A stretch of 64,000 nucleotides of DNA from Candidatus Chlorohelix allophototropha (lineage in GTDB: Bacteria; Chloroflexota; Chloroflexia; Chloroheliales; Chloroheliaceae), in assembly GCF_030389965.1 (NCBI RefSeq), contig NZ_CP128400.1, positions 806,001 to 870,000 of the forward strand. The letters run 5' to 3'. The position numbers and the translations under genes are program-made. The stretch's first letter is position 1, and every line of letters begins with the position of its first letter. Positions 1 through 64,000 of this stretch are shown piece by piece. A model generated the notes under the pieces. It did no database searches, was not told the origin of the DNA, and saw nothing but the letters and a program-made list of their open reading frames with translations.

Positions 1-1069
1 GAGAGAGGGTTAACATTTCACTCAGCCGCATCCCGCACTCTCGTAACATAAAAACCATCTGTCGGAGAGGTTCTGGGAAAGTATTCAAGTGACAGTTAAG
101 TTGCTCCATTACATCAGCCGGAATGAAGCGTGGTTGTAACTTGGGCAGGTGCGGAAAATCTTCATTGTAAATTAAACGTTTGCCAGGGACTTTAGCCCAA
201 TCTTCACGACTGCATAATTCTAGGAAAATTCGCAAGTGAACCAGGTGATGGAACCAGGTGGAAGCCATCATGCCGCTTTTGTTCAGGTAACTCAAGTAAG
301 CTTCTATCACACTTCGGTTTAAATCGACCGATTCTAGTAAAGGATATTGCTCCTTTAGAAAACTAGAAAAGATTGTTAGCGCTATCAGCCGACTTTTACA
401 GGTACCAGCGGTACAACTGGCTAGGCTATAGCGCATAAAATGCTTAGCCGCTTGCACTAACCAGGGTTGGGATATTTTAGTGAAATTAAGCTTGTAATTG
501 GAAATAGCGGGGTTGAGTGTTACCCCTAATCGCCGCAAATCCCAGATTTCTCGCTCATATTCGGGACGGTCGTCATAAGCTTCTTGAATTACCAGATAAA
601 TTTGGCGAAAGGCTGAAACAAGTTGAGAATTGGAGTGACTGAACCGGGTCTTTTGTGAGCTATCCAGATAGGCACTCTGATGGCTATAGGCGCGACCCAT
701 GCTGACAAGGTAAGTTCTCAAGGAAAAAAGCCATTTATCCAGGTTATAGATCATCAATGAAGTTGCTTTGGGTGCTGTGGAATTCAGCCAGTCGCTCAGG
801 CTGGCTACCAAGGCTGGTCCAGACCAGGTTTGGATGTTCCAATCCCCTCTCTCAAGTTTATACCAGCAACCGTACTTTAGCTCAATATTGAGAAATGGAG
901 ACTTGCAGCTAAACTCAATTATGCGGTTGTCAGCTAAGAACTCAGGCTTGCCAGCAAATAAGGGACAAGTTGCCATTTTCCACCTGTCCTGTGCCCACCA
1001 GCCTTGAGGTTGCTCGGCTAAATGCTGTTGCTGGGTACTTACCCCGGCTGTTTCCAGATTATTCGTCAC
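1..1069 (-). CDS. tnpB: TnpB-like tyrosine recombinase of a Tn554-type transposon, 3' part outside window
   Basis: On the minus strand a frame stays open from a GTG at 1069-1067 to the window edge, about 356 codons. The GTG lies inside the last codons of the upstream recombinase gene (11-base overlap), which suggests coupled translation. The translation has a SAM-like core-binding region with 'SYLNKSG' and 'HHLVHLRIFLE', then 'PRFIPADVMEQL' and 'LRECGMRLSEMLTL'. The last phrase holds the first catalytic Arg of the tyrosine recombinase fold. The remaining catalytic residues would lie beyond base 1. Tn554 encodes TnpA (about 360 aa) followed directly by a longer TnpB (about 630 aa), and the order and sizes here fit. 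Family assignment is from remembered sequence style; the recombinase fold itself is well supported. Confidence 0.82.
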   Translation of the reverse strand, partial: MTNNLETAGVSTQQQHLAEQPQGWWAQDRWKMATCPLFAGKPEFLADNRIIEFSCKSPFLNIELKYGCWYKLERGDWNIQTWSGPALVASLSDWLNSTAPKATSLMIYNLDKWLFSLRTYLVSMGRAYSHQSAYLDSSQKTRFSHSNSQLVSAFRQIYLVIQEAYDDRPEYEREIWDLRRLGVTLNPAISNYKLNFTKISQPWLVQAAKHFMRYSLASCTAGTCKSRLIALTIFSSFLKEQYPLLESVDLNRSVIEAYLSYLNKSGMMASTWFHHLVHLRIFLELCSREDWAKVPGKRLIYNEDFPHLPKLQPRFIPADVMEQLNCHLNTFPEPLRQMVFMLRECGMRLSEMLTLS

Positions 1070-2162
1070 GTGGGGCTCTCCTTTCCAGATAGATCTGATA
1101 GGCTTTCTTTAAGTCAGCTTCAGTCAGATGAACATAGGTATTGAGGGTGGTTTGTACCTGAGCATGCCCCAGGCGTTTTTGGACAAGGGCTGCATCCCAG
1201 CCATTTTGGAAAAGCTCAGTAGCATGCGTATGCCTGAGCATATGGGGATGGACTGCCAAACCGGTTTGCTTACTTAAGCGGTGAAACAAATCGATTACAC
1301 TCTCATAGTGCAGGGGTTGCCCTATTGCCCCTTCCCACAAATTGACGAAAACATAGTCGCTGTCAGTATCGCCAAATTCATCCAGCAAATAGCGGGTATA
1401 AAGCGACATAAGCTCAGGTGAGACGTGGATGGAATAGGGCTGGAGGGTTTTAGCCCGCGCCTGATTAAGGTTATTTTGACGTGTCACGATCCGAATAAGG
1501 TTATCCCAGGAGTGAATATCTGAATGTCGCAGACCGAGAGCCTGTCCCACCCGCATTCCCGTCTGGTAAAGCAGGCTGACCAGATAGCGATCCCGCAGAT
1601 TGTGGCAGGCCTCTAGCAATTGCTGAACTTGTGCATTAGTCAGAGTTTTAGGCAGCCTTTTAGGAACCTTGAGTTTGATGAGCCTGGTGGTCACTGGTTT
1701 GGATTTGGAAATATGGTAGAGAAAATCTTTGTAACGGCGTTGGGGAAACGATTGTGAACGATAAAGTGCCAAATCCGTCGCAAAACCTCGCCGTTGCTGA
1801 TAGTCATAGAAAGCGGAGACTACCGCTACTATGGTATTGATAGTTGACTCACTTCGCTTAGCCAGGCGCGGCTGAAGAGAAATAATGCCCGGCAAGGGGT
1901 TGCGCAACCAAGCAACGAAGGCGGCCAACTCATCTAAACCGACTTTACTCCAGTCCAGCTGGGATTCGGTCAGATATTGCCAGTAAAGTTTGAGGTGATG
2001 GGCATAGGATCGAATAGTATTGGGAGAGCGCTCCAGGTTATGCAGGTATGACAGAAATTCTTGCACTGGAATGACTGGTAGAAAATTGTCATCCAGAAGC
2101 AGCCAGCTTACACCCGCCACTTGGTGGTCAGGCCCGGACAGGCTTAAACGTTGTACTTTCAT
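1059..2162 (-). CDS. tnpA: TnpA-like tyrosine recombinase of a Tn554-type transposon
   Basis: This 367-residue protein is a site-specific tyrosine recombinase. The N-terminal core-binding domain includes 'LERSPNTIRSYAHHLKLYW'. The C-terminal catalytic domain has Arg in 'TGMRVGQALGLR', the H-x-x-R motif in 'HPHMLRHTHATEL', the second His in 'KRLGHAQVQTTL' and the nucleophile Tyr in 'NTYVHL'. All catalytic residues are present, so it is probably active. It starts with ATG preceded by GAGG about ten bases upstream. A second recombinase overlaps its 3' end, the arrangement known from Tn554 TnpA and TnpB. Nested inverted repeats sit immediately upstream and may belong to the element end. Confidence 0.9.
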   Translation of the reverse strand: MKVQRLSLSGPDHQVAGVSWLLLDDNFLPVIPVQEFLSYLHNLERSPNTIRSYAHHLKLYWQYLTESQLDWSKVGLDELAAFVAWLRNPLPGIISLQPRLAKRSESTINTIVAVVSAFYDYQQRRGFATDLALYRSQSFPQRRYKDFLYHISKSKPVTTRLIKLKVPKRLPKTLTNAQVQQLLEACHNLRDRYLVSLLYQTGMRVGQALGLRHSDIHSWDNLIRIVTRQNNLNQARAKTLQPYSIHVSPELMSLYTRYLLDEFGDTDSDYVFVNLWEGAIGQPLHYESVIDLFHRLSKQTGLAVHPHMLRHTHATELFQNGWDAALVQKRLGHAQVQTTLNTYVHLTEADLKKAYQIYLERRAPRDE

Positions 2163-2166
2163 AGTT

Positions 2167-2257
2167 AAGTAGCCTCACGTTGTATAGATGGTTTACTTTG
2201 TAGAACCGCTCTAGATAATTCTTCTACAAAGTACCAAAAATGTCAGTTAGGCTACTT
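2167..2257. repeat. Nested inverted repeats upstream of tnpA
   Basis: Two concentric inverted repeats are visible. The outer arms, AAGTAGCCTCAC (2167-2178) and GTTAGGCTACTT (2246-2257), match at 11 of 12 positions. The inner arms, TACTTTGTAGAA (2194-2205) and TTCTACAAAGTA (2222-2233), are a perfect 12-bp pair with a 16-base spacer. They lie directly before the tnpA start. They could be recombinase-binding sites at a transposon end, an operator, or an RNA hairpin in the tnpA leader. The sequence alone does not decide. Confidence 0.7.
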
Positions 2258-2530
2258 CGTTTACTTGATACACACTCCATTACTCCCCTACAGATAATGT
2301 ATAGTGTGGGAACTTCGATATTGGTGGAGGCAGTATAGCCCTCTTTAACTCCAGCCTCAAATGAAACCGCCAAAATGAGGAAAATTGTTCAAAAAAAGCC
2401 GAAGTTCCATTACTAAAATGTTAAACGGAACTTTATTTGCTAATAAACAAATGTTCTAAAACACTATGATCGGAAAATTTTATAGAGCTAGATTGCTTCT
2501 GGCTACAGCTATATTCTACCGGGGCCAAAT
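2258..2530. other. Non-coding stretch between Tn554-like genes and the IS256 remnant
   Basis: No supported gene is seen. A 9-bp inverted repeat, GGAACTTCG (2309-2317) and CGAAGTTCC (2400-2408), is present. The left end of the Tn554-like element probably lies here or in the repeats just before it, but no junction could be identified without an empty-site comparison. Confidence 0.4.
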
Positions 2531-2839
2531 CTGACCGATAAATGGGGTGGGAAGTATGCCATTGCGGTAAAGAGCTGGGAGAACAATTGGGCGGAGTTGT
2601 CCAACTATCCACCTGATATCCGGCGGCTGATCTACACCACGAATTCCGTCGAGGGCTACCATCGCCAATTGCGTAAAGTGATCAAAACCAAGGGGGCTTT
2701 TCCCTCCGCGGAGTCAGTAAGGAAGTTATTTTACCTGGTAAATTGTGATATTACTAGCGATTGGACCATGCCGATACCTAATTGGGCGTGTATTTTGAAC
2801 CAGCTTTCGATCTGTTTTAAGCAAAGAGTAACTATTTGA
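2531..2839 (+). pseudogene. IS256-family (mutator-type) transposase, C-terminal remnant
   Basis: The plus frame encodes the C-terminal third of an IS256-type transposase. Recognisable phrases are 'KWGGKYAIAVKSWENNW', 'YPPDIRRLIYTTNSVEG' (with the Glu of the DDE triad), 'RQLRKVIKTKGAFPS' and 'DWTMPIPNWACILNQLSI', ending at TGA. The first two thirds of a normal protein of about 400 residues are missing; the frame is closed by a TAG at 2489-2491 and no related sequence precedes it. The remnant cannot be active. Confidence 0.85.
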
Positions 2840-3169
2840 ATTCAGCAATCAATTCCATTTACACAAAACTATTGACATACCCAGTGACACTGATTAGTGG
2901 TTGTTTATTTACTGGCATACAGCAACACACATTGCAATTGGGTCTCTCCTCATGTAATCGAAAATCTCAAATCCTGTGACCCATCAACTTTTAAGCTCAA
3001 GAAAAGGAAACAATTTAGGAAAGCTTTCGATTATAGCTATAGTTCACCCTATTTGCATGACAGAACTGCACTGGGCACTCGATTATAAACTGCGCACTAG
3101 AGGTTAGCAATTAGCCAGTATTATTGAATGAGTTATTGGGGTGTCACGAAGCGGATAGAATGGCGCTTG
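2840..3169. other. Gene-free stretch between two insertion-sequence remnants
   Basis: I see no credible gene here. A short plus-strand open frame at 2897-3088 has no recognisable domain and no good ribosome binding site. A TTGACA at 2874-2879 has no convincing partner hexamer. The stretch is probably decayed mobile DNA. Confidence 0.4.
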
Positions 3170-3295
3170 ATCACATTTGATACTCTTTTTCTGAATACGG
3201 TTGACTAGACGGGCACGTTCCCTGATTAAACTGATGCCATACCGGGTCAGTTCCCGTCAGTTTTTCACTTCCCTTACTTTTTTGTAAACGGTCAT
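3170..3295 (-). pseudogene. IS110-family transposase fragment
   Basis: Read on the minus strand, this stretch contains 'RELTRYGISLIRERARLVNRIQK', split here as 'RELTRYGISLIRER' and 'ARLVNRIQK'. It matches the helical segment just after the N-terminal catalytic domain of IS110-type transposases (typical form: RELTRYR..LI.ER.R..NR.QK). An in-frame TGA precedes it by one codon, and no flanking transposase sequence is recognisable. The piece is short, so the call rests on one motif. Confidence 0.55.
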
Positions 3296-3379
3296 TGCTA
3301 AAGTTTATCAAATCAGGCAAGTCTGCTCACACTCCAATTTTTTGACCCTGCCTGAGTTGTTACCACGAAATTCTATCTG

Positions 3380-3712
3380 TTAAAAATCTAGGAAATCTCC
3401 CAGAAAACCGCCACGTTTGTGTTTTTTACCTTTGTTGCCATCCTGCTCGTAACGATCATCATGGTCATCATCTTCATCATGGTCACGGTTACGATATTGC
3501 TGATTTGGATCATATTGAGGCTGTTGGTAAGGAGGGTATGCCGGATTCTGTGGCGCACGCTGCCCCTGTGCAACTGCCGGGACACTATTTTCAATAATCT
3601 TATCCAGCTTACCTCTTTCTAACCAAACCCCACGGCATTTTGGACAGTAATTGATTTCTACGCCGATACGTTCTGCTAATAACAAATCAACTTCACAATC
3701 TGGACATCTCAT
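3380..3712 (-). CDS. Small zinc-ribbon (TFIIB-type) protein with acidic/basic tail
   Basis: The 110-residue protein opens with a zf-TFIIB-type ribbon: 'RCPDC', then 'YCPKCRGVWLERGKLD', giving two CxxC pairs for one zinc. A Pro/Gln/Tyr-rich linker follows, then a run of Asp/His/Glu and a Lys/Arg-rich end with 'GGFLGDFLDF'. I chose the ATG at 3712 because GAGAGGAA lies about nine bases before it; a start six codons earlier would include that ribosome binding site. The gene lies 26 bases downstream of the cation ATPase on the same strand and is probably co-transcribed. The histidine/aspartate tail could bind metal, which would fit the neighbour, but this is inference. Function is unknown. Confidence 0.8.
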   Translation of the reverse strand: MRCPDCEVDLLLAERIGVEINYCPKCRGVWLERGKLDKIIENSVPAVAQGQRAPQNPAYPPYQQPQYDPNQQYRNRDHDEDDDHDDRYEQDGNKGKKHKRGGFLGDFLDF

Positions 3713-3738
3713 AATATTAATTCCTCTCATGCATATTG

Positions 3739-6342
3739 TTAATTCAATTTTCTAAAATCCTTAGACCCGATTTTCCCAATTAGGTCATTTCTGCGTATTG
3801 CTCTATTCCTAAACATCTTCAGCAATTCAAACCATAAGATGCCTATAACTCCACTCAACAGACACAAACCTAGGTCAACAAAATCGAGCGTTGAAAACCT
3901 GAATAAATCCTGCAAAAACGGTACGTATAACACAATCGGCAGGAAAAGCATCGCTCCGCCAACAACCCACCACAACGCTTTGTTCGGGTTTCGTAGAGTT
4001 TGCAAAATTGTCAGTGTCCAAGAACGGTTAGTGAAAATAATTGCCATATTAGCCACGATTAGGGTGGTAAAAGCTAAAGCACGCGCTTCGAGTTCGCCAG
4101 CCCCAAGCTGTAACGCTATCGCAAAGATTGCTGCCAGAATGACCAGTATGCTTGCGCCCTGCAATAAACTTAAACCCAATGTTTTTCTGGAGAACAAAGC
4201 CTCTTTTGAGTTTCTAGGCGGGCGTTGCATTACCCCTTTCTCTTCCGGTTCAGCTTCAAACACCACAGAACAAGCCGGGTCTATAATCAAGTGCAGGAAA
4301 GCGATATGTACCGGCAAAAGCACCAAGGGCCAGCCAAACAGCACCGGCAAAATTGACATGCCTGCAATGGGGACATGTATTGCCAACACATAAGCCATAC
4401 CCTTTTTGAGGTTATCGAATACACGCCGTCCCATTTTGACAGCCTGTACAATCGAGGAAAAATCATCGTCAAGCAGCACTAATGCTGCCGCTTCTCGTGC
4501 AACATCGGTTCCTCTGCTACCCATAGCAATACCGATATGGGCTGCTTTCAGAGCAGGGGCATCATTCACCCCGTCACCCGTCATCGCTACAATTTCACCG
4601 TTAGCTTTCAAAGCCTGTACCAAACGCAATTTTTGCTCAGGCACAACCCGCGCAAAGATATTAACGCTGCGTATTCTTTTCTGAAGCTCGGCATCATCCA
4701 GCTTATCCAATTCAGACCCGGTAATAACTTCTTCATTAGGGGCAAGTCCGATTTGACGCGCAATACTTTGAGCAGTGCCGGGATAATCGCCCGTTATCAT
4801 AATTACGCGGATACCGGCTTGATAGCATTCTTGGATCGAAGCGGGAACGGTTGGTCGTACCGGGTCTGCCAAACCAAGCAAGCCTAGAAATTCAAAGTCA
4901 AAATCATGCTGATCAGAAGGCAAGACATCCTTATCAAATATTGCCCTAGCTACCCCTAGCACCCGTAAATCTTGCTCCGCCATTTCAGCGATACGCTCGG
5001 ATAATTCTTTTGATTGAGTGGCATTAAAGTGACAAAGTTCGGCGATTGCTTCGGGTGCGCCCTTAGCCGCAATAATAAAACCCGGTCTATCAGTAAATTT
5101 CCAGACAAGTGTCATTGCCAACATTTGTCTAGTTAGGGGGTATTCATTTACTAATTCTAGGTTTCCATGCTTATAACCGAAGTGTTCTGCCTTTTCCTTA
5201 CCCAATTGGAGAATTGCTTTTTCCATCGGATCAAATGGGTCAGGATGGCTAGCAAGTACCGCATATTCGAGCATTTTGTGAAAGCCATTAGGCAATAGTT
5301 GCTCGCTGCTATTTGCTTTAATCTTGAAAGTCTCTTCACCTGCATAAAGTTGCTTTAGTGTCATCTGGTTCATAGTAAGCGTTCCGGTTTTATCCACGCA
5401 TAGCACCGTAGCAGCGCCTAGTGTTTCAACTGCGGGGACTCGCCGGGTTAGCACTCTCTTTTGAGAAATACGCCATGCGCCCAAAGCCAAGAAGATGGTT
5501 AACACCACTGGAAATTCGTTTGGCATAATTGCCATTGCTAGGGTAATGCCTACCAAAATTCCTTCCAGCCAGTTCCCTCGCGTTAGACCATACGCAATAA
5601 CTACCAGCACGCAAAGGCACAGCCCTACCACTGCAAAAATCTTGACCAGTTTTCTGGTTTCTCGTTGGAGTGGTGTTTTGCTGGTATCCACTTCTTGCAA
5701 GGCTTTACCGATACGCCCCATTTCGGTATGCGATCCGATAGCATAAGCGCGTGCCACACCTTGCCCCTGCACCGTAAGCGTGCCGGAATAAACAAATGGA
5801 AGATCATCCCCACCGGGACGACCAAAATCCAATTCTCCATCCCATGCTATCTTGCGAACTGGCATGGATTCTCCGGTTAGTAGCGATTCGTCTGTAGAAA
5901 GGTTCAAATTGTTCAAAACTACTGCATCAGCCGCAATCCGGTCGCCTTCACACAACACCAACAAATCGCCGCGCACTACCTCACGTCCGGGGATTCGCTG
6001 TTGCTTTCCATCGCGAATAACCAATGCTTTAGGGCTTGATAAATCTTTGAGAGCTTCCAGCGTGCGCTCGGTTTTCCGTTCCTGATATACCGTAATACCG
6101 ATAATCAGAAAAACAAAACCAAGCAGCATTAAAGCCTCTTGTATATCGCCTAAGATCATATAAATGATGCCGCCAACAATCAGGAGCAAGAACATCGGCT
6201 CGCTAATTACTTCCATAGAAAGCACTACGAAGGTGCGTTTTTGGACGGAAGGCAGTTCGTTATAACCTTCTTCCTTTAGCAGTTGCGCCGCTTCTTGTTC
6301 TGTAAGTCCAGTAGATGTTTCCTGTTCAAGTTCGAGTGTCAT
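3739..6342 (-). CDS. P2-type cation-transporting ATPase
   Basis: A membrane pump of 867 residues driven by ATP through an aspartyl-phosphate. From the N-terminus it has a cation-ATPase N domain, two membrane segments, the actuator domain with 'LTGESMPV', membrane segments 3-4, the phosphorylation motif 'DKTGTLT' (Asp codon at 5394-5392), the nucleotide domain with 'KGAPE', the hinge 'MTGDGVNDAPALK', and a C-terminal cation-ATPase domain with several helices. The TM4 motif reads 'PNEFP' where SERCA-like pumps have 'PEGLP' and many close relatives, as I recall them, have 'PEEFP'. The ion ligand Glu is thus Asn, so the transported ion (Ca, Mn, Na or K) cannot be told. I prefer ATG at 6342 over a TTG three codons earlier because of its spacing from GGTAGG. 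Confidence 0.93.
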   Translation of the reverse strand: MTLELEQETSTGLTEQEAAQLLKEEGYNELPSVQKRTFVVLSMEVISEPMFLLLIVGGIIYMILGDIQEALMLLGFVFLIIGITVYQERKTERTLEALKDLSSPKALVIRDGKQQRIPGREVVRGDLLVLCEGDRIAADAVVLNNLNLSTDESLLTGESMPVRKIAWDGELDFGRPGGDDLPFVYSGTLTVQGQGVARAYAIGSHTEMGRIGKALQEVDTSKTPLQRETRKLVKIFAVVGLCLCVLVVIAYGLTRGNWLEGILVGITLAMAIMPNEFPVVLTIFLALGAWRISQKRVLTRRVPAVETLGAATVLCVDKTGTLTMNQMTLKQLYAGEETFKIKANSSEQLLPNGFHKMLEYAVLASHPDPFDPMEKAILQLGKEKAEHFGYKHGNLELVNEYPLTRQMLAMTLVWKFTDRPGFIIAAKGAPEAIAELCHFNATQSKELSERIAEMAEQDLRVLGVARAIFDKDVLPSDQHDFDFEFLGLLGLADPVRPTVPASIQECYQAGIRVIMITGDYPGTAQSIARQIGLAPNEEVITGSELDKLDDAELQKRIRSVNIFARVVPEQKLRLVQALKANGEIVAMTGDGVNDAPALKAAHIGIAMGSRGTDVAREAAALVLLDDDFSSIVQAVKMGRRVFDNLKKGMAYVLAIHVPIAGMSILPVLFGWPLVLLPVHIAFLHLIIDPACSVVFEAEPEEKGVMQRPPRNSKEALFSRKTLGLSLLQGASILVILAAIFAIALQLGAGELEARALAFTTLIVANMAIIFTNRSWTLTILQTLRNPNKALWWVVGGAMLFLPIVLYVPFLQDLFRFSTLDFVDLGLCLLSGVIGILWFELLKMFRNRAIRRNDLIGKIGSKDFRKLN

Positions 6343-6637
6343 TTTCTTCAAACCTACCGTTCAGTTGCTACATTCGTTTAGACGGTTATATACAGCTAGA
6401 ATGTACAAATACCGGATTTCGATAACCTGATTTATAGTAAAATAAATCGAATTTTAATTATCTCTATATCTTAATTATACATAGGAAGGGAAGAATCAAA
6501 AAAAACATGTGGGATTACAACCAATTTCTATAAGTCTTTATTATAGGTAAGTTATAATATGCGGTTATCTCAACTATTAGTAATGACTTATATTTACTGA
6601 TACTGGCTAAAACTGAAGATAAAGCGGAGAAAATATT

Positions 6638-7564
6638 GTGATAAAAATTCGACCTGAAACAGTGCAAGATTATTCAGCAATAGCCGCCGTAAACGTGCTT
6701 GCTTTCAAAAATCGAGCGGCAGAAGCAGGGATAGTTGCGTTGCACCGTCAGCGCACCAATTTTGACCCTGCTCTTTCGTTGGTTGCTGAGGTTGATAGTA
6801 AAATTGCCGGGCATGTTTTATTTACTCCGCAAAAAGTACGAATAGCGGGTGAATTTATAGAGGCTGTCTGTCTTGCGCCTATTGCAGTTCATCCCGCTTA
6901 CCAGAAACAGGGAATCGGCAAAAAACTAATCGAAGCGGGACATGCTATTGCGCGTGAAAAGAGCTACGCCTTCAGCTTTTTACTGGGACACCCCACCTAC
7001 TACCCGCTGCTTGGATATAAGGTTAAAGCCTTTGGTTCATCCAGCCTCACAGTTCAAATTTCGGAGAGGAAAGAATCTGTAGCAGAATTTAAAACCAGAA
7101 GCTTAATCGAGGACGATATTCAATATTTAAACGCTATGTGGGATTCGAGCGAAAAGGACGTGGATTTTTCTCTAGAGCCGGGCAAAGAATTGCTCGAATG
7201 GCTTAGCCCCCACCCTTTGATTGAAAGTACCATCTACGCCGATGAGGAAGGTATAGCCGGATTTACACGTATAAATACATTAAAAAAAGATAGTCCTACT
7301 TTCTTTCTTGCCCGCAACAATGAGACAGCCCACCGTTTGACGAGGTATATAGCGGCAACTGCCGAGTTCAGCCGAATTACTTTGCCGATTCATCCGTCTT
7401 CAACGCTTGCTAAAGGGTTGGGAGAAATAAAGCTCGAAACATGGGAGGCGGCAATGCTATTTCCACTAGCACAAGGCATTGTCGAGGAATATTATGCACA
7501 GGTACAAACCGGTGAGCGGTTGCCCGGCAGTCCGGTATGGTCAACCGCTTTTGATTTGGATTAA
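6638..7564 (+). CDS. GNAT-family N-acetyltransferase (YhbS-like)
   Basis: The first 150 residues form a GNAT acetyltransferase. The acetyl-CoA pyrophosphate loop is visible in 'VHPAYQKQGIGKKLIEAGH', followed by 'YAFSFLLGHPTYYPLLGYK', the phrase typical of YhbS-type members. A second region of about 150 residues resembles a degenerate second acyltransferase half. The start is GTG at 6638, preceded by AGCGGAGAA. The gene stands alone, divergent from the cation ATPase, with a 295-base AT-rich gap between them that must carry both promoters. The substrate cannot be inferred. Confidence 0.85.
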   Translation: MIKIRPETVQDYSAIAAVNVLAFKNRAAEAGIVALHRQRTNFDPALSLVAEVDSKIAGHVLFTPQKVRIAGEFIEAVCLAPIAVHPAYQKQGIGKKLIEAGHAIAREKSYAFSFLLGHPTYYPLLGYKVKAFGSSSLTVQISERKESVAEFKTRSLIEDDIQYLNAMWDSSEKDVDFSLEPGKELLEWLSPHPLIESTIYADEEGIAGFTRINTLKKDSPTFFLARNNETAHRLTRYIAATAEFSRITLPIHPSSTLAKGLGEIKLETWEAAMLFPLAQGIVEEYYAQVQTGERLPGSPVWSTAFDLD

Positions 7565-7812
7565 TCCTAGTAACAACTTAGGTGGACACAGCCAAGCCAA
7601 AGTACTGCATTGTGATGAAACAGGTTGTTTTCGGATCTGCATAAAATTTAGTGGTAAAGGGGGAAAAATAAAAATAAAACCCTTTTTCGTATATAAGTGT
7701 ATTTTTATTGCCAGTTAGGAAGTCTTTAGCATGCTTGGTTAAGTTCAGCAGTGTGTATTACCTTAACTCCCTTTCCTTCCGTGTCCGAATTCCTAGTTCA
7801 TTATACATGTTC

Positions 7813-8034
7813 TTAATCGGTGATAATCAGACGCGATACCAAGCGCCGCGCTGCTTGCCAAGCCAGTTCAAGGTTGGGGTAATTACAGGTTTCGTTAGCT
7901 AGCCAAAGAGTAACCATATCTGAACAAGAAGAGGTTTTTAAGGGAGTTCTCTTGTTATTATGGAAAATATCCCAAGTTTTACTAAAATCGGTTTTAATAA
8001 CAACAATTTCTTTTGAAGCTACTAACTGTGACAT
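7813..8034 (-). CDS. Small hypothetical protein (73 aa)
   Basis: I do not recognise this protein. It deserves a call because its ATG is preceded by AAAGGAGAG at a seven-base spacing, one of the best ribosome binding sites in the window, and the frame codes for 73 residues of mixed composition ('MSQLVASKEIVVIKTDF' at the start, 'WLANETCNYPNLELAWQAA' near the end). There are no membrane segments. It lies alone in a 730-base gap between the acetyltransferase and the sensor kinase. It could be a small regulatory or stress protein; no function is proposed. Confidence 0.55.
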   Translation of the reverse strand: MSQLVASKEIVVIKTDFSKTWDIFHNNKRTPLKTSSCSDMVTLWLANETCNYPNLELAWQAARRLVSRLIITD

Positions 8035-8300
8035 AGTCTCTCTCCTTTAGCGTCATTTGGTTATTATTGGTATTCACAATTAAATTAACGCCCTGTCGGC
8101 TATTTTTAGCTAAAGGTTTGGAAGGGCTTTGCTGTGCCGTGGCAAATTTATGCAATGCTCAAGTTTTAGAAGGCTGTTTTAGAAAATACAGAGGTAATTG
8201 GCTAAAATGGGGTTTCAGTGGCTTTTGGAATTATATTTCAGGAAAAGGCAGGAGTACGGTAAAATTTCAAAAATGCCAAAATAAAGCTAATCCCCAAAAG

Positions 8301-9875
8301 TTACATCACATTAGGAAAGCTCATTTCAGCTTCACTTATTTCACTGAGAGGAAAGCGGAGAGTAAAACATGTGCCTTGCCTTACCTCACTAACTACCCGT
8401 ATAGACCCGTCATGAGCTTCCACAATCGACTTAACGATTGAAAGACCAAGACCGGCGTTACCAGTCTGACGACTGCGCGAAGGGTCTGCCCGGTAAAAGC
8501 GATCGAAGATATGGGTTAATTGTTCTTCTGAAATACCACACCCGTTATCGGCGAGTGAAATTTCGACGGAACGCCCTTTATCAACGATTGCGGTTGTTAT
8601 TTTTATTAGTCCATCCTTGTCGGTATAACGAATCGCATTATCTAGTAAATTCACAAACACACGGTGAAGCTGATCATTATCGCCTGTCAGGTAAGCTTGC
8701 GCGGATTCAGGAGAAAATTGCAACTCTATTTTTCTCTCCCCAGCTATCACCTGCATATCCTCAACTGCACTTTGCAATATTTCTGCTACCCGTATGGATT
8801 CGATTCTCAGGTTACCTCCCCCATCTGCATCCATCCGGGTTAGCGCCAGCAAATCTACCACCAGACGGCTCATCCGATCAACTTCACGGCGCATAGATTG
8901 CAACACCCGCAGGGCGCGCACTGGGTCATCCTTAGCGCCCATTAGTAAAACGTCAAGATAACCTCCCAATACCGTAAGTGGAGAACGCAATTCGTGGGAG
9001 GCATCCGCTGCAAACTGACGGGTACGGGTTTCGCTCTGCTGCTGTTTCTGAAAAGATTGTTCAATTTGATCCAGCATAAGGTTAAAAGCCTGTGCCAATT
9101 GTTGCACTTCATCATCGGGCGCTATAGTCTGAGAAACAGGCAGATCAACTCGTTGGCTCAAGTCTCCTCTGCCGATACGGGCGGCAGTGCGTGACATCTT
9201 CTTTAACGGCGCTAGCCCAAAACGCGCCAAAGGCAAGCCTAATAACAACGCCAGAATTAACGCACCGAATAAGGCGGTTAGCAGGATAAAACGCAATTGT
9301 CCTAAAACCACATCCGATTGGTTGATAGAAGCAGCCAGTAAAATATAGCCAACTACATCGGAAGATTGACCATTCGAGCTAGCGCTTGATACCGGAATTA
9401 AATAGGCTAGACCGCGTTCATGGCTCACTTGCCCGGTGCTGGTCAGGGTTGTAATGAATTGGGCTGAGCCATTTTGCCGAGAACGGAGTAAATTATCAGA
9501 AGAAGGCGTACCGGGTACAAATGAAGGTATTACCGAGGAAGGGTGTTCCACCGTCACTGCCTGACCTCGCAAATCTAGCAACGCCGCATAAATCTCGGTA
9601 GAATTACCATCAGTAGCAATACGGTCTGCCAATCTAGGTAAGGTATCCTGTTGACCTGTTCTTCTTTGGTCGGGACCGGGAGATGAATCGGACTTTCCAA
9701 TTATCAACGTAGCGGCTCTATCTTTCAGCCGGGTTGCTAGGCTGTCAGTCATGAAGTTTTCTAGTTGAAAATATACAAATAGCCCAATAGCCAGCAGCAA
9801 AATAGCCAATAGCCCAGTATAGAATAGGGTTAACCGCCAACGTAGGGTATTTAGCTGAGCCAGTAAGGCTTTAAT
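8301..9875 (-). CDS. Sensor histidine kinase, HAMP-HisKA-HATPase type
   Basis: A membrane sensor kinase paired with the response regulator upstream. It has an N-terminal membrane helix, an external domain of about 150 residues, a second helix ('FILLTALFGALILALLLGL'), a HAMP domain, the HisKA box 'FAADASHELRSPLTVLGGY', an N box 'VNLLDNAIRYTD', G boxes 'DNGCGI' and 'GLGLSIVK'. The start is odd. The first standard codon, TTG at 9809, would cut the first membrane helix in half. The frame continues upstream through 'LRWRLTLFYTGL' to the end of the regulator gene with no ATG, GTG or TTG. An ATT at 9875 lies six bases after AGGAGG and overlaps the regulator stop, so I propose ATT as start. Confidence 0.9.
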   Translation of the reverse strand: MKALLAQLNTLRWRLTLFYTGLLAILLLAIGLFVYFQLENFMTDSLATRLKDRAATLIIGKSDSSPGPDQRRTGQQDTLPRLADRIATDGNSTEIYAALLDLRGQAVTVEHPSSVIPSFVPGTPSSDNLLRSRQNGSAQFITTLTSTGQVSHERGLAYLIPVSSASSNGQSSDVVGYILLAASINQSDVVLGQLRFILLTALFGALILALLLGLPLARFGLAPLKKMSRTAARIGRGDLSQRVDLPVSQTIAPDDEVQQLAQAFNLMLDQIEQSFQKQQQSETRTRQFAADASHELRSPLTVLGGYLDVLLMGAKDDPVRALRVLQSMRREVDRMSRLVVDLLALTRMDADGGGNLRIESIRVAEILQSAVEDMQVIAGERKIELQFSPESAQAYLTGDNDQLHRVFVNLLDNAIRYTDKDGLIKITTAIVDKGRSVEISLADNGCGISEEQLTHIFDRFYRADPSRSRQTGNAGLGLSIVKSIVEAHDGSIRVVSEVRQGTCFTLRFPLSEISEAEMSFPNVM

Positions 9876-10620
9876 CTGGCTCCTCCTCTTCTTGGCGCAA
9901 TTTCATCAAATAACCTACCCCTCTGATGGTAGTAATCGGATTGGGCTTGCCAAGCTTCTGGCGCAGATAGCGCACATAAACCTCTATAATATTAGCATCC
10001 CCTCCAAAATCGTAGCCCCATACCCTGTCCAAAATCGTATCGCGCGGTAACACTTGGTTGGAATGTCGCATCAGTAGTTCCAACAATTCATATTCACGTA
10101 GGCTCAATTCAATCCGGGTTGAATCGCGCCGCACCTCACGCAAGGCAGGATCAAGCGTTATATCCTGCACTTGAAGCAGTTTAGAGCCTTTTTCTGAACT
10201 TTCTTCCGGGCTATTACTGCCCCGTCGCAATACCGCCCTGATACGGGCAGCCAGTTCTTTGAACTGGAAAGGTTTGGTTAAATAATCATCTGCCCCCAAG
10301 TCAAGACCGCGCACTCGGTCATCCAGTTCATCACGCGCCGTTAACATTATAACTGGAACTTTTGAGGTCTGGCGAAGCTTCTGGCATAGCTCAAAACCAT
10401 CAATTCCCGGCAACATCAGATCGAGAATAATTAGGTCTGGAATTTCCGATAGGGCAAGTTGCAAGCCGGTTTTGCCATCTGAAGCGGTTAAAACTTCGTA
10501 GCCCTCGTAACCCAAACCCAGTTCGATGAAATCAACAATGCCCGGCTCATCATCAATCACCAAGATTCTAGAGCTAGTATTAGGTTTTTCCGGTTGTATA
10601 TTGTTGCGGGACTGCACCAT
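9871..10620 (-). CDS. OmpR/PhoB-family response regulator
   Basis: The DNA-binding partner of the adjacent kinase. Residues about 17-130 form a receiver domain with acidic residues in 'VIDDEP', phospho-acceptor Asp67 in 'LIILDLMLPG', and the conserved Lys in 'LTKPFQFKEL'. Residues about 155-240 form a winged-helix domain ('LSLREYELLELLMRH', 'VWGYDF', 'YVRYLRQKLG', 'TIRGVGYLM'). The gene ends in a Glu-rich tail whose codons supply the ribosome binding site of the kinase gene. The regulator-kinase order with overlapping ends indicates one transcript. Confidence 0.95.
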   Translation of the reverse strand: MVQSRNNIQPEKPNTSSRILVIDDEPGIVDFIELGLGYEGYEVLTASDGKTGLQLALSEIPDLIILDLMLPGIDGFELCQKLRQTSKVPVIMLTARDELDDRVRGLDLGADDYLTKPFQFKELAARIRAVLRRGSNSPEESSEKGSKLLQVQDITLDPALREVRRDSTRIELSLREYELLELLMRHSNQVLPRDTILDRVWGYDFGGDANIIEVYVRYLRQKLGKPNPITTIRGVGYLMKLRQEEEEPD

Positions 10621-10754
10621 ATATTGCCTTTCTCTATAACCTTACCTGAACTTCAGGTTAACACAGCCCTTGAGTTAATGAGTTAAATATATCTTAAATA
10701 ATGCTGAGAGTTAGCTGAGAATTGATATTTCTAGAGCCTATCGTGAAAAACACA

Positions 10755-10775
10755 AAAACCCTTTTGTAGGGTTTT
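10755..10775 (-). terminator. Rho-independent terminator after the 526-aa membrane protein gene
   Basis: AAAACCCT (10755-10762) and AGGGTTTT (10768-10775) form a perfect 8-bp stem with a 5-base loop. On the minus strand the stem is followed by TTTTTGTGTTTTT. It sits about 58 bases past the stop of the upstream minus-strand gene and before the promoter region of the response regulator. Confidence 0.75.
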
Positions 10776-10833
10776 CAAAATGTCCAAATAGAGCTTTGCG
10801 CCAACGCTTTTACGGGTTTTGGCTAATTTCTAC

Positions 10834-12414
10834 TTACCTTACTATTGAGCTAGAGACTGGTTGACTCCTTAATACCGTTTCTTCCTCGCGTAAACTCTCG
10901 GCGATTGTGTCAGAAGCACGCCGTTGCCACTTATAGAAAGTATCTTCTTCTATATCGCTGAGCCATTCGAGCGCCTTCTCCATTTCACTTTTCTCAGTCA
11001 CGCCGCTTTTTCTACGCTCATCCGCCAAATGACGAGCTTCAGCAAAAGCCTGTTTTTTGGAAATTTCGCGCACATACGGGAAAAATAGCACATTAAAAAA
11101 GCGCCATGTATCGGTTGTACCATAAGTGAGATTCCCGGCAGGGCGCAAATGCTCTATCATCTCGGTTAGAATACTTTTGAGAACTGCCGCACGGTTAAGA
11201 CGATTATCGACTAAGCTATCCCGTTTGAGCCTGTTCTCTACCTGAGCCAAACTCAGCAATGGGCTTTTAACCAGTTGAGGGGGGCTTTTCAAAGCAGTTA
11301 TTGCACGGCGTACCATATTATTGAAACTTTTGACGCTGCCAAACTCCCCTATTTCCTCGTCACTATTATTTTCCGAATTGTTTTCCGCTACTACAATATT
11401 CTTATCAAGAATTTGCATCTCTTCGGTCGCAACCGGTTGCGTAATAAGAAAGGTAGCGTAATCACGGGCTTCTTTACGAGCATCTTGCTCTATTTTGGTA
11501 AAAAATAAACGATCCATTAGACTACGCCCGAAATCAAAAATGGTGTGAGTAGTAGTTACAATCCCAATCAGAACCACCAAGATAATCGGAGAGCTAACCC
11601 CAAGCAATACTAGCGGAATAGTATAGAACAGATTTATCAGAAAGATGCCACTAAAGCTGTAAATAAAATCCCGTTGGGCGCGTTTTCCGGCAACCAACAT
11701 CTCGAAATTAATAACCGAGTAACTGCATAATCCCAGACCTAGCACCAGCGCAAGATAACCGGGATAACCGGGTACATCAAAATTAAATTTAAATCTGAGG
11801 GCGAGGAATAGTCCGCCTGCAAAAAACATAAAGGCGCCGGAAGTCAGTAAGCTGATGTGCATTTTTAATGAGATCAGAAATGGTTCGGGGCTGTTACGTA
11901 TTCTTAAATAATAGCCCATAAAATTTAGAAAAGCGCCACCACCAGCCAATAACACAAAGAAGATATAAATTTCATAATATGAGCCAACATCTACAAAGAT
12001 TCTCCCATCACTGAAAACTACCGGACTGGAGAGGTTTAGTAGAAAGTCGGTAAATGAACCGAGCAGAGAAATGGTTATCCCGATTATATACATTGCAATT
12101 ACGGCAGGGGTGAAAAGAGTTCGCTTTGGACCGCGCCGTACTACGAGGCTGCTAATGTGAAACCAAAAAACCAGTGGAATAACATTACTCCACCAACCTG
12201 TCCGATGAACTAACAATCCTAAATCCCGTCCACCTGAACCAAAATTGACTAGGATAGTCTGAACAAAGAAATATGCCTGCGTTAGCATCCCGAAAAAACA
12301 GGTCAGGGTGAGGTTGGAGTGTCCTGAGATGCGCGAAATCATATATAAGCCCATCCACAGGAATGCGCCAAAACCTACAAGAGTGAAAATCAGTTGCAAA
12401 TCAATATTGAACAT
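10834..12414 (-). CDS. Polytopic membrane protein with cytosolic C-terminal region, unknown function
   Basis: The first 300 or so residues contain about nine hydrophobic helices, spaced like the 7TM-type sensory regions found in front of some bacterial signalling proteins. The last 210 residues are hydrophilic and mostly helical, with many charged residues ('MEKALEWLSDIEEDTFYKWQ'). No kinase, cyclase or DNA-binding motif is visible in that part. I do not recognise the family. It is flanked by a two-component system on one side and a recombinase-like gene on the other and ends at its own terminator, so it is probably monocistronic. Confidence 0.8.
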   Translation of the reverse strand: MFNIDLQLIFTLVGFGAFLWMGLYMISRISGHSNLTLTCFFGMLTQAYFFVQTILVNFGSGGRDLGLLVHRTGWWSNVIPLVFWFHISSLVVRRGPKRTLFTPAVIAMYIIGITISLLGSFTDFLLNLSSPVVFSDGRIFVDVGSYYEIYIFFVLLAGGGAFLNFMGYYLRIRNSPEPFLISLKMHISLLTSGAFMFFAGGLFLALRFKFNFDVPGYPGYLALVLGLGLCSYSVINFEMLVAGKRAQRDFIYSFSGIFLINLFYTIPLVLLGVSSPIILVVLIGIVTTTHTIFDFGRSLMDRLFFTKIEQDARKEARDYATFLITQPVATEEMQILDKNIVVAENNSENNSDEEIGEFGSVKSFNNMVRRAITALKSPPQLVKSPLLSLAQVENRLKRDSLVDNRLNRAAVLKSILTEMIEHLRPAGNLTYGTTDTWRFFNVLFFPYVREISKKQAFAEARHLADERRKSGVTEKSEMEKALEWLSDIEEDTFYKWQRRASDTIAESLREEETVLRSQPVSSSIVR

Positions 12415-12505
12415 AGCAAATCGGGATGGGTTAAGAAAGCCTGAATATCATAAAAGATTTACTACAAGATAAATTATACATTATCTATGTAAAAATTATA
12501 ATAAT

Positions 12506-13648
12506 TCAGGCAATCAGAGGGGTTGCCAATTTTATATACCGTTCTACACTCATGCGATTGCGAGGGTCAGGGGCAAGACCTAAAATCAAAAGCAATTTGG
12601 TAGAATTAGCGCCCTGCCTAGCTTCATCAACCGCAAAAGTATCCCTTAAAGATTGAGGAGTAACCTTCTTATTGATTTTGGCGGCTTTCGCAACCCGCTC
12701 TACCAATTTGTTGACCGATTGAGGCAGCATTTCAAATAACTTCCGGCTTGGCGCAAACTCTGCTATATAACGCTGAAAAGCAGGGGTAAAACCCGGAGCG
12801 GCAGCTAACTTGCGTTCTTTCTTATGCCAGCGTTTATCTTCATAGAAAACATAGATTATAGGATTTTCAGGGTCTGACACATCCACATGCTCGACCTGAA
12901 TTGCCAAAAGTTCTGTGCGGGTAAAGCCAAGCTTTACCAAGAAATAGACCATTAAGTAGGTGCGACTATTCTCACCGCTTGCCGCTTCCAACATCATTTC
13001 TTGCTCAGCTAGGGTTAAAACAACGGGAGTTTTGAGCGGAATGAACTCAGCATAGAAATTATCGGTGGGGTCTTTATCAAGTATCTTTTCAGAATTTATC
13101 AAATACTTGAAAAATGCACCCAGTGAGGTAAGGCGGCGTTTGCGAGTGCTTTTCTTAAGCGAGATAGTCAAAAATTCGTTTATATCATCGCGTCCGATTT
13201 GATCCAGCCTCTTGTCAGAACCAACGAGTTCATCGAATCCTGCCAAATCATACATGTAGCTGGCGATGGTATTGTGAGGTCGTCCCATTTGTTCCAGATA
13301 ACTACGGAACCACCAACGCGCAATACTAAGAGTGGCATCTGGTGTAAGGGGAGGAATTGCAGAACTAGGTTGAATCACCTCACCACGGGACGTAACTGTA
13401 AATAAAGGAGGCTGGATAGCGCGTACAGGCTGATTTTCCTGTTCATTAGGTGCGCGTGAAGCTCTACCACGCCGGGTTTGAGGGGTAGTTTGGGGCGCAT
13501 CGTTTATCAGAGAAGCTAATCTAGCTGATACAGTGCCATCAGATTGACCTTCGGTTCCCTCTTGTCCCGTATTAGGAGCAGCAACATCAAGCTCTCCTAG
13601 GTGGTCTTTAGGCTTTTTAGAGCGAACATTCGCAGGTGGCCGAGGCAT
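12506..13648 (-). CDS. Tyrosine-recombinase-fold protein with eroded catalytic residues
   Basis: Residues 1-95 are low-complexity and probably disordered. Residues about 100-190 resemble the core-binding domain of phage integrases ('WWFRSYLEQMGRPHNTIASY'), and residues about 210-380 the catalytic domain. Catalytic Arg I is seen in 'LGFTRTELLAIQ', and the Arg of the second box in 'QSLRDTFAV'. The usual His-x-x-Arg-His is Gln-x-x-Arg-Asp, and the later 'GH' box is replaced by 'LGLAPDP'. A Tyr remains in 'VERYIKLA'. It may be a DNA-binding protein derived from a XerC/D-like recombinase, or a divergent enzyme. No mobile-element borders are seen around it, unlike the recombinases at the left edge. 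Confidence 0.8.
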   Translation of the reverse strand: MPRPPANVRSKKPKDHLGELDVAAPNTGQEGTEGQSDGTVSARLASLINDAPQTTPQTRRGRASRAPNEQENQPVRAIQPPLFTVTSRGEVIQPSSAIPPLTPDATLSIARWWFRSYLEQMGRPHNTIASYMYDLAGFDELVGSDKRLDQIGRDDINEFLTISLKKSTRKRRLTSLGAFFKYLINSEKILDKDPTDNFYAEFIPLKTPVVLTLAEQEMMLEAASGENSRTYLMVYFLVKLGFTRTELLAIQVEHVDVSDPENPIIYVFYEDKRWHKKERKLAAAPGFTPAFQRYIAEFAPSRKLFEMLPQSVNKLVERVAKAAKINKKVTPQSLRDTFAVDEARQGANSTKLLLILGLAPDPRNRMSVERYIKLATPLIA

Positions 13649-13833
13649 ATTCCCCCTCCCTTAACATGAATAACTAGCGGTGGTGACGAAACAAACACGC
13701 GAGCGTTGACCCCAATGGGATGAGTAACTTAACTTATTGTGAGCTTGGGATATATCTACTTTCCATAACAATATAGCATATGCCTTCTAGGAATGCAATA
13801 GTTCTTTTTAAAGTTATCCACATTCATATTCAA

Positions 13834-13856
13834 ACATAACTCATATATAGTTATGT
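13834..13856. promoter_or_regulatory. 8-bp inverted repeat in the dnaJ/integrase-like divergent region
   Basis: ACATAACT (13834-13841) and AGTTATGT (13849-13856) form a perfect inverted repeat with a 7-base spacer, about 90 bases before the DnaJ-like start and in the shared upstream region of two divergent genes. It could be an operator. It is not the CIRCE element known for HrcA. Confidence 0.35.
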
Positions 13857-13944
13857 CAACTAATACGTCATCTGCTATTGCTGTCATTACTCAAGAGTAT
13901 TAGAATTAATCTGGAAAATCTAATACCGGAGGTTAAATAGAGCA

Positions 13945-14910
13945 ATGAAATCCACCGAATCAAAGGATTATTATAAAATTCTGGGTGTAGAAAAAAAGGC
14001 GAGCGAAGCGGAAATCAAAAAGGCTTTCCGAAAGTTGGCACGCCAGTATCACCCGGATTTAAATAAAAATAACCCACAATCCACTGAAAAATTCAAAGAG
14101 CTTAACGAAGCTTACGAGGTTCTCAGTGATGCTGAAAAACGTCGCAAATACGACGATTATGGTATGCATTTCCGGGATTATGAGAAAGTAGGCGGGGTTA
14201 ATAACGGAATGCCCTTTGAATCTTTCTTCCGGCAGAACGGCATGAATGGAAATAATTATGAGGCGCGGAATATTAACATGGATGATTTAGGCAACATGTT
14301 TGGAGCAAATAGCCCATTTGGCGATTTATTCAATTCGATTAGGTCTAAAGGCGGCGGTAATCGTGGAGTTAGAGATTCTGTAGCTGAGAGAGATCAGTCT
14401 GAATATGATATAGAGATTAGCCTCGTAGAAGCCTATAATGGAACTAAACGCACCATTGAATTGCTAGACCCTTCTGGAAAAGCGCGCCGTGTCGAAGTAG
14501 CAATTCCACTAGGGGTCGATAACGGTTCAAAAATACGCTTGGCAGGTCTAGGCAACGGTGGTCAGGATATCTATCTCAAAATTAAAGTACAAACCCAAGC
14601 TGATTTTGAACGCAAAGGGATAGATTTATACACCAGCGCCGAAGTACCTTTGAGTACCATGATATTGGGCGGGGAAGTGCAAGTAAATTTGTTAAGTGGC
14701 AAGCGCATCGCAGTAAGGGTAAAGCCACATTCTCAGAACGGCAGCCAAATTCGGTTGGCTAATCTCGGTATGCCTGTAAAAACCGGAAATTCAAACGAAC
14801 ATGGTTCACTTTATGTCAAGTTAATTGCTGATTTACCCGCTGACCTTTCCGGTGAAGAAAAAGAGGCATTGGAGCATTTCGCTCAATTGCTGAAGCGCAA
14901 GTCACTATGA
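13945..14910 (+). CDS. DnaJ-type co-chaperone without zinc finger (CbpA-like)
   Basis: An Hsp40 that would stimulate DnaK ATPase. The J domain spans residues 8-72 with His36-Pro37-Asp38 in '[10 protein letters not shown]'. A Gly/Asn/Phe-rich linker follows (about 75-150). The C-terminal substrate-binding and dimer region begins at about 152 ('[19 protein letters not shown]') and ends with '[16 protein letters not shown]'. The four CxxCxGxG zinc repeats of true DnaJ are absent, so this is the CbpA/DnaJ-2 class; 321 residues is normal for it. The start ATG follows CCGGAGGTTAAATAGAGCA. It is convergent with the next gene, seven bases apart. Confidence 0.92.
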
Positions 14911-14917
14911 TAGAAGA

Positions 14918-15610
14918 TTATTTGTTGATCATTTCGCGCTCACGCCGACGTTGGGCAGCGTATTTAACGGTGTAAGAATTATTCCCGCCAATCAAGAAGA
15001 ATATTACGCCCACAGCCTGGAATAGATGGAAAATCACAATATTATTAATCGTGGCTAAGCCGAGATTAATTTTAAAATCGAAGCTATTGAAAAAAGCGCC
15101 AATTACGTTCAAGGCTAAGCCCACTAAGATAGGCAACGCATCGGTAGCAAGGTCACGATCTTTCACATAAAGCGGAAAATAAACCAGAGCAATAATTACT
15201 GCGCAAATAATTTCGTAAGCTATAAGCGAAAAGAAAGAAGCAGAAAGTAACTGTGCGGCTACAAAAAGGGCAAAGGCAACCCATACAAATGGGGCAATAA
15301 CCCTAGCGACTACATCACCCTGCCAGCGATAGAAAGAATTAAGAATAATCCAGTGGAGGGTTAAACCGAGAAAAAGGACTGTAATTTGCCCCAACAACTC
15401 GCTGCGATTATAACCTTTCATTGCAACAATCGAGTCACAGATGCTGGCAGCGCTCATTGAGAGAAATACCAAGGGCCAAACCCATGCGCGCCAACCGGGC
15501 TTTATACGATTTGCAGCAGCTGAGGCTGCCGGTATTACTACCAATAACGCCAGTATAGCGCAACCTGCTACCAAAAAGCTTGTTAAATAAGTCGAAGTTC
15601 TTTCGCTCAT
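14918..15610 (-). CDS. Seven-helix membrane protein of unknown function
   Basis: A 230-residue protein with about seven hydrophobic helices and a short basic tail ('KYAAQRRREREMINK'). It resembles uncharacterised seven-helix families without enzymatic motifs. It starts six bases after the stop of the NDH-2-like flavoprotein, so the two are co-transcribed, and a functional link (membrane partner or quinone-side anchor) is possible but not shown. Confidence 0.78.
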   Translation of the reverse strand: MSERTSTYLTSFLVAGCAILALLVVIPAASAAANRIKPGWRAWVWPLVFLSMSAASICDSIVAMKGYNRSELLGQITVLFLGLTLHWIILNSFYRWQGDVVARVIAPFVWVAFALFVAAQLLSASFFSLIAYEIICAVIIALVYFPLYVKDRDLATDALPILVGLALNVIGAFFNSFDFKINLGLATINNIVIFHLFQAVGVIFFLIGGNNSYTVKYAAQRRREREMINK

Positions 15611-15616
15611 ATTATC

Positions 15617-16819
15617 CTAGCGAGTTCCCAAAACTGGAGGTTTAGACCTGATTTCAAACTCGTGCTTGCTATAGCTCATATCTTTAGCAATTCGCCCCGG
15701 TAACCCGGTGAGACGAACCGGACCGGAAAGGGTTACAGCCTCATGCCTTCCAAGCGATATTGAAATACCAAGACTTATTAGTTTATAAGGTTCAAATGAT
15801 ACTTCATCCATTTCAGCTTTGAAGCATTCCGCCAAATAATGACCTTGCCGTTCAGCAAATTGACCGAGTTGTGGTATGGGCTTGCCAGTAGAGGGATTTT
15901 TAATAAAAGCCAAATCACCGATAGCATATATATAAGGAAATTGTTCTGTACATAAATAAGGGTTGGTAGGTATTCTCAAATCTTTAGTGGTGTCAAAGCC
16001 GCTTTCTTTTAATAGGGCGGGACCCTCGACACCACCCGACCAGCAAATTACAGCCCCTCTTACATTCTTCCCATTTTGAAGGATCACCTTTCCCGGCTCA
16101 ACTTTAGTAACAGGAGAGTTGGTAAGAATTGCTACACCTTTCTGGCGTAATTCTTTTTTGGCATATTCTCCATTGATTCTGGGCAACTGTGTGAGCAGGT
16201 AATCGCTTCTATGAATCAACACAATCCGGTAATAGGGGCGAAGCGCCGGATAACGCATCAATAAATCTTCACAGAAATCCACCATCTCTGCGGCAAGCTC
16301 GGTACCAGTTAAACCCGCTCCGATAATAACAAAGGTTAGGCGAGGGTCATTTTTTACAAATTTCTCAGTCTTAAGCAGCGCATCCGATTCTCGAAACGCG
16401 GTAATCACCGAACTGCGAAACGTAATCGCATCTTCTAGGTACTTCATAGGAATAGCATACTCGCACATACCGGGAATACCATTAAAGGAGGTTACTGAAC
16501 CTAACGCCAGTACCAGACGGTCAAAATCAAATGTTCCTTTGGAGGTAGTAACCTTCTTCCCCACCGGGTCGATATTAAGCACTAGCGCTTGAACAAATGT
16601 AACGTTTCGTCCCTCTATAAGTTCGGAGATTGGGATTTTTACTTTATCGGCAGGAATACTATTCGCAGCAACCTCATGAACCCGTACTTGTATTAAGTGA
16701 TAATCTCTCTGGTCAATCAAGGTGATTTCCCATTGAGCATGGCTACGTTGCAAATCAGCTAGGCTTTGCGCTAGAGGCAATCCTCCATAGCCAGCGCCCA
16801 GAATCAGCAGCTTTTTCAT
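15617..16819 (-). CDS. NDH-2-like NAD(P)/FAD-dependent oxidoreductase
   Basis: A flavoprotein of the type II NADH dehydrogenase/sulfide-quinone reductase superfamily. The FAD-binding loop is 'LILGAGYGGLPLAQSL' at the N-terminus. The NAD(P)-binding loop is 'VIIGAGLTGTELAAEM' at about residue 165. The second FAD contact is 'YAIGDLAFI' at about 300, followed by 'PQLGQFAERQGHYLA'. No redox-active CxxC pair is seen, which argues for NADH:quinone oxidoreductase rather than a disulfide reductase. At 400 residues it lacks a long membrane-anchoring C-terminus. Its partner downstream is a seven-helix membrane protein. I infer electron entry into the quinone pool without proton pumping. Confidence 0.88.
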   Translation of the reverse strand: MKKLLILGAGYGGLPLAQSLADLQRSHAQWEITLIDQRDYHLIQVRVHEVAANSIPADKVKIPISELIEGRNVTFVQALVLNIDPVGKKVTTSKGTFDFDRLVLALGSVTSFNGIPGMCEYAIPMKYLEDAITFRSSVITAFRESDALLKTEKFVKNDPRLTFVIIGAGLTGTELAAEMVDFCEDLLMRYPALRPYYRIVLIHRSDYLLTQLPRINGEYAKKELRQKGVAILTNSPVTKVEPGKVILQNGKNVRGAVICWSGGVEGPALLKESGFDTTKDLRIPTNPYLCTEQFPYIYAIGDLAFIKNPSTGKPIPQLGQFAERQGHYLAECFKAEMDEVSFEPYKLISLGISISLGRHEAVTLSGPVRLTGLPGRIAKDMSYSKHEFEIRSKPPVLGTR

Positions 16820-17227
16820 CTTAGGTTCAACCTTTTAATATGAAAATATGAAAGGTATTTTGCAGATATGATAAGCATTACGTGATAAATTGGTTATAAA
16901 TGTTCTTCTTGCTTTTAATTCCCAGCCCAACCTGTTATCATTTATTATGCAAACCAATTATAACACACACTTAAAAAAGGTTGCGCTCACTTAAGTAAGT
17001 TTTGGATTTAGTATAAATCGAGCTTTGGGTTAGGCTACCTATACAATAGAATAAGGGTTTATGGCTTTGCAAAGCCAAAAACGCGCGTAGCAGTGACTAC
17101 AGACAGTTCAGTTCAAACTTGTTAGAATTTAACAAGGGTGCATTTCAGCCCGCTGTTCATGTGTTCCACTTAACTGCTACAAGCCTGACTCTGGAAAGTT
17201 AAGCCCTCAATCAGAAGGATTAGAGAT
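16820..17227. other. Divergent intergenic region before the ferredoxin operon
   Basis: These 408 bases carry no supported gene. They separate the NDH-2-like gene from the ferredoxin gene and must hold both promoters. A perfect 16-bp palindrome, TGGCTTTGCAAAGCCA, lies at 17062-17077, about 150 bases before the ferredoxin start. It may be an operator or a leader hairpin. The ferredoxin ribosome binding site is AGAAGGA at 17212-17218. Confidence 0.5.
17062..17077. promoter_or_regulatory. Perfect 16-bp palindrome upstream of the ferredoxin gene
   Basis: TGGCTTTGCAAAGCCA is a perfect palindrome. It is a plausible operator for regulation of the Fe-S gene pair downstream. There is no U-tract on either strand that would make it a terminator. 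Confidence 0.4.
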
Positions 17228-17656
17228 ATGGCTTCCAAGAAGAAATACTTCAACCATTATGTAGGAACGGACATCAGGCTGCTGGCGTTCGTCCCCAAAA
17301 AGACTCGATACACTATTGATGAAAGTAAGTGCATTGGTTGCACTAACTGCATTGATGTGTGCCCAACGCTTCCCAAAGCAATCTTTGAAAGCGAAATTCT
17401 GGCGGTTGCGCGTTATCCTGAAGAAGTTTATGTTTATGCAATCGATCAGACCAGATGTACCGGTTGTGGGCGTTGTGCAAGTGTATGCCCTTCAGAGCCG
17501 CGTACTATCTATCTCTCTCCGGTGAAAACCACCGTAGATGTGGCTGGTAAGTCTAAGGAAGTATTGACAAACCGCCCTGACGTGACTATATCCGGCGCCA
17601 AACGGCTTAACCGTGTGCCGATATGGTATACTCGTAAAGAGGGCTATACCGAATAG
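17228..17656 (+). CDS. Dicluster 4Fe-4S ferredoxin-like protein
   Basis: A 142-residue electron carrier. Two CxxCxxCxxxC motifs, Cys35/38/41/45 ('CIGCTNCIDVCP') and Cys77/80/83/87 ('CTGCGRCASVCP'), bind two 4Fe-4S clusters. Each motif keeps the following Pro. A 30-residue N-terminal and a 50-residue C-terminal extension make it longer than a plain bacterial ferredoxin. It lies 126 bases before the GltD-like Fe-S flavoprotein on the same strand, and the two are likely partners. The sequence does not show whether it acts as a soluble ferredoxin or as a subunit. Confidence 0.92.
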   Translation: MASKKKYFNHYVGTDIRLLAFVPKKTRYTIDESKCIGCTNCIDVCPTLPKAIFESEILAVARYPEEVYVYAIDQTRCTGCGRCASVCPSEPRTIYLSPVKTTVDVAGKSKEVLTNRPDVTISGAKRLNRVPIWYTRKEGYTE

Positions 17657-17782
17657 ACTGTTACCACTCTAATCTGTTATCCCGCAAGGGGAAGTTGGGA
17701 TATTGACCCTCTTTGAGGATTAAAACCCGCAAATAAATGGGGCTAACCCATAAATGGTATCACTAGAGTAGAGGAAGTAGCC

Positions 17783-19594
17783 ATGAGCACAAAGTTTGAA
17801 GTTGCAGCCGGGGATAGTGCCTGGTTGAAGAAAAATGTAAACTGCCAGTTTAATTGTCCGGTAGATACCAATGTACCCGAATATATTGATAAAATCTCGC
17901 AAGGCAAGTATGGCGAAGCTTACGAAATAAATCGGCATAGTAATGTGCTGGTAGGCGTAATGGGTCGTATTTGCACGCACCCCTGCGAAGAGATTTGCCG
18001 CCGCTGTCTAATTGATGAACCAATCGGCATACGTGACTTGAAACGTGTAGCTGCCGATAACGGTTTCAAAGATGCGACAAAACTTACCAAAAAAGCCGGT
18101 ACGCTACCTACCAAAATAGCTATCGTAGGTGGTGGACCTACTGGGTTAGTGGCAGCGCGAGACCTTGCCGAAGCCGGGCATTCAGTGATGATTTACGAGG
18201 CATTAGAGAAATTGGGCGGTCAAATGTGGGCAGGTATTCCTGACTATCGTCTGCCGCGCGATGTTACCGATAATGAAATCGAAACCAATGTGCTGGCGCT
18301 TGGCGTAGAATGCAAACTCAATACCTATATCGGTAGAGATGTTATGCTAGGCGACCTGCTTGATCAATACGATGCGGTCTTGATGGCAGCCGGTACATAT
18401 AAGGAAAAACCCCCTGCGACTTGGGATAACAAACCTGTTCCGGGCGCAGACCATCCCAAAGTTATACCCGGCTTGAAATTCATGCTGGATTACAACCGCG
18501 GAGTAAAAACTGATGTTGGTAATCGAGTCGGCGTGTTGGGTGGTGGGTTTACAGCAGTTGACTGTGTCCGTTCAGCAGTACGGCTTGGCGCCAAAAAAGT
18601 ATCTATGTTGTATCGCCGTACTCTAGAAGAAATGAGTGCAACTGAAGAAGAAATTAGCTTGATGGAACCGGAAGGTATTGAAATCAAGACGTTGGTTTCT
18701 TCAAAAAGTATTGTGTCAAACGCAGATGGTTCGCTAAAAGGCATCGAAATGGTTCGCATGAAAATGAGCGAACCCGGCGCAGACGGAAGGCGCAAAGCCG
18801 TACCTGTTGAAGGCAGCGAGTTTATCTATGAGTGCGACATGGTAGTAGTTGCCTTCGGTCAGGACGTTGACCCTTCATGGGCGAGCGATTTGCGCGGTCC
18901 TAAACGCAACACCAAATACCCTGAACTGCTATACGCCAAGGGCGGAGAGTGGTTCGAGCGCGATAGAAAAACCTATATGACGAGCGTACCGCGCTTGTTC
19001 ATAGCCGGTGACTTCTTTACCGGCGCAAACGATGTAGTCCACGCCATGGGCGAAGGACACGACGTTGCGATAAAAATTGATCAGTACCTTAAAACCAATA
19101 AGGTGCCGATACAGAAAATCGAGGTGTTCAACGCTAAACGTCCGCTCTTCAAAACTGGTTATGATGGCGTACCTCGCCAGCATATGGATTTGCTTTCGGT
19201 AGCGACTCGCAGAAAACACCCATATGAAGAAGTAGAGGTAGGGCTTACCAAAGAGCAGGGCGCTGTCGAAGCCTCACGTTGTTTGCTTTGCCAACATAAT
19301 ATTAACATCAATCCTGATCTTTGTATTCTTTGTGGATTGTGTGTAGAAGCATGCCCATACGATGTGCTCTACATGATACCCGCACAAGATTTAGAAGGTA
19401 ATAATCAGGAAGTTATACCACAACTGAAACGAGAAGAAGAAAAAGATTACAGCGGTATGCTATTGGATGAAAAACGCTGTATCCGTTGTGGTATGTGTGT
19501 AGATGTTTGCCCTACTGAAGCAATTAATTTTCTTAAAGTTGTTGACGTTTCAGCAGGTTACGCACCGTTAGCGTTGCGATCCGTTATCAAATAA
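17783..19594 (+). CDS. GltD-like FAD/NAD(P) oxidoreductase with N- and C-terminal Fe-S clusters
   Basis: A 603-residue soluble flavoprotein of the glutamate synthase small-subunit family. Residues 20-100 form the Fe-S helical domain with Cys21, 25, 64, 68, 72 and 75. The FAD loop 'AIVGGGPTGLVAARDLAEAG' lies at about 112, and the NAD(P) loop 'VGVLGGGFTAVD' at about 250. A C-terminal two-cluster ferredoxin domain has 'CILCGLCVEACP' and 'CIRCGMCVDVCP'. No glutamate synthase large subunit is nearby. Proteins of this plan usually shuttle electrons between NAD(P)H and ferredoxin or a partner reductase. The ferredoxin gene upstream supports that. The partner and direction are unknown. Confidence 0.9.
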   Translation: MSTKFEVAAGDSAWLKKNVNCQFNCPVDTNVPEYIDKISQGKYGEAYEINRHSNVLVGVMGRICTHPCEEICRRCLIDEPIGIRDLKRVAADNGFKDATKLTKKAGTLPTKIAIVGGGPTGLVAARDLAEAGHSVMIYEALEKLGGQMWAGIPDYRLPRDVTDNEIETNVLALGVECKLNTYIGRDVMLGDLLDQYDAVLMAAGTYKEKPPATWDNKPVPGADHPKVIPGLKFMLDYNRGVKTDVGNRVGVLGGGFTAVDCVRSAVRLGAKKVSMLYRRTLEEMSATEEEISLMEPEGIEIKTLVSSKSIVSNADGSLKGIEMVRMKMSEPGADGRRKAVPVEGSEFIYECDMVVVAFGQDVDPSWASDLRGPKRNTKYPELLYAKGGEWFERDRKTYMTSVPRLFIAGDFFTGANDVVHAMGEGHDVAIKIDQYLKTNKVPIQKIEVFNAKRPLFKTGYDGVPRQHMDLLSVATRRKHPYEEVEVGLTKEQGAVEASRCLLCQHNININPDLCILCGLCVEACPYDVLYMIPAQDLEGNNQEVIPQLKREEEKDYSGMLLDEKRCIRCGMCVDVCPTEAINFLKVVDVSAGYAPLALRSVIK

Positions 19595-19611
19595 AAACAA
19601 CTTCTGGATTT

Positions 19612-19641
19612 AAGCCTTGTTCTATCACAAGAACAAGGCTT
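19612..19641 (+). terminator. Rho-independent terminator of the ferredoxin/flavoprotein operon
   Basis: AAGCCTTGTTCT (19612-19623) and AGAACAAGGCTT (19630-19641) form a perfect 12-bp stem with a 6-base loop, followed on the plus strand by TTCTTTT. It lies 17 bases after the flavoprotein stop codon. Confidence 0.92.
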
Positions 19642-19679
19642 TTCTTTTACCTAAAATTACCTGCCTGCAAATTAGGTTG

Positions 19680-19724
19680 AATTCTTCAAACTTTCTTCAT
19701 ATTTACAATAATAATTCTTCAAAC
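19680..19724. repeat. 12-bp direct repeat upstream of the rhodanese gene
   Basis: AATTCTTCAAAC occurs at 19680-19691 and again at 19713-19724, a period of 33 bases, close to three helical turns. It ends 53 bases before the rhodanese start, where a regulator could bind side by side on the same DNA face. It may also be chance in AT-rich DNA. Confidence 0.4.
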
Positions 19725-19777
19725 CTTTTTGTTAAGATAATTTCAGTAAATTCAAACTTATATATGGAGATAACATA

Positions 19778-20119
19778 ATGTTCAAGCTTTTCGGATCAAA
19801 GACACTACCCTACGAAAATATTACCCCACAAGAAGTTGACCAGCGTATTAAAAACCAGAAGCCATTAATAATTGATGTGCGCGAAAATTACGAGTATGCT
19901 CAGGGACATATCAAAGGCAGCAAGCTAATACCTTTGAGCCAAATCAACAGCAAGATAAATGTAATCGGCGCTAAAGATCGTGAAATTATTGTGGTTTGCC
20001 GCAGTGGAAGCCGGAGTAGCCATGCCGCAAATTTGCTATGCAACCAAGGATTTACCAGAATAGGCAATATCAAAGGTGGCATAATCGGTTGGATGCGTGC
20101 CGGACTGCCTTTAGAATAA
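19778..20119 (+). CDS. Single-domain rhodanese (sulfurtransferase)
   Basis: A 113-residue rhodanese domain with no signal peptide. 'LIIDVRENYEYAQGHIKGS' is the conserved entry region. The catalytic loop 'CRSGSRS' starts at Cys74, which would carry the persulfide. The last element 'IKGGIIGWMRAGLPL' is typical of GlpE/PspE-like members. Start ATG at 19778 follows TATGGAGATAACATA. It precedes the two-component system and the DUF302/selenoglutaredoxin genes on the same strand, which suggests a sulfur/thiol redox locus, although a 146-base gap separates it from the regulator. Confidence 0.93.
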   Translation: MFKLFGSKTLPYENITPQEVDQRIKNQKPLIIDVRENYEYAQGHIKGSKLIPLSQINSKINVIGAKDREIIVVCRSGSRSSHAANLLCNQGFTRIGNIKGGIIGWMRAGLPLE

Positions 20120-20265
20120 ATTACAACCATTTAAACCCGATTTTGGACAAAGCGGGGAGTTATCCAAACTCTATTATCTTCGCCGCCTTAAGAGTACACT
20201 ATTAGTAGTAGAATCGGTCAGTTACAGTATTACCGTAACTAAAATAGAATAAGCGGGGCGAAGAT

Positions 20266-20973
20266 ATGGCGGAAACTACCACACCGAAAATACTCATAAT
20301 AGAAGACGAAGAGAGCATCTGGAGCTTAGTAAAAGGCTATTTAGAACGAGAAGATTATAATGTTGCAGTAGCTACCGATGGTCAAAGCGGCTTGGAAACG
20401 GCACGGCGCATTAAACCCGACTTGATTGTGCTAGACTTAATGTTGCCCGGAATCGATGGTTTGGAAATTTGTCACTTGCTGCGGGCTGAATCGGACGTTT
20501 ATATTTTGATGCTTACTGCGCGTACCGAAGAAATAGATCGTATCATTGGTCTTACGATGGGTGCAGACGATTATGTAACCAAACCCTTCTCACCCCGTGA
20601 ACTGGTTGCACGAATTAAAGCCGCTCTAAGGCGGTATCGCCAAGACCCCTCTCCCGTTACATCCAATCGCAATATACTTGGAACGCTCTCTCTGGAAATC
20701 AGTTCCCGCAAAGTTTGGGTCAAGGATCAATTGCTGGATTTAACCCGAACTGAATTTGATTTACTGGCAACCCTTACTGAAATGCCCAGTAGGGTTTTTA
20801 GCCGGGAACAATTGCTCGAAGCAGTTTGGAGTCACGATTATTTCGGCGATGAACGGGTGGTAGATGTACACATCGGGCAACTACGAAAAAAAATAGAACT
20901 GGCAAGTGGGGGGCAACCCATAAAAACAGTATGGGGAGTGGGTTATCGTTTTGAGGCGGAGGCAGGAAAATGA
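20266..20973 (+). CDS. OmpR/PhoB-family response regulator
   Basis: A 235-residue two-domain regulator. The receiver (8-120) has 'IIEDEE', phospho-acceptor Asp57 in 'LIVLDLMLPG' and Lys in 'YVTKPFSPREL'. The winged-helix output domain (about 135-232) has 'LTRTEFDLLATL', 'VWSHDYFGDERVVDVHIGQLRKKI' in part, and 'TVWGVGYRF'. The last codons overlap the kinase start by ATGA. A short inverted repeat, AGTTAC (20220-20225) and GTAACT (20235-20240), stands just before the gene and could be its own site. Confidence 0.95.
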   Translation: MAETTTPKILIIEDEESIWSLVKGYLEREDYNVAVATDGQSGLETARRIKPDLIVLDLMLPGIDGLEICHLLRAESDVYILMLTARTEEIDRIIGLTMGADDYVTKPFSPRELVARIKAALRRYRQDPSPVTSNRNILGTLSLEISSRKVWVKDQLLDLTRTEFDLLATLTEMPSRVFSREQLLEAVWSHDYFGDERVVDVHIGQLRKKIELASGGQPIKTVWGVGYRFEAEAGK

Positions 20974-22067
20974 ATTCTCTCCGCACCCGCCTGCTTATTT
21001 CATATCTATCCATAATCGTGGTGGGGGTATTTACGCTGTTTATTGCCGCCAGTCTGATATCCAGCACCTTCTTCCAAGCAGATATTCGCAGCATCCTTGC
21101 CGAGAAGGGCAACAACGCTGCCAGTATTGAAAGCCTTAATAGCGCCTTCAACAACGGTGTCAGAAATTCCCTGATTATAGCCGCCTTCGCTTCCTTGATT
21201 ACTGCGTTAGTGATTTCGCTGGTAATGAGTAGCCGCCTTTCGCAACCGCTACGAGCGCTTGGAATTGCCGCTACCCGAATCGCGTCAGGAAAGTATAGTG
21301 AGCGAGTACGCGCTCCGGCGATCAAAGAAATGTCTGATTTGGCATATTGTTTTAACCAGATGGCAGAAACTCTGCAAGAGAACGAAAGCAGGCGAAGGGA
21401 ACTCATTGCCGATCTTGCTCATGAACTCCGCACACCGCTTACTGCCATTGAAGGACATATGGAAGGGTTAATTGACGGGGTGCTTGAACCTACCCCTGTT
21501 ACTTTTGGAATAGTGCAACGTGAAGCACGCCGCTTGCATCGCCTTTCCGAAGAATTAAGCGAATTGTCGCGGGTTGAATCTGGCATGCTAAAGCTTAATC
21601 TGGAAAAACAGTTACCCCTTGAGGTGCTTAACGAAGTCATCGCGAAGGTCAGTCCGCAGTTTGAATTTAAAGGAGTCAGGTTAGAAATAGACCCGGCAGC
21701 CGCTAAAGCCTCCGCAATTAAAGGAGATCGTGACCGGATTGAACAAGTTTTGATAAACTTGCTTTCCAACGCCTTGCGCTATACTGAAAAAGATGGTTAT
21801 GTCAAGTTACATGCTAACAATATGTCTGATGGAGTCGAATTCAAAGTAGAAGATAATGGCGGCGGAATTTCACAAGAACACTTAAAACATGTATTTGAAC
21901 GCTTTTACCGCGCCGATAAATCCCGCTCACGCGGGGCGAGTAGCGGCAGTGGTATTGGGCTAACTATTGCAAAATATCTGATTCAAGCGCAAGGTGGCGA
22001 CATCTGGATTGAAAGTGAACCGGGTAAAGGTACAACTGTACACTTCAGCCTTTTGCGCTGGCAATAA
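20970..22067 (+). CDS. Sensor histidine kinase (HAMP-HisKA-HATPase)
   Basis: The cognate kinase of the overlapping regulator. It has 365 residues with one N-terminal membrane helix, a short external segment of about 35 residues, a second helix ('LIIAAFASLITALVISLVM'), HAMP, HisKA with His in 'LIADLAHELRTPLTAIEGH', N box 'LINLLSNALRYTE', and G boxes 'DNGGGI' and 'GSGIGLTIAK'. The external part is too small for a classic ligand domain, so it may sense the membrane or another protein. ATGA overlap with the regulator indicates translational coupling. The DUF302 gene follows after 25 bases. Confidence 0.95.
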   Translation: MNSLRTRLLISYLSIIVVGVFTLFIAASLISSTFFQADIRSILAEKGNNAASIESLNSAFNNGVRNSLIIAAFASLITALVISLVMSSRLSQPLRALGIAATRIASGKYSERVRAPAIKEMSDLAYCFNQMAETLQENESRRRELIADLAHELRTPLTAIEGHMEGLIDGVLEPTPVTFGIVQREARRLHRLSEELSELSRVESGMLKLNLEKQLPLEVLNEVIAKVSPQFEFKGVRLEIDPAAAKASAIKGDRDRIEQVLINLLSNALRYTEKDGYVKLHANNMSDGVEFKVEDNGGGISQEHLKHVFERFYRADKSRSRGASSGSGIGLTIAKYLIQAQGGDIWIESEPGKGTTVHFSLLRWQ

Positions 22068-22092
22068 CTCTACATAGAAAGCGAAGGATTTT

Positions 22093-22491
22093 ATGCAAAA
22101 TAACGCTTACGGATTTGGCAAAAAAATTCCCTTACCCTATCTCGAAGCCATAGAACAAACCAAAGCAGCGCTTAAAGAGCAAGGCTTTGGGATATTAACT
22201 GAGATTGACATGAAAAAAACTCTTAAAGAAAAGCGGGGAGTTGATTTCCGACCCTATACAATTCTGGGCGCGTGTAACCCACCATTGGCGCACCAAGCGA
22301 TTACCGCCGAACTTGATGTTGGCTTATTACTGCCCTGCAATGTAATTGTGTACGAAGATGAGGGTGGCAGTGTGGTAAAAATAATGGATCCAGAAGCCAT
22401 CATGAAAATGTCAGATATTCCGGCGTTGGCAGATATGGCGAAAAATGCCAAAACTCTACTGCAAAAAGCGATAGATTCTTTACCTGATTAG
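22093..22491 (+). CDS. DUF302-domain protein
   Basis: A 132-residue soluble protein. 'FGILTEIDMKKTLKEKRGVD' and 'ILGACNPPLAHQAI', then 'DVGLLLPCNVIVYE', are the signature of DUF302. The Cys residues in 'GACNPP' and 'LLPCNV' are typical of the family, whose biochemical role is not established. It lies 25 bases behind a sensor kinase and 11 bases before the selenoglutaredoxin gene, so all are likely one operon. Its stop codon TAG is part of the ribosome binding site region (TTAGGAGG) for the next gene. Confidence 0.9.
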   Translation: MQNNAYGFGKKIPLPYLEAIEQTKAALKEQGFGILTEIDMKKTLKEKRGVDFRPYTILGACNPPLAHQAITAELDVGLLLPCNVIVYEDEGGSVVKIMDPEAIMKMSDIPALADMAKNAKTLLQKAIDSLPD

Positions 22492-22502
22492 GAGGCTTGA
22501 TT

Positions 22503-23042
22503 ATGGCAGATGCAATTGTCTATTCCACCAACACTTGACCGTACTGCCGAACAGTGAAAGAGTTTCTTTCACGCGAGCAGGTAAGTTATAGCGAGAAAAA
22601 CGTGGGGCTTGACCAAGCCGCCGCCCAAGAAATGGTAAATCGTAGTAAGCAAATGGGCGTTCCCGTCACAATAATCAATAACGAAGTGATTATTGGTTTT
22701 GACCAACCCGCGTTGCGTAAAGCCATTACTCGGTTGCGACAATCAAAGGGAAACAGCCTGAAACTAGGCGCACAGGTAGCGGATGCGGCAAAAGTATTAG
22801 AGTCGCTGGGCAAACCTGCCAGTAAAGGAGCGCTGGTGGGCAAAGTTCAGCTAGCTTCTTTGGCTGAAAAATCCGGGTTGCGCGAGGGCGACATCATTAC
22901 CGCAATGGAAGGTCAAGCTATAGAAGGGATCGAAGATTTAGCTGCCGCGCTTAAACGAATAGCCGCCGCTAACTTTAAGCAACCAACTATTACAGTGTTA
23001 CGCGAAGGTCACGAAAATATCATGTATCTAATGATAGAGTAA
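22503..23042 (+). CDS. Glutaredoxin-PDZ protein with selenocysteine (UPYC) active site, TGA recoded
   Basis: I place the start at ATG 22503, eight bases after AGGAGG. Codons 1-11 give 'MADAIVYSTNT', then TGA at 22536-22538, then 'PYCRTVKEFL'. The glutaredoxin active site CPYC therefore has its first Cys codon replaced by TGA, the expected place for selenocysteine (Sec12, Cys15). The fold continues normally: 'GVPVTIINNEVIIGF' holds the cis-Pro54 and the Gly-Phe contact. Residues about 110-178 form a PDZ domain ('SGLREGDIITAMEGQAIEG'). Total length is 179 residues. A GTG at 22554 would delete the active site and has no ribosome binding site. A SECIS-like hairpin follows the TGA. If recoding fails, only an 11-residue peptide results. 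Likely role: thiol/selenol redox protein with a protein-binding tail. Confidence 0.85.
22544..22580 (+). promoter_or_regulatory. Putative bacterial SECIS element
   Basis: A perfect 7-bp stem, GTGAAAG (22554-22560) with CTTTCAC (22566-22572), closes the loop AGTTT. Below it CTGC (22544-22547) and GCAG (22577-22580) can pair across a small internal loop. The apical loop begins 22 bases after the TGA and has G as its second base. The bacterial SECIS rules I know ask for a small apical loop about 16-37 bases downstream with G among its first two bases. All are met. SelB would bind here to deliver Sec-tRNA. Confidence 0.8.
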
Positions 23043-23082
23043 CTACCGAGCAACTATTCTATTATAGAATATTATGTAAAGT

Positions 23083-23099
23083 GCGGGTGTAATGCCCGC
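23083..23099 (+). terminator. Rho-independent terminator after the selenoglutaredoxin gene
   Basis: GCGGG (23083-23087) and CCCGC (23095-23099) form a short GC-rich stem with a 7-base loop, followed by CTTTTTATT. It lies 40 bases after the stop codon and would end the regulator-kinase-DUF302-glutaredoxin transcript. Confidence 0.75.
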
Positions 23100-23358
23100 C
23101 TTTTTATTGTCGGGGTTTTTACATTGATTTTACAAGACAAAGCGTCTAGTAAAGCGTCTTTTGGCTATTGCAAAGGCATTAATACACTATTTTCTAGTAG
23201 GCTAGTAGGCAAATTCAAGGCTACCCCCTTCAATTTTATATGGCAGTTTTTTACATTCCCCAAATATAGCGATTACATTGCAAGGCTAAGATAAGAGTGG
23301 ATAGAGCGATTGGCAATCCAAAAGAAGTTTTCAAAAATACGCGGAGGTCACAAGAATT
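23100..23358. other. Non-coding region before a secreted helical protein
   Basis: No gene is supported here. With the terminator the full gap is 316 bases. It presumably contains the promoter of the exported helical protein. A short direct repeat of 'aaagcgtct' occurs at about 23139 and 23151. Nothing else stands out. Confidence 0.4.
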
Positions 23359-23820
23359 ATGAAACTTACATCTTTGAAACAACGTTTAGGACTTGGAATT
23401 GCATCCCTACTGTTAGCCGGTAGTGTTGCGCTGGGACCTGTGCAAGCATTTGCTGCCCCCACCGACAATACTATGCAAACTGTGGCAGTTCAAACCAGCC
23501 AGTTGCAAACCAGCAACGCCCCGAAGCCGGACGTTAGTAAAATCAAGGATAAGGTTGTTACCCGTCTAAACGAACGGCTGGATAAATTAAATACACGGAT
23601 TACTACGGTAACAGATAAACTTTCCAAGGCAACAACCGATGCTCAGAAAGACAAACTTCAGAAGTTACTGACCAAATTGCAGGATAATAAGCAGAAGCTT
23701 GAAGCCTTGCTGGTTAAAGTACAAAAAGGGGACATTACTCTCAAGGAATTGAGAACTCTTCTCCGGGAATATCGCCAGAGCCAACACCCCAAAGTAGGGC
23801 AAACACCAATAGCGGAATAA
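23359..23820 (+). CDS. Exported helical protein of unknown function (153 aa)
   Basis: The N-terminus is a clear Sec signal: basic start, hydrophobic core 'LGIASLLLAGSVALG', likely cleavage after 'VQAFAA'. The mature part is Lys/Leu/Thr-rich and predicted helical, with heptad-like 'LNERLDKLNTRITTVTDKL' and 'DKLQKLLTKLQDNKQKLEALL', so a short coiled coil or helical hairpin is likely. No catalytic motif is visible. The ribosome binding site GCGGAGGTC lies about eleven bases before ATG. It is monocistronic and ends at a strong shared terminator. It may be an envelope or extracellular structural protein; no function is assigned. Confidence 0.85.
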   Translation: MKLTSLKQRLGLGIASLLLAGSVALGPVQAFAAPTDNTMQTVAVQTSQLQTSNAPKPDVSKIKDKVVTRLNERLDKLNTRITTVTDKLSKATTDAQKDKLQKLLTKLQDNKQKLEALLVKVQKGDITLKELRTLLREYRQSQHPKVGQTPIAE

Positions 23821-23847
23821 TAGCGCGTTTGGGTGTCTGTCCAAATC

Positions 23848-23882
23848 AAAAACCCCCATCCTTTACCCGGACGGGGGTTTTT
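23848..23882. terminator. Bidirectional terminator between convergent genes
   Basis: AAAAACCCCC (23848-23857) pairs with GGGGGTTTTT (23873-23882), and TCC/GGA extend the stem past one mismatch. The A/T ends supply a U-tract on both strands. It serves the exported helical protein on the plus strand and the 2-oxoacid oxidoreductase operon on the minus strand. Confidence 0.92.
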
Positions 23883-23893
23883 GATAAGCAGTA

Positions 23894-24949
23894 TTAGTTC
23901 ATATCTGCCATTATCTTATCAAGAGCCTCGCGTGGTGGTCGCAATTGCGCTTCGTTAAGCTCTGCTAACGGTGTATCTACAATGTGAAGCGCCTCATGAA
24001 TACGCTTACGACCTTCGTTAATGTAGAGTAGCCCGGTAATAAATTCCTGCTTAGCTTGCGCTTCATCTAGCTTGCTAATGGCAGCGTTTCGATCTTGCGG
24101 GTTGTAATCATCACCAAGCTTTCGGAGTACAATGGTAGAACCATCGTGCATACGAACTTCTCTAGCTGTCCCCTCTTCATAATCTACCACAATTTCGCCC
24201 TGTGGCTCTATAAAGCTAATGTCGTGCAACCGTTCTTCATTAGCCTTGCCATAGCTATAGCTTTTGGTAGATTCTTCATGATTATTGAAGGTAATGCAGG
24301 GGCTTATAATATCCAGCACCGCTGTGCCACCTTTATAGCTAAGCGCAGCTTTAAGCAACTCGCGTACTTGCTTGGCATCGCCCGCAAAGGAACGCGCTAC
24401 AAAGCCACACCCTGATGCTATTGCCTCAAGACACAGGTCAATGGGCGGTAATTCATTGACACCGGCATATTTCAGCTTCTGACCTTCATCGGCAGTTGCC
24501 GAGAACTGCCCTTTGGTAAGACCATATACGCCGTTATTCTCAATGATATAAACCATCGGTACGTTCCGGCGCAACAGATGTTTGTACTGTCCAAGCCCGA
24601 TGCTACCGGTATCACCGTCGCCGCTGACACTGATAGCCTGCAAATCTTTATTTGCCAGAACCGCGCCCGTAGTCAGAGAAGGCATACGCCCGTGCAGGGA
24701 GTTAAACCCGTGAGAACGGTTCAAGAAGTAAGCGGGGGATTTGCTGGAGCAACCGATCCCGCTGGTTTTAATGACCCGATGCGGTTCAAGTGATAGTTCC
24801 CATGCCACCGCAATAATCTGGCTGGCAATCGAATCATGACCGCAACCAGAGCAAAGGGTCGAAGGTTTCCCCTTATATTCGGTACGATCAAAACCAAGAA
24901 GGTTTAGTTTAGCGCCACCCGCGCCGGGTTCTTTTACTGCTGCTGTCAT
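23894..24949 (-). CDS. korB: 2-oxoacid:ferredoxin oxidoreductase, beta subunit
   Basis: The thiamine-diphosphate subunit of an enzyme that oxidatively decarboxylates (or, in reverse, carboxylates) 2-oxoacids with ferredoxin. Cys33 and Cys36 in 'LCSGCGHDS' are part of the Fe-S site. The TPP/Mg motif is 'VSGDGDTGSIGLGQYKHLLRRN'-like at about 110-130, followed by 'ENNGVYGLTKGQ'. At 351 residues it is longer than many KorB proteins owing to a C-terminal region that ends in 'ALDKIMADMN'. It has no own ferredoxin domain. It lies 49 bases downstream of the alpha subunit. 2-oxoglutarate is the likeliest substrate by similarity, but pyruvate or branched 2-oxoacids cannot be excluded. Confidence 0.92.
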   Translation of the reverse strand: MTAAVKEPGAGGAKLNLLGFDRTEYKGKPSTLCSGCGHDSIASQIIAVAWELSLEPHRVIKTSGIGCSSKSPAYFLNRSHGFNSLHGRMPSLTTGAVLANKDLQAISVSGDGDTGSIGLGQYKHLLRRNVPMVYIIENNGVYGLTKGQFSATADEGQKLKYAGVNELPPIDLCLEAIASGCGFVARSFAGDAKQVRELLKAALSYKGGTAVLDIISPCITFNNHEESTKSYSYGKANEERLHDISFIEPQGEIVVDYEEGTAREVRMHDGSTIVLRKLGDDYNPQDRNAAISKLDEAQAKQEFITGLLYINEGRKRIHEALHIVDTPLAELNEAQLRPPREALDKIMADMN

Positions 24950-24998
24950 AATCTATGTCCTCTATCTAAGATACAAATTTAAAGCGCTTGAAATATTT

Positions 24999-26831
24999 TT
25001 ACTGTAAAACGCTCATCACCTTTTCAGTAATAAATTGGGCAGTCAAGGACAACCCATCGCAATGCGCTATGGATTTCAGACGAGCAGCATTTTCAGGTGA
25101 ATGGATTTGTAACAATTTGTGCATCTGCCCATCGTAATTCATTTCGACTACAAACAAAATCTCGTGCTCTTCAATAAACTTACTGGTAATTTCCTCAAGC
25201 GGCAAAGCGCGTAATCGCAAATAATCGATTGCAACTCCCTTTGCTTCCAGCAAATCACAGGCTTCCACTATTGCCGGGTCGCTTGAACCATAAGCAATAA
25301 CGCCAATATTTGCGCCTGCACGAGTTTGGACAACTGGCGGAGGTACCAAAGTGCGGGCAGTATCATGTTTACGGGCAAGGCGATCAAGGTTTTCTTCCCA
25401 ATCGTCAGGGCGTTCGCTGTAAGCAGCCTCCGCATTATGTCCCGTACCTCGCGAGAAGTAAGCTGACATCGGATGCGGATTGCCGGGTAAGGTTCGCCAA
25501 CCTACCCCATCACCTTCAAGATCGGCATAGCGTTTGAAAGAGCCTAGCCGTTTGAGGTCTTCTTCTGATAACACTTTGCCACGATCAAGCGGCTTTTCCG
25601 GGTATTGGAACGGTTCGGTCATCCAAAGATTCATACCAAAATCAAGGTCGCTCAAGACAAATACGGGCGTTTGGAGATGTTCTGCAAGGTCAAAAGAGGT
25701 AGTACCGAACTCAAAACATTCCTGCATATTGCCCGGCAACAAGCAAACATGACGGGTATCGCCATGCCCCAGAAAATAGGCAGTCAATATATCGCCCTGA
25801 GAAGTGCGAGTCGGCAAGCCCGTGCTGGGTCCCATTCGCATAATATCCCAGATAACAAGCGGCACTTCGGCAAAGTAAGCCAAGCCGGCAAATTCGGTCA
25901 TAAGGGAAATACCGGGACCGCTGGTAGCAGTCATCGCCCGACAGCCTGCCCAGCCAGCCCCTACCAACATACCGATAGCCGCTATTTCGTCCTCTGCCTG
26001 CACCACAGCACAAGTCAATTTTCCAGAAGCAGGGTCGGTACGCAACTCATGCAAATATTCGTTTATGGTATCAACAACGCTGGTGGAAGGAGTAATTGGA
26101 TACCACGAAACCAGCGATACACCCCCGAATATTGCGCCTAAACCGGCAGCGGTATTACCCTCAATTAGAATTTTGCCATGCGTAAGATCGAGCGGTGCAA
26201 CCCTGTAGATGTCTTTTTTTGGCAAGTTTTGGCGAACATATTCAGCCGCTTTCGAAACCACGCCATAGTTTAATTCTACCGGCTTTGCTTTACCATTGAA
26301 GTGCTTAACCAACGCTTCTTTTATTTTGGCTAAATCAATGCCTAGAATCTCTGCAAGTCCACCCACATAAACCATATTGGCAATATAATCTTTTAACTTA
26401 GTATCAGCGCCGGATTCTTTTACCAGTTGCTTAACCGGTAAAGGGTAATAGACTACATCTTTGCGCGGATTCATGAATTTATAATCATCAGGATAGAAAC
26501 AAGCTCCACCCTCTTTCAACGATTGAAGGTCTGCATCGGCGGTTTGCAGGTTGAATGCCACAAGAATTTCAGTTTCTTGTCGCCGCGCAACGTAACCATC
26601 TTTGCTGACTCTAACTGTGTACCATGTAGGTAAACCGGAAATATTGGAAGGGAAGATATTTTTACCGTTTACCGGTATGCCCATTTTGAAAATCGAACGG
26701 ATAATAGTGTTATTGGCAGTCTGGCTACCTGAACCGTTTACTGTAGCAATCACTATCGAGAAATCATTTACCACTTCGGGATGACCAGAACTATCGTATT
26801 GGCTCCCGGGACGGGTATCTAGTACAGTCAT
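24999..26831 (-). CDS. korA: 2-oxoacid:ferredoxin oxidoreductase, fused gamma-alpha subunit
   Basis: 610 residues. Residues about 25-190 are the gamma domain ('IVIATVNGSGSQTANNTII', 'TWYTVRVSKDGYVARR'). Residues about 225-600 are the alpha domain: 'GNTAAGLGAIFGGVSLVSWYPITPSTSV', given here only as the region 'WYPITPSTS', then 'QAEDEIAAIGMLVGAGWAG' and 'TATSGPGISLMTEF'. The gamma-alpha fusion is the standard form of two-subunit KorAB enzymes. The start has AAGGAGGT ten bases upstream, a strong ribosome binding site. The alpha and beta genes form one operon ending at the bidirectional terminator. It could feed ferredoxin to the Fe-S flavoprotein encoded nearby (inference). Confidence 0.92.
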   Translation of the reverse strand: MTVLDTRPGSQYDSSGHPEVVNDFSIVIATVNGSGSQTANNTIIRSIFKMGIPVNGKNIFPSNISGLPTWYTVRVSKDGYVARRQETEILVAFNLQTADADLQSLKEGGACFYPDDYKFMNPRKDVVYYPLPVKQLVKESGADTKLKDYIANMVYVGGLAEILGIDLAKIKEALVKHFNGKAKPVELNYGVVSKAAEYVRQNLPKKDIYRVAPLDLTHGKILIEGNTAAGLGAIFGGVSLVSWYPITPSTSVVDTINEYLHELRTDPASGKLTCAVVQAEDEIAAIGMLVGAGWAGCRAMTATSGPGISLMTEFAGLAYFAEVPLVIWDIMRMGPSTGLPTRTSQGDILTAYFLGHGDTRHVCLLPGNMQECFEFGTTSFDLAEHLQTPVFVLSDLDFGMNLWMTEPFQYPEKPLDRGKVLSEEDLKRLGSFKRYADLEGDGVGWRTLPGNPHPMSAYFSRGTGHNAEAAYSERPDDWEENLDRLARKHDTARTLVPPPVVQTRAGANIGVIAYGSSDPAIVEACDLLEAKGVAIDYLRLRALPLEEITSKFIEEHEILFVVEMNYDGQMHKLLQIHSPENAARLKSIAHCDGLSLTAQFITEKVMSVLQ

Positions 26832-27122
26832 TTTTACCAGCTACCTCCTTGTAGTTTTTTAATATCTAAGTTTTTCATTGAATTTTACCTATGCAACTTT
26901 TCTGTTGTAAAAGTCACTTGGAGGGTGTTTAAATCATTTTCACATCCCCCGTATGGCTTAACAAAGCCTTTATTTAAATAAATCATAACACAATAGTATT
27001 CTTAATGCCCGTCCTTTGTGCTAATCATGAACCCTTTTATAATGTTTTTTCCTATAGTTTTTATGTCCTACAACGATAAGGTAGATATTTGGTAAAACAC
27101 CGCTAATGTAGGATTAGTATAG

Positions 27123-28130
27123 CTAAATTGAGTCTTTTAGGGCATTCCAAATATGCGTGAGCGACACGTCATAGCGATAGTTTATATTCATATGCCCTGC
27201 CTCAAATTCCTCGTGATGGTGCGCAATTCCCAATTGCTGTAAGCGTTTTACAAAGATACGCGCTCCCAAATGTAGGTTAAACTCATCTTTAGTTCCGGCA
27301 TCCAGATAGATCAGCTTGAAATGCCGGAGCGCGGCAGCATAAGTGATGTTTTCCAGCATTTGAACCGGATCAAACGCAAGCCAACGCGCCCAGACTTCCG
27401 GCAGCAATTCTCCGGTGTACAAATCAAAGGGTAGATCAAAGCCTCCACCCAAACGGGGCGAATAACAGGCAGACATAGCGATCATATTGATAGCATCAAT
27501 ATCTCTTTTCACCTCGGCTTTTTCAAAAGCGGTGAGAAAAGCGGCTACAGGGTCGGCTTCTGACAAGTACCGGGCAAGCGCGTTTACCGTTTTCGGGAAA
27601 TCGGGCTTGTAGCATAGCTCAAAATACATATCGCCTGCATGTGAGCCAACTGCTGCAAATGTTTCGGGGTGACGCATCGCCAACTGCATCGCACCATAAC
27701 CACCGCTGGATTTACCCACTATCCCACGCCCTTCTCGATTACCGCTAGTACGGTATTTATCATCAATGAAAGGGATAAGGTCATTTATCAAGTAATCTTC
27801 ATAATTTCCGGTAGCTATCGAATTTAAATACTGACTGCCACCTAACCGGGTATAGCCATCGGGAAATACCAGAATCATTTCACCTAGAGCATTTTCCTTG
27901 ATGAGCTTTTCAAAACGCTGAGGTACGGTGGGCGTATAGAAAGAATTGACATTCAGCCACATCTCACTATTCCCGGTAAAGCCATGTAGCAAATAAACCA
28001 CCGGAAAACGGTGTGAGGGTTCAACAAAGTAGGAAGGCGGCAGATACACGGGGATTTTGCGGGTAGAAGGGTCGCCTAGAGGATTACCTTTGAGGGCTAG
28101 ACTATCAAATTCTTCGATGACTGTCGGCAT
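27123..28130 (-). CDS. Esterase, alpha/beta hydrolase (esterase D / Fes-like fold)
   Basis: A 335-residue cytosolic hydrolase of the PF00756 type. 'FPVVYLLHGFTGNSEMW' carries the oxyanion hole. The nucleophile Ser lies in 'GKSSGGYGAMQLA' (GxSxGG). The acidic member is probably Asp in 'LDAGTKDEFNLH', and the His in 'EFEAGHMNINYRYD'. No signal peptide is seen. The ribosome binding site AAAGGAGA lies nine bases before ATG. It is monocistronic and divergent from the nuclease gene. S-formylglutathione hydrolase, antigen-85-like acyltransferase and carbohydrate esterase are all possible within this fold; substrate unknown. Confidence 0.88.
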   Translation of the reverse strand: MPTVIEEFDSLALKGNPLGDPSTRKIPVYLPPSYFVEPSHRFPVVYLLHGFTGNSEMWLNVNSFYTPTVPQRFEKLIKENALGEMILVFPDGYTRLGGSQYLNSIATGNYEDYLINDLIPFIDDKYRTSGNREGRGIVGKSSGGYGAMQLAMRHPETFAAVGSHAGDMYFELCYKPDFPKTVNALARYLSEADPVAAFLTAFEKAEVKRDIDAINMIAMSACYSPRLGGGFDLPFDLYTGELLPEVWARWLAFDPVQMLENITYAAALRHFKLIYLDAGTKDEFNLHLGARIFVKRLQQLGIAHHHEEFEAGHMNINYRYDVSLTHIWNALKDSI

Positions 28131-28327
28131 ATAATTTATCTCCTTTGGATTAGGAAAAATAATATGTAAAGCTATAGTTTAAAAACCCTTGTCAGTTAAA
28201 AACAGTTGTGCTAGTATAGCTATACTATACAAACATTTATTCGGCTCACCCGCTGGTGCGGTTCCAACCGCGCCCGGCAATCTGCTAATCAAACCTGCAT
28301 ACTGCTGCTTGATTTTACGGGGACGGC

Positions 28328-29506
28328 ATGAAGTATACCAAAGATGGACGCTTGATTCTCAGCGACTCCATGATGAAAATTTACCAAGACTGCGGAACGC
28401 GGTTCTGGTTTAATTATCACGAAAAACCAGAGGAACTACCTCGAATACCTGCGCTTGAGTTTGGCACGGTGCTACACAGCATGTTTGAAGAGTTTTTCAA
28501 ACGCAAAAATCCCGATGCCAAAATGTATATAAGCGCTTCAAACTTTGCCAATGTTTTTAGGGGTAAATGGTTTAGCATTGATTCGCAGCCAAAAACCGAG
28601 CGTGGCAAGCGCAAGCCGCCGATGCTATGGCGTAGCCCGGACGAGAAAGAAAAGCTGCTTGGGGCAGGCTATAAAGTTTGCATCGATTTTTTCGAGCGAA
28701 ACCAGACTGTACCCTTTTCCCATGTGATGGTTGAGCAATTCTTCATGGTGAGCCTCACCAACGAGAAAAATGGGCGGGGCTATGCCTTGCAAGGTTATAT
28801 TGACCGCTTAGAACTTAAAGATTCCAATGCTCCCGCCAGTTTTAAGCCTGAAGAGTTGGGTAAGGCTATTCGCGAGAGCAAAGACGGCTCGTTACTTATT
28901 GTGGATTATAAATCCGGTTACAAACCCACCAGTTCTGCGGCGGTTGCCATCGACACCCAGTTCAGTTGCTATGACCTAGCGGTGGAGATGATGTTTCCCT
29001 TCCACGAACGGCGTTTCGCGATAGAAAATGTACGCGATGGTTCACATACGCCAACCCTGCGCGGGGAAGGCGAAAGGCGCGTACTACGCGAACGCATTTT
29101 TAGTATCGGGCGCGACATCCAAAAAGAACGCTATCCCCTTGCCTCAAATATGTACAAATGCGGTACATGCTCTTTCCTGAAACATTGCTACAGCCTTCAA
29201 AAGTTTGCCCACCAGAAAGGCATCCATCCTGAAGATCTAATGCGAACCAGCGCCCCTCTTAAAATCGGTAAGAAAAATTCTCCTATGTTCGAATGGAAAG
29301 ACGGCGAAATAATCAAAGTGGATGAGAGCAAACTTCGACAGGCGGAAAAGCTTAGTACCAAGCCGGTGCAACTTTCATTCTTTGTAGATGAAGAAGAAGT
29401 AGCCGAAATCGAAGAAGAATTAAATACCGGAACACCCACCGCGCATGCTGCCAATATAGTGGAGCGCGTAATGGATTGGGAAACCCCCGAAAGTTTTGCG
29501 ATTTAG
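28328..29506 (+). CDS. Stand-alone PD-(D/E)XK nuclease with Cas4/AddB-type Fe-S cysteines
   Basis: A 392-residue RecB-family nuclease. The His-containing motif is 'EFGTVLHSMFEEFF', the metal/catalytic motif 'LLIVDYKSGYKP' (Asp193, Lys195), followed by 'DTQFSCYDLAVEM', the QxxxY box. Four Cys can bind a 4Fe-4S cluster as in Cas4 and AddB: Cys22 in 'YQDCGTRF', then Cys278, 281 and 287 in 'CGTCSFLKHC'. A 100-residue C-terminal extension is charged and of unknown role. No helicase, CRISPR array or cas gene is adjacent. It likely processes DNA ends, perhaps with an unlinked helicase. Ribosome binding site ACGGGGA precedes ATG. Confidence 0.9.
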   Translation: MKYTKDGRLILSDSMMKIYQDCGTRFWFNYHEKPEELPRIPALEFGTVLHSMFEEFFKRKNPDAKMYISASNFANVFRGKWFSIDSQPKTERGKRKPPMLWRSPDEKEKLLGAGYKVCIDFFERNQTVPFSHVMVEQFFMVSLTNEKNGRGYALQGYIDRLELKDSNAPASFKPEELGKAIRESKDGSLLIVDYKSGYKPTSSAAVAIDTQFSCYDLAVEMMFPFHERRFAIENVRDGSHTPTLRGEGERRVLRERIFSIGRDIQKERYPLASNMYKCGTCSFLKHCYSLQKFAHQKGIHPEDLMRTSAPLKIGKKNSPMFEWKDGEIIKVDESKLRQAEKLSTKPVQLSFFVDEEEVAEIEEELNTGTPTAHAANIVERVMDWETPESFAI

Positions 29507-29515
29507 CCAACAAAA

Positions 29516-29546
29516 AAGCTCCCTTATCATTATGGTAAGGGAGCTT
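29516..29546 (-). terminator. Rho-independent terminator of the ECF sigma operon
   Basis: AAGCTCCCTTA (29516-29526) and TAAGGGAGCTT (29536-29546) form a perfect 11-bp stem with a 9-base loop. The U-tract (TTTT) follows on the minus strand, so it mainly serves the sigma operon. It may also stop the nuclease transcript from the other side. Confidence 0.9.
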
Positions 29547-29564
29547 AAACTGAGCTATAAAAAG

Positions 29565-30035
29565 TTAAGGGTTATTGTTCACACCTGCCGGAGTCAGTAC
29601 AGGCGAAGGATAATTTACCAGCCTAGTTGAAGCTGTAGCCACGAGATTCATATGCAGCTTATCCATATGCTCAGGCGCGGCAATGGATTGTGACTGATTT
29701 GCCAGCGTTACACTTGCCGGAGCAACCGGTAAAGCAGTAAGAGCGGTATCAAACTGCACCGGAGCAATCGGTGTTCCCGTTACCACATTCAACGCTAGAA
29801 TCAACAAGGCGATTGTAGCAGCAGCCCCAATGGGTATTCCCAAGCGCAAGCCCATGCCAAGTCCTGAAAAACTAAACCTCGCCGCCGAACGATTAGGGCG
29901 GCTAAATGAACGCACATAAGCCATAGTACGAGCACGAGGCACAGGCGGATCACTGTCCCTCAAAGAATTAAGAAGCCTATCAATATCTTCCATAGCCTGA
30001 CCGGTGATTAAGTCCCCGTAATTATTGTTCAACAT
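29565..30035 (-). CDS. Single-pass membrane protein, probable anti-sigma partner
   Basis: 156 residues. Residues 1-75 are cytosolic and polar, then one membrane helix ('LGIPIGAAATIALLILALNVV'), then a 55-residue external tail. The gene follows the ECF sigma stop codon with no gap, the usual place for an anti-sigma factor. The zinc-binding H-x3-C-x2-C motif of ZAS anti-sigma proteins is absent. The role is inferred from position and topology. It could instead be a target of the sigma factor. Confidence 0.75.
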   Translation of the reverse strand: MLNNNYGDLITGQAMEDIDRLLNSLRDSDPPVPRARTMAYVRSFSRPNRSAARFSFSGLGMGLRLGIPIGAAATIALLILALNVVTGTPIAPVQFDTALTALPVAPASVTLANQSQSIAAPEHMDKLHMNLVATASTRLVNYPSPVLTPAGVNNNP

Positions 30036-30635
30036 CTAAACCTCATCTTGCAAAATCTTCCGCAACAAAAACTTGGCACGGTGAAAATAAGTCTTCACCG
30101 TATTCTCAGGCATCCCCAAAGCCTGACCGATTTCACCGAAAGTTAGGTCGGTAGCCGAACGTAAAGCCACTACCTCACGATAGCGAACCGGAAGCTGTGC
30201 AATTGCTTTTCTTACCAGCAATTGGGTCTCTTGCCGCTCAATTACTTCATCCGGTAAGGGAGAATTACCCTCTTGTTGTTCTTGCCAATCTTCCACCAGC
30301 GCTTCGAGTTGAGTAAAACGAGTGGCAGGATGCCGACGCTTGTGTTTCAGTACATCGAGGCAAACATTACGAGCAATTTTGAAGAGCCACGGTCTAACAG
30401 AGAGTTGCCCATTTACTTTTGGCAAACCGATAAAGACCTTTAATAGCACTTGCTGCAAAATATCACTGGCTTCATCAGGGTCGTTGAAAAAACGTAAGGC
30501 AACTTTAAACAATGGCTCGGTGTAGCGTTCCACTAATTCTTCGAATGCCGCCGAATCGCCGGAAGCAGCCGCTCGCGCCAATTCATCGTCAGAACGTTCT
30601 ATTTTATCTTCACAGGTCTGTAACCTTGCTACCAA
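30036..30635 (-). CDS. ECF-type RNA polymerase sigma factor
   Basis: 199 residues. Region 2 spans about 15-90 ('FEELVERYTEPLFKVALRFF', 'DEASDILQQVLLKVF', 'RPWLFKIARNVCLDVLKHKRR' in part) and covers -10 recognition. Region 4 spans about 135-190 ('LPVRYREVVALRSATDLTFGEIGQALGMPENTVKTYFHRAK' in part) with the helix-turn-helix for the -35 element. It resembles stress-type ECF factors. The downstream gene is a membrane protein that probably controls it. A 184-base gap separates it from the divergent receiver gene. Confidence 0.95.
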   Translation of the reverse strand: MVARLQTCEDKIERSDDELARAAASGDSAAFEELVERYTEPLFKVALRFFNDPDEASDILQQVLLKVFIGLPKVNGQLSVRPWLFKIARNVCLDVLKHKRRHPATRFTQLEALVEDWQEQQEGNSPLPDEVIERQETQLLVRKAIAQLPVRYREVVALRSATDLTFGEIGQALGMPENTVKTYFHRAKFLLRKILQDEV

Positions 30636-30819
30636 CTTTTATCCTTTCAAATAGGTTAACGACATGATATACCATTTCGTTTCAGTAAAATCGTAAAATC
30701 CCTATTTTTCTGCGTTTATAAAGGTAATATCAATGATCAAATATTGATACTGCACTGCTTGATCTAATATGTATAATATTCAATAAGGGGTTATCGCTAT
30801 AGAAAGCGATAAAAAAAAG

Positions 30820-31188
30820 ATGAGTGAATTAATTAAGGTATTGGTTATCGATGACGATCCCATAATACGTGAGCTTGTTTCAACCAGCCTGAAATTTATG
30901 GGGTATGAACCATTTACTGCTTCAAATGGAAAAGCTGCTTTCGACATTTTCCAGCGCGAACTCCCCCAACTAGTCTTTGTAGATAAAAGATTGCCCGGTC
31001 TCAGCGGTGACTCGATTGTAGAACAATTGAGGGAATGGAATCCCAATCTCTACATAGTTACCGTTAGCGGAGAATGTGTACCGTTAAATGGTAGCAAGGG
31101 AGTACTCCAAAAACCCTTTACCAATAATCAACTCCTAGAAGTGTTAGAAAACGCATCCAACTATATTTATACCGATTCTTCATTTTAG
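30820..31188 (+). CDS. Single-domain response regulator (receiver only)
   Basis: 122 residues that contain only a receiver. Acidic residues Asp11-13 in 'VIDDDP', phospho-acceptor Asp55 in 'LVFVDKRLPGLSGD', conserved Thr/Ser in 'VTVSGE', and Lys in 'VLQKPFTNNQL' are present. There is no output domain, so it works through protein contact like CheY or Spo0F. No kinase is adjacent. The ribosome binding site is weak (AGAAAGCGAT about twelve bases upstream). It is divergent from the ECF sigma gene. Confidence 0.92.
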   Translation: MSELIKVLVIDDDPIIRELVSTSLKFMGYEPFTASNGKAAFDIFQRELPQLVFVDKRLPGLSGDSIVEQLREWNPNLYIVTVSGECVPLNGSKGVLQKPFTNNQLLEVLENASNYIYTDSSF

Positions 31189-31258
31189 CTTTACAATGCC
31201 CTAAATATCTTGTAAGCTATTTTCGCCCCCACTTTTGCTGAAAGGGCGTTATTAGTCT

Positions 31259-31789
31259 ATGGATATGTTTGGGTACATTTATCTAGGAAGTTTCATCTTT
31301 GGTATTGTATTAACTGTAGCAGACTGGCTAACAGGGGGTACAACCTTACCTCGACCTGCTGAGGGGGGCAATGCAAGGATGGAAGCGCTGATTGTCGCGC
31401 TAATCTGGTTTGGAGTAGGCGGCTTTGTTGGCATGCTTGCCGGTGTAGAAGACTGGTGGAGCATACCCGGCGCTTTGCTTTCCGGCACTATAAGTTTTAT
31501 TATCGCGCTTTTTTTCCTACTGCGCGATGAAAAAGATGATTTAACCCCTCAAACATTACATGGGCAGGTAGCACGTGTATCCACCCCAATTTCCTCAACA
31601 AAGGCTGGCGAAGTAGTATTTTGGCGGAAAGGAACAGCACATGTCCTTCCGGCGTTATGCCTTGAAAGCAGCGCTTTCGAAATGAATGACCAGGTTGTGA
31701 TCGTTAATGGTAACAGAGAATTAGTCTATGTTGAAAGCCTTGCCAAACTTCTAAAGGAAGTTGGAGCTGAAAAATGGATGACTTCATAA
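31259..31789 (+). CDS. Membrane protein with NfeD-like C-terminal domain
   Basis: 176 residues with two or three membrane helices in the first 90 ('YIYLGSFIFGIVLTVADWL', 'LIVALIWFGVGGFVGMLAGV', 'LLSGTISFIIALFFLL'). The cytosolic C-terminal half has the OB-like pattern of NfeD proteins: 'GQVARVSTPISSTKAGEV', then 'DQVVIVNGNRELVYVE'. A partner SPFH/flotillin gene, usual for NfeD, is not adjacent. It lies 24 bases before the glycoside hydrolase gene. A function in membrane organisation is inference. Confidence 0.7.
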   Translation: MDMFGYIYLGSFIFGIVLTVADWLTGGTTLPRPAEGGNARMEALIVALIWFGVGGFVGMLAGVEDWWSIPGALLSGTISFIIALFFLLRDEKDDLTPQTLHGQVARVSTPISSTKAGEVVFWRKGTAHVLPALCLESSAFEMNDQVVIVNGNRELVYVESLAKLLKEVGAEKWMTS

Positions 31790-31813
31790 CTGGCTTAGTG
31801 GAGAAACAACCTC

Positions 31814-34492
31814 ATGAAAAAAAAGTTAGCAGTTGTTAGCAGCCTAATTGTAGTATTGAACCTAATAATAAGTCTTTTTGTTGGGGGAATTGAAGCGCTT
31901 GCGGCTGAAAGTATGGGTTCGCATGTACCGAATTTTACCATCGGGCAAGGCGCAAACTCTCCATTTGGTTTAAACGTTCAGTCAGCGGCACGTTACGGCA
32001 TTTCTGGCAGCTTTGAAAAGCCGCTGAATGCCGCCAGCAGTACCGGCGCAGGCTGGAATCGAGAGGAACTGCGCTGGGATATGGTTGAACCCTATTCCGG
32101 CAGATGGGATTGGGGTTTCACCGATGAAGCGGTGAATAAATCGACCGAGCGAGGCTTGAATGTTTTAGGCTTATTGTCCTATAACGTTGACCGCAGCGGT
32201 GGTGGCAGGGCGCAGCCTAACTACTCTATGCCTGACATCAATGCTTGGCGAACCTATGTAGCTACTGTCGTCAACCGTTACAAAGACCGAGTGCGCTATT
32301 GGGAAATTTGGAACGAACCCAGTGATACGAAATACTTTAACATTGCCGATTTTAATCAACGGGCGCAGAATTACGCCCAACTCTTGCAGGTTTCCTACGA
32401 TACTATAAAAGGTATTGATGGTGGTTTGCAGGTAGTAACGGGGGGAATCAGCGGTTTTGATGTGCCTTTCTTGGAAGAAGTTATAGCACGCGGCGGCAGC
32501 GGTAAGTTTGATATTCTGGGAGTACATCCCTATGTAAATTTCCCTGCTAGCCCCGAAAGTAAATACTGGTCTGATACCCAATTAGCTTACTTTGAAGCTT
32601 TTGCCGCGCGCGTCGGCAAACCTGTTTGGGCAACCGAGTTCGGTTGGGATACCCGCGGACCTACTTCGGTAGATGAGAACCGACAGGCTAATTACATTGC
32701 CCGCGCTAGTGTAGAAGGTTTGGCTAGCGCCTTGCAAAAAATGTTTATCTATCAGTTCCGGGATGATGGAGTCAATCTTCAGGATGGCTATGGCATTGTG
32801 CGCAACGACTGGGTAACGCCCAAACCCGCCTATGTCGTTTACAAAAACCTGATTACGCGACTCAACGGCGCAACTTTCAAAGAGCGTTTCGAGACTTTTG
32901 ATGCCGGCAAAGTTGCAATTGATAGTTTTAATGGGGCAAATAACTTCAGCAGTTATGCTAACGCGCCTAGCACTATCAATACATATCTGAGTGGCGACCA
33001 AGCGCATAGCGGTGCAACTTCCTTACGCATCGACTACGCTTTCAACGGGGATGCCTCGAACTATATACAGGTGGGAAGGCAAGTGCCGATAGACGGACAA
33101 CCAACTAAGGTTGGCTTTTGGATATATGGAGATAACAAAGGCGCAGACGTGCGTGTCCTGATAAGGGATGCTAACAATACCCTATTCTATTATGATGTAG
33201 GTAGCGCGGGTGGTACGGGCTGGCAACGCCGAGAAGCGTGGCTATCAGGCGAAACCGCACCAAATACGCCGCCTTCCAGCCAAATTCGTTATCCAATCAA
33301 ATTCGACTCAATCCAACTCATAAGCCGACCAAACGGTGCAAAGTGGAGCGGCTCAGTTTATATTGATGATGTGTATGCCGCCGGGGGCGCGCGAGGCTAT
33401 GGTTATCGCTTTGAGCGCAACGGTAAAAACATTGATGTAATGTGGGTTGATAACGGTAGCGGAACGGTAACGCTGCCCACCAACGATGCAGTCGGTACGC
33501 TATATGATCGCTCTGGCAATTCAAGCTTAATTGCCGCCAATGACGGGAATCTGACGGTTAATATAAACGATGATATGGTATTTCTGGAGCACTCCGGCAA
33601 AGCCTTACCGGGTTCTAGCACCGGCACTAACCCAAGCCCGGTACAATGTGGAGCGCGTCCTACAACCGTATCGCCTAATACCGCTTTCCCCAATGATTGG
33701 TTCCAAAACTTCTGGAAACGCTACGATTTTTATGCAGTAGGGGCGCGCAGCTATGTTTGGGGCGATAAACCTTTCGCCAGCGGCAGCGAGTATTATTATC
33801 AGGCGCTGGACGGAAACACCCAAAACACCAAACAACGCCAAGTTGTCTATTTCGACAAGAGTCGCATGGAAATTACACGCGCCAGCAGCAACCCTCTAGC
33901 CACTGGCTATGTGACCAATGGACTCTTAACGGTTGAACTTATCACCGGGAAGATGCAATTGGGCGATATCCTCGATGACCCGCTTCAGTTTTCGCAATGC
34001 CAGCCGGCTAATGTGCCGGTAGCAGGCGATCAAGATGATACATTGGGTCCAAAGTATGCCAGTTTGAACGGGCGACGTGCTGATGCTGCCAAAGCGGTTG
34101 GCACAGCAGTTACCGAAACTATCGATTCAAGCGGCAATCTGGGGCAAGGCGACTCACGCGGGGTAGTGGGCGGATACTACGAACCGCTTACCAAACACAC
34201 TATTGCAAAGCCCTTCTGGGACTTCCTGAACGACCCAACTCAACGTATCTGGGTAAACGGCAGCCCCGTAATCGGCAAGCTGTTTAATCCCTATTATGAA
34301 GCGCCGGGCTTGCCTATAACCGAAGCCTATTGGGCAAAGGTAAAAGTGGCGGGACAGGTTAAGGATGTGCTGGTACAAGCCTTTGAAAGGCGCGTGCTAA
34401 CCTACACCCCCACTAACCCGGCAGCCTTCAAGGTAGAGTGGGGCAATATCGGAAGACATTACTTCTTCTGGCGATACGGTATTAGTTATTAG
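31814..34492 (+). CDS. Secreted clan-A glycoside hydrolase with binding domain and LGFP-like tail
   Basis: 892 residues with a signal peptide ('LAVVSSLIVVLNLIISLFVGG', cleaved near 'LAAE'). Residues about 60-350 form a TIM barrel of GH clan A. The acid/base is Glu168 in 'YWEIWNEPSD' and the nucleophile Glu275 in 'VWATEFGWDT'. GH39/GH5-like xylosidase or glucanase activity fits. Residues about 380-520 look like a carbohydrate-binding jelly roll ('TKVGFWIYGDNKGADVRVLI'). Residues about 610-892 contain the aromatic-rich modules with 'GLPITEAYW' and 'LVQAFERRVLTYTP', related to LGFP-like repeats of other exported proteins in this window. It probably attacks plant or microbial polysaccharide outside the cell. 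Confidence 0.88.
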   Translation: MKKKLAVVSSLIVVLNLIISLFVGGIEALAAESMGSHVPNFTIGQGANSPFGLNVQSAARYGISGSFEKPLNAASSTGAGWNREELRWDMVEPYSGRWDWGFTDEAVNKSTERGLNVLGLLSYNVDRSGGGRAQPNYSMPDINAWRTYVATVVNRYKDRVRYWEIWNEPSDTKYFNIADFNQRAQNYAQLLQVSYDTIKGIDGGLQVVTGGISGFDVPFLEEVIARGGSGKFDILGVHPYVNFPASPESKYWSDTQLAYFEAFAARVGKPVWATEFGWDTRGPTSVDENRQANYIARASVEGLASALQKMFIYQFRDDGVNLQDGYGIVRNDWVTPKPAYVVYKNLITRLNGATFKERFETFDAGKVAIDSFNGANNFSSYANAPSTINTYLSGDQAHSGATSLRIDYAFNGDASNYIQVGRQVPIDGQPTKVGFWIYGDNKGADVRVLIRDANNTLFYYDVGSAGGTGWQRREAWLSGETAPNTPPSSQIRYPIKFDSIQLISRPNGAKWSGSVYIDDVYAAGGARGYGYRFERNGKNIDVMWVDNGSGTVTLPTNDAVGTLYDRSGNSSLIAANDGNLTVNINDDMVFLEHSGKALPGSSTGTNPSPVQCGARPTTVSPNTAFPNDWFQNFWKRYDFYAVGARSYVWGDKPFASGSEYYYQALDGNTQNTKQRQVVYFDKSRMEITRASSNPLATGYVTNGLLTVELITGKMQLGDILDDPLQFSQCQPANVPVAGDQDDTLGPKYASLNGRRADAAKAVGTAVTETIDSSGNLGQGDSRGVVGGYYEPLTKHTIAKPFWDFLNDPTQRIWVNGSPVIGKLFNPYYEAPGLPITEAYWAKVKVAGQVKDVLVQAFERRVLTYTPTNPAAFKVEWGNIGRHYFFWRYGISY

Positions 34493-34512
34493 AGAGATAT
34501 TACTGAACCGGG

Positions 34513-35001
34513 CTATTCCACCAGTTCTAGTGTTTGGCGAATCTGGTTGAGATGCCCGGTTAAATGCCCGATGATTGTATGATGAATAATTGAGGCAATT
34601 GTCTTATCACCCTGAACAACATGGATGCCGCTCTTATCTAGGTCGGCATCCGTTAATCTAAGCAACGTAACAAATAATCGGGCATAGGCAGCACGCAAAG
34701 AAGCAGTCATTTGCGCTAACGAGTCGTTTCCATGTTCGGCTATAGCGCCGACCCGATTTTCATCCTCAATGCCACGCCCAAATTTAACGCCCGGCACTAC
34801 CAATATCTTCTCAATTTCACCCGCCCAATAGGGCATAAACTCAGCGATGTGCGCCAATACTTGCATAATGCTCCATTCCACGCCTGAAGTGTTGTGGTAA
34901 AGAGCATCCGGGTTTACTTGCAACAGTTCGTTATCTGCCAACGCGATTACTTCATTAAAGGCATCTGTCATTCGACGACAAGCATCTTCTATACTTGACA
35001 C
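34513..35001 (-). CDS. DinB-superfamily protein
   Basis: 162 residues with the four-helix DinB fold. Metal-binding His residues are seen in 'SIMQVLAHIAEFMPYW' and in 'HHTIIGHLTGHLNQIRQTLE'. The start is GTG with GGAGAA six bases before it. Members include thiol-dependent S-transferases (for bacillithiol or mycothiol) and many uncharacterised proteins. The gene lies 18 bases downstream of the fumarylacetoacetase-like gene and is co-transcribed with it. Substrate unknown. Confidence 0.88.
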   Translation of the reverse strand: MSSIEDACRRMTDAFNEVIALADNELLQVNPDALYHNTSGVEWSIMQVLAHIAEFMPYWAGEIEKILVVPGVKFGRGIEDENRVGAIAEHGNDSLAQMTASLRAAYARLFVTLLRLTDADLDKSGIHVVQGDKTIASIIHHTIIGHLTGHLNQIRQTLELVE

Positions 35002-35019
35002 ACATTTCTCCGGTTTAGC

Positions 35020-36033
35020 TTAAACATCACCGCTGACAACTGTATTACGCAAAATCCCTAATCTTTCAATCTCAAGCTCAACCACATCGCCCGGTTGCAA
35101 CCATCGTTCTCGCTCTTCGCCTTGTTCCAGCAAACAGCCTGTGCCAACTGTACCACTGCCCAAAACATCACCCGGTTCGATCCAGGCATTTAGAGAAGCC
35201 CGCTCTATCATTTGCGAGAAAGTGTAATGTATATCCTTAAAATTACCAAGAGAAACTTCGCGCCCGTTCAAACGTGCTTTCATCACTAAATCAAAGCGTT
35301 CCTCTTCGCCTACCCCAATCCTTTTATCTTCAAGTTCATCGGGAGTGATCAGGCAAGGTCCGAGGGAGGTGGCAAAATCTTTCCCCTTGGCAGGTCCTAA
35401 GCCAACCTTAATCTCTTCCATTTGCAAGTCACGCGCACTCCAATCGTTCATAATTAAATAGCCGCCGATGTAATCACTGGCTTTGGCGGCAGGAACGTCG
35501 CGTCCGGGTTTGCCGATAACACAGGCTAGTTCTAGCTCAAAATCCAGAGCAGAGGATTCGCGTGGATAAGGCAAATATTCATCATTGCCGTAAATAGCAC
35601 GGTGATTCGAAAAATAGAAAGCAGGGATTTTGTACCATTCTGGTATCATTTCCAACCCCCGATTTGCTCGTGCGGTTTTAACGTGATGTTCAAAGGAATA
35701 AAAATCCCGCAGGCTTGGCGGCACTTCTAGCGGGGCGCGCAGCCTGATTTTTCCCAAATCCAAGCTGTGCATATCGGCGACAGGCAACTCCCGACATATA
35801 CGGCTGAGAGAACGTTGCTGCGCAATGGGCAGATGCAAAAATTCCAGCACAGTGTTTGCCCGTCGTACTAACTCCATATCCTTGCGAGCATCAGCCCAAG
35901 CACAAACTTGGCTAAGGTCATATACGCGATTCCCCACCAGTACACCACCTTGAGCTTTTGCTTGGCGATGGGCATACATTTCAACTCTATGATTTATGCC
36001 TTCAGTATGAAGCACATAACTTACCAATTTCAT
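35020..36033 (-). CDS. Fumarylacetoacetate hydrolase family protein
   Basis: 337 residues. The catalytic FAH domain occupies about 100-330. The metal-binding Glu-x-Glu is in 'SALDFELELACVIGKPGRD'. Further conserved parts are 'GYLIMNDWSARDLQ', 'KGKDFATSLGPCLITPDEL' and 'GDVLGSGTVGTGCLLE'. The N-terminal 100 residues form the usual smaller domain. The close resemblance to fumarylacetoacetase ('FYSFEHHVKTARANRG') suggests cleavage of a C-C bond in a 2,4-diketo acid from aromatic catabolism. No other tyrosine-degradation gene is present in the window. Confidence 0.9.
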   Translation of the reverse strand: MKLVSYVLHTEGINHRVEMYAHRQAKAQGGVLVGNRVYDLSQVCAWADARKDMELVRRANTVLEFLHLPIAQQRSLSRICRELPVADMHSLDLGKIRLRAPLEVPPSLRDFYSFEHHVKTARANRGLEMIPEWYKIPAFYFSNHRAIYGNDEYLPYPRESSALDFELELACVIGKPGRDVPAAKASDYIGGYLIMNDWSARDLQMEEIKVGLGPAKGKDFATSLGPCLITPDELEDKRIGVGEEERFDLVMKARLNGREVSLGNFKDIHYTFSQMIERASLNAWIEPGDVLGSGTVGTGCLLEQGEERERWLQPGDVVELEIERLGILRNTVVSGDV

Positions 36034-36147
36034 CTTTTAATAGTTGCCTTTCCACGATAAATCGCTGATGGACAGTTCAAACATTATAGCATGGCTCAAA
36101 TTGACCGCTATATTAAATCGCATTATTCAAAGCTAGAGCGTAAAAAA

Positions 36148-36173
36148 GCGAAGTATCCGTCACGATACTTCGC
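36148..36173 (-). terminator. Rho-independent terminator of the ABC-2/YhgE-like gene
   Basis: GCGAAGTATC (36148-36157) and GATACTTCGC (36164-36173) form a perfect 10-bp stem with a 6-base loop, and the minus strand continues with TTTTTTA. It lies 24 bases past the stop of the TetR-controlled membrane gene. Confidence 0.9.
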
Positions 36174-36197
36174 ATGTAGCTATTTTAGTAATAAGTA

Positions 36198-37478
36198 TTA
36201 TTGTACTGTAACAGGCTGTTTAGTCTCTACTGCACCCTCAATCAGTTGGTCAACCAAACCATCAGCGGCTTCCCAAACGTTGTGACGCTCAATAAGATGG
36301 CTGGCGAGCCATGCTACCAGCAAGCCACCTACCGCATAAAGCGCCAGCGCCAGAATTGCCTTACCCAAACCGGCATCCATATTGCCGTTCATAAACAGCA
36401 ACGAGCGCAAACCATCTGTCATATAGCGCATGGGCAGCCAGCCGTGTAGGAAACGCCAGAATTCAGGCACCATCTGAGCCGGATAGGGACCACCTGAAGC
36501 GGGTACGCCCAGAATAGTAAAGAACATCACGCCTACCAGCAAACCTAGCCGTCCAAAGGTAATCTGGAATAACAAGGACATTTCTGCGACTGCCAGCGAC
36601 CCTAACACCGAGAATAACAATACGCTCCAGCCATCAGGTGTATCCATATCGAGAAATACCACTGCCATCAGAGTAACGCCACCGGCTACCACCAAAGCCA
36701 TAAAAGTATAAAGAATGGCTTTACTGTAGAAAATATTAATAGGTGAGGTTTTATGCCCACTCTTGCGACGGTGTTCCGAGAAAAGATCTATCAGCGTACC
36801 GAGGATATTAGTACCAAGAAACGCGCCGAGTGAAAGCATCATTGCTAGATAGAATGCCGACATTCCTCGTGCGCTACGGCTACCAACCTGCACTGCCGCA
36901 GTAATTTTAGCTTGCACCGGATTTCCCAGTATGACGGCTGCTGCCGGGTTGAGTTTAGCCCCTGCGGCGGTCAAGCTCTGTAGCATTTGGTCAGCAGTAG
37001 TTTTAGAAAGGCTGTTTACCACCGCAGTTGCCGCGCCCTGCGCCTGAGAGTAACCAAGCGTGCCTGCTCCTTGATTGGTCAAGATTTCGAGTATTGCCGC
37101 ATGTTCAGGGTTTGCACCTTGTAGTGCAGCTAGAGTGGCGGAATAATCAGCCGGGATAATCAACGCCACAAAATATTTGTTTTCATTTAAAGCTGCCAAA
37201 GCTTCGTCCCGGCTACCAAGCTCAGTCCATTTATAAGTTTGGTTGCCGTCTGCGGCGGGAGCAAGCAACTTATCTACAATTTGCTTACCGAGATTTATGG
37301 TTGTGCCTCCCTGCTCTAGCCCTTTATCGGTATTTATAACTGCCATCGGCAAATTTTTGGTGTTATCGGTGGGGTCAAGGAATGCGCCTAGATAGCTGAA
37401 GGTGTTAAACATTGCTACCAGCAAAACTATTATCATGAAGAACCAGGTTAATTTCTTGCTAAAAAGGTTTCGGATCAT
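36198..37478 (-). CDS. ABC-2-type / YhgE-Pip-like membrane protein
   Basis: 426 residues. An N-terminal helix is followed by an external domain of about 170 residues ('LPMAVINTDKGLEQGGTTINLG' in part), then five more helices with 'FYLAMMLSLGAFLGTNILGTL' and a Pro/Gly-rich 'GVPASGGPYPAQMVPEFWRFLHGW' region, the latter typical of YhgE/Pip and ABC-2 permeases. No ATP-binding subunit is adjacent. The gene is preceded by the palindrome found also in front of the TetR gene, so it is almost certainly repressed by that TetR protein. Likely an efflux or envelope-export permease. Confidence 0.87.
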   Translation of the reverse strand: MIRNLFSKKLTWFFMIIVLLVAMFNTFSYLGAFLDPTDNTKNLPMAVINTDKGLEQGGTTINLGKQIVDKLLAPAADGNQTYKWTELGSRDEALAALNENKYFVALIIPADYSATLAALQGANPEHAAILEILTNQGAGTLGYSQAQGAATAVVNSLSKTTADQMLQSLTAAGAKLNPAAAVILGNPVQAKITAAVQVGSRSARGMSAFYLAMMLSLGAFLGTNILGTLIDLFSEHRRKSGHKTSPINIFYSKAILYTFMALVVAGGVTLMAVVFLDMDTPDGWSVLLFSVLGSLAVAEMSLLFQITFGRLGLLVGVMFFTILGVPASGGPYPAQMVPEFWRFLHGWLPMRYMTDGLRSLLFMNGNMDAGLGKAILALALYAVGGLLVAWLASHLIERHNVWEAADGLVDQLIEGAVETKQPVTVQ

Positions 37479-37492
37479 ATTTCCCTCTTATT

Positions 37493-37510
37493 TGTTAGTG
37501 CTAACTAACA
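37493..37510. promoter_or_regulatory. TetR operator in front of the YhgE-like gene
   Basis: TGTTAGTGCTAACTAACA: a perfect 7+4+7 palindrome located 15 bases before the transporter start and 22 bases after the TetR stop. The core GTTAGT-N4-ACTAAC is identical to the site before the TetR gene itself. Confidence 0.85.
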
Positions 37511-37531
37511 TAATTATCGAAAAAAAGTAGC

Positions 37532-38149
37532 TTAAGGTTTTATTGCCTTCAGCCACAAACGATGGATTTCTACCAGCATGTTCTCATCCAATTCGTCATC
37601 CAGATTTAACATGAGGCTAATTTGCATAGCATAGCCTAAACTCGCATAAACCCATGTAGCAGCCTCAAGATTCAGGTTAGGGTCGATTTTACCTTGCTCT
37701 TTGGCATGTTCAAGCAATTCATAGATGAAAGCCCGCAGCTTTTGATTGTTGCGGCGTGCAGCCTGCCCGATTTCAGCATCACCCGATTCGGCAATTGCTT
37801 GAAATAATATTTTAAGGATTTCGGGATCTGCTTTTATTGCGCTGCGATATTCAAGCCCGATTTGCGCCAGCGCGTTTAAGGGGTCTTCCTGTTCCAGACT
37901 GTGCAAACGCCCTTGCCACATATTGAAAAAACGCTCTATATACTCGTCTAGCACCGATAGGAATAGACCTTTTTTGCTGCCAAAATGCTTGTAAAGCATA
38001 GGCTCGCTTATTTCGCTGGCTTTTGCCAGTTCACTGGTACTGGCTTCGGCGTAGCTACCATGCGCAAAAACCTTCTTTGCTCTTGCCAGAATCAGCGCAC
38101 GCCGTTCTTTCCCGCTCAACCGTTCTTTTTTCTCTTTTAATTCTTCCAT
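37532..38149 (-). CDS. TetR-family transcriptional repressor
   Basis: 205 residues. The N-terminal helix-turn-helix reads 'ASTSELAKASEISEPMLYKHFGSKKGLFLSVL' over residues about 37-68; the YKHFGSKKGLF phrase is the family hallmark. The C-terminal ligand-binding domain is all helical. It lies 53 bases upstream of the YhgE-like permease on the same strand. Identical palindromes precede both genes, so it should repress itself and the permease until a ligand, probably an exported compound, binds. Confidence 0.95.
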   Translation of the reverse strand: MEELKEKKERLSGKERRALILARAKKVFAHGSYAEASTSELAKASEISEPMLYKHFGSKKGLFLSVLDEYIERFFNMWQGRLHSLEQEDPLNALAQIGLEYRSAIKADPEILKILFQAIAESGDAEIGQAARRNNQKLRAFIYELLEHAKEQGKIDPNLNLEAATWVYASLGYAMQISLMLNLDDELDENMLVEIHRLWLKAIKP

Positions 38150-38170
38150 TGCTTTTATTTGCTTTCGTTT

Positions 38171-38188
38171 GGTTAGTGTTTACTAACC
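38171..38188. promoter_or_regulatory. TetR autoregulatory operator
   Basis: GGTTAGTGTTTACTAACC: a perfect 7+4+7 palindrome 21 bases before the TetR start. Core GTTAGT-N4-ACTAAC is the same as at 37494-37509. Confidence 0.85.
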
Positions 38189-38238
38189 ATAAAGCAGTTT
38201 ATCATAATAGTGGTAATTGCGCAAGCTCTTAGCTCAGT

Positions 38239-38268
38239 TTGACAGGTAGGTAAACTCTAAAGGATAAT
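38239..38268 (+). promoter_or_regulatory. Sigma-70-type promoter of the glycosyltransferase operon
   Basis: TTGACA (38239-38244), an 18-base spacer and GATAAT (38263-38268) match the housekeeping consensus at 11 of 12 positions and stand 46 bases before the glycosyltransferase start. A second TATAAT at 38276-38281 may be an alternative. Confidence 0.6.
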
Positions 38269-38314
38269 TAATCGGCTATAATACAGTAACTGAAAGGACA
38301 AAGAGCGCAACCGC

Positions 38315-39262
38315 ATGATTTCTGATGATAAATTGAGCATCGTTTTCCCTGCTTATAATGAGGAAGCCTCTATAGCACGAGTGGTAAAACGCACCCGTGA
38401 AATAAAACCTCGCGCTGAAATTATTGTGGTAGATGACGGCTCAAATGACCGCACTGCCCTTGAGGCTGCTAGTGAAGGGGCAAAGGTAGTACGACATCCC
38501 TATAACAAAGGCAACGGAGCAGCAGTAAAGAGCGGGATTCGCACTGCCACGCGCGAAGCAGTTTTGCTGTTGGATGCCGATGGTCAGCATAGTCCCGAAG
38601 ATATTGATCGACTGCTGGAACATATGGGGCAGTATGATCTGGTTATAGGGGCGCGCGATTTTTCAGGACAGGCGGGTTTGCATCGCGGCTTTGCCAACTG
38701 GGCTTACAATAGCTTAGCCAGTTATCTAGTTGAGATGAAAATTCCAGATTTAACCAGCGGATTCCGCTGTTTCAAACGTGAAAAGGTATTAGAGTTTATC
38801 CACCTGCTACCCAACGGCTACAGCTACCCTACCACCACCACCATGAGCTTTATCAAAAGCGGTTACAACGTTAAATTCGTGCCTATTAAGGTACATAAAC
38901 GCGCCAAAGGCAGCAAGAGCAAAATTCGCATATTCCGGGATGGTATCCGTTTCATTAATATTATTCTGAAAATCATCACCCTTTTCAATCCTATAAAGAT
39001 TTTCTTGCCTATCGCCGCTATGTGGCTGCTACTAGGATTTCTGTACGGACTTGGTAATGTGGTACTGCGAGGTAACATCCCTAACGGTGCAGTGTTGCTG
39101 CTCAGTATGGGCATAATATTCTTTCTAGTGGGGTTAATTTCAGAACAAATCGCCGCTTTGAGGTTTGAGCGAATCGGGCAAGTAGATACCCAGTTACTTG
39201 AAATCATTTCGCATGAACTGCTTACCGGCGAACAAGTAGGAGTTGCAAGAGAGGATGGGTGA
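38315..39262 (+). CDS. Family 2 glycosyltransferase (dolichyl-phosphate-mannose synthase-like)
   Basis: 315 residues. The GT-A domain spans 1-220: 'SIVFPAYNEEASIARVV', 'IIVVDDGSNDRT', the DxD-type motif 'LLLDADGQHSPEDI', and 'DLTSGFRCFKREKVL'. Two C-terminal membrane helices ('IFLPIAAMWLLLGFLYGLG', 'VLLLSMGIIFFLVGLIS') anchor it. Such enzymes transfer a sugar from a nucleotide donor to a polyprenyl phosphate at the inner membrane face. Its 3' end overlaps the flippase-like gene, which fits lipid-linked sugar handling. Confidence 0.93.
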   Translation: MISDDKLSIVFPAYNEEASIARVVKRTREIKPRAEIIVVDDGSNDRTALEAASEGAKVVRHPYNKGNGAAVKSGIRTATREAVLLLDADGQHSPEDIDRLLEHMGQYDLVIGARDFSGQAGLHRGFANWAYNSLASYLVEMKIPDLTSGFRCFKREKVLEFIHLLPNGYSYPTTTTMSFIKSGYNVKFVPIKVHKRAKGSKSKIRIFRDGIRFINIILKIITLFNPIKIFLPIAAMWLLLGFLYGLGNVVLRGNIPNGAVLLLSMGIIFFLVGLISEQIAALRFERIGQVDTQLLEIISHELLTGEQVGVAREDG

Positions 39263-40283
39263 GAATGAACCGAGCTACTCGTCAGGCGTTGAAAAGACCA
39301 TGACCGGTCGCTCGTTCTACACCAATCCCCGTTTCTGGCGTTGGGTTGTAAGAATAGGCGGCACTGCGCTTCTGGTTTTCTTCCTGACCCGCTTGAACCT
39401 TGACCCGCTTAAAATTTGGGATGATTTACGCCAAGCTAACCTCTGGCTGGTTGTATTATCAATTCTGCTGGTATTCCCCTTTATAGCTCTCAAAGCATGG
39501 CGCTGGAATCTCATTCTGAAAGACCTGTCTATAAAACTCGGCTTTAAAACAGCCTTCCGTCTCTATGCCGTTGGCTTGTCTGCGGGTAGTTTTACGCCGG
39601 GGCAAGCGGGAGATGCGATTAAGGCTTTTTACCTGCGCGATATGGGTTACCCTTTGGGTCGTGGGCTGGTTTCGGTAGTTTTAGATCGGCTTTTTGATGT
39701 GGCAGTGTTGATCTTGCTGGCAGCGAGCGGTTTGTTATTTCTGGGAGCGGATTTCGCCGGGGAATTGCCGGTTCTGGTCTTACTGCTAGGCGGTACGCTG
39801 GCGGGTTTGGTAGCCTTATCACTCCCGGCAATGCGTACTCGCTTACTGAATATCGCCCTGCGCTTGCTCTTGGCACGCAAAGCAAGTTCCAACCGCACGT
39901 TACAGCGCGAAGAGGCGGAAGCAGAGGAAAAATTACGCCCGGTGAATTTTGCACCTGTTTTTGGAGCAACTTTACTGGCATCGGCTTTGGCGCTTTTCAG
40001 GATTTGGTTACTGGCATTGGCGCTGGGCATGAACCTGAACCCCTTACAGGTAGTGGCGGTAAGCAGCCTCGCTACAGTTGTAAGCCTCATTCCGGTATCG
40101 GTAGCGGGCATCGGCGCGCGGGATGTGGCATTGGTAGCAATCCTTGATAAACTAGGCTATCTACATGAAAAGGCTATAAGCCTGAGCAGTTTTATTCTAT
40201 TGTTAAATCTGGTAAATCTTGTCGCGGGATATGTTATCTGGAAATTCCAGAATGAGGAGGATTTAGAAAAAAATGCCGGGTAA
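39255..40283 (+). CDS. Flippase-like / LPG synthase-type membrane protein (UPF0104)
   Basis: About 342 residues with eight membrane helices. 'NLWLVVLSILLVFPFIALKAWRW', 'YAVGLSAGSFTPGQAGDAIKAFYL' and 'VSVAGIGARDVALVAIL', each only partly quoted, carry the family's conserved 'TPG..GD..R' and 'P.GxGxR' features. No catalytic transferase domain of true MprF is attached. The start is uncertain: ATG at 39255 overlaps the glycosyltransferase stop by eight bases, and a TTG four codons earlier is the other choice. A polyprenyl-phosphate or glycolipid translocation role is inferred from the neighbour. Confidence 0.87.
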   Translation: MGENEPSYSSGVEKTMTGRSFYTNPRFWRWVVRIGGTALLVFFLTRLNLDPLKIWDDLRQANLWLVVLSILLVFPFIALKAWRWNLILKDLSIKLGFKTAFRLYAVGLSAGSFTPGQAGDAIKAFYLRDMGYPLGRGLVSVVLDRLFDVAVLILLAASGLLFLGADFAGELPVLVLLLGGTLAGLVALSLPAMRTRLLNIALRLLLARKASSNRTLQREEAEAEEKLRPVNFAPVFGATLLASALALFRIWLLALALGMNLNPLQVVAVSSLATVVSLIPVSVAGIGARDVALVAILDKLGYLHEKAISLSSFILLLNLVNLVAGYVIWKFQNEEDLEKNAG

Positions 40284-41262
40284 GTTGCTCTGCCTGAGCG
40301 GGTTAACGTCGGAGTTTCAGGATAAAATCAGAAATATTGCTGCCAAAGGTGGTATGCTAATAACCTTTATACCTGAAACATTAAAAGGCGATGAGCGTGA
40401 TAAAATGATCCTAGAGGAGATCAGAGATACAGAAATTATTTATGGCGGTTTTCTCAAGGAAGAGCAATTCGTAGCAGCGCACTTGCTACGCTGGATTCAT
40501 GCCCCCTTCGCCGGGGTTAACCGGATTCTGGAAATCCCGCAACTGCTGGAAAGTGAGGTAATACTCACCAATGCAGCGGGAATCATGGCGGGCGCTTTGG
40601 CGGATCAAGTCATGGGTTACATTATTCTGCATGCTCGCGATTTATTGGAACAGCGAGAATATCAAAAGCAGCATAAATGGGTGAGCAACTGGAATCAGAA
40701 CCAACCGGCGGCGCTTGCCGGTAAAACGTTGGGGATTATAGGCTATGGCAAAATAGGACGCGAAATAGCTAAACGGGCATGTGCCTTTGATATGCGTGTT
40801 ATTGCAACTAAGCGAACCCTTGATGTGGCATACCCGGAATTGGATAGATTATACCCCGATACCGAATTAAAGAATCTGCTGGCGGAAAGTGACTATATAG
40901 TATTAGCCGCACCGCTGACCCCCCAAACAAAGGGGTTAATAGGGTACGCAGAATTTGAAGTGATGAAACGAACCGCCTATTTTATCAATATTGCAAGAGG
41001 GGCATTGGTCAAAGAAGCTGAAATGGTCGCAGCATTAAAAGACTCGCTCCTTAGCGGTGCAGCACTGGACGTATTTGAAACTGAACCCTTACCCGAAGAC
41101 TCTCCTATTTGGGAGTTATCTAATGTGTTTATAACGCCCCATTCGTCCGGCAGTTTTGATGGTTTTTTACCCTCTACGGCAGAATTTTTCTGTCAGAACC
41201 TGTACCGATGGCTCAATGGTGAGACTTTGCTAAATATTGTAAACAAAAGGCTTGGCTATTGA
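40273..41262 (+). CDS. D-isomer-specific 2-hydroxyacid dehydrogenase
   Basis: 329 residues. The NAD-binding domain has 'LGIIGYGKIGREIAKRACAF' at about 152-172. The catalytic residues are Arg in 'FINIARGALVKEAEM', Glu in 'LDVFETEPLPEDSP', and His in 'FITPHSSGSFDGF', the normal triad. The N-terminal lid is short of standard sequence but present. It overlaps the flippase-like gene by 11 bases and probably belongs to the same transcript. Substrate (glyoxylate, hydroxypyruvate, phosphoglycerate-like) cannot be told. Confidence 0.92.
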   Translation: MPGKLLCLSGLTSEFQDKIRNIAAKGGMLITFIPETLKGDERDKMILEEIRDTEIIYGGFLKEEQFVAAHLLRWIHAPFAGVNRILEIPQLLESEVILTNAAGIMAGALADQVMGYIILHARDLLEQREYQKQHKWVSNWNQNQPAALAGKTLGIIGYGKIGREIAKRACAFDMRVIATKRTLDVAYPELDRLYPDTELKNLLAESDYIVLAAPLTPQTKGLIGYAEFEVMKRTAYFINIARGALVKEAEMVAALKDSLLSGAALDVFETEPLPEDSPIWELSNVFITPHSSGSFDGFLPSTAEFFCQNLYRWLNGETLLNIVNKRLGY

Positions 41263-41301
41263 CGTTAATATAGGTGACAATTAAATGGACACAGGCGCTA
41301 T

Positions 41302-42942
41302 ATGATTCAATTATTGATTGATAACCCTCTTTTGTTATTGGCGCTAGTAGCAGCAATCGGCTACCCGCTAGGACAAATTAAGGTTGGTGGAAGTAGTTTG
41401 GGCGTAGCAGCAGTACTGTTTGTAGGTATTGCTTTCGGAGCGCTCGACCCTAACGTGAAGTTACCGGAAATTGTGTACCAGTTAGGGCTAATTTTGTTCG
41501 TTTACACGGTGGGTTTGACCAGTGGGCCGGGCTTCTTTGCCTCATTCCGACGCAGCGGTTTCCGGGACAACCTGATGGTCGGCACAATGCTGCTACTTGC
41601 CGCTATTATGGCTTTTGGTGCTAATAAAATATTCGAGATGAAAGCCACTATCACTGCCGGGCTTTACGCCGGTAGCCTTACCAATACACCAGCTTTGGCA
41701 GGCGCACTCGAATATATCAAGACTTCCGCGCCTAAAGACAGCGTGGAACAGATGTTGGCAGAACCGGTGGTAAGCTATTCGGTAGCCTATCCGATGGGTG
41801 TAATCGGCATGATTGTCGTAATCTATATACTTCAAAAGGTTTGGAAGATAGATTATGCCAAAGAAAGCCGCGCCCACAAGGAATTCGGAAACAGTGGCGA
41901 GAAACTAATAAATCTCACAGTGCTGGTGCAAAACCCTGAAGTTGGAAGCTATCCGGTTCAGGGCTTGATTCGGAAATACAGATGGGAAGTTGTACTGAGC
42001 AGAATTAAACACGAAAATCGCCTTTCTTTGGTAGGCGGAAAAACGCAGATGCTACCGGGCGATCTGGTGAGCATCATCGGAACGGAAGAAGATGTTAAGC
42101 TTGCAGCTAACTGGTTAGGAGTAATCAGCGATGAGCAAATTGATATGGATCGTTCTGAACTAGATTTCCGCCGTATGTTTGTATCCAACCGTCAAGTGGT
42201 GGGACATACAATCCGCTCATTGAGATTGCACGAAAAAGTCGGCGCTATCCTCACTCGTATTCGGCGAGGCGATGTGGAATTTCTGGCGCAAGGCGATACC
42301 GTGCTGGAGTTGGGCGATAGAGTCAGGGTTGTTGCTCCTCCTAAGAGAATGGCTGAGGTCGGGAAAATATTGGGTGACTCCTATCATGCCCTCAGTGAAA
42401 TTGACATCATGAGTTTTAGCTTGGGGTTAGCGTTAGGTTTGCTGGTTGGGGCAATCCCGATACCACTGCCAGGAGGAATCACTTTCAAACTCGGTAATGC
42501 TGGCGGACCTTTGATAGTTGCGCTGATTCTTGGCAAAATACATCATACCGGGCGAATTGTGTGGGATTTACCCTACAGCGCTAATCTGTTGGTAAGGCAG
42601 TTAGGTCTGGTGTTCTTTCTGGCAGCAATTGGTACTCGTGCCGGTTATCCTTTTGTAAGTACCTTTACCAAAGGTGGGGGCGTTTTAATCTTCCTGATTG
42701 GTATAGTCATTACTGTGACTATGGCGCTGTTGACGCTCTTTATCGGTCATAAAGTTTTCAAAATTCCGATGGGTGTAATGCTTGGTATCTTAGCAGGTTT
42801 GCAAACCCAACCGGCAGTGCTAGGCTTTGCGTTGGAACAAACCAAAAACGATTTACCCAATATTGGATACTCAACTGTCTATCCGGTGGCTATTATTTCA
42901 AAAATCCTGTTCACGCAGATTCTATTAACATTGCTACTCTAG
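41302..42942 (+). CDS. YidE/AspT-family transporter with two TrkA-C domains
   Basis: 546 residues. Two membrane bundles of about five helices each (1-180 and 365-546) flank a cytosolic pair of TrkA-C (RCK_C) domains at about 195-355 ('LTVLVQNPEVGSYPVQGL', 'VVGHTIRSLRLHEKVGAIL'). The membrane halves carry the family's repeated 'TNTPALAGALEY' and 'GLQTQPAVLGFA' phrases. Members include the aspartate:alanine exchanger of AspT type. The substrate here is unknown. It stands 39 bases after the dehydrogenase and 60 bases before the peptidase. Confidence 0.9.
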   Translation: MIQLLIDNPLLLLALVAAIGYPLGQIKVGGSSLGVAAVLFVGIAFGALDPNVKLPEIVYQLGLILFVYTVGLTSGPGFFASFRRSGFRDNLMVGTMLLLAAIMAFGANKIFEMKATITAGLYAGSLTNTPALAGALEYIKTSAPKDSVEQMLAEPVVSYSVAYPMGVIGMIVVIYILQKVWKIDYAKESRAHKEFGNSGEKLINLTVLVQNPEVGSYPVQGLIRKYRWEVVLSRIKHENRLSLVGGKTQMLPGDLVSIIGTEEDVKLAANWLGVISDEQIDMDRSELDFRRMFVSNRQVVGHTIRSLRLHEKVGAILTRIRRGDVEFLAQGDTVLELGDRVRVVAPPKRMAEVGKILGDSYHALSEIDIMSFSLGLALGLLVGAIPIPLPGGITFKLGNAGGPLIVALILGKIHHTGRIVWDLPYSANLLVRQLGLVFFLAAIGTRAGYPFVSTFTKGGGVLIFLIGIVITVTMALLTLFIGHKVFKIPMGVMLGILAGLQTQPAVLGFALEQTKNDLPNIGYSTVYPVAIISKILFTQILLTLLL

Positions 42943-43002
42943 CTCAATTGCGCTGAGTGCTTGCGGGTATAGGAAATTCTTTTACAAATGAAAGGGTTTG
43001 GC

Positions 43003-45072
43003 ATGCTTGACAAAGAGGTTAATCAATTCGAAGCGCCATACACTACCCAAGTTCCGGTTACTGAGGTTGTTCAAGGAGTCGAAATTACCGACCCTTATCG
43101 CTGGTTGGAAAATGGGGAGAGCGTAGAAGTACGCGCTTGGACTGAAACTCAGAATACCTATACCCGCTCATGGCTGGAAACCAGACCCGGTTTGTCAGAA
43201 CTAAAAGCCAGACTAAGCCAACTTTTAAAAGTCGGGTTTGTGTATCCACCCATTCGTAAAGCAAAACGCTATTTCTTCATCTCACGAAGTGGCGCACAGA
43301 ATCAAGCAGTTCTTTATGTGCGTGAAAATGGCGAGGATAAACCACTAATAGACCCGGCAACCCTCAGTGAAGACGGTACAATAGCCTTAGATTGGTGGCA
43401 TCCCTCCGAAAATGGTGAACTGGTAGCCTATGGGCTTTCAGAAGGGGGTAGCGAACTAAGCACACTTTATATCCTCGATATTGCAACCGGAAAGAACTTA
43501 TCCGATAGTATTGCCTTCACCCGCTTTTGCAATCTAGCATGGTTGCCTGATAGCAGCGGGTTTTATTATACCCGTTTTCCTGAGCCGGGAAGTGTTCCAG
43601 CGGGAGAAGAGTTTTACAATCTAAAAGTATTTCTTCACAAGTTGGATGATGCAGTTGGACAGGATATATTAATCTTTCAAGATTCAGACCCGCAGGCTGG
43701 TCTTGAGCTATTGCTGGCGGACAATGGACGCTATTTACTAGTTACAGTAGCCCACAGTTGGGCTGTAACCGATTTATATTGGGCGGACATACAACAACCT
43801 GAACCCGTTTTTAGCAAACTAACCGAAGGTCTTCAATCTCTGAACTTAGTCGAAGAATCAAACGGCTATCTCTATATCCTCACAAACCGAGGTGCGCCCC
43901 GCTTTCGGGTTTTCAAAACCTCGGTTGCCACTCCTGCCTTTGAAAACTGGCGCGAGATCATCCCTGAAGGCGAACACCCACTGCAAAACCTCAAGGTAAT
44001 CGGGCAACAGTTGGTTGGTATATTTCTGCATAACGCTATTTCGCGGATAACTCTTTATGATTTGGAAGGCAAGCCGGAAAAGGATGTCGAATTGCCTGCG
44101 CTGGGAACGGTTTACGGACCAATGAACAGCAGCAAAGAAGATGAGTTACTTTTTTCTTTCACCTCTTTTGCCTACCCGATTACCGCTTATAGCTATCATA
44201 TCGGCAAAGAACAGCTAGAAATTTTCAAAGCGCACCCAAATCCACCCGGTTTTGACCCTTCAAATATTGCAGTAAAACAAGTCTGGTATAACTCTAAAGA
44301 CGGCACTCCCGTTTCAATGTTCATAGTGCATAAAGCCGACCTCACTGTAAACGAGCAGTGCCCGGTCTGGTTAACCGGCTACGGGGGATTCAATGTCAGC
44401 CGCACTCCAGAATACGGTTCCGGTTGGTTGCGACTCTGGCTGGAACAAGGGGGCATTTTTGCGCTGCCAAACCTGCGCGGGGGTGGCGAATACGGCGAAA
44501 AGTGGCACGAAGGTGGTATGCTTGGCAACAAACAGAATACTTTTGATGATTTTATCGCTGCGGGTGAGTGGCTAATTGCCAATAATTATACCAACTCGAC
44601 TAGGTTGGTGATTCAGGGGGGCAGTAATGGCGGGCTTTTGGTAGGGGCAGCTATCACCCAACGCCCAGACTTATTTCAGGTAGCAATTTGCCAAGTGCCT
44701 TTGTTGGATATGATCCGCTATCACCTGTTTTTGATTGCGCGTATCTGGATTCCTGAATACGGCAGCAGCGAAGACTCCGAACAATTCCAATGGATGTACG
44801 CCTATTCGCCCTACCACCATGTAAAAGATGGTCAAAAATATCCGGCTACGCTGATAACTACGGGTGAAAGTGACGGAAGAGTAGACCCGCTACACGCCCG
44901 AAAAATGGCGGCTTTGTTGCAGGCAAAAGCCGATAAAACGCGCCCAATACTAATACGTATAGAAACAAGAGCAGGGCATGGGCAGGGAAAGCCTGTTAGC
45001 AAAATGGTTGATGAGCAAGCAGAAATTATGGCTTTTGTACTCTGGCAATTGGGACTAGAGAAGGCAGTTTAA
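43003..45072 (+). CDS. Prolyl oligopeptidase family serine peptidase (S9A)
   Basis: About 689 residues. An N-terminal lid helix region ('DPYRWLENGES') and seven-bladed propeller (about 70-410) precede the alpha/beta hydrolase domain. Ser is in 'QGGSNGGLLVGAA', Asp in 'TGESDGRVDPLHA' (with the Arg next to it that contacts substrate in this family), His in 'RAGHGQGKP'. No signal peptide is seen, so it is cytosolic and cleaves short Pro-containing peptides. I prefer ATG at 43003, six bases after AAAGGG; an ATG at 42988 is possible. It ends four bases inside the convergent phosphatase gene. Confidence 0.93.
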   Translation: MLDKEVNQFEAPYTTQVPVTEVVQGVEITDPYRWLENGESVEVRAWTETQNTYTRSWLETRPGLSELKARLSQLLKVGFVYPPIRKAKRYFFISRSGAQNQAVLYVRENGEDKPLIDPATLSEDGTIALDWWHPSENGELVAYGLSEGGSELSTLYILDIATGKNLSDSIAFTRFCNLAWLPDSSGFYYTRFPEPGSVPAGEEFYNLKVFLHKLDDAVGQDILIFQDSDPQAGLELLLADNGRYLLVTVAHSWAVTDLYWADIQQPEPVFSKLTEGLQSLNLVEESNGYLYILTNRGAPRFRVFKTSVATPAFENWREIIPEGEHPLQNLKVIGQQLVGIFLHNAISRITLYDLEGKPEKDVELPALGTVYGPMNSSKEDELLFSFTSFAYPITAYSYHIGKEQLEIFKAHPNPPGFDPSNIAVKQVWYNSKDGTPVSMFIVHKADLTVNEQCPVWLTGYGGFNVSRTPEYGSGWLRLWLEQGGIFALPNLRGGGEYGEKWHEGGMLGNKQNTFDDFIAAGEWLIANNYTNSTRLVIQGGSNGGLLVGAAITQRPDLFQVAICQVPLLDMIRYHLFLIARIWIPEYGSSEDSEQFQWMYAYSPYHHVKDGQKYPATLITTGESDGRVDPLHARKMAALLQAKADKTRPILIRIETRAGHGQGKPVSKMVDEQAEIMAFVLWQLGLEKAV

Positions 45073-48000
45073 CGATACCAGTTCTTGCAACGTGCCATTT
45101 CGCTACCTAAAAGCCCAAGAGTTACGGGACCATCCGTTGCCCCGCTTATTATTTCAAGGCGTGCAAACTCAAAATACTGGATTTTCTTTTTGGAATTGCC
45201 TTCACTCACTTCAAAAGCGGTGCTTAATGGTTGCCCGATAGCGGGATTAGCTTTCAGATAATTGGCAAAGGAAGTATCCACTCTTGGAGTGCCAGTTCCC
45301 ACATTCGGCGGGGGTTTGGGTACTGCTTCGCAGTTCTGAACCCCAAGCACATCACTGCCTAGCTTACCCAATTTTACGAGTTTATCATTTGTACTCTGTA
45401 CCAACCAGCCGCGTTCTAGGAACTGGACATGCCCTATGCCTTCCCAATCAAACTCCTCGCTAATCGGATAGCCAAAACGACCAACACCACCAGAGCTATC
45501 ATAGAGCTTCAGGAACTCACCACGTAAGTTGTGACGAGTAGCAGCAACAAAGCGTCCACCATCGGCTAGAGTTGTATCAACCGTACCACCGGAAAGAGGG
45601 TAGAAATTCAAAGCTTCGGCAGGTAGGGCAAAGCTAGTACTCAAGCCGGCGCTGGAAGTTATAGCTAGGTTGCCTTTGCTAAATAATAGCTGAGTAGGCG
45701 CATCTAAAGGCAGGTCTTTACGGAAATTATTCGTATTGGTATCACGCGGAGTTATAACCAGAGTGTATTTCATAGTGAAATCAAGCTTGGAGAAGTCAGC
45801 CTGATTCAGTTGGAAACCCAACAATGGGGTATAGCTAAGTTCTCGCCAAACAGAGCGTTGCTCATTTTGAGCCGCCAACCACATTTGTACACTCTCGGGC
45901 TTTACGCCTTCAAGCGTTACTAGTACTCGTGATGAACGTGCAATTGTTGCGGTTAGATTAGGGCTAGTGCCTTGAGCAGAGTTTGCTTGAGTTGAGGCAA
46001 CTTGGGTTGAACTATCTGAGGGTTGGCTCATCCGCGAAACTATGTTAATAGCTACAAATATTACCGCTATAAAAATTACAAGCCCTAATAATGCGGGTAT
46101 CCAAAAATTTCGGGCAATTTCTATAAAGCGGTTGGGACCTATTGGCTGAGAAAGTGGTCGAGAAGCTACCGGTGGAGGAGGTGCGAATGACCCTGACCGA
46201 CGCGATTCGCGCATGGCAGCAGATTGAAGCGGATCCACCATGTTTGGAGTGCGAGTTTCACCGGATACTCCGACCAGACGTTCCGGTTTCTGGAAACGCT
46301 CATCACTTGAGGCTGCCGCTGCTGCAACATAACCGCTAGGTGCAACAGGGGGTAAGTAAGTATAGCTCCCTTGTTCCGAAGCAGCCGAAGGATTGATTAC
46401 TGGAACTTTTTGAGTGGCACCGGTTATATTAGATTGGGTATATTGGGCTTCAATGGCTGAAATAGACGGTTTTTCAGGTTTAGGAGGTACAGAATCCGGC
46501 AAATCTACCGGGGGCGCACCTCTAGAACCATAAGTATTCTCTTTCCCCATCCTTTCTATTTCACTAAGACGTTGCTGGGCAGCGCTCATGCCTAACGATT
46601 GCGCCTTAATAAAATAAGGTTTTGCCTCCGAATATTGCTTTTGCTCTAACAACCATTTCCCATAATCATAGCAAACGCGGGGGAAAGTGGGCTGCCACGG
46701 GTTAGGTGAAAGAATCTGATTGAGTTGATCTACTAGATATATATATTCTGCGCCAACTTCCCTGCGCCCGTTATCCCATGCTTTCTGAGCGCGGCTGACC
46801 CGATCTTTAAGTCGTCCCATCCCTTCGGTTTCCGGCTTGCCGTCTGGCCCACTTGGAATGACCATGTTTTCCAGCCCATTGGGGACAGGCACAGTACTCT
46901 TAAAGCGTAGACCGGTCTGAGCGGATTGGCGGATGCGCTTATCTTGCAGCGACCTGAGTTTGGAATTTGCCAGCGAAACCAGCCTTTTATCACGGGGACG
47001 CAACGGCACAATTAATTCGTACCAGCCAATCGCATCATCGTCTTCTGAGTTACGAGCTGCTTCATCGCCCAACTGCATATACACCGAACACAAATCATCC
47101 TGTATCGAACCGAATTCCGGGTCACGCGCATAAAGGTTCTGAGCGATTGATAATTTTTGACTTATTGTAAGATCGGTACGTTTAAGCTCAAGATATAACT
47201 GATTTATCTCCTGAAGTTGACGTATGCGGTTATCCTGCGGTTGTAATCGTCCTGCAAAATTGGCGTATGTAAGACTTAAATTATAGTTACTTTCGCTACT
47301 GGCACGCTTGCTTTCGTTCAGGCAATGATCAAAAATAAGCTGATCATAACGAGTTATGCCTTTTTCCAGCAACGATAGGTAAAATTGCTCTGCTTTTGCC
47401 GATTCGCTGTTCTCAATCGCTGAACCAATATAACGCACCAGATAATTGCTGAGAGTTTCGTACAAACCATGGTGATCAGGTTCAAGCAATTCCAGTTCAA
47501 TTAGCTGGTTTAAGCCTTCTTCCCACTGCCCAAGCGCAAAAGATTGCTGTCCTTGCGACATTATTGTCTCAAGTTGTGGCGCTTTTTCTTCCACTGCGGG
47601 CAAATCTACCACTCCAATTGGCTGGTAGGGTATAGCTTTTAAGGGAATTGCGCTTAGCGTAGAGGGTTCTTCAGAAAACTCGACTATATCTTCAACCGAA
47701 TTGACACGTTCATAGAGATCAAGGGCAGTACGTTCCAAAAGTTTTGCCAAGCCGGGCATTACTACATGCTCGCCAATTCCATCGACCAGAGTCATAGAAA
47801 CAGTTATATTATCGCGACCACCAACATCCAGCGCAGCCTGTACCAGATTGTGACAAAGGGCATCTAGCTTTTCCTGCCCGGTGCTGGATTTTGCTTCAGG
47901 TAGTCCGCTTGCCAGTATTTTCTCGATTTTGTACTCACCCACCATGTCCCATAGACCATCGGTACAGGTCAAAATCAAGTCGCCATCCTGTAGAGTACGG

Positions 48001-48578
48001 ACATTAAAATCAACCAGCAAGGAGTCCTGCAAACCTAGCGCACGGGTGATACTATGCCTACGCCCGTCTTTTTTCAACTCTTCTTCGGTCAAATAGCCTT
48101 TACGAACCAAGTTTTCGCCGAATTCTTTAACCCAGCTATGATCTATAGTAATTGGTTCAAAATTAAGATTAGGGCGGACTAGATAGATTCTTGAGTCGCC
48201 AATGTGAGCCGTTATTAATTGGTCGCCTAGTATCAAGGCAGAAACGAGGGTGGTTGCCATTCCGGGGCGATCACGCGCCAGTTTAAAAACTTCGAGATTA
48301 GCCTTAAGTAAGGCTTTTTCCAAGGCAAACCCAGCTTCAAGTTGCCCACTGCTATATAATCGAGCAAACTCGGCAAGCAAGTTTTCCACCGCTGTTCTGC
48401 TTGCGAGCGCACCAGCCGCACCCATGCTCACGCCATCAGCTACTGCTACAAGGCAGCAAGGCAATAAGTTCTTATCCGGATTAGCAGGGATAAAAGTATG
48501 ACCATGGAAGTCTTGTTGCTCTTTTTTGCGAAGCCCGATATGAGCTTCTTCTATTATCCTGAGCGCGAATTGTGCCAA
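45069..48578 (-). CDS. Transmembrane PP2C-type phosphatase with TPR-like region and external LGFP-like tail
   Basis: 1169 residues. Residues 1-270 form a PP2C Ser/Thr phosphatase: 'RKKEQQDFHG', 'AVADGVSMGAAG', 'AHIGDSRIYLV', 'LTCTDGLWDM' and 'GGRDNITVSM' supply the metal-binding Asp residues. Residues about 330-720 are helical and repetitive, like TPR/Sel1 units. A Pro-rich linker leads to one membrane helix at about 823-845 ('FWIPALLGLVIFIAVIFVAI'). The external part (850-1169) holds LGFP-like modules with 'SSGGVGRFGYPISEEF' and 'IQYFEFARLEI'. The start is TTG. It likely opposes a Ser/Thr kinase in envelope signalling. No kinase is in the window. Confidence 0.9.
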   Translation of the reverse strand: MAQFALRIIEEAHIGLRKKEQQDFHGHTFIPANPDKNLLPCCLVAVADGVSMGAAGALASRTAVENLLAEFARLYSSGQLEAGFALEKALLKANLEVFKLARDRPGMATTLVSALILGDQLITAHIGDSRIYLVRPNLNFEPITIDHSWVKEFGENLVRKGYLTEEELKKDGRRHSITRALGLQDSLLVDFNVRTLQDGDLILTCTDGLWDMVGEYKIEKILASGLPEAKSSTGQEKLDALCHNLVQAALDVGGRDNITVSMTLVDGIGEHVVMPGLAKLLERTALDLYERVNSVEDIVEFSEEPSTLSAIPLKAIPYQPIGVVDLPAVEEKAPQLETIMSQGQQSFALGQWEEGLNQLIELELLEPDHHGLYETLSNYLVRYIGSAIENSESAKAEQFYLSLLEKGITRYDQLIFDHCLNESKRASSESNYNLSLTYANFAGRLQPQDNRIRQLQEINQLYLELKRTDLTISQKLSIAQNLYARDPEFGSIQDDLCSVYMQLGDEAARNSEDDDAIGWYELIVPLRPRDKRLVSLANSKLRSLQDKRIRQSAQTGLRFKSTVPVPNGLENMVIPSGPDGKPETEGMGRLKDRVSRAQKAWDNGRREVGAEYIYLVDQLNQILSPNPWQPTFPRVCYDYGKWLLEQKQYSEAKPYFIKAQSLGMSAAQQRLSEIERMGKENTYGSRGAPPVDLPDSVPPKPEKPSISAIEAQYTQSNITGATQKVPVINPSAASEQGSYTYLPPVAPSGYVAAAAASSDERFQKPERLVGVSGETRTPNMVDPLQSAAMRESRRSGSFAPPPPVASRPLSQPIGPNRFIEIARNFWIPALLGLVIFIAVIFVAINIVSRMSQPSDSSTQVASTQANSAQGTSPNLTATIARSSRVLVTLEGVKPESVQMWLAAQNEQRSVWRELSYTPLLGFQLNQADFSKLDFTMKYTLVITPRDTNTNNFRKDLPLDAPTQLLFSKGNLAITSSAGLSTSFALPAEALNFYPLSGGTVDTTLADGGRFVAATRHNLRGEFLKLYDSSGGVGRFGYPISEEFDWEGIGHVQFLERGWLVQSTNDKLVKLGKLGSDVLGVQNCEAVPKPPPNVGTGTPRVDTSFANYLKANPAIGQPLSTAFEVSEGNSKKKIQYFEFARLEIISGATDGPVTLGLLGSEMARCKNWYR

Positions 48579-48825
48579 AATTAAGTTCCCAAATCAGAAA
48601 ATAACATATAAGTTTGAGGCATTCTACTACATTTTGAGAGGTAATGCATCTTATCATCAATAAGATAAGAGATATTTCCCATAAAATGAACTCAACGATA
48701 TATAGTTAGAAAAGTATAAATGTTTTGTAGCTCGATTGCTTGACAGAGCAAACTTTAATCGGTTAGCATGCCCACGAGTAAGGCTCGTGAATTTAACGAA
48801 TAATACCGGAATTGAGAAATTGCAT

Positions 48826-50289
48826 ATGTATATTGAAGCAAGCGGTGAAATTGTTGACCATATACCCCCCGACCCCGCTAACATTGCAGTAGTGATTCTA
48901 GCTGCCGGTAAAGGCACGCGCATGCGCTCCAAACTCCCCAAGGTATTACACCCGCTGTTGGGAGAACCGATGATCTATCACCTGTTAAGAGCAGTACGCC
49001 ACACCGGAATCCCCCCTGAGAGAACTGCAATCGTAGTAGGCTATTCGGGTGAAGAAGTAGCAAATGTTGTAAAAAAACAGGGGAATTACCTGATAGTTTA
49101 TCAAGATGAGCAACTTGGAACAGGGCATGCCGTAAAATGCGCTGAGAATGAGCTAACCAAGCTGGAAAATGCTGACACCACACATGTGCTTGTTTTACTC
49201 GGTGATGGACCATTGGTTAAAGCTCATACACTAAATCGCCTAATCCAATCACACCTAACCTCTAATCCTCTTGTCACCCTTGTTACTACAGAAGCTGAAA
49301 ATCCTTATGGATACGGTCGAATAATTCGCGATGGTAAAGAGCGGTTTTGCCAGATTATTGAAGAAGCCGAATTGTTACCCCAACAACGCAATTTGAAAGA
49401 GATTAACCCTAGCCTTTACCTGTTTCAGGGTAAGTGGCTTTGGGAAAATTTAAGACGGCTTGAAAAACACCCGGCTAAAGGCGAATATTACCTCACCGAT
49501 TTACCCGCGATGGCTTTAAAAACTATTGCGGCTGACGAACTCCATCCGGTGCAAACCATGAAAACCGATTTCGAGGAAGTATTGGGAATCAATGACCGGG
49601 TGCAATTAGCTGAGGCTGAAATTATAATGCGCCACAGGGTGTTACGCCAGCATATGCTTAACGGTGTCACTATCGTTGATACCGCTTCGACCTATATCAG
49701 CGCTACTGCACGAATCGAAGCCGATACAATACTTGAGCCAAATACGCATATCAGGGGCAAATGTATAATCAAAAAGGGTTGCGTGATTGGTCCAAATACT
49801 ATTCTTGTAGAAGCAACTATTGGAGAAAATTGCGTAATAAATGCTTCGATGGTAGAAAACTCAACTCTAAAAAATAACGTGAGCATCGGCCCATTTTCCC
49901 ATGTTAGACCCGGTTGTATGTTGGAAGAGGGGGTTTATATGGGCAATTTCGCAGAAGTAAGCCGCGCTCATATCGGAGCAGACTCTAAGCAAAGCCACTT
50001 TAGTTTTATCGGTGATGCTACCCTTGGCAAAAAGGTAAATGTAGGGGCAGGTACAATAACCGCAAATTACGATGGCAAAAACAAAAATAAAACTATAATT
50101 GGCGATAATGTTTTTATCGGCAGCGATAGCATTTTACGTGCTCCGCTTACACTTGGCGATGATGCCACAACGGGGGCAGGCTCAATTGTAACAAAAAATG
50201 TAGAGCCGGGGGTGACGGTAGTGGGAATGCCGGCGCGACCTATTCGGCGTAAATCAGTAAGTGAAAATACTGAGAATAAGGAGGAGTGA
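48826..50289 (+). CDS. glmU: Bifunctional UDP-N-acetylglucosamine pyrophosphorylase / glucosamine-1-phosphate acetyltransferase
   Basis: About 487 residues. The uridylyltransferase domain starts with 'VVILAAGKGTRMRSKLPK' and includes 'YQDEQLGTGHAV' and 'LLGDGPLV'. The C-terminal left-handed beta-helix acetyltransferase has hexapeptide repeats and 'VSIGPFSHVRPGC', 'GNFAEVSRAHIGADSKQSHF' in part, and 'NVGAGTITANYDGKNK'. It makes UDP-GlcNAc for peptidoglycan. I place the start at ATG 48826; a TTG at 48736 would add 30 residues without similarity. It leads a plus-strand run with prs, the CorC-like gene and the M23 peptidase. Confidence 0.95.
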   Translation: MYIEASGEIVDHIPPDPANIAVVILAAGKGTRMRSKLPKVLHPLLGEPMIYHLLRAVRHTGIPPERTAIVVGYSGEEVANVVKKQGNYLIVYQDEQLGTGHAVKCAENELTKLENADTTHVLVLLGDGPLVKAHTLNRLIQSHLTSNPLVTLVTTEAENPYGYGRIIRDGKERFCQIIEEAELLPQQRNLKEINPSLYLFQGKWLWENLRRLEKHPAKGEYYLTDLPAMALKTIAADELHPVQTMKTDFEEVLGINDRVQLAEAEIIMRHRVLRQHMLNGVTIVDTASTYISATARIEADTILEPNTHIRGKCIIKKGCVIGPNTILVEATIGENCVINASMVENSTLKNNVSIGPFSHVRPGCMLEEGVYMGNFAEVSRAHIGADSKQSHFSFIGDATLGKKVNVGAGTITANYDGKNKNKTIIGDNVFIGSDSILRAPLTLGDDATTGAGSIVTKNVEPGVTVVGMPARPIRRKSVSENTENKEE

Positions 50290-50292
50290 GCT

Positions 50293-51240
50293 TTGGCAAT
50301 GGACGGTAGGCTACAGGTATTCAGTGGAAACGGGAATCGGGCGCTAGCTGAAGAAATCGCCCGTGAATTGAATACCACTTTGGGTAGAGCGCTCGTCAGC
50401 ACATTTAAAAACGATGAAACCCGCATACGTCTCGAAGAAAACGTGCGTGGGGGAGATGTTTTTGTAATCCAGACTCTTTGTGAGCCGGTCGATCATAATA
50501 TCATCGAGCTTTGCTTTATGATTGACGCGCTCCGACGCAGCAGCGCTGGGCGAATCACTGCCGTAATCCCTTACTATGCTTATGCTCGTCAAGAAAAGAA
50601 AACCAGCGGTCGTGAACCGATTAGCGCCAAAGTTGTAGCTAAGTTTATTGAGTCGGCAGGGGTTGACCGGGTTCTGGTAATTGACCTACATGCTCCTGCA
50701 ATCGAAGGTTTCTTTGAAGTACCGGTAGATCACTTGCGTGCAGGTCCCCTTTTATCAGATTATCTGCGACAGATGGCGCTTAAAGATATGGTCATTGTCT
50801 CACCTGATCCGGGTGGTGTGCGCAGAGCCGCCGAATTCCGCAGCAGGCTCAACGCTAGCCTTGCAATTATTGCCAAACAGCGACCCGAAGATGATGTGGT
50901 TAACACTATCGATATGGTCGGTGATGTACAAGGAAAAACAGCCGTAATTGTAGATGATATGATCTCAACCGGCGGTACGCTTATTAGCGCAGCAGACATG
51001 ATAATGGAAAGAGGCGCAAAAGAAGTCTATGCCTGCGCGGTACACGGCTTATTTGCCGGAGATGCCCTTGAACAAATAGGTAAGTCTAGCCTGAAAAGTG
51101 TCATAGTTACAAACAGCTATCCGGTCGCACCCAATGCTGAGAAATTGGGTATAAAGGTTCTTTCGGTTGCGCCGATAATCGCCGAAGCGATTACCCGAAT
51201 CCACAAAGATCTTTCTATTAGTGTGATGTTTAGCAAATAA
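50293..51240 (+). CDS. prs: Ribose-phosphate pyrophosphokinase
   Basis: 315 residues, standard length. 'FKNDETRIRLEENVRGGDVFV' in part, 'PYYAYARQEKKTSGREPISAK' in part, the His pair in 'VLVIDLHAPAIEGFF', and the PRPP/ribose-5-phosphate loop 'AVIVDDMISTGGTL' are diagnostic. It makes PRPP for nucleotide, His and Trp synthesis. The start TTG at 50293 lies six bases after GAGGAG; ATG at 50299 is the alternative. It follows glmU by three bases, the common glmU-prs pair. Confidence 0.97.
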   Translation: MAMDGRLQVFSGNGNRALAEEIARELNTTLGRALVSTFKNDETRIRLEENVRGGDVFVIQTLCEPVDHNIIELCFMIDALRRSSAGRITAVIPYYAYARQEKKTSGREPISAKVVAKFIESAGVDRVLVIDLHAPAIEGFFEVPVDHLRAGPLLSDYLRQMALKDMVIVSPDPGGVRRAAEFRSRLNASLAIIAKQRPEDDVVNTIDMVGDVQGKTAVIVDDMISTGGTLISAADMIMERGAKEVYACAVHGLFAGDALEQIGKSSLKSVIVTNSYPVAPNAEKLGIKVLSVAPIIAEAITRIHKDLSISVMFSK

Positions 51241-51243
51241 TAT

Positions 51244-52635
51244 ATGGGGCTAGATTCGGACGGTAGTAATTTCTTGATAATATTCTTGACAGAGCTACCA
51301 CCCTGCAAAGAGCAGGAAATAACGCCTGAGCGTTATGTAGTGTTCGGTTTATCATTACTTGGGGTGCTTATTGCGCTAATTTTGCTTGAAGCAAATGCTT
51401 ACACCAGAGCGGGCATTGCTGCCCTAGCGCGAAAGCAACTGCAAGAATTGGCAGAGCAACATCCCGGTTTGGGGGATATCACCAAAGATTTGCCCCAACT
51501 ATCAAATGTAATGCGCACTGCCGATATTTTTTGTTATATCATAGCGCCAGCCAGCGCCATTAGCGCCATCCACCAGTTCAATATCTACAACTTCTGGGTT
51601 TCGTTAATGGTTTTTGCCCTGATTTGTATTATCTTGCTTTTCACCCGCGCCATTCCGCGCGGTTTTGCCCTACGAACTCCAGAACGTGCTGCAAACCGTT
51701 CAATAAAGCTATTGCGCTTTGAAATGTGGTTGTTTGAACCAATCGCTAACTTTATTGTTCGTATAGGCGCAAATATAGTCACAAAAAAACACCCCACTGA
51801 AGATAGAATAAAGCTAATGGCGAACATAGGAGATGAGTTCGGGTTTGTGTATCTCACCGAACCGGAGCAACCAACTTCTACGCCGAAGTTTGGCGATCGC
51901 ACTGCCCACGATATAATGATTACGCGCCTCGATATGGTTGCAGTACCGTTGGATTGCTCACTTGATCGATTACTTGAGATAATCCAAAACAGCGGTTTCA
52001 GTCGAGTACCTGTTTACCGCAATAGTATTGATCAAATAGTGGGTATTCTGTATGCCAAAGATTTGTTAGCATGCGTGCGCGATCGCAGCAATTTCAGCCT
52101 GATACGGATGCTACGCCCGGCTTACTTTGTGCCTGAATCTAAAAGTGCCGATACGCTTTTTAGCGAATTACAAAACAAGCGCGTGCATATCGCCATTGTA
52201 GTAGATGAATATGGCGGAACTGCCGGATTAGTGACAATCGAGGATTTGCTCGAAGAAATTGTGGGCGAAATCCACGATGAATATGACCGAGTTAACGCCG
52301 GATATGTGCGCCTGAACCTAGACGAAATAATAGTTGATGCCCGTATGAAGTTGGAGGAAGTAAACCAGTTTTTCCTCACTCGCTGGGAGTCCGAAGCGGT
52401 AGATACGATTGGCGGGTTGGTTTACGAAATTCTAGGGCGTGTTCCTGAACCGGGCAATGAAATTATACTTGACCGCAATGGAACCACTAAAGATGTAAAC
52501 GCCGAATTGGAACCGGGGGACGTTGCTATTATCGTTATGAGTGTCAGCGGGCAACGCTTACGCCAAATAAGACTTATACACAATAACCCAATTGAAGCCA
52601 AAACACAGGAAACAAATGAAAGTTTTGATATTTAG
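51244..52635 (+). CDS. CorC/HlyC-type CBS-domain membrane protein
   Basis: 463 residues. A reduced CNNM/DUF21-like membrane part has three or four helices ('[20 protein letters not shown]', '[11 protein letters not shown]'-like region, '[17 protein letters not shown]'). A CBS pair follows ('[17 protein letters not shown]', '[23 protein letters not shown]' in part, '[29 protein letters not shown]' in part), then a CorC_HlyC transporter-associated domain ('[18 protein letters not shown]'). Family members affect Mg/Co transport. No good ribosome binding site precedes the ATG four bases after prs, so the start may lie further in. Confidence 0.88.
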
Positions 52636-52698
52636 CTTCATTTGGCATTTTTGTGGTTTTCAAAAACGCATATCTCTGGATATAGAGGAGTTTCAAAA

Positions 52699-54168
52699 GT
52701 GAAAGTGATAAGACCAGCAGGTGTATGTTTTACTGTGGTTTTTTTGCTATCAATATTGGTTGTACCTGTTCCAGCCTTAGCTGTAACAAACGTGGCGCTC
52801 GATCCCGGAGATAGTCTGCCCTTTCCAGTTGCTACCGACCCTACACGCACCTATTTCCCAGATACCGGGCATTATCTAGCGGGTGGCTTCCGCACTTACT
52901 GGCAACAGCATGGGGGCTTGGCTCAGTTTGGCTTGCCACTATCGGAAGAATATACCGAAGCAAACCCGGCTGATGGAAAAAATTACACCGTCCAGTATTT
53001 TGAGCGAGCGCGTTTCGAGTATCACCCTGAGTTTAAGGGAACACCTTACGAGATAGAATTAGGTTTGTTGGGAGTTCAAACTGTTGTCGGGCGTAAATTC
53101 GACCCCACGCCCTATGTGCCTAGCACCCCAAACCATTATTATTTCACCGAAACCCGGCATACCCTTAGCGCTGGATTTAAACGTTATTGGGATAGCCATG
53201 GTGGTCTAGCTATTTTTGGATTTCCCATTTCGGAGGAATTTACCGAAGGTGGCTACACCGTACAATATTTTGAGCGCAACCGCTTTGAGTATCATCCCGA
53301 ATTTAGCGGAACTGAATATGAGGTGTTATTAGGATTGTTGGGTACAGACTCTTTCCGACTAACCGGGCACCACTTGCCCCAAACGTTCGGTGTTCGACCA
53401 GATTCTGGCGCAGTAGTGCAGGGACACACTCTCAAGGTGCGGGTGCTAGGAAGTGTGCCTTCTAATGTTACAGCCAGTTTCAATGGTCAGAAACTAACAT
53501 TCGTTTCTCAGGCGGGGGAACTGGCTGCATATGCGCCTATTGTGAGTAATGCGGCTTTGCGTCCGCAACTACTGCGAACAGAAATTATTGATAACACGGG
53601 AGTTGTGCGTCGCTTTGACCAGAATATAGGCGTTCTAGCGGGTCAATTTGAACACCAGACCATACAGCTTGACCCTGCGGTAGAATCTAGTCTAGGCAGC
53701 GATGAGGAGCAACAACGCGAACGCGACCGTGATTTCAGCTTCTACAATCAGGTCACTCCTGTAAAGCTCTGGAGCGGACGTTTTAGCTGGCCGCTTACCG
53801 GACCAATCACCACGCCCTTTGGTTCTCGCCGCGATTATGTAGGGGGCGGCAGCGAAATTCATGACGCAATTGATTTGGGAGTACCGCAGGGCACGCCGAT
53901 TAGAGCGCCGCAGCGTGGGATAGTAGTGCTGGCGGAATTTCAAAAAGTGCGGGGCGGAATCGTAATTATAGATCATGGGTTAGGGGTACATAGCGCCTAT
54001 TTTCACCAGTCGGTTATCGCAGTAAAGGTAGGCGATATGCTAAATCAGGGCGATTTAATCGGAAAAGTTGGCACAACCGGGCTTTCCACCGGAGCGCATT
54101 TACATTGGGAAATACGAATTGGCGCTATCGGGGTTGACCCGGAGGAGTGGATTAAGAGAGATTTCTAA
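52699..54168 (+). CDS. Exported M23 peptidase with two LGFP-like modules
   Basis: I chose GTG at 52699 because GAGGAG stands eight bases before it and it gives a clean signal peptide ('VCFTVVFLLSILVVPVPALA'). Two LGFP-like modules follow, each with 'HGGLAxFGxPxSEE' and 'VQYFERxRFEYHPE' (52849-53085 and 53137-53340). A beta-rich linker leads to an M23 (LytM-type) domain: 'ITTPFGSRRDY', zinc-ligand 'IHDAIDLGVPQGTPI', 'IDHGLGVHSAYFH' and 'HLHWEIRIG'. The HxxxD, HxH and Asp ligands are present, so it is a likely active peptidoglycan endopeptidase held at the wall by the modules. Confidence 0.93.
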   Translation: MKVIRPAGVCFTVVFLLSILVVPVPALAVTNVALDPGDSLPFPVATDPTRTYFPDTGHYLAGGFRTYWQQHGGLAQFGLPLSEEYTEANPADGKNYTVQYFERARFEYHPEFKGTPYEIELGLLGVQTVVGRKFDPTPYVPSTPNHYYFTETRHTLSAGFKRYWDSHGGLAIFGFPISEEFTEGGYTVQYFERNRFEYHPEFSGTEYEVLLGLLGTDSFRLTGHHLPQTFGVRPDSGAVVQGHTLKVRVLGSVPSNVTASFNGQKLTFVSQAGELAAYAPIVSNAALRPQLLRTEIIDNTGVVRRFDQNIGVLAGQFEHQTIQLDPAVESSLGSDEEQQRERDRDFSFYNQVTPVKLWSGRFSWPLTGPITTPFGSRRDYVGGGSEIHDAIDLGVPQGTPIRAPQRGIVVLAEFQKVRGGIVIIDHGLGVHSAYFHQSVIAVKVGDMLNQGDLIGKVGTTGLSTGAHLHWEIRIGAIGVDPEEWIKRDF

Positions 54169-54188
54169 ATAGCCCTTTGGTACATTAA

Positions 54189-54983
54189 TTATTCAGGAAT
54201 AGCTAATCTGAGTAACCGCGAACTTATATCGTTTAAAAGATTTTCAGACGATTTTTGAAAATAAAAATGATCGCCTCTAAATAAGCGCATGTTAAATGCA
54301 CCAACAGTTTGAAGCTGCCAAGGTGTAAGGGCTGATTCCTTTATTTCAGGGTCATCCATTCCACCGTACACCACAACCGGGCAGGCTAATGGTTTTCCGG
54401 GTTTATATTGGTAGTTTTCGGTCAGACTAAAATCAGCGCGGAGCATTGGCATAAGCAAATCAATTAACTCTTGGTTCTGGCGCATAGAATCGGGAATGGT
54501 ATTAAACCGTCTATTAAGCTCAAAGAGAAAAGATTCTTCAGAAAGCCCGGCTATTTTATACTCGTCAAGGGTAATTTGTGGGGCTGGATGGGATGAAACC
54601 ATTAGCAGCGCAAGCTGACTCTCACCGGATAATTCAAGACTACGCGCCAACTCATAAGCAATTAAGCCCCCCATGCTATGCCCAAACAGAGCAAAAGGAT
54701 ACGGCGTTAAATAGGGCTTTAAGGCTGACCTGAGCGCATAGACTAACTCCGATACATTGTCGATGGGAGTTTCGCTGATTCGTCCTTCCCGACCGGGCAA
54801 TTGCACCGGTAATAGCTCTACCCATTCCGGCAAACGGTTAGCCCATGTGCGGAAAACCGAAGCGCTACCCCCGGCATAATGGAAGCAAAACAGACGCAGC
54901 TTAACTTTCGGGTTAGGTTTGTAATACGCCAGCCAAGGGTTATGCGCTACATTTTCTTGATGTTGGTTCTTGAAGAGCCACAT
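54189..54983 (-). CDS. Type II thioesterase of the NRPS operon
   Basis: 264 residues of the GrsT/RifR thioesterase family. 'LFCFHYAGGSASVFRTW' opens the fold. The nucleophile is Ser103 in 'ALFGHSMGGLIAYELA', Asp lies in 'GGMDDPEIKESAL', and His in 'FRGDHFYFQ'. It removes misprimed acyl groups from carrier proteins, or may release the product, since the last NRPS protein has no thioesterase domain of its own. It starts four bases after the C-A-PCP gene. Confidence 0.95.
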   Translation of the reverse strand: MWLFKNQHQENVAHNPWLAYYKPNPKVKLRLFCFHYAGGSASVFRTWANRLPEWVELLPVQLPGREGRISETPIDNVSELVYALRSALKPYLTPYPFALFGHSMGGLIAYELARSLELSGESQLALLMVSSHPAPQITLDEYKIAGLSEESFLFELNRRFNTIPDSMRQNQELIDLLMPMLRADFSLTENYQYKPGKPLACPVVVYGGMDDPEIKESALTPWQLQTVGAFNMRLFRGDHFYFQKSSENLLNDISSRLLRLAIPE

Positions 54984-54987
54984 CTAT

Positions 54988-57900
54988 TTACACCTCATAC
55001 TCGGCTAGCCTTTTTTGCACCTCTTCATCCGGCATTTGTTCAAGCTGAGCCAGCAATAGTTCAAAATCGGCTTCAACAATAGAATTTGCGCCAAGCAAAT
55101 CTAAGTAAATCGCTAATGAGCTTATAGTGGGATGGTCAAAAATACTGCGTAAGGGTATCTCCATATGGTAATGTTCGCGTAGGTGTGCAATCAGTTGAGT
55201 AGCAAGCAGGGAATGTCCCCCTTGTTCAAAGAAATTGTCATTTATTCCCACCTCTTTCAGTCCCAGAATTTCAGCCCAATATTGAGCTATAGCCATCTCT
55301 GTCGGTGTAATCGGGGCATTGGGGACTTTATTTTCAGCAACAGATTCAGGCAAGTTGCTAGAAAGCCGCAAGCGGTCTAGTTTACCTCCCGGGGTGCGCG
55401 GTAGTGCGCTTATTATGCCAAATGCGCCGGGTATCATATAATCGGGTAGTATTTGTGCTAGATATTTACGCAATTCTTCCGCTTGAACGGTTTTTTCGGC
55501 ATTCGGTGCAACCCACGCCACCAGGTTTTTCCCGCCGTTATTACCATTTGCTACAATGACCGCACACTCGCGTACCGCCGGGTATCCGGCTAAAACCGCT
55601 TCAATCTCTCCCGGTTCTATCCGAAAGCCTCTTATTTTTACCTGTGAGTCTTTACGCCCCAAAAACTCGATTGTACCATCTTGGCGGTATCGGCATAAAT
55701 CTCCAGTTCGGTAAAGCCGTGAACCTGCCTGCTGACTGAAAGAATTGGGAATAAAGCGTTCGGCGGTTAAAGCGGGGCGGTTTATATAGCCTCGCGCCAG
55801 TCCTTCCCCGCCTAGATACAACTCACCCGCCACACCCGGTGGTACAGGTTCTAAGTTTCTATCCAGAATATAACCGCAAGAGTTTGCAATCGGTTTCCCA
55901 ATAGGAGGTTTTTTTGAATCGTCAGCAGGAATTAAGGCAAAGGTTGAGTAGGTAGTATCTTCGGTAGGTCCGTAAAGGTTATAGACTTTCTGAATACTAT
56001 TATTTGAATAGAGTTGTTGTACTAGTGCTGCCGATAAAGGCTCGCCCGCTAAATTTACGGTTCTTACCGATTCGGGTAACTTTCCTAGCCTCAATAATTC
56101 TTTTAGCACTGAAGGAACTGTATTTACCAGCGTTATGGTATTGGCAGTAGCCTCCTCAATTTCAGCCAGAGATAGAGCATTTTCTACCAAAACAACCGTA
56201 CCGCCTGTAATTAAAGGCAAGAAAAGCTCAAATACAGAAAGGTCAAAAGATAGGGAAGTGGAAGCCAAAAGCCCCTTTAGTTGCAAATCATCATATATTC
56301 GGGAAGCCCAATCCAGCAAGGCTATGGCGTTCCGATGCGTAATAGCCACACCCTTTGGTACTCCGGTTGAACCAGAGGTATAAAGTACGTAAGCTAGATT
56401 TTGTGAAGATACTTTTGAAGTGAGCGGAGGAATATCTTCCAATTCCACATCTGCAAGAACATTTCCAAGCTCAAGCACAAGGACAGAGGATGGAATAACG
56501 CATGTTGGTTGTCCTAACAACACCTCAACCCCACAATCCTCTATCATAAATGCTAAACGGTCTGCCGGATAATGCGGGTCGAGTGGTACATAAGCCACAC
56601 CCGCTTTTAAAATTCCTAACAACGCCGCTACCATCAGTGGAGTGCGTTCCAGAGACACACCTACTCGCGATTCAGTTTTGACCCCGACTTGCCGCAACAT
56701 TTGCGCTATCCGGTTTGCCTGTTGGTTCAACGTTTTATAGCTGATCGTTTGGTTATTGAAAAGAATAGCGGGGCTGTTTGGGGTTTTAGTCGCTTGCACT
56801 TCAAAGCACTGATGAATACAAGTGTCAACGGGAAAAGGTTGAAGGGTTGCATTCCAATCTTCTAAAATAATCCGGCGCATTTCGGGAGGGAACATAGCAA
56901 GTCGTGAAATCGGCTTATCAGGGTTAGCACAGATTTCTTTTAGAAGACACGAGAAATGTTTTAGCATGCTTTCAAGATTGGCTTTATCAAACAACCCTGA
57001 ACGGCTAATCAGGTTAGCCCGAAGCCTTCCCGCAACCTCGCCCATTTCCAAAGTCAGTTCAAGCTGAGCGGGCTTATAACCTACATCGAGCGTCTCTAAC
57101 ACAAGGCTATTGCTGTGTAATTTAACCCCTTCCAAATTCAACGCCATTGCGGTTAAGAAATCGCCGTCCTTGCCTCGAATTTTTTGCCAAGAAAACATTG
57201 CCTGAAATAGCGAAACTTTCGCGCCTAACCGTTCCGGTTGCAGCTTTTCCACCAACAAGGGGAAAGGATATTCGCGATGACTGAAAGCGCCTTGCGCCTG
57301 TTCTTTCACTTTTTCAAGCACGTTTAAGAAAGTATCACTACAGGATAGATAGGTACGCAAGGGCAAGGTGTTTACCAAATAACCAATCGTGTTGCGGTAA
57401 GCCCGCATATTACGGCTGGTAAAGGGGACAGCCACTACACAATCATTTTGCTCAAAATAGCGAAACAAAAGGATGTTATATGCCGCTAATACCGTTTGAA
57501 ATAGAGTGGTGTTATTTCTCCGACTCAGGTTTTTCAAGCTAGCGCTCAAAACTTCATCCAGCCAGAACGAGCAGTTAATACTGTTATCTGGTGAGCCACT
57601 CTCTTTTCGTATAAAATTTAGCGAAGGCAACTCACCTTCAAGCTGATTTTGCCAGTATTCCCATAATTTATCCCCATCTGCACCTTGCAGTAAATTATTT
57701 TGCCAATCGGTAAAAGCTGCATAGTCGGCAGAAGTTTTTTTACTGCTTAAAGCCTGCCCCAAAGATAACCCCTCATATAGCGCCCACAGTTCCCGAAACA
57801 AAAGCTCGAGTGAATGGAAATCTGAAACGATATGGTGCAGCACAAATAAAAAGATATGTTCTTCTGGATTGCTGGAGAATAATAGGCAACGCACCGGAAC

Positions 57901-58296
57901 GCCTTGAGTTAGTAGGAACGGGCGTATCGCTTCTACCCTGAGCCTTTCCTGAATCGCAAACTGACTCCAACCCGTAGTGGCTATTTGCTGAAAAATCGAT
58001 TCATGCCAGCCTGTATAGCGCATTGAAGGCTTACCATGATTCTCGCCGAAAACAGCCGTTAAAATCGGGTAACGTTCGGTCAAGATATTCAAAGCCTTAT
58101 AGAGAGTATTAACATCTAATAGACCATGAATCCGAAAAGCCCGCGCGATATTATAATCAGCGCTTTCCGGCTCTAACTGATGTAGAAACAGGAGAGATTT
58201 CTGCCCATACGAAAGAGGAAAATAGACGGTATCAGCCTTGCCTGTGACAGGAATGACACCGCCGGAGTTATTGGTTTCATCCGAAATAGTTGTCAT
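54988..58296 (-). CDS. Nonribosomal peptide synthetase module, C-A-PCP
   Basis: 1102 residues. The condensation domain (about 25-465) has 'LHHIVSDFHSLELLF', i.e. HHxxxD with Phe in place of the usual Gly. The adenylation domain (about 490-1000) has 'LYTSGSTGVPKGV', 'NLYGPTEDTTY', 'YRTGDLCRYRQDG' and the catalytic Lys in 'PRTPGGKLDR'. The carrier domain has its phosphopantetheine Ser in 'FFEQGGHSLLATQL'. Reading specificity positions by hand against GrsA gives D-L-F-N-N-A-L-T-Y-K, which I recall as an alanine-type code of cyanobacterial modules; this is an inference. No epimerase, thioesterase or reductase domain is attached. Confidence 0.95.
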   Translation of the reverse strand: MTTISDETNNSGGVIPVTGKADTVYFPLSYGQKSLLFLHQLEPESADYNIARAFRIHGLLDVNTLYKALNILTERYPILTAVFGENHGKPSMRYTGWHESIFQQIATTGWSQFAIQERLRVEAIRPFLLTQGVPVRCLLFSSNPEEHIFLFVLHHIVSDFHSLELLFRELWALYEGLSLGQALSSKKTSADYAAFTDWQNNLLQGADGDKLWEYWQNQLEGELPSLNFIRKESGSPDNSINCSFWLDEVLSASLKNLSRRNNTTLFQTVLAAYNILLFRYFEQNDCVVAVPFTSRNMRAYRNTIGYLVNTLPLRTYLSCSDTFLNVLEKVKEQAQGAFSHREYPFPLLVEKLQPERLGAKVSLFQAMFSWQKIRGKDGDFLTAMALNLEGVKLHSNSLVLETLDVGYKPAQLELTLEMGEVAGRLRANLISRSGLFDKANLESMLKHFSCLLKEICANPDKPISRLAMFPPEMRRIILEDWNATLQPFPVDTCIHQCFEVQATKTPNSPAILFNNQTISYKTLNQQANRIAQMLRQVGVKTESRVGVSLERTPLMVAALLGILKAGVAYVPLDPHYPADRLAFMIEDCGVEVLLGQPTCVIPSSVLVLELGNVLADVELEDIPPLTSKVSSQNLAYVLYTSGSTGVPKGVAITHRNAIALLDWASRIYDDLQLKGLLASTSLSFDLSVFELFLPLITGGTVVLVENALSLAEIEEATANTITLVNTVPSVLKELLRLGKLPESVRTVNLAGEPLSAALVQQLYSNNSIQKVYNLYGPTEDTTYSTFALIPADDSKKPPIGKPIANSCGYILDRNLEPVPPGVAGELYLGGEGLARGYINRPALTAERFIPNSFSQQAGSRLYRTGDLCRYRQDGTIEFLGRKDSQVKIRGFRIEPGEIEAVLAGYPAVRECAVIVANGNNGGKNLVAWVAPNAEKTVQAEELRKYLAQILPDYMIPGAFGIISALPRTPGGKLDRLRLSSNLPESVAENKVPNAPITPTEMAIAQYWAEILGLKEVGINDNFFEQGGHSLLATQLIAHLREHYHMEIPLRSIFDHPTISSLAIYLDLLGANSIVEADFELLLAQLEQMPDEEVQKRLAEYEV

Positions 58297-58310
58297 AAAA
58301 GATATGGCTG

Positions 58311-60161
58311 TTAACGCAATAACCGCAACCGCTCTACCAGATTATTTATAGCGGCAAGGCTGCTGAAGTTCTCGGCAATAAATTCATCATTAGGCACCTT
58401 TACCCCCGAATTATCCTCAAGAAAGGATACCAATCGTACAACCCCAATAGAATCCATCAAACCGCTTTCCAGTAGTTCGGTATCATCTTCCAGTAATATT
58501 TCCCCTGAATCACCCAGTATCTCGGTAAGAATATAACGCTTGAGGGTTTCTTTCAGGTCGCCGTTTTGCGGATGGCTTTGTTCGCTTATGCCCTGCTGTG
58601 CTGAAATTTGAAGGTCTTTCCGGCTCATTTTTCCGCTTCCGGTGCGCGGGAAATCGTCAACCACCCTAACTTTTTCAGGTACGGCATAGGTTGGCAAGGT
58701 GCGAGAAACATGCACCCTTAGCTCAGAAGAGGTTGGCTGGGTGTGCGGTTTGGGGATGATTGCCGCTTCTACCCAAGCGGTATCATCATCGGTGGAAACG
58801 GTGAAAGCGGCGGCTTCCTGCACCTGACTATGAGTAAGTAGCACCTGCTCTACCTCATCCAGATCGACCAGATTACCTCGCACTTTTACGCGCCTATCAC
58901 CTCGCCCGATTATATAGTAATTGCCGTCCGGCATTTGTTGTACCAAATCCCCGGTATGGTAGCAAAGCGCTTCAAGTTCCGGTGAGAAACGGTGCCTTAC
59001 CAAAGCTTTAGCATTGCGTTCGGGCAAATGCCAGTAACCCTCCATCAAACTGGGACCGCGTATGACCAGTTCGCCCGATTCACCTGCTTTCACCCGCTCA
59101 CCCTGTGGGTTAACTGCCATAACATCAACATGTGAGCAACCCTTACCGATAGGTATTAGCTCTTCATAATCGTCCGGTAGCGCCGGAACATCCCAGTGAA
59201 GCGCAATATGAGTCTCGGTGGTGCCGTACATATTGCAATAGCGCGGGTGCGGTACAAGTGACATCAGATGTTTAAGGTGTTTGGTAGGAAACCTTTCACC
59301 AGCAAACAAAATCCAGCGCAATGATTCGAGTTTTTGTGCATCAAGGTTGCCACGTTGCGCTAATTGCATTAGCACAGAAGGAACCGAACACCATACTGAA
59401 ATTTGCTCCCGTCCGGCAAGTTCAGCCAAATCAGACGGGAAACGTACAGTTTGCTCAGGCACTACCACCAACGTGCCGCCAACGCTAATACTGGCGTACA
59501 TTTCCAGCCAAGATAGGTCAAAGTGGTGGGATGTTACATTGCTAAAGCGGTCTTCGGGAGTAAAGCCGAATTTTTCTAAAGCCCACTCCACATTACTCAA
59601 CATACTGCGATGAGCATGCGCCGCGCCCTTGGGATTCCCGGTTGTACCCGAAGTATAGAAAATCAAACAAAGGTCTTGTTCATTTACCGAAACATCGGGC
59701 GCTGTAAGTACGCCTGATGTATGAATTTGTTGCCAACTGATGGTTTCAGCTTTCAGGTTAGCTACGTCCGACAGACCTATGATAAGCTTTATCCCATCGT
59801 ATTCTGCCAGCATTTGCTGTACCAGTGGGGCTTTAGAATCCTCGGTTATCAGGTAATGTATATCGCAATCTCGCAGAATAGCGGCTAGGCGCGCAGGAGG
59901 AGCGAAAGAGTCGAAAGGTACATATACGCCGCCTGCCTGCATAGCGCCATAGATAGAAGCGAGGCTATCAAAACTCCGATTCATGAAAACTGCCACCCGC
60001 TCTTGGCGTTTCAGACCGTTTTCAAACAAAATGCGGGCAATTGTGCCGGTGCGACCTACCATTTCACTATAGGACAGGCTTTGTCCGTTAAAGCGGAGCG
60101 CTTCTCTATCGGGCGAACGATTAGCCGATTGTAACAGGGCATGATTGAGGGAGAAAGCCAT
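58311..60161 (-). CDS. Loading A-PCP protein (amino-acid adenylation plus carrier)
   Basis: 616 residues. The adenylation domain (1-505) has 'FYTSGTTGNPKGAAHAHRS', 'MYGTTETHIALHW', 'CYHTGDLVQQMPDG' and Lys in 'FPRTGSGKMSRKDL'. The carrier domain (about 530-612) has Ser in 'ESGLMDSIGVVRLVSFLE', of the stand-alone PCP kind. Lack of a condensation domain marks it as the starter. Hand-read specificity positions give D-L-L-C-L-A-M-I-A-K, somewhat like the proline codes of PltF-type ligases as I remember them; this is weak. It lies 14 bases before the C-A-PCP gene. GGAG precedes its ATG. Confidence 0.93.
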   Translation of the reverse strand: MAFSLNHALLQSANRSPDREALRFNGQSLSYSEMVGRTGTIARILFENGLKRQERVAVFMNRSFDSLASIYGAMQAGGVYVPFDSFAPPARLAAILRDCDIHYLITEDSKAPLVQQMLAEYDGIKLIIGLSDVANLKAETISWQQIHTSGVLTAPDVSVNEQDLCLIFYTSGTTGNPKGAAHAHRSMLSNVEWALEKFGFTPEDRFSNVTSHHFDLSWLEMYASISVGGTLVVVPEQTVRFPSDLAELAGREQISVWCSVPSVLMQLAQRGNLDAQKLESLRWILFAGERFPTKHLKHLMSLVPHPRYCNMYGTTETHIALHWDVPALPDDYEELIPIGKGCSHVDVMAVNPQGERVKAGESGELVIRGPSLMEGYWHLPERNAKALVRHRFSPELEALCYHTGDLVQQMPDGNYYIIGRGDRRVKVRGNLVDLDEVEQVLLTHSQVQEAAAFTVSTDDDTAWVEAAIIPKPHTQPTSSELRVHVSRTLPTYAVPEKVRVVDDFPRTGSGKMSRKDLQISAQQGISEQSHPQNGDLKETLKRYILTEILGDSGEILLEDDTELLESGLMDSIGVVRLVSFLEDNSGVKVPNDEFIAENFSSLAAINNLVERLRLLR

Positions 60162-60181
60162 TATTTACTCCTTATGCTCAT

Positions 60182-61546
60182 TTACTCCGGTTCGAAGGTT
60201 TCAAGGGAAGGCATAGCTTTATAATGCAAGCTGTAGCCTCTGGTTGAAATATAGGTTAGCGCGGCGGTCAGGGCATCAATATCTTCATGAGTATTGTGGA
60301 TTCCCAAACTGGCGCGCACAATGCCGTAAGAGGCTAATCGGTCACCCCCCTTTATCTTTTCTTCTCGTTCGCTTTGCTCGGCTTCGGAAATGTTAAACCA
60401 ACGTCTTACCAACCGATGATTACAAATTGTACCTGAGCGTACCTCGATACCGTGCTCATGCTCAAGAATAGCAGCTACCAAAGAATGGTGAAGTTCTGGC
60501 AGATTAAAGGGAAAAGTACCGATTCGATTTTCTGATTTATATAATTCCGCCGGGATGTGCATTTTGAGACCGGGAACTTGTGCCAGCATAACCGCGGCAT
60601 AGTTTACCAATTCTTTCTCATGCCTAATCACATTATCCCAACCAGTATCCATAAGAACTTGGCAAGATGCGCCAAGCGCGACAATGCCGGTAGCATTCCA
60701 TGTTCCGGTCTGGTGTCTTTCCGAAGGTGGCGCCCAAATAATGTCCCGGTTACTTATCATATCAATCGAGCCGCCACCGGGATCGGGTGGGGTAGTATCC
60801 AGCAAATGGCGAGGCAGCGCCAGCACCCCGATTCCAAAAGGTGCATAAACTTTGTGGGCTGAAAAAGCTAACGCATCTATCCCATCCTCTAGCATGTCAA
60901 TGGGACGGTGGGGAGCTAGTTGGGCAGCATCTACAAAAAATAAAGCGCCGCAGCTATGCGCCAACGCGCTCATTCGGCGCAAATCAGGGATGTAGCCAGT
61001 CTGATTAGACGCGCCGCTTACCGAAATCAGCTTCAGCCGCTTGCCGTAGCGTTGCACCTTCTGTTCCAAATCGGCATAATCCAACGCCCCGTTATTAAAA
61101 GCGTTTATCTCAATCACTTCTGCGCTAGTGTTATAACGCCAAGGTAAATTATTAGAGGTATGTTCGATTTCGGACGTAAAGATAACCGAATCGCTTTCCA
61201 ACTTTAGCAAACGTGCCAGCATGTTTATAGCAGAACTGGTATTTTGGGTGAACAGTAGCGCTTGATCGGGCTGGCAATTTACAAAAGTGCGAATACGCGC
61301 AATGGCTTCTTCTACCTTGTCGCAAGTAATACGAGCGCGGGGACCTGCCCCTCGATGTAAAGCGCCATAAGTTTCTAGAAAGCTATTAACCGCCTCAAGG
61401 GTTTTTTGGAAAGGTGGGGTAGTGGCAGCATTATTGAGTTGAATAACCCTTGCTTGTTTCCCATTATGTAAAGTTGTATAAAGTTGCGAGCCGACTACTT
61501 GTGGCAAAACTGAGTCTATCGAAGGAGGGATAGTGCCATGATTCAT
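60182..61546 (-). CDS. Class V aminotransferase-fold PLP enzyme (cysteine desulfurase / CefD-like)
   Basis: About 454 residues. 'NNAATTPPFQKTLEAV' and 'HRGAGPRAR' are typical of the class. 'FTQNTSSAINMLARLL' and 'EHTSNNLPWR' contact PLP, 'FFVDAAQLAPH' has the cofactor Asp and Gln, and the Schiff-base Lys lies in 'AFSAHKVYAPFGIGVL'. I use ATG at 61546 after GGAG, not TTG five codons earlier. It is the first gene of the NRPS operon, 20 bases before the A-PCP gene. It may desulfurate, epimerise or transaminate a precursor; the reaction is not decided by sequence. Confidence 0.92.
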   Translation of the reverse strand: MNHGTIPPSIDSVLPQVVGSQLYTTLHNGKQARVIQLNNAATTPPFQKTLEAVNSFLETYGALHRGAGPRARITCDKVEEAIARIRTFVNCQPDQALLFTQNTSSAINMLARLLKLESDSVIFTSEIEHTSNNLPWRYNTSAEVIEINAFNNGALDYADLEQKVQRYGKRLKLISVSGASNQTGYIPDLRRMSALAHSCGALFFVDAAQLAPHRPIDMLEDGIDALAFSAHKVYAPFGIGVLALPRHLLDTTPPDPGGGSIDMISNRDIIWAPPSERHQTGTWNATGIVALGASCQVLMDTGWDNVIRHEKELVNYAAVMLAQVPGLKMHIPAELYKSENRIGTFPFNLPELHHSLVAAILEHEHGIEVRSGTICNHRLVRRWFNISEAEQSEREEKIKGGDRLASYGIVRASLGIHNTHEDIDALTAALTYISTRGYSLHYKAMPSLETFEPE

Positions 61547-61860
61547 CTTACTACTCCACAATTAATCTAAATGCGTTTGGGCAAAACTTTTTGCTTATGC
61601 AAAAATGAGGTGAAAATTACTACTAATAAGTGATTATAACCGGATGAAATGAATTTGACCATAGTAAATACTTTTTGACAACTTATTACCGGAAAGAAGA
61701 GTACAGTTGCAGTAGTTTCTTTTTTATGGCACTATGAAGCTGAAGGTTAGCATTCATTTTTCTGTTAGCCTTTTCTTCCTTATTCTCCCCTTTAAATTCT
61801 GTACGGTAAGAAGTGCAATTATTAAATTATATAATTACGATTGAGAGGTTCTACATTTAA

Positions 61861-62589
61861 GTGAGCGATAATATACAAAATAAAATAGGGATGGTGATAG
61901 TAGCTCATCCTGACGATGCAGAATTTGGTTGTGCGGGTTCAGTGACAAAATGGATTCGCGAAGGTTGGGAATTTTACTACGTTATCTGTTCGGACGGCTC
62001 CGGTGGCGGTTCGGACGATGCTCGAAAGGTTGGGGAAGCGGAACGACGCGAAATTTCTGAAATTCGTAAAAAAGAACAACGAGAAGCCTGCCGAGTCGTA
62101 GGGGTAAAAGAGGTGTTCTTTTTAGATTACCCAGACGGCAGAATTGAACCGAACCTCGATTTGAGGCGCGATATAGTACGCATGTTGCGCCGTTTCCAAC
62201 CTGCCAGAGTTGTTATCCAATCACCAGAGCGCAACTGGACACCTAATTATCCGGTAGCGCGCCACCATCCCGATCATCTTGCTACCGGAGAAGCAGCAAT
62301 CCGAGCGATTTATCCTGCCAGCCAAAACCCATGGGATTTCCCCGAACTACTCGAAGAAGGGCTGGAGCCTCACAAGGTGAAAGAAATATTTTTTATGGGC
62401 GCACCTACCCAGAACTTTATGGTTGATATCACAGAAACTATCGAAAATAAGATGGAGGCGCTTAAAGCGCACGCCAGCCAGCTTCCAGATTTTGCCTCGA
62501 TTGAAGAACGAATTAGAGGTTGGGCTACCAGTACCGGCAAAAAATATGAAGTATCCTATGCTGAGGAGTTTCACCGTACCGAAAATTGA
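61861..62589 (+). CDS. PIG-L (LmbE-type) zinc deacetylase
   Basis: 242 residues. The zinc motif is 'AHPDDAEFGCAGS' (His16, Asp19 of HPDD), with the third ligand His in 'RHHPDHLATGEA'. Members deacetylate GlcNAc-containing small molecules, including precursors of mycothiol and bacillithiol. The start is GTG preceded by GAGAGGTT. It lies 299-314 bases from the divergent NRPS operon, so a role in product tailoring or in low-molecular-weight thiol synthesis are both open. The crotonase gene follows 17 bases later. Confidence 0.92.
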   Translation: MSDNIQNKIGMVIVAHPDDAEFGCAGSVTKWIREGWEFYYVICSDGSGGGSDDARKVGEAERREISEIRKKEQREACRVVGVKEVFFLDYPDGRIEPNLDLRRDIVRMLRRFQPARVVIQSPERNWTPNYPVARHHPDHLATGEAAIRAIYPASQNPWDFPELLEEGLEPHKVKEIFFMGAPTQNFMVDITETIENKMEALKAHASQLPDFASIEERIRGWATSTGKKYEVSYAEEFHRTEN

Positions 62590-62606
62590 GTAGGGGAGGT
62601 ATTACA

Positions 62607-63377
62607 ATGAAGTATGAAATGGTAGAACTGACTTATGCAGGAGATTACGCCACCATTACCATGAACTCGCCTGAGCGCCGCAATGCGCTTTCTATGCAAC
62701 ATATGCTTGAATTGACGGCGGCTTTCAATGAAGCAGGCGATAGCAAGGTGCGGGGGGTATATCTCGCAGCGAATGGACCTGCTTTTAGCGCAGGGCATGA
62801 TTTCCGAGATATGGCAGGTCAAGACCTTGTTTTTATGCGTAAAATGATGAAAACCTGCGTTACCCTAATGGATACAATCCAAGCTATTCCCCAACCTGTA
62901 CTGGCGCGAGTGCATGCCCTAGCTACCGCTGCCGGTTGTCAGTTGGTTGCTTCGTGCGATTTGGCAGTTGCAGCGGACACTGTGGGCTTTGCAACACCGG
63001 GCGGTAAGGGTGGGTGGTTCTGTTTTACCCCGATGGTAGCATTAAGCCGTCAGATTGGGCGCAAGCGTGCCGCCGAAATGCTCTTCACCGGGGATGTAAT
63101 TGACGCTAAAACCGCTTACGAATGGGGCTTGATTAATCGGGTTGTAACTGCCGATAAGTTGCTGGAGGAATCTGAAAAGCTGATGCTGGCAGCTACTCGT
63201 GGCAGTTTCTGGTCAAAAGCTATCGGTAAACAGGCATTTTACGCTCAAATTGATCTAGAGCAACCTAAAGCCTATTCCTACAGTATGGAAGTTATGGCGG
63301 CAACCTCACAAACACCGGACGCACAAGAAGGTATGCGCGCCTTCCTTGAAAAGCGCAAACCCAATTTCCAGCGTTAA
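62607..63377 (+). CDS. Enoyl-CoA hydratase/isomerase family protein (ECHDC3-like)
   Basis: 256 residues from ATG 62607, which has GGGGAGG seven bases before it; an upstream TTG would include that site. The crotonase fold shows oxyanion-hole parts 'AFSAGHDFRDM' and 'ATAAGCQLVASCDLAVA'. At the place where hydratases carry the second catalytic Glu, the sequence reads 'FATPGGKGGWFC', so the Glu is missing, as in ECHDC3-type members. Classic hydratase activity is doubtful. It is co-transcribed with the PIG-L deacetylase and ends at a hairpin. Confidence 0.9.
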   Translation: MKYEMVELTYAGDYATITMNSPERRNALSMQHMLELTAAFNEAGDSKVRGVYLAANGPAFSAGHDFRDMAGQDLVFMRKMMKTCVTLMDTIQAIPQPVLARVHALATAAGCQLVASCDLAVAADTVGFATPGGKGGWFCFTPMVALSRQIGRKRAAEMLFTGDVIDAKTAYEWGLINRVVTADKLLEESEKLMLAATRGSFWSKAIGKQAFYAQIDLEQPKAYSYSMEVMAATSQTPDAQEGMRAFLEKRKPNFQR

Positions 63378-63392
63378 GCTAAAACTCCAAAA

Positions 63393-63423
63393 CATCGGGT
63401 CTCTCATAAGGTGAGACCTGATG
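63393..63423 (+). terminator. Probable terminator after the crotonase-like gene
   Basis: CATCGGGTCTC (63393-63403) and GAGACCTGATG (63413-63423) form an 11-bp stem with one G-U pair and a 9-base loop. The following CTGTTTATTGT is only a modest U-tract. Confidence 0.7.
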
Positions 63424-63491
63424 CTGTTTATTGTAACTACTTAGTCTTATCTTTTCATTATTGCTGTAAACCTAATTTGGGAGGTATTCAC

Positions 63492-64000
63492 TTGGTAACA
63501 TGCACAAGATGTGGTAAAGAAGCAGGTATGTTGGGTTCAATAGCTTTCAATAAACAAACTAATCGGTGTGGGAAATGTGATAGCGATATAAACAATTTAC
63601 TGAAACAATTCAGAACACATTTTATCAATGCATGCTCTGATGGCATAATAACTCAAGAGGAATGGTATGCAATTACTTCCCCTTTAGCCTCACAAGGGTT
63701 AAGTATCAATGAAGCCCTAAATTATGTACGCGGGGATGCGCTTCATTTTCTGGAACGCAGTTTAGCATTTGCCTCAGCAGATGGCTATATTACAGATGTA
63801 GAAGAATTGCATATCTTGCAATTGAAAGAATTTCTACAAATACCTGATGTTATAGCTCATAATATTTTGCAGCGACTCTCATATCTAAAGACATTGACGT
63901 GTATCAGAATGGGACAGTTACCCTCAATTATACCCTCAATTCATTTAGATGCAGGAGAAATTTGTCATTTGGAAGTACCCGCCATCTATTACAAAGTTAA
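63492..64000 (+). CDS. Zinc-ribbon/TerB-like protein, 3' end outside window
   Basis: An open frame runs from TTG 63492 to the window edge (about 169 codons). GGGAGG lies seven bases before the TTG. The N-terminus has two CxxC pairs ('CTRCGKEAG' and 'RCGKCDSDI'), a small zinc ribbon. Then two helical stretches with acidic EF-like phrases, 'ACSDGIITQEEWYAI' and 'ASADGYITDVEELHI', resemble the TerB fold. The last visible part, 'GEICHLEVPAIYYK', looks like the start of a small beta domain. Function unknown; TerB proteins occur in stress and membrane-associated systems. Confidence 0.75.
   Translation, partial: MVTCTRCGKEAGMLGSIAFNKQTNRCGKCDSDINNLLKQFRTHFINACSDGIITQEEWYAITSPLASQGLSINEALNYVRGDALHFLERSLAFASADGYITDVEELHILQLKEFLQIPDVIAHNILQRLSYLKTLTCIRMGQLPSIIPSIHLDAGEICHLEVPAIYYKV

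Follow-up and report, generated by a model that had tools for sequence, protein, structure and literature searches.

The window, by which we mean the whole 64,000-nucleotide stretch analysed (positions 806001–870000 of contig C2 in a genome of five contigs and 6.09 Mb), carries a reading frame that opens with the ATG at 22503 and meets a single in-frame TGA before its TAA stop. By direct reading, the N-terminus is MADAIVYSTNT-(TGA)-PYCRTVKEFLSREQV; the TGA is followed by CCG TAC TGC, and the frame then stays open through to the TAA, 179 codons in all (Table 1). The TGA stands at the position of the nucleophilic first cysteine of a CPYC motif, so that the frame has what is expected of a bacterial selenoprotein gene, a UGA in frame at a redox-active position with intact coding sequence on both sides. 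With the TGA read as selenocysteine (Sec), Pfam scored the N-terminal part above the gathering cut-off for glutaredoxin (PF00462, 55.8 bits against 22.9) and the C-terminal part above those of three PDZ models (PF17820 (PDZ_6), PF00595 and PF13180 at 30.4, 30.2 and 28 bits against 27, 23.2 and 27, respectively). An earlier note on this DNA had described an AGGAGG and ATG opening a glutaredoxin-PDZ (Grx-PDZ) frame, with the TGA exactly at the first active-site cysteine, and both observations were borne out by our reading of the frame and by Pfam. It had also expected gene callers to shorten the gene to a start at 22554 and lose the active site; a mechanical ORF caller did so, returning a 162-residue product.

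Table 1. Features at and upstream of the Grx-PDZ locus, in window coordinates.
Feature	Position	Strand	Basis or remark
Single-domain rhodanese gene	19778–20119	+	two further Grx-PDZ loci also have rhodanese genes nearby
Response regulator and histidine kinase genes	20266–22067	+	not conserved neighbours
DUF302 protein gene, 12-nt gap to the Grx-PDZ gene	22093–22491	+	not found adjacent in relatives
Shine-Dalgarno sequence AGGAGG of the full-length gene	22490–22495	+	direct reading
Predicted Grx-PDZ selenoprotein gene (179 aa with TGA as Sec; stop TAA 23040–23042)	22503–23042	+	
Glutaredoxin domain PF00462, residues 5–63	22515–22691	+	Pfam, AlphaFold2, Foldseek
In-frame TGA, predicted Sec codon 12, first residue of UPYC	22536–22538	+	frame reading and homologues
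Predicted UPYC active site	22536–22547	+	second Cys (22545–22547) invariant across homologues
GTG start of the truncated 162-aa ORF, within the hairpin stem	22554–22556	+	mechanical ORF calling
SECIS-like hairpin GTGAAAG-AGTTT-CTTTCAC	22554–22572	+	folding, homologues, covariation
PDZ domain, HtrA/DegP type, residues about 87–171	22761–23015	+	Pfam, Foldseek

An AlphaFold2 model built with the family alignment had a pLDDT of 95.4 and two compact domains, whose relative placement is uncertain because the pTM was 0.68. In Foldseek searches with this model, the N-terminal half matched the dithiol form of cGrx1 from C. oremlandii (PDB 7c10; TM 0.92, 1.0 Å, 46% identity) and the C-terminal half paired with the PDZ domains of DegP/HtrA; each half thus combines a profile score over the gathering cut-off with the fold of its family. 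No single match spanning both domains was found among the library or PDB hits. Elsewhere in the window, the gene directly downstream (23359–23820) encodes a small protein that seems to have a signal peptide, with a helical, lysine-rich body and weak, sub-threshold Pfam matches, and the minus strand at 54189–61561 carries genes that, judged by eye, resemble those of nonribosomal peptide synthetases (condensation/adenylation, adenylation and thioesterase), beside a class V aminotransferase-like gene also named by eye from translations.

The Sec machinery, which the earlier note had left to be looked for, is present in the same genome: a tRNA-Sec (72.2 bits, anticodon TCA), SelA (565.8 bits), SelB (367.6 bits) and SelD (360.6 bits), all four scoring over the curated cut-offs of their families. 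The active-site loop of SelD has a TGA in frame. This SelD gene (G000:C1:719866-720813) appears to encode a selenoprotein itself and is accompanied by a hairpin (L018:1531-1575) with the same AGUUU loop as in the Grx-PDZ gene. UGA is an ordinary stop as well, ending 5 of the 32 ORFs of at least 250 residues within the window, and from these genes the genome is predicted to read UGA as Sec. A reassigned code or leaky termination, in which UGA would be read as an ordinary amino acid (Trp or Cys) and selenium would play no part, has precedents in the stop-codon reassignments of other lineages; however, both the terminating UGAs and the full Sec pathway speak against it, as do the like arrangement of SelD and, as described below, an exchange partner that is always Cys and a covarying SelB-type hairpin beside the TGA, and we consider it very improbable. 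Among the 19 genomes of the class with a TGA-form Grx-PDZ gene, 13 had a tRNA-Sec match, one of them weak (G088, 53.8 bits); SelA was found in five of the six others, the exception being a genome 64% complete. Beyond the class, tRNA-Sec was detected in 25 of the 30 genomes of the phylum whose match contained one in-frame TGA (the position of the TGA was read in all but 8 of the 30), and the remaining five are 57–89% complete. Since Sec machinery is common in the class overall (107 of 158 genomes), this co-occurrence is a necessary condition rather than a strong test.

The Grx-PDZ protein was found in 35 of the 158 genomes of the class and in 42 of 400 genomes sampled from the phylum. From these and a few named records we assembled, after removal of duplicates, 65 distinct homologues read at codon level, nearly all of them from Chloroflexota; plasmid records gave matches at the glutaredoxin level, none over 80% of the query, and the plasmid-record match in Acetoanaerobium was a Cys form. 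When the homologues were aligned at codon 12, as the earlier note had proposed, 44 had TGA and 21 had TGC or TGT; neither TAA, TAG nor any other residue occurred, and the second active-site cysteine was present in 65 of 65. Because codon 12 is only ever TGA or Cys and the second cysteine is invariant, the active site is not decayed, which answers an objection that the earlier note had raised against itself. The 11 codons upstream, the ribosome-binding site and a YxTxT motif were conserved too. On a 62-row tree the Sec/Cys label changed 12 times, at least 9 of these changes being forced by well-supported branches; Sec and Cys forms interleave, and TGA forms persist across many families. The earlier note had said that such a selenoprotein, in its operon, appears unusual; this was too strong a word, as most of the Grx-PDZ genes detected in the phylum are of the Sec form.

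These homologues bear on the possibility that the TGA is a nonsense mutation and that what remains is a pseudogene, or a truncated protein that starts at the GTG and lacks the active site. The 162-residue ORF is what such a history would leave, and damaged or split copies do exist, since a Cys paralogue in the same genome has a TAG between its glutaredoxin and PDZ parts. Yet a nonsense codon would not be expected as TGA 44 times at one codon and never as TAA or TAG, nor behind a conserved start region and ahead of an invariant second cysteine, nor in forms that occur across many families and have repeatedly switched with Cys; moreover, the GTG sits within a hairpin that is itself conserved. 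We regard a nonsense mutation as highly improbable. The paralogue, which is 56% identical and has the active site CPYC, lies on a 375-kb replicon (G000:C3:255365-255904, L055:9866-10405), and with an ATG just after its TAG it either codes for two separate proteins or is broken. We considered whether this TAG might be a Sec codon and rejected the idea, as the active site is CPYC and the TAG falls in the linker between the domains. Genome G088 (G088:C37, L064:1868-2095) has a putative single-domain Sec glutaredoxin whose active site is UVFC; it has the same hairpin but no PDZ domain.

A bacterial SECIS element is a hairpin that closely follows the UGA on its 3' side; its apical loop has a G close to the beginning and stands some 16–37 nt after the UGA. 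The window gene has a perfect 7-bp stem with the loop AGUUU, the stem lying 15 nt and the loop 22 nt from the TGA; the earlier note was right as to stem and loop and gave as the start of the hairpin the 22 bases that in fact lead to the loop. An Rfam scan of the window yielded no match at gathering thresholds, so the hairpin was judged by the bacterial SECIS rules and by covariation only. Taken by itself the window hairpin is moderately unusual (folding z of -2.6 over 55 nt, with 2 of 200 shuffles as good), and it is the restriction of its conservation to TGA-bearing homologues that places it beyond chance. At the same offset, at least six of the seven pairs could form in 42 of 44 TGA genes versus 4 of 21 Cys genes (Fisher's exact p = 5e-10, related sequences not being independent), and none of the 21 Cys genes reached seven. 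The hairpins of the TGA genes occur in two registers (loop AGUUU or AGUU), both with compensatory changes, and 95.4% and 98.9% of cells, respectively, were paired; 0 of 500 shuffles did as well on cells paired or on covariation, and all slid controls were far worse. Folding of the hairpin region relative to synonymous shuffles was stronger in TGA genes than in Cys genes (mean z of -1.48 and -0.40, Mann-Whitney p 4e-5), with values near zero in two downstream control regions. In addition, two third codon positions in the stretch downstream, 24 and 30, were fixed or nearly so in the TGA set only, and for this reason the conserved KEFLS peptide is in part a shadow of the RNA signal. Stem, loop distance and covariation thus agree with the earlier note that the hairpin fits the bacterial SECIS rules, and with its absence from most Cys genes we judge it, on the sequence evidence, to be a Sec-specific signal.

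The hairpin also counts against a sequencing or assembly error at 22536–22538. A single base change would restore CPYC with TGC or TGT as the true codon; however, the genome was published as closed (PMC10972752), 43 further distinct homologues, taken from independent assemblies, carry this TGA, and it is these TGA homologues that have the hairpin while most Cys forms lack it. A read error is untenable when dozens of genomes, each assembled independently, show this TGA, and we give it the lowest probability of all the alternatives. Nonsense mutation, read error and general recoding cannot explain the data.

We conclude, with a probability of roughly 0.93, that 22503–23042 encodes a selenoprotein, a cytoplasmic thiol-disulfide oxidoreductase of the YruB/Grx type with the active site Sec-Pro-Tyr-Cys and a fused HtrA-type PDZ domain. 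This is the UPYC selenoprotein that the earlier note proposed, now supported by the Sec machinery, by a codon 12 that is only TGA or Cys, and by the Sec-specific hairpin; as far as sequence can decide the matter, the case for hairpin-controlled insertion of Sec at codon 12 is close to conclusive. SelB bound to the hairpin would bring Sec-tRNA(Sec) to the UGA at codon 12, and with Sec inserted translation would run on into the glutaredoxin and PDZ domains, whereas without selenium the product would be a peptide of 11 residues only. Catalysis may be expected by analogy with the glutaredoxin family, in which the first active-site residue attacks and the second resolves: the selenolate of Sec12 would attack a client disulfide, selenenylsulfide or persulfide, Cys15 would resolve the intermediate, and a thiol or a donor of the thioredoxin-reductase type would reset the enzyme. 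The substrate may be a persulfide, a disulfide in a protein or an oxidised reductase (MsrA, for example), and the PDZ domain may bind the client, or tether the enzyme to a partner, via a C-terminal peptide.

The surroundings of the gene offer some indication of its role. The earlier note placed it in an operon with DUF302 and a two-component system; these genes are indeed present upstream, but the arrangement is not conserved in relatives, where neither is a neighbour of Grx-PDZ, and we rejected such an operon as a general feature. A blastp comparison of all neighbouring frames with the DUF302 protein returned the window's own copy only. DUF302 does appear to be functionally linked to glutaredoxins, because fusions of the two exist in two genomes of the family: a DUF302 domain joined to a CPYC glutaredoxin was confirmed by Pfam at L061 (G086:C560), and in the window's own genome G000:C3:264930-265160 looks similar by eye. 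In G086 the Grx-PDZ gene has a rhodanese gene about 1 kb and the DUF302-Grx fusion about 2 kb upstream. On the 375-kb replicon a rhodanese gene lies directly upstream of the Cys paralogue, and within about 10 kb of the paralogue are DsrE-like, TrxB-like, SQR-like, MBL-rhodanese and further rhodanese genes. The replicon region as a whole (L055:9484-19886) looks like a sulfur-handling island, with several rhodaneses, an MBL-rhodanese fusion and SQR-like and DsrE-like proteins, as well as a TrxB-like reductase and a TauE-like permease, both named by eye from sequence.

The recurring rhodanese genes and the DUF302-Grx fusions suggest that the protein acts on thiols or sulfane sulfur. By contrast, the Grx-PDZ neighbours in the large f14 family look to be of housekeeping type (TrmH-like methyltransferase, SRP54-like and GMP-synthase-like genes, named by eye), so the sulfane-sulfur link is suggestive for this lineage only; we infer both that link and the PDZ tether. 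There is about an even chance that the enzyme instead serves general glutathione- or thioredoxin-linked reduction of disulfides or of methionine sulfoxide reductase, as proposed for cGrx1, with no sulfane-sulfur link and with the PDZ domain used for oligomerisation or for binding a membrane partner. Such a role accords with cGrx1, the proposed reductant of a Sec-containing MsrA (PMC7642778), being nearest in both structure and sequence, and with the f14 neighbourhoods, but less well with the rhodanese, DsrE, SQR-like, MBL-rhodanese and DUF302-Grx genes that crowd the neighbourhoods in this genome and in G086. A bolder proposal, which we think unlikely though worth stating, is that Grx-PDZ forms a selenoenzyme family centred on Chloroflexota, which would bind clients through the PDZ domain, reduce their persulfides or polysulfide adducts and so link selenium to the handling of sulfane sulfur; in this phototroph it would work with rhodaneses, SQR-like enzymes and DUF302-Grx proteins.

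Sec-containing glutaredoxins are already established (PMC1794560, PMC13188914), and for that reason the gene is a good target for annotation but no surprise in principle. In the portion of a 2026 review that was searched, the table of prokaryotic selenoproteins has entries for Grx (UxxC) and, as a family apart, Trx7/PDZ (CxxU); a Grx-PDZ selenoprotein is absent from that table, and Chloroflexota go unmentioned in the same portion (PMC13188914). In the open literature searched, no paper brings Chloroflexi together with selenoprotein, glutaredoxin and PDZ; three papers contain the last three terms, among them the review, which refers to Trx7/PDZ. That the family is missing from the sources searched here is no proof of a first description. 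What the gene adds is a widespread two-domain selenoprotein family, found in many Chloroflexota, whose active site is beheaded by ordinary gene calling. Its Sec and Cys orthologues, which have switched at least nine times, form a natural series for asking what selects for selenium, and the hairpin-encoding KEFLS block, kept at the nucleotide level in Sec forms only, points to a recoding signal that constrains protein sequence.

The closest known protein is cGrx1 of Clostridium (Alkaliphilus) oremlandii OhILAs (PDB 7c10/7c12, UPHC), which is natively a selenoprotein and has the motif U(C)PxC (PMC7642778). Both proteins have Sec as the first residue of U-P-x-C and a Grx/YruB-type fold, and they share a TVKEFLS block after the active site, which in the window gene encodes the hairpin; cGrx1, however, is a single domain of 84 residues, whereas the window protein, which occurs in Chloroflexota, has a PDZ domain after its glutaredoxin part. 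The matching NCBIfam models all scored the window protein below their cut-offs. The best match for the glutaredoxin half was the YruB family (TIGR02196), which matched 61 of the 61 full-length members scanned, but this model is single-domain and Cys-based, and the window protein reached 80.5 bits against a curated cut-off of 88.55. Uxx-star (NF041212) is likewise Grx-like with Sec at the first active-site position, yet the window protein scored 52.9 bits against a cut-off of 66 and has UPxC with an invariant second cysteine; the subfamily motifs given for Uxx-star in the searched portion of the review are UxxT and GxGU (PMC13188914). The Trx7/PDZ (seleno)protein (NF041199) also joins a selenoprotein of thioredoxin fold to a PDZ domain, but its 390-position model has CxxU, and the window protein matched it through the PDZ part only, at 33.4 bits against a cut-off of 300. 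The Grx-PDZ architecture is independent of that family.
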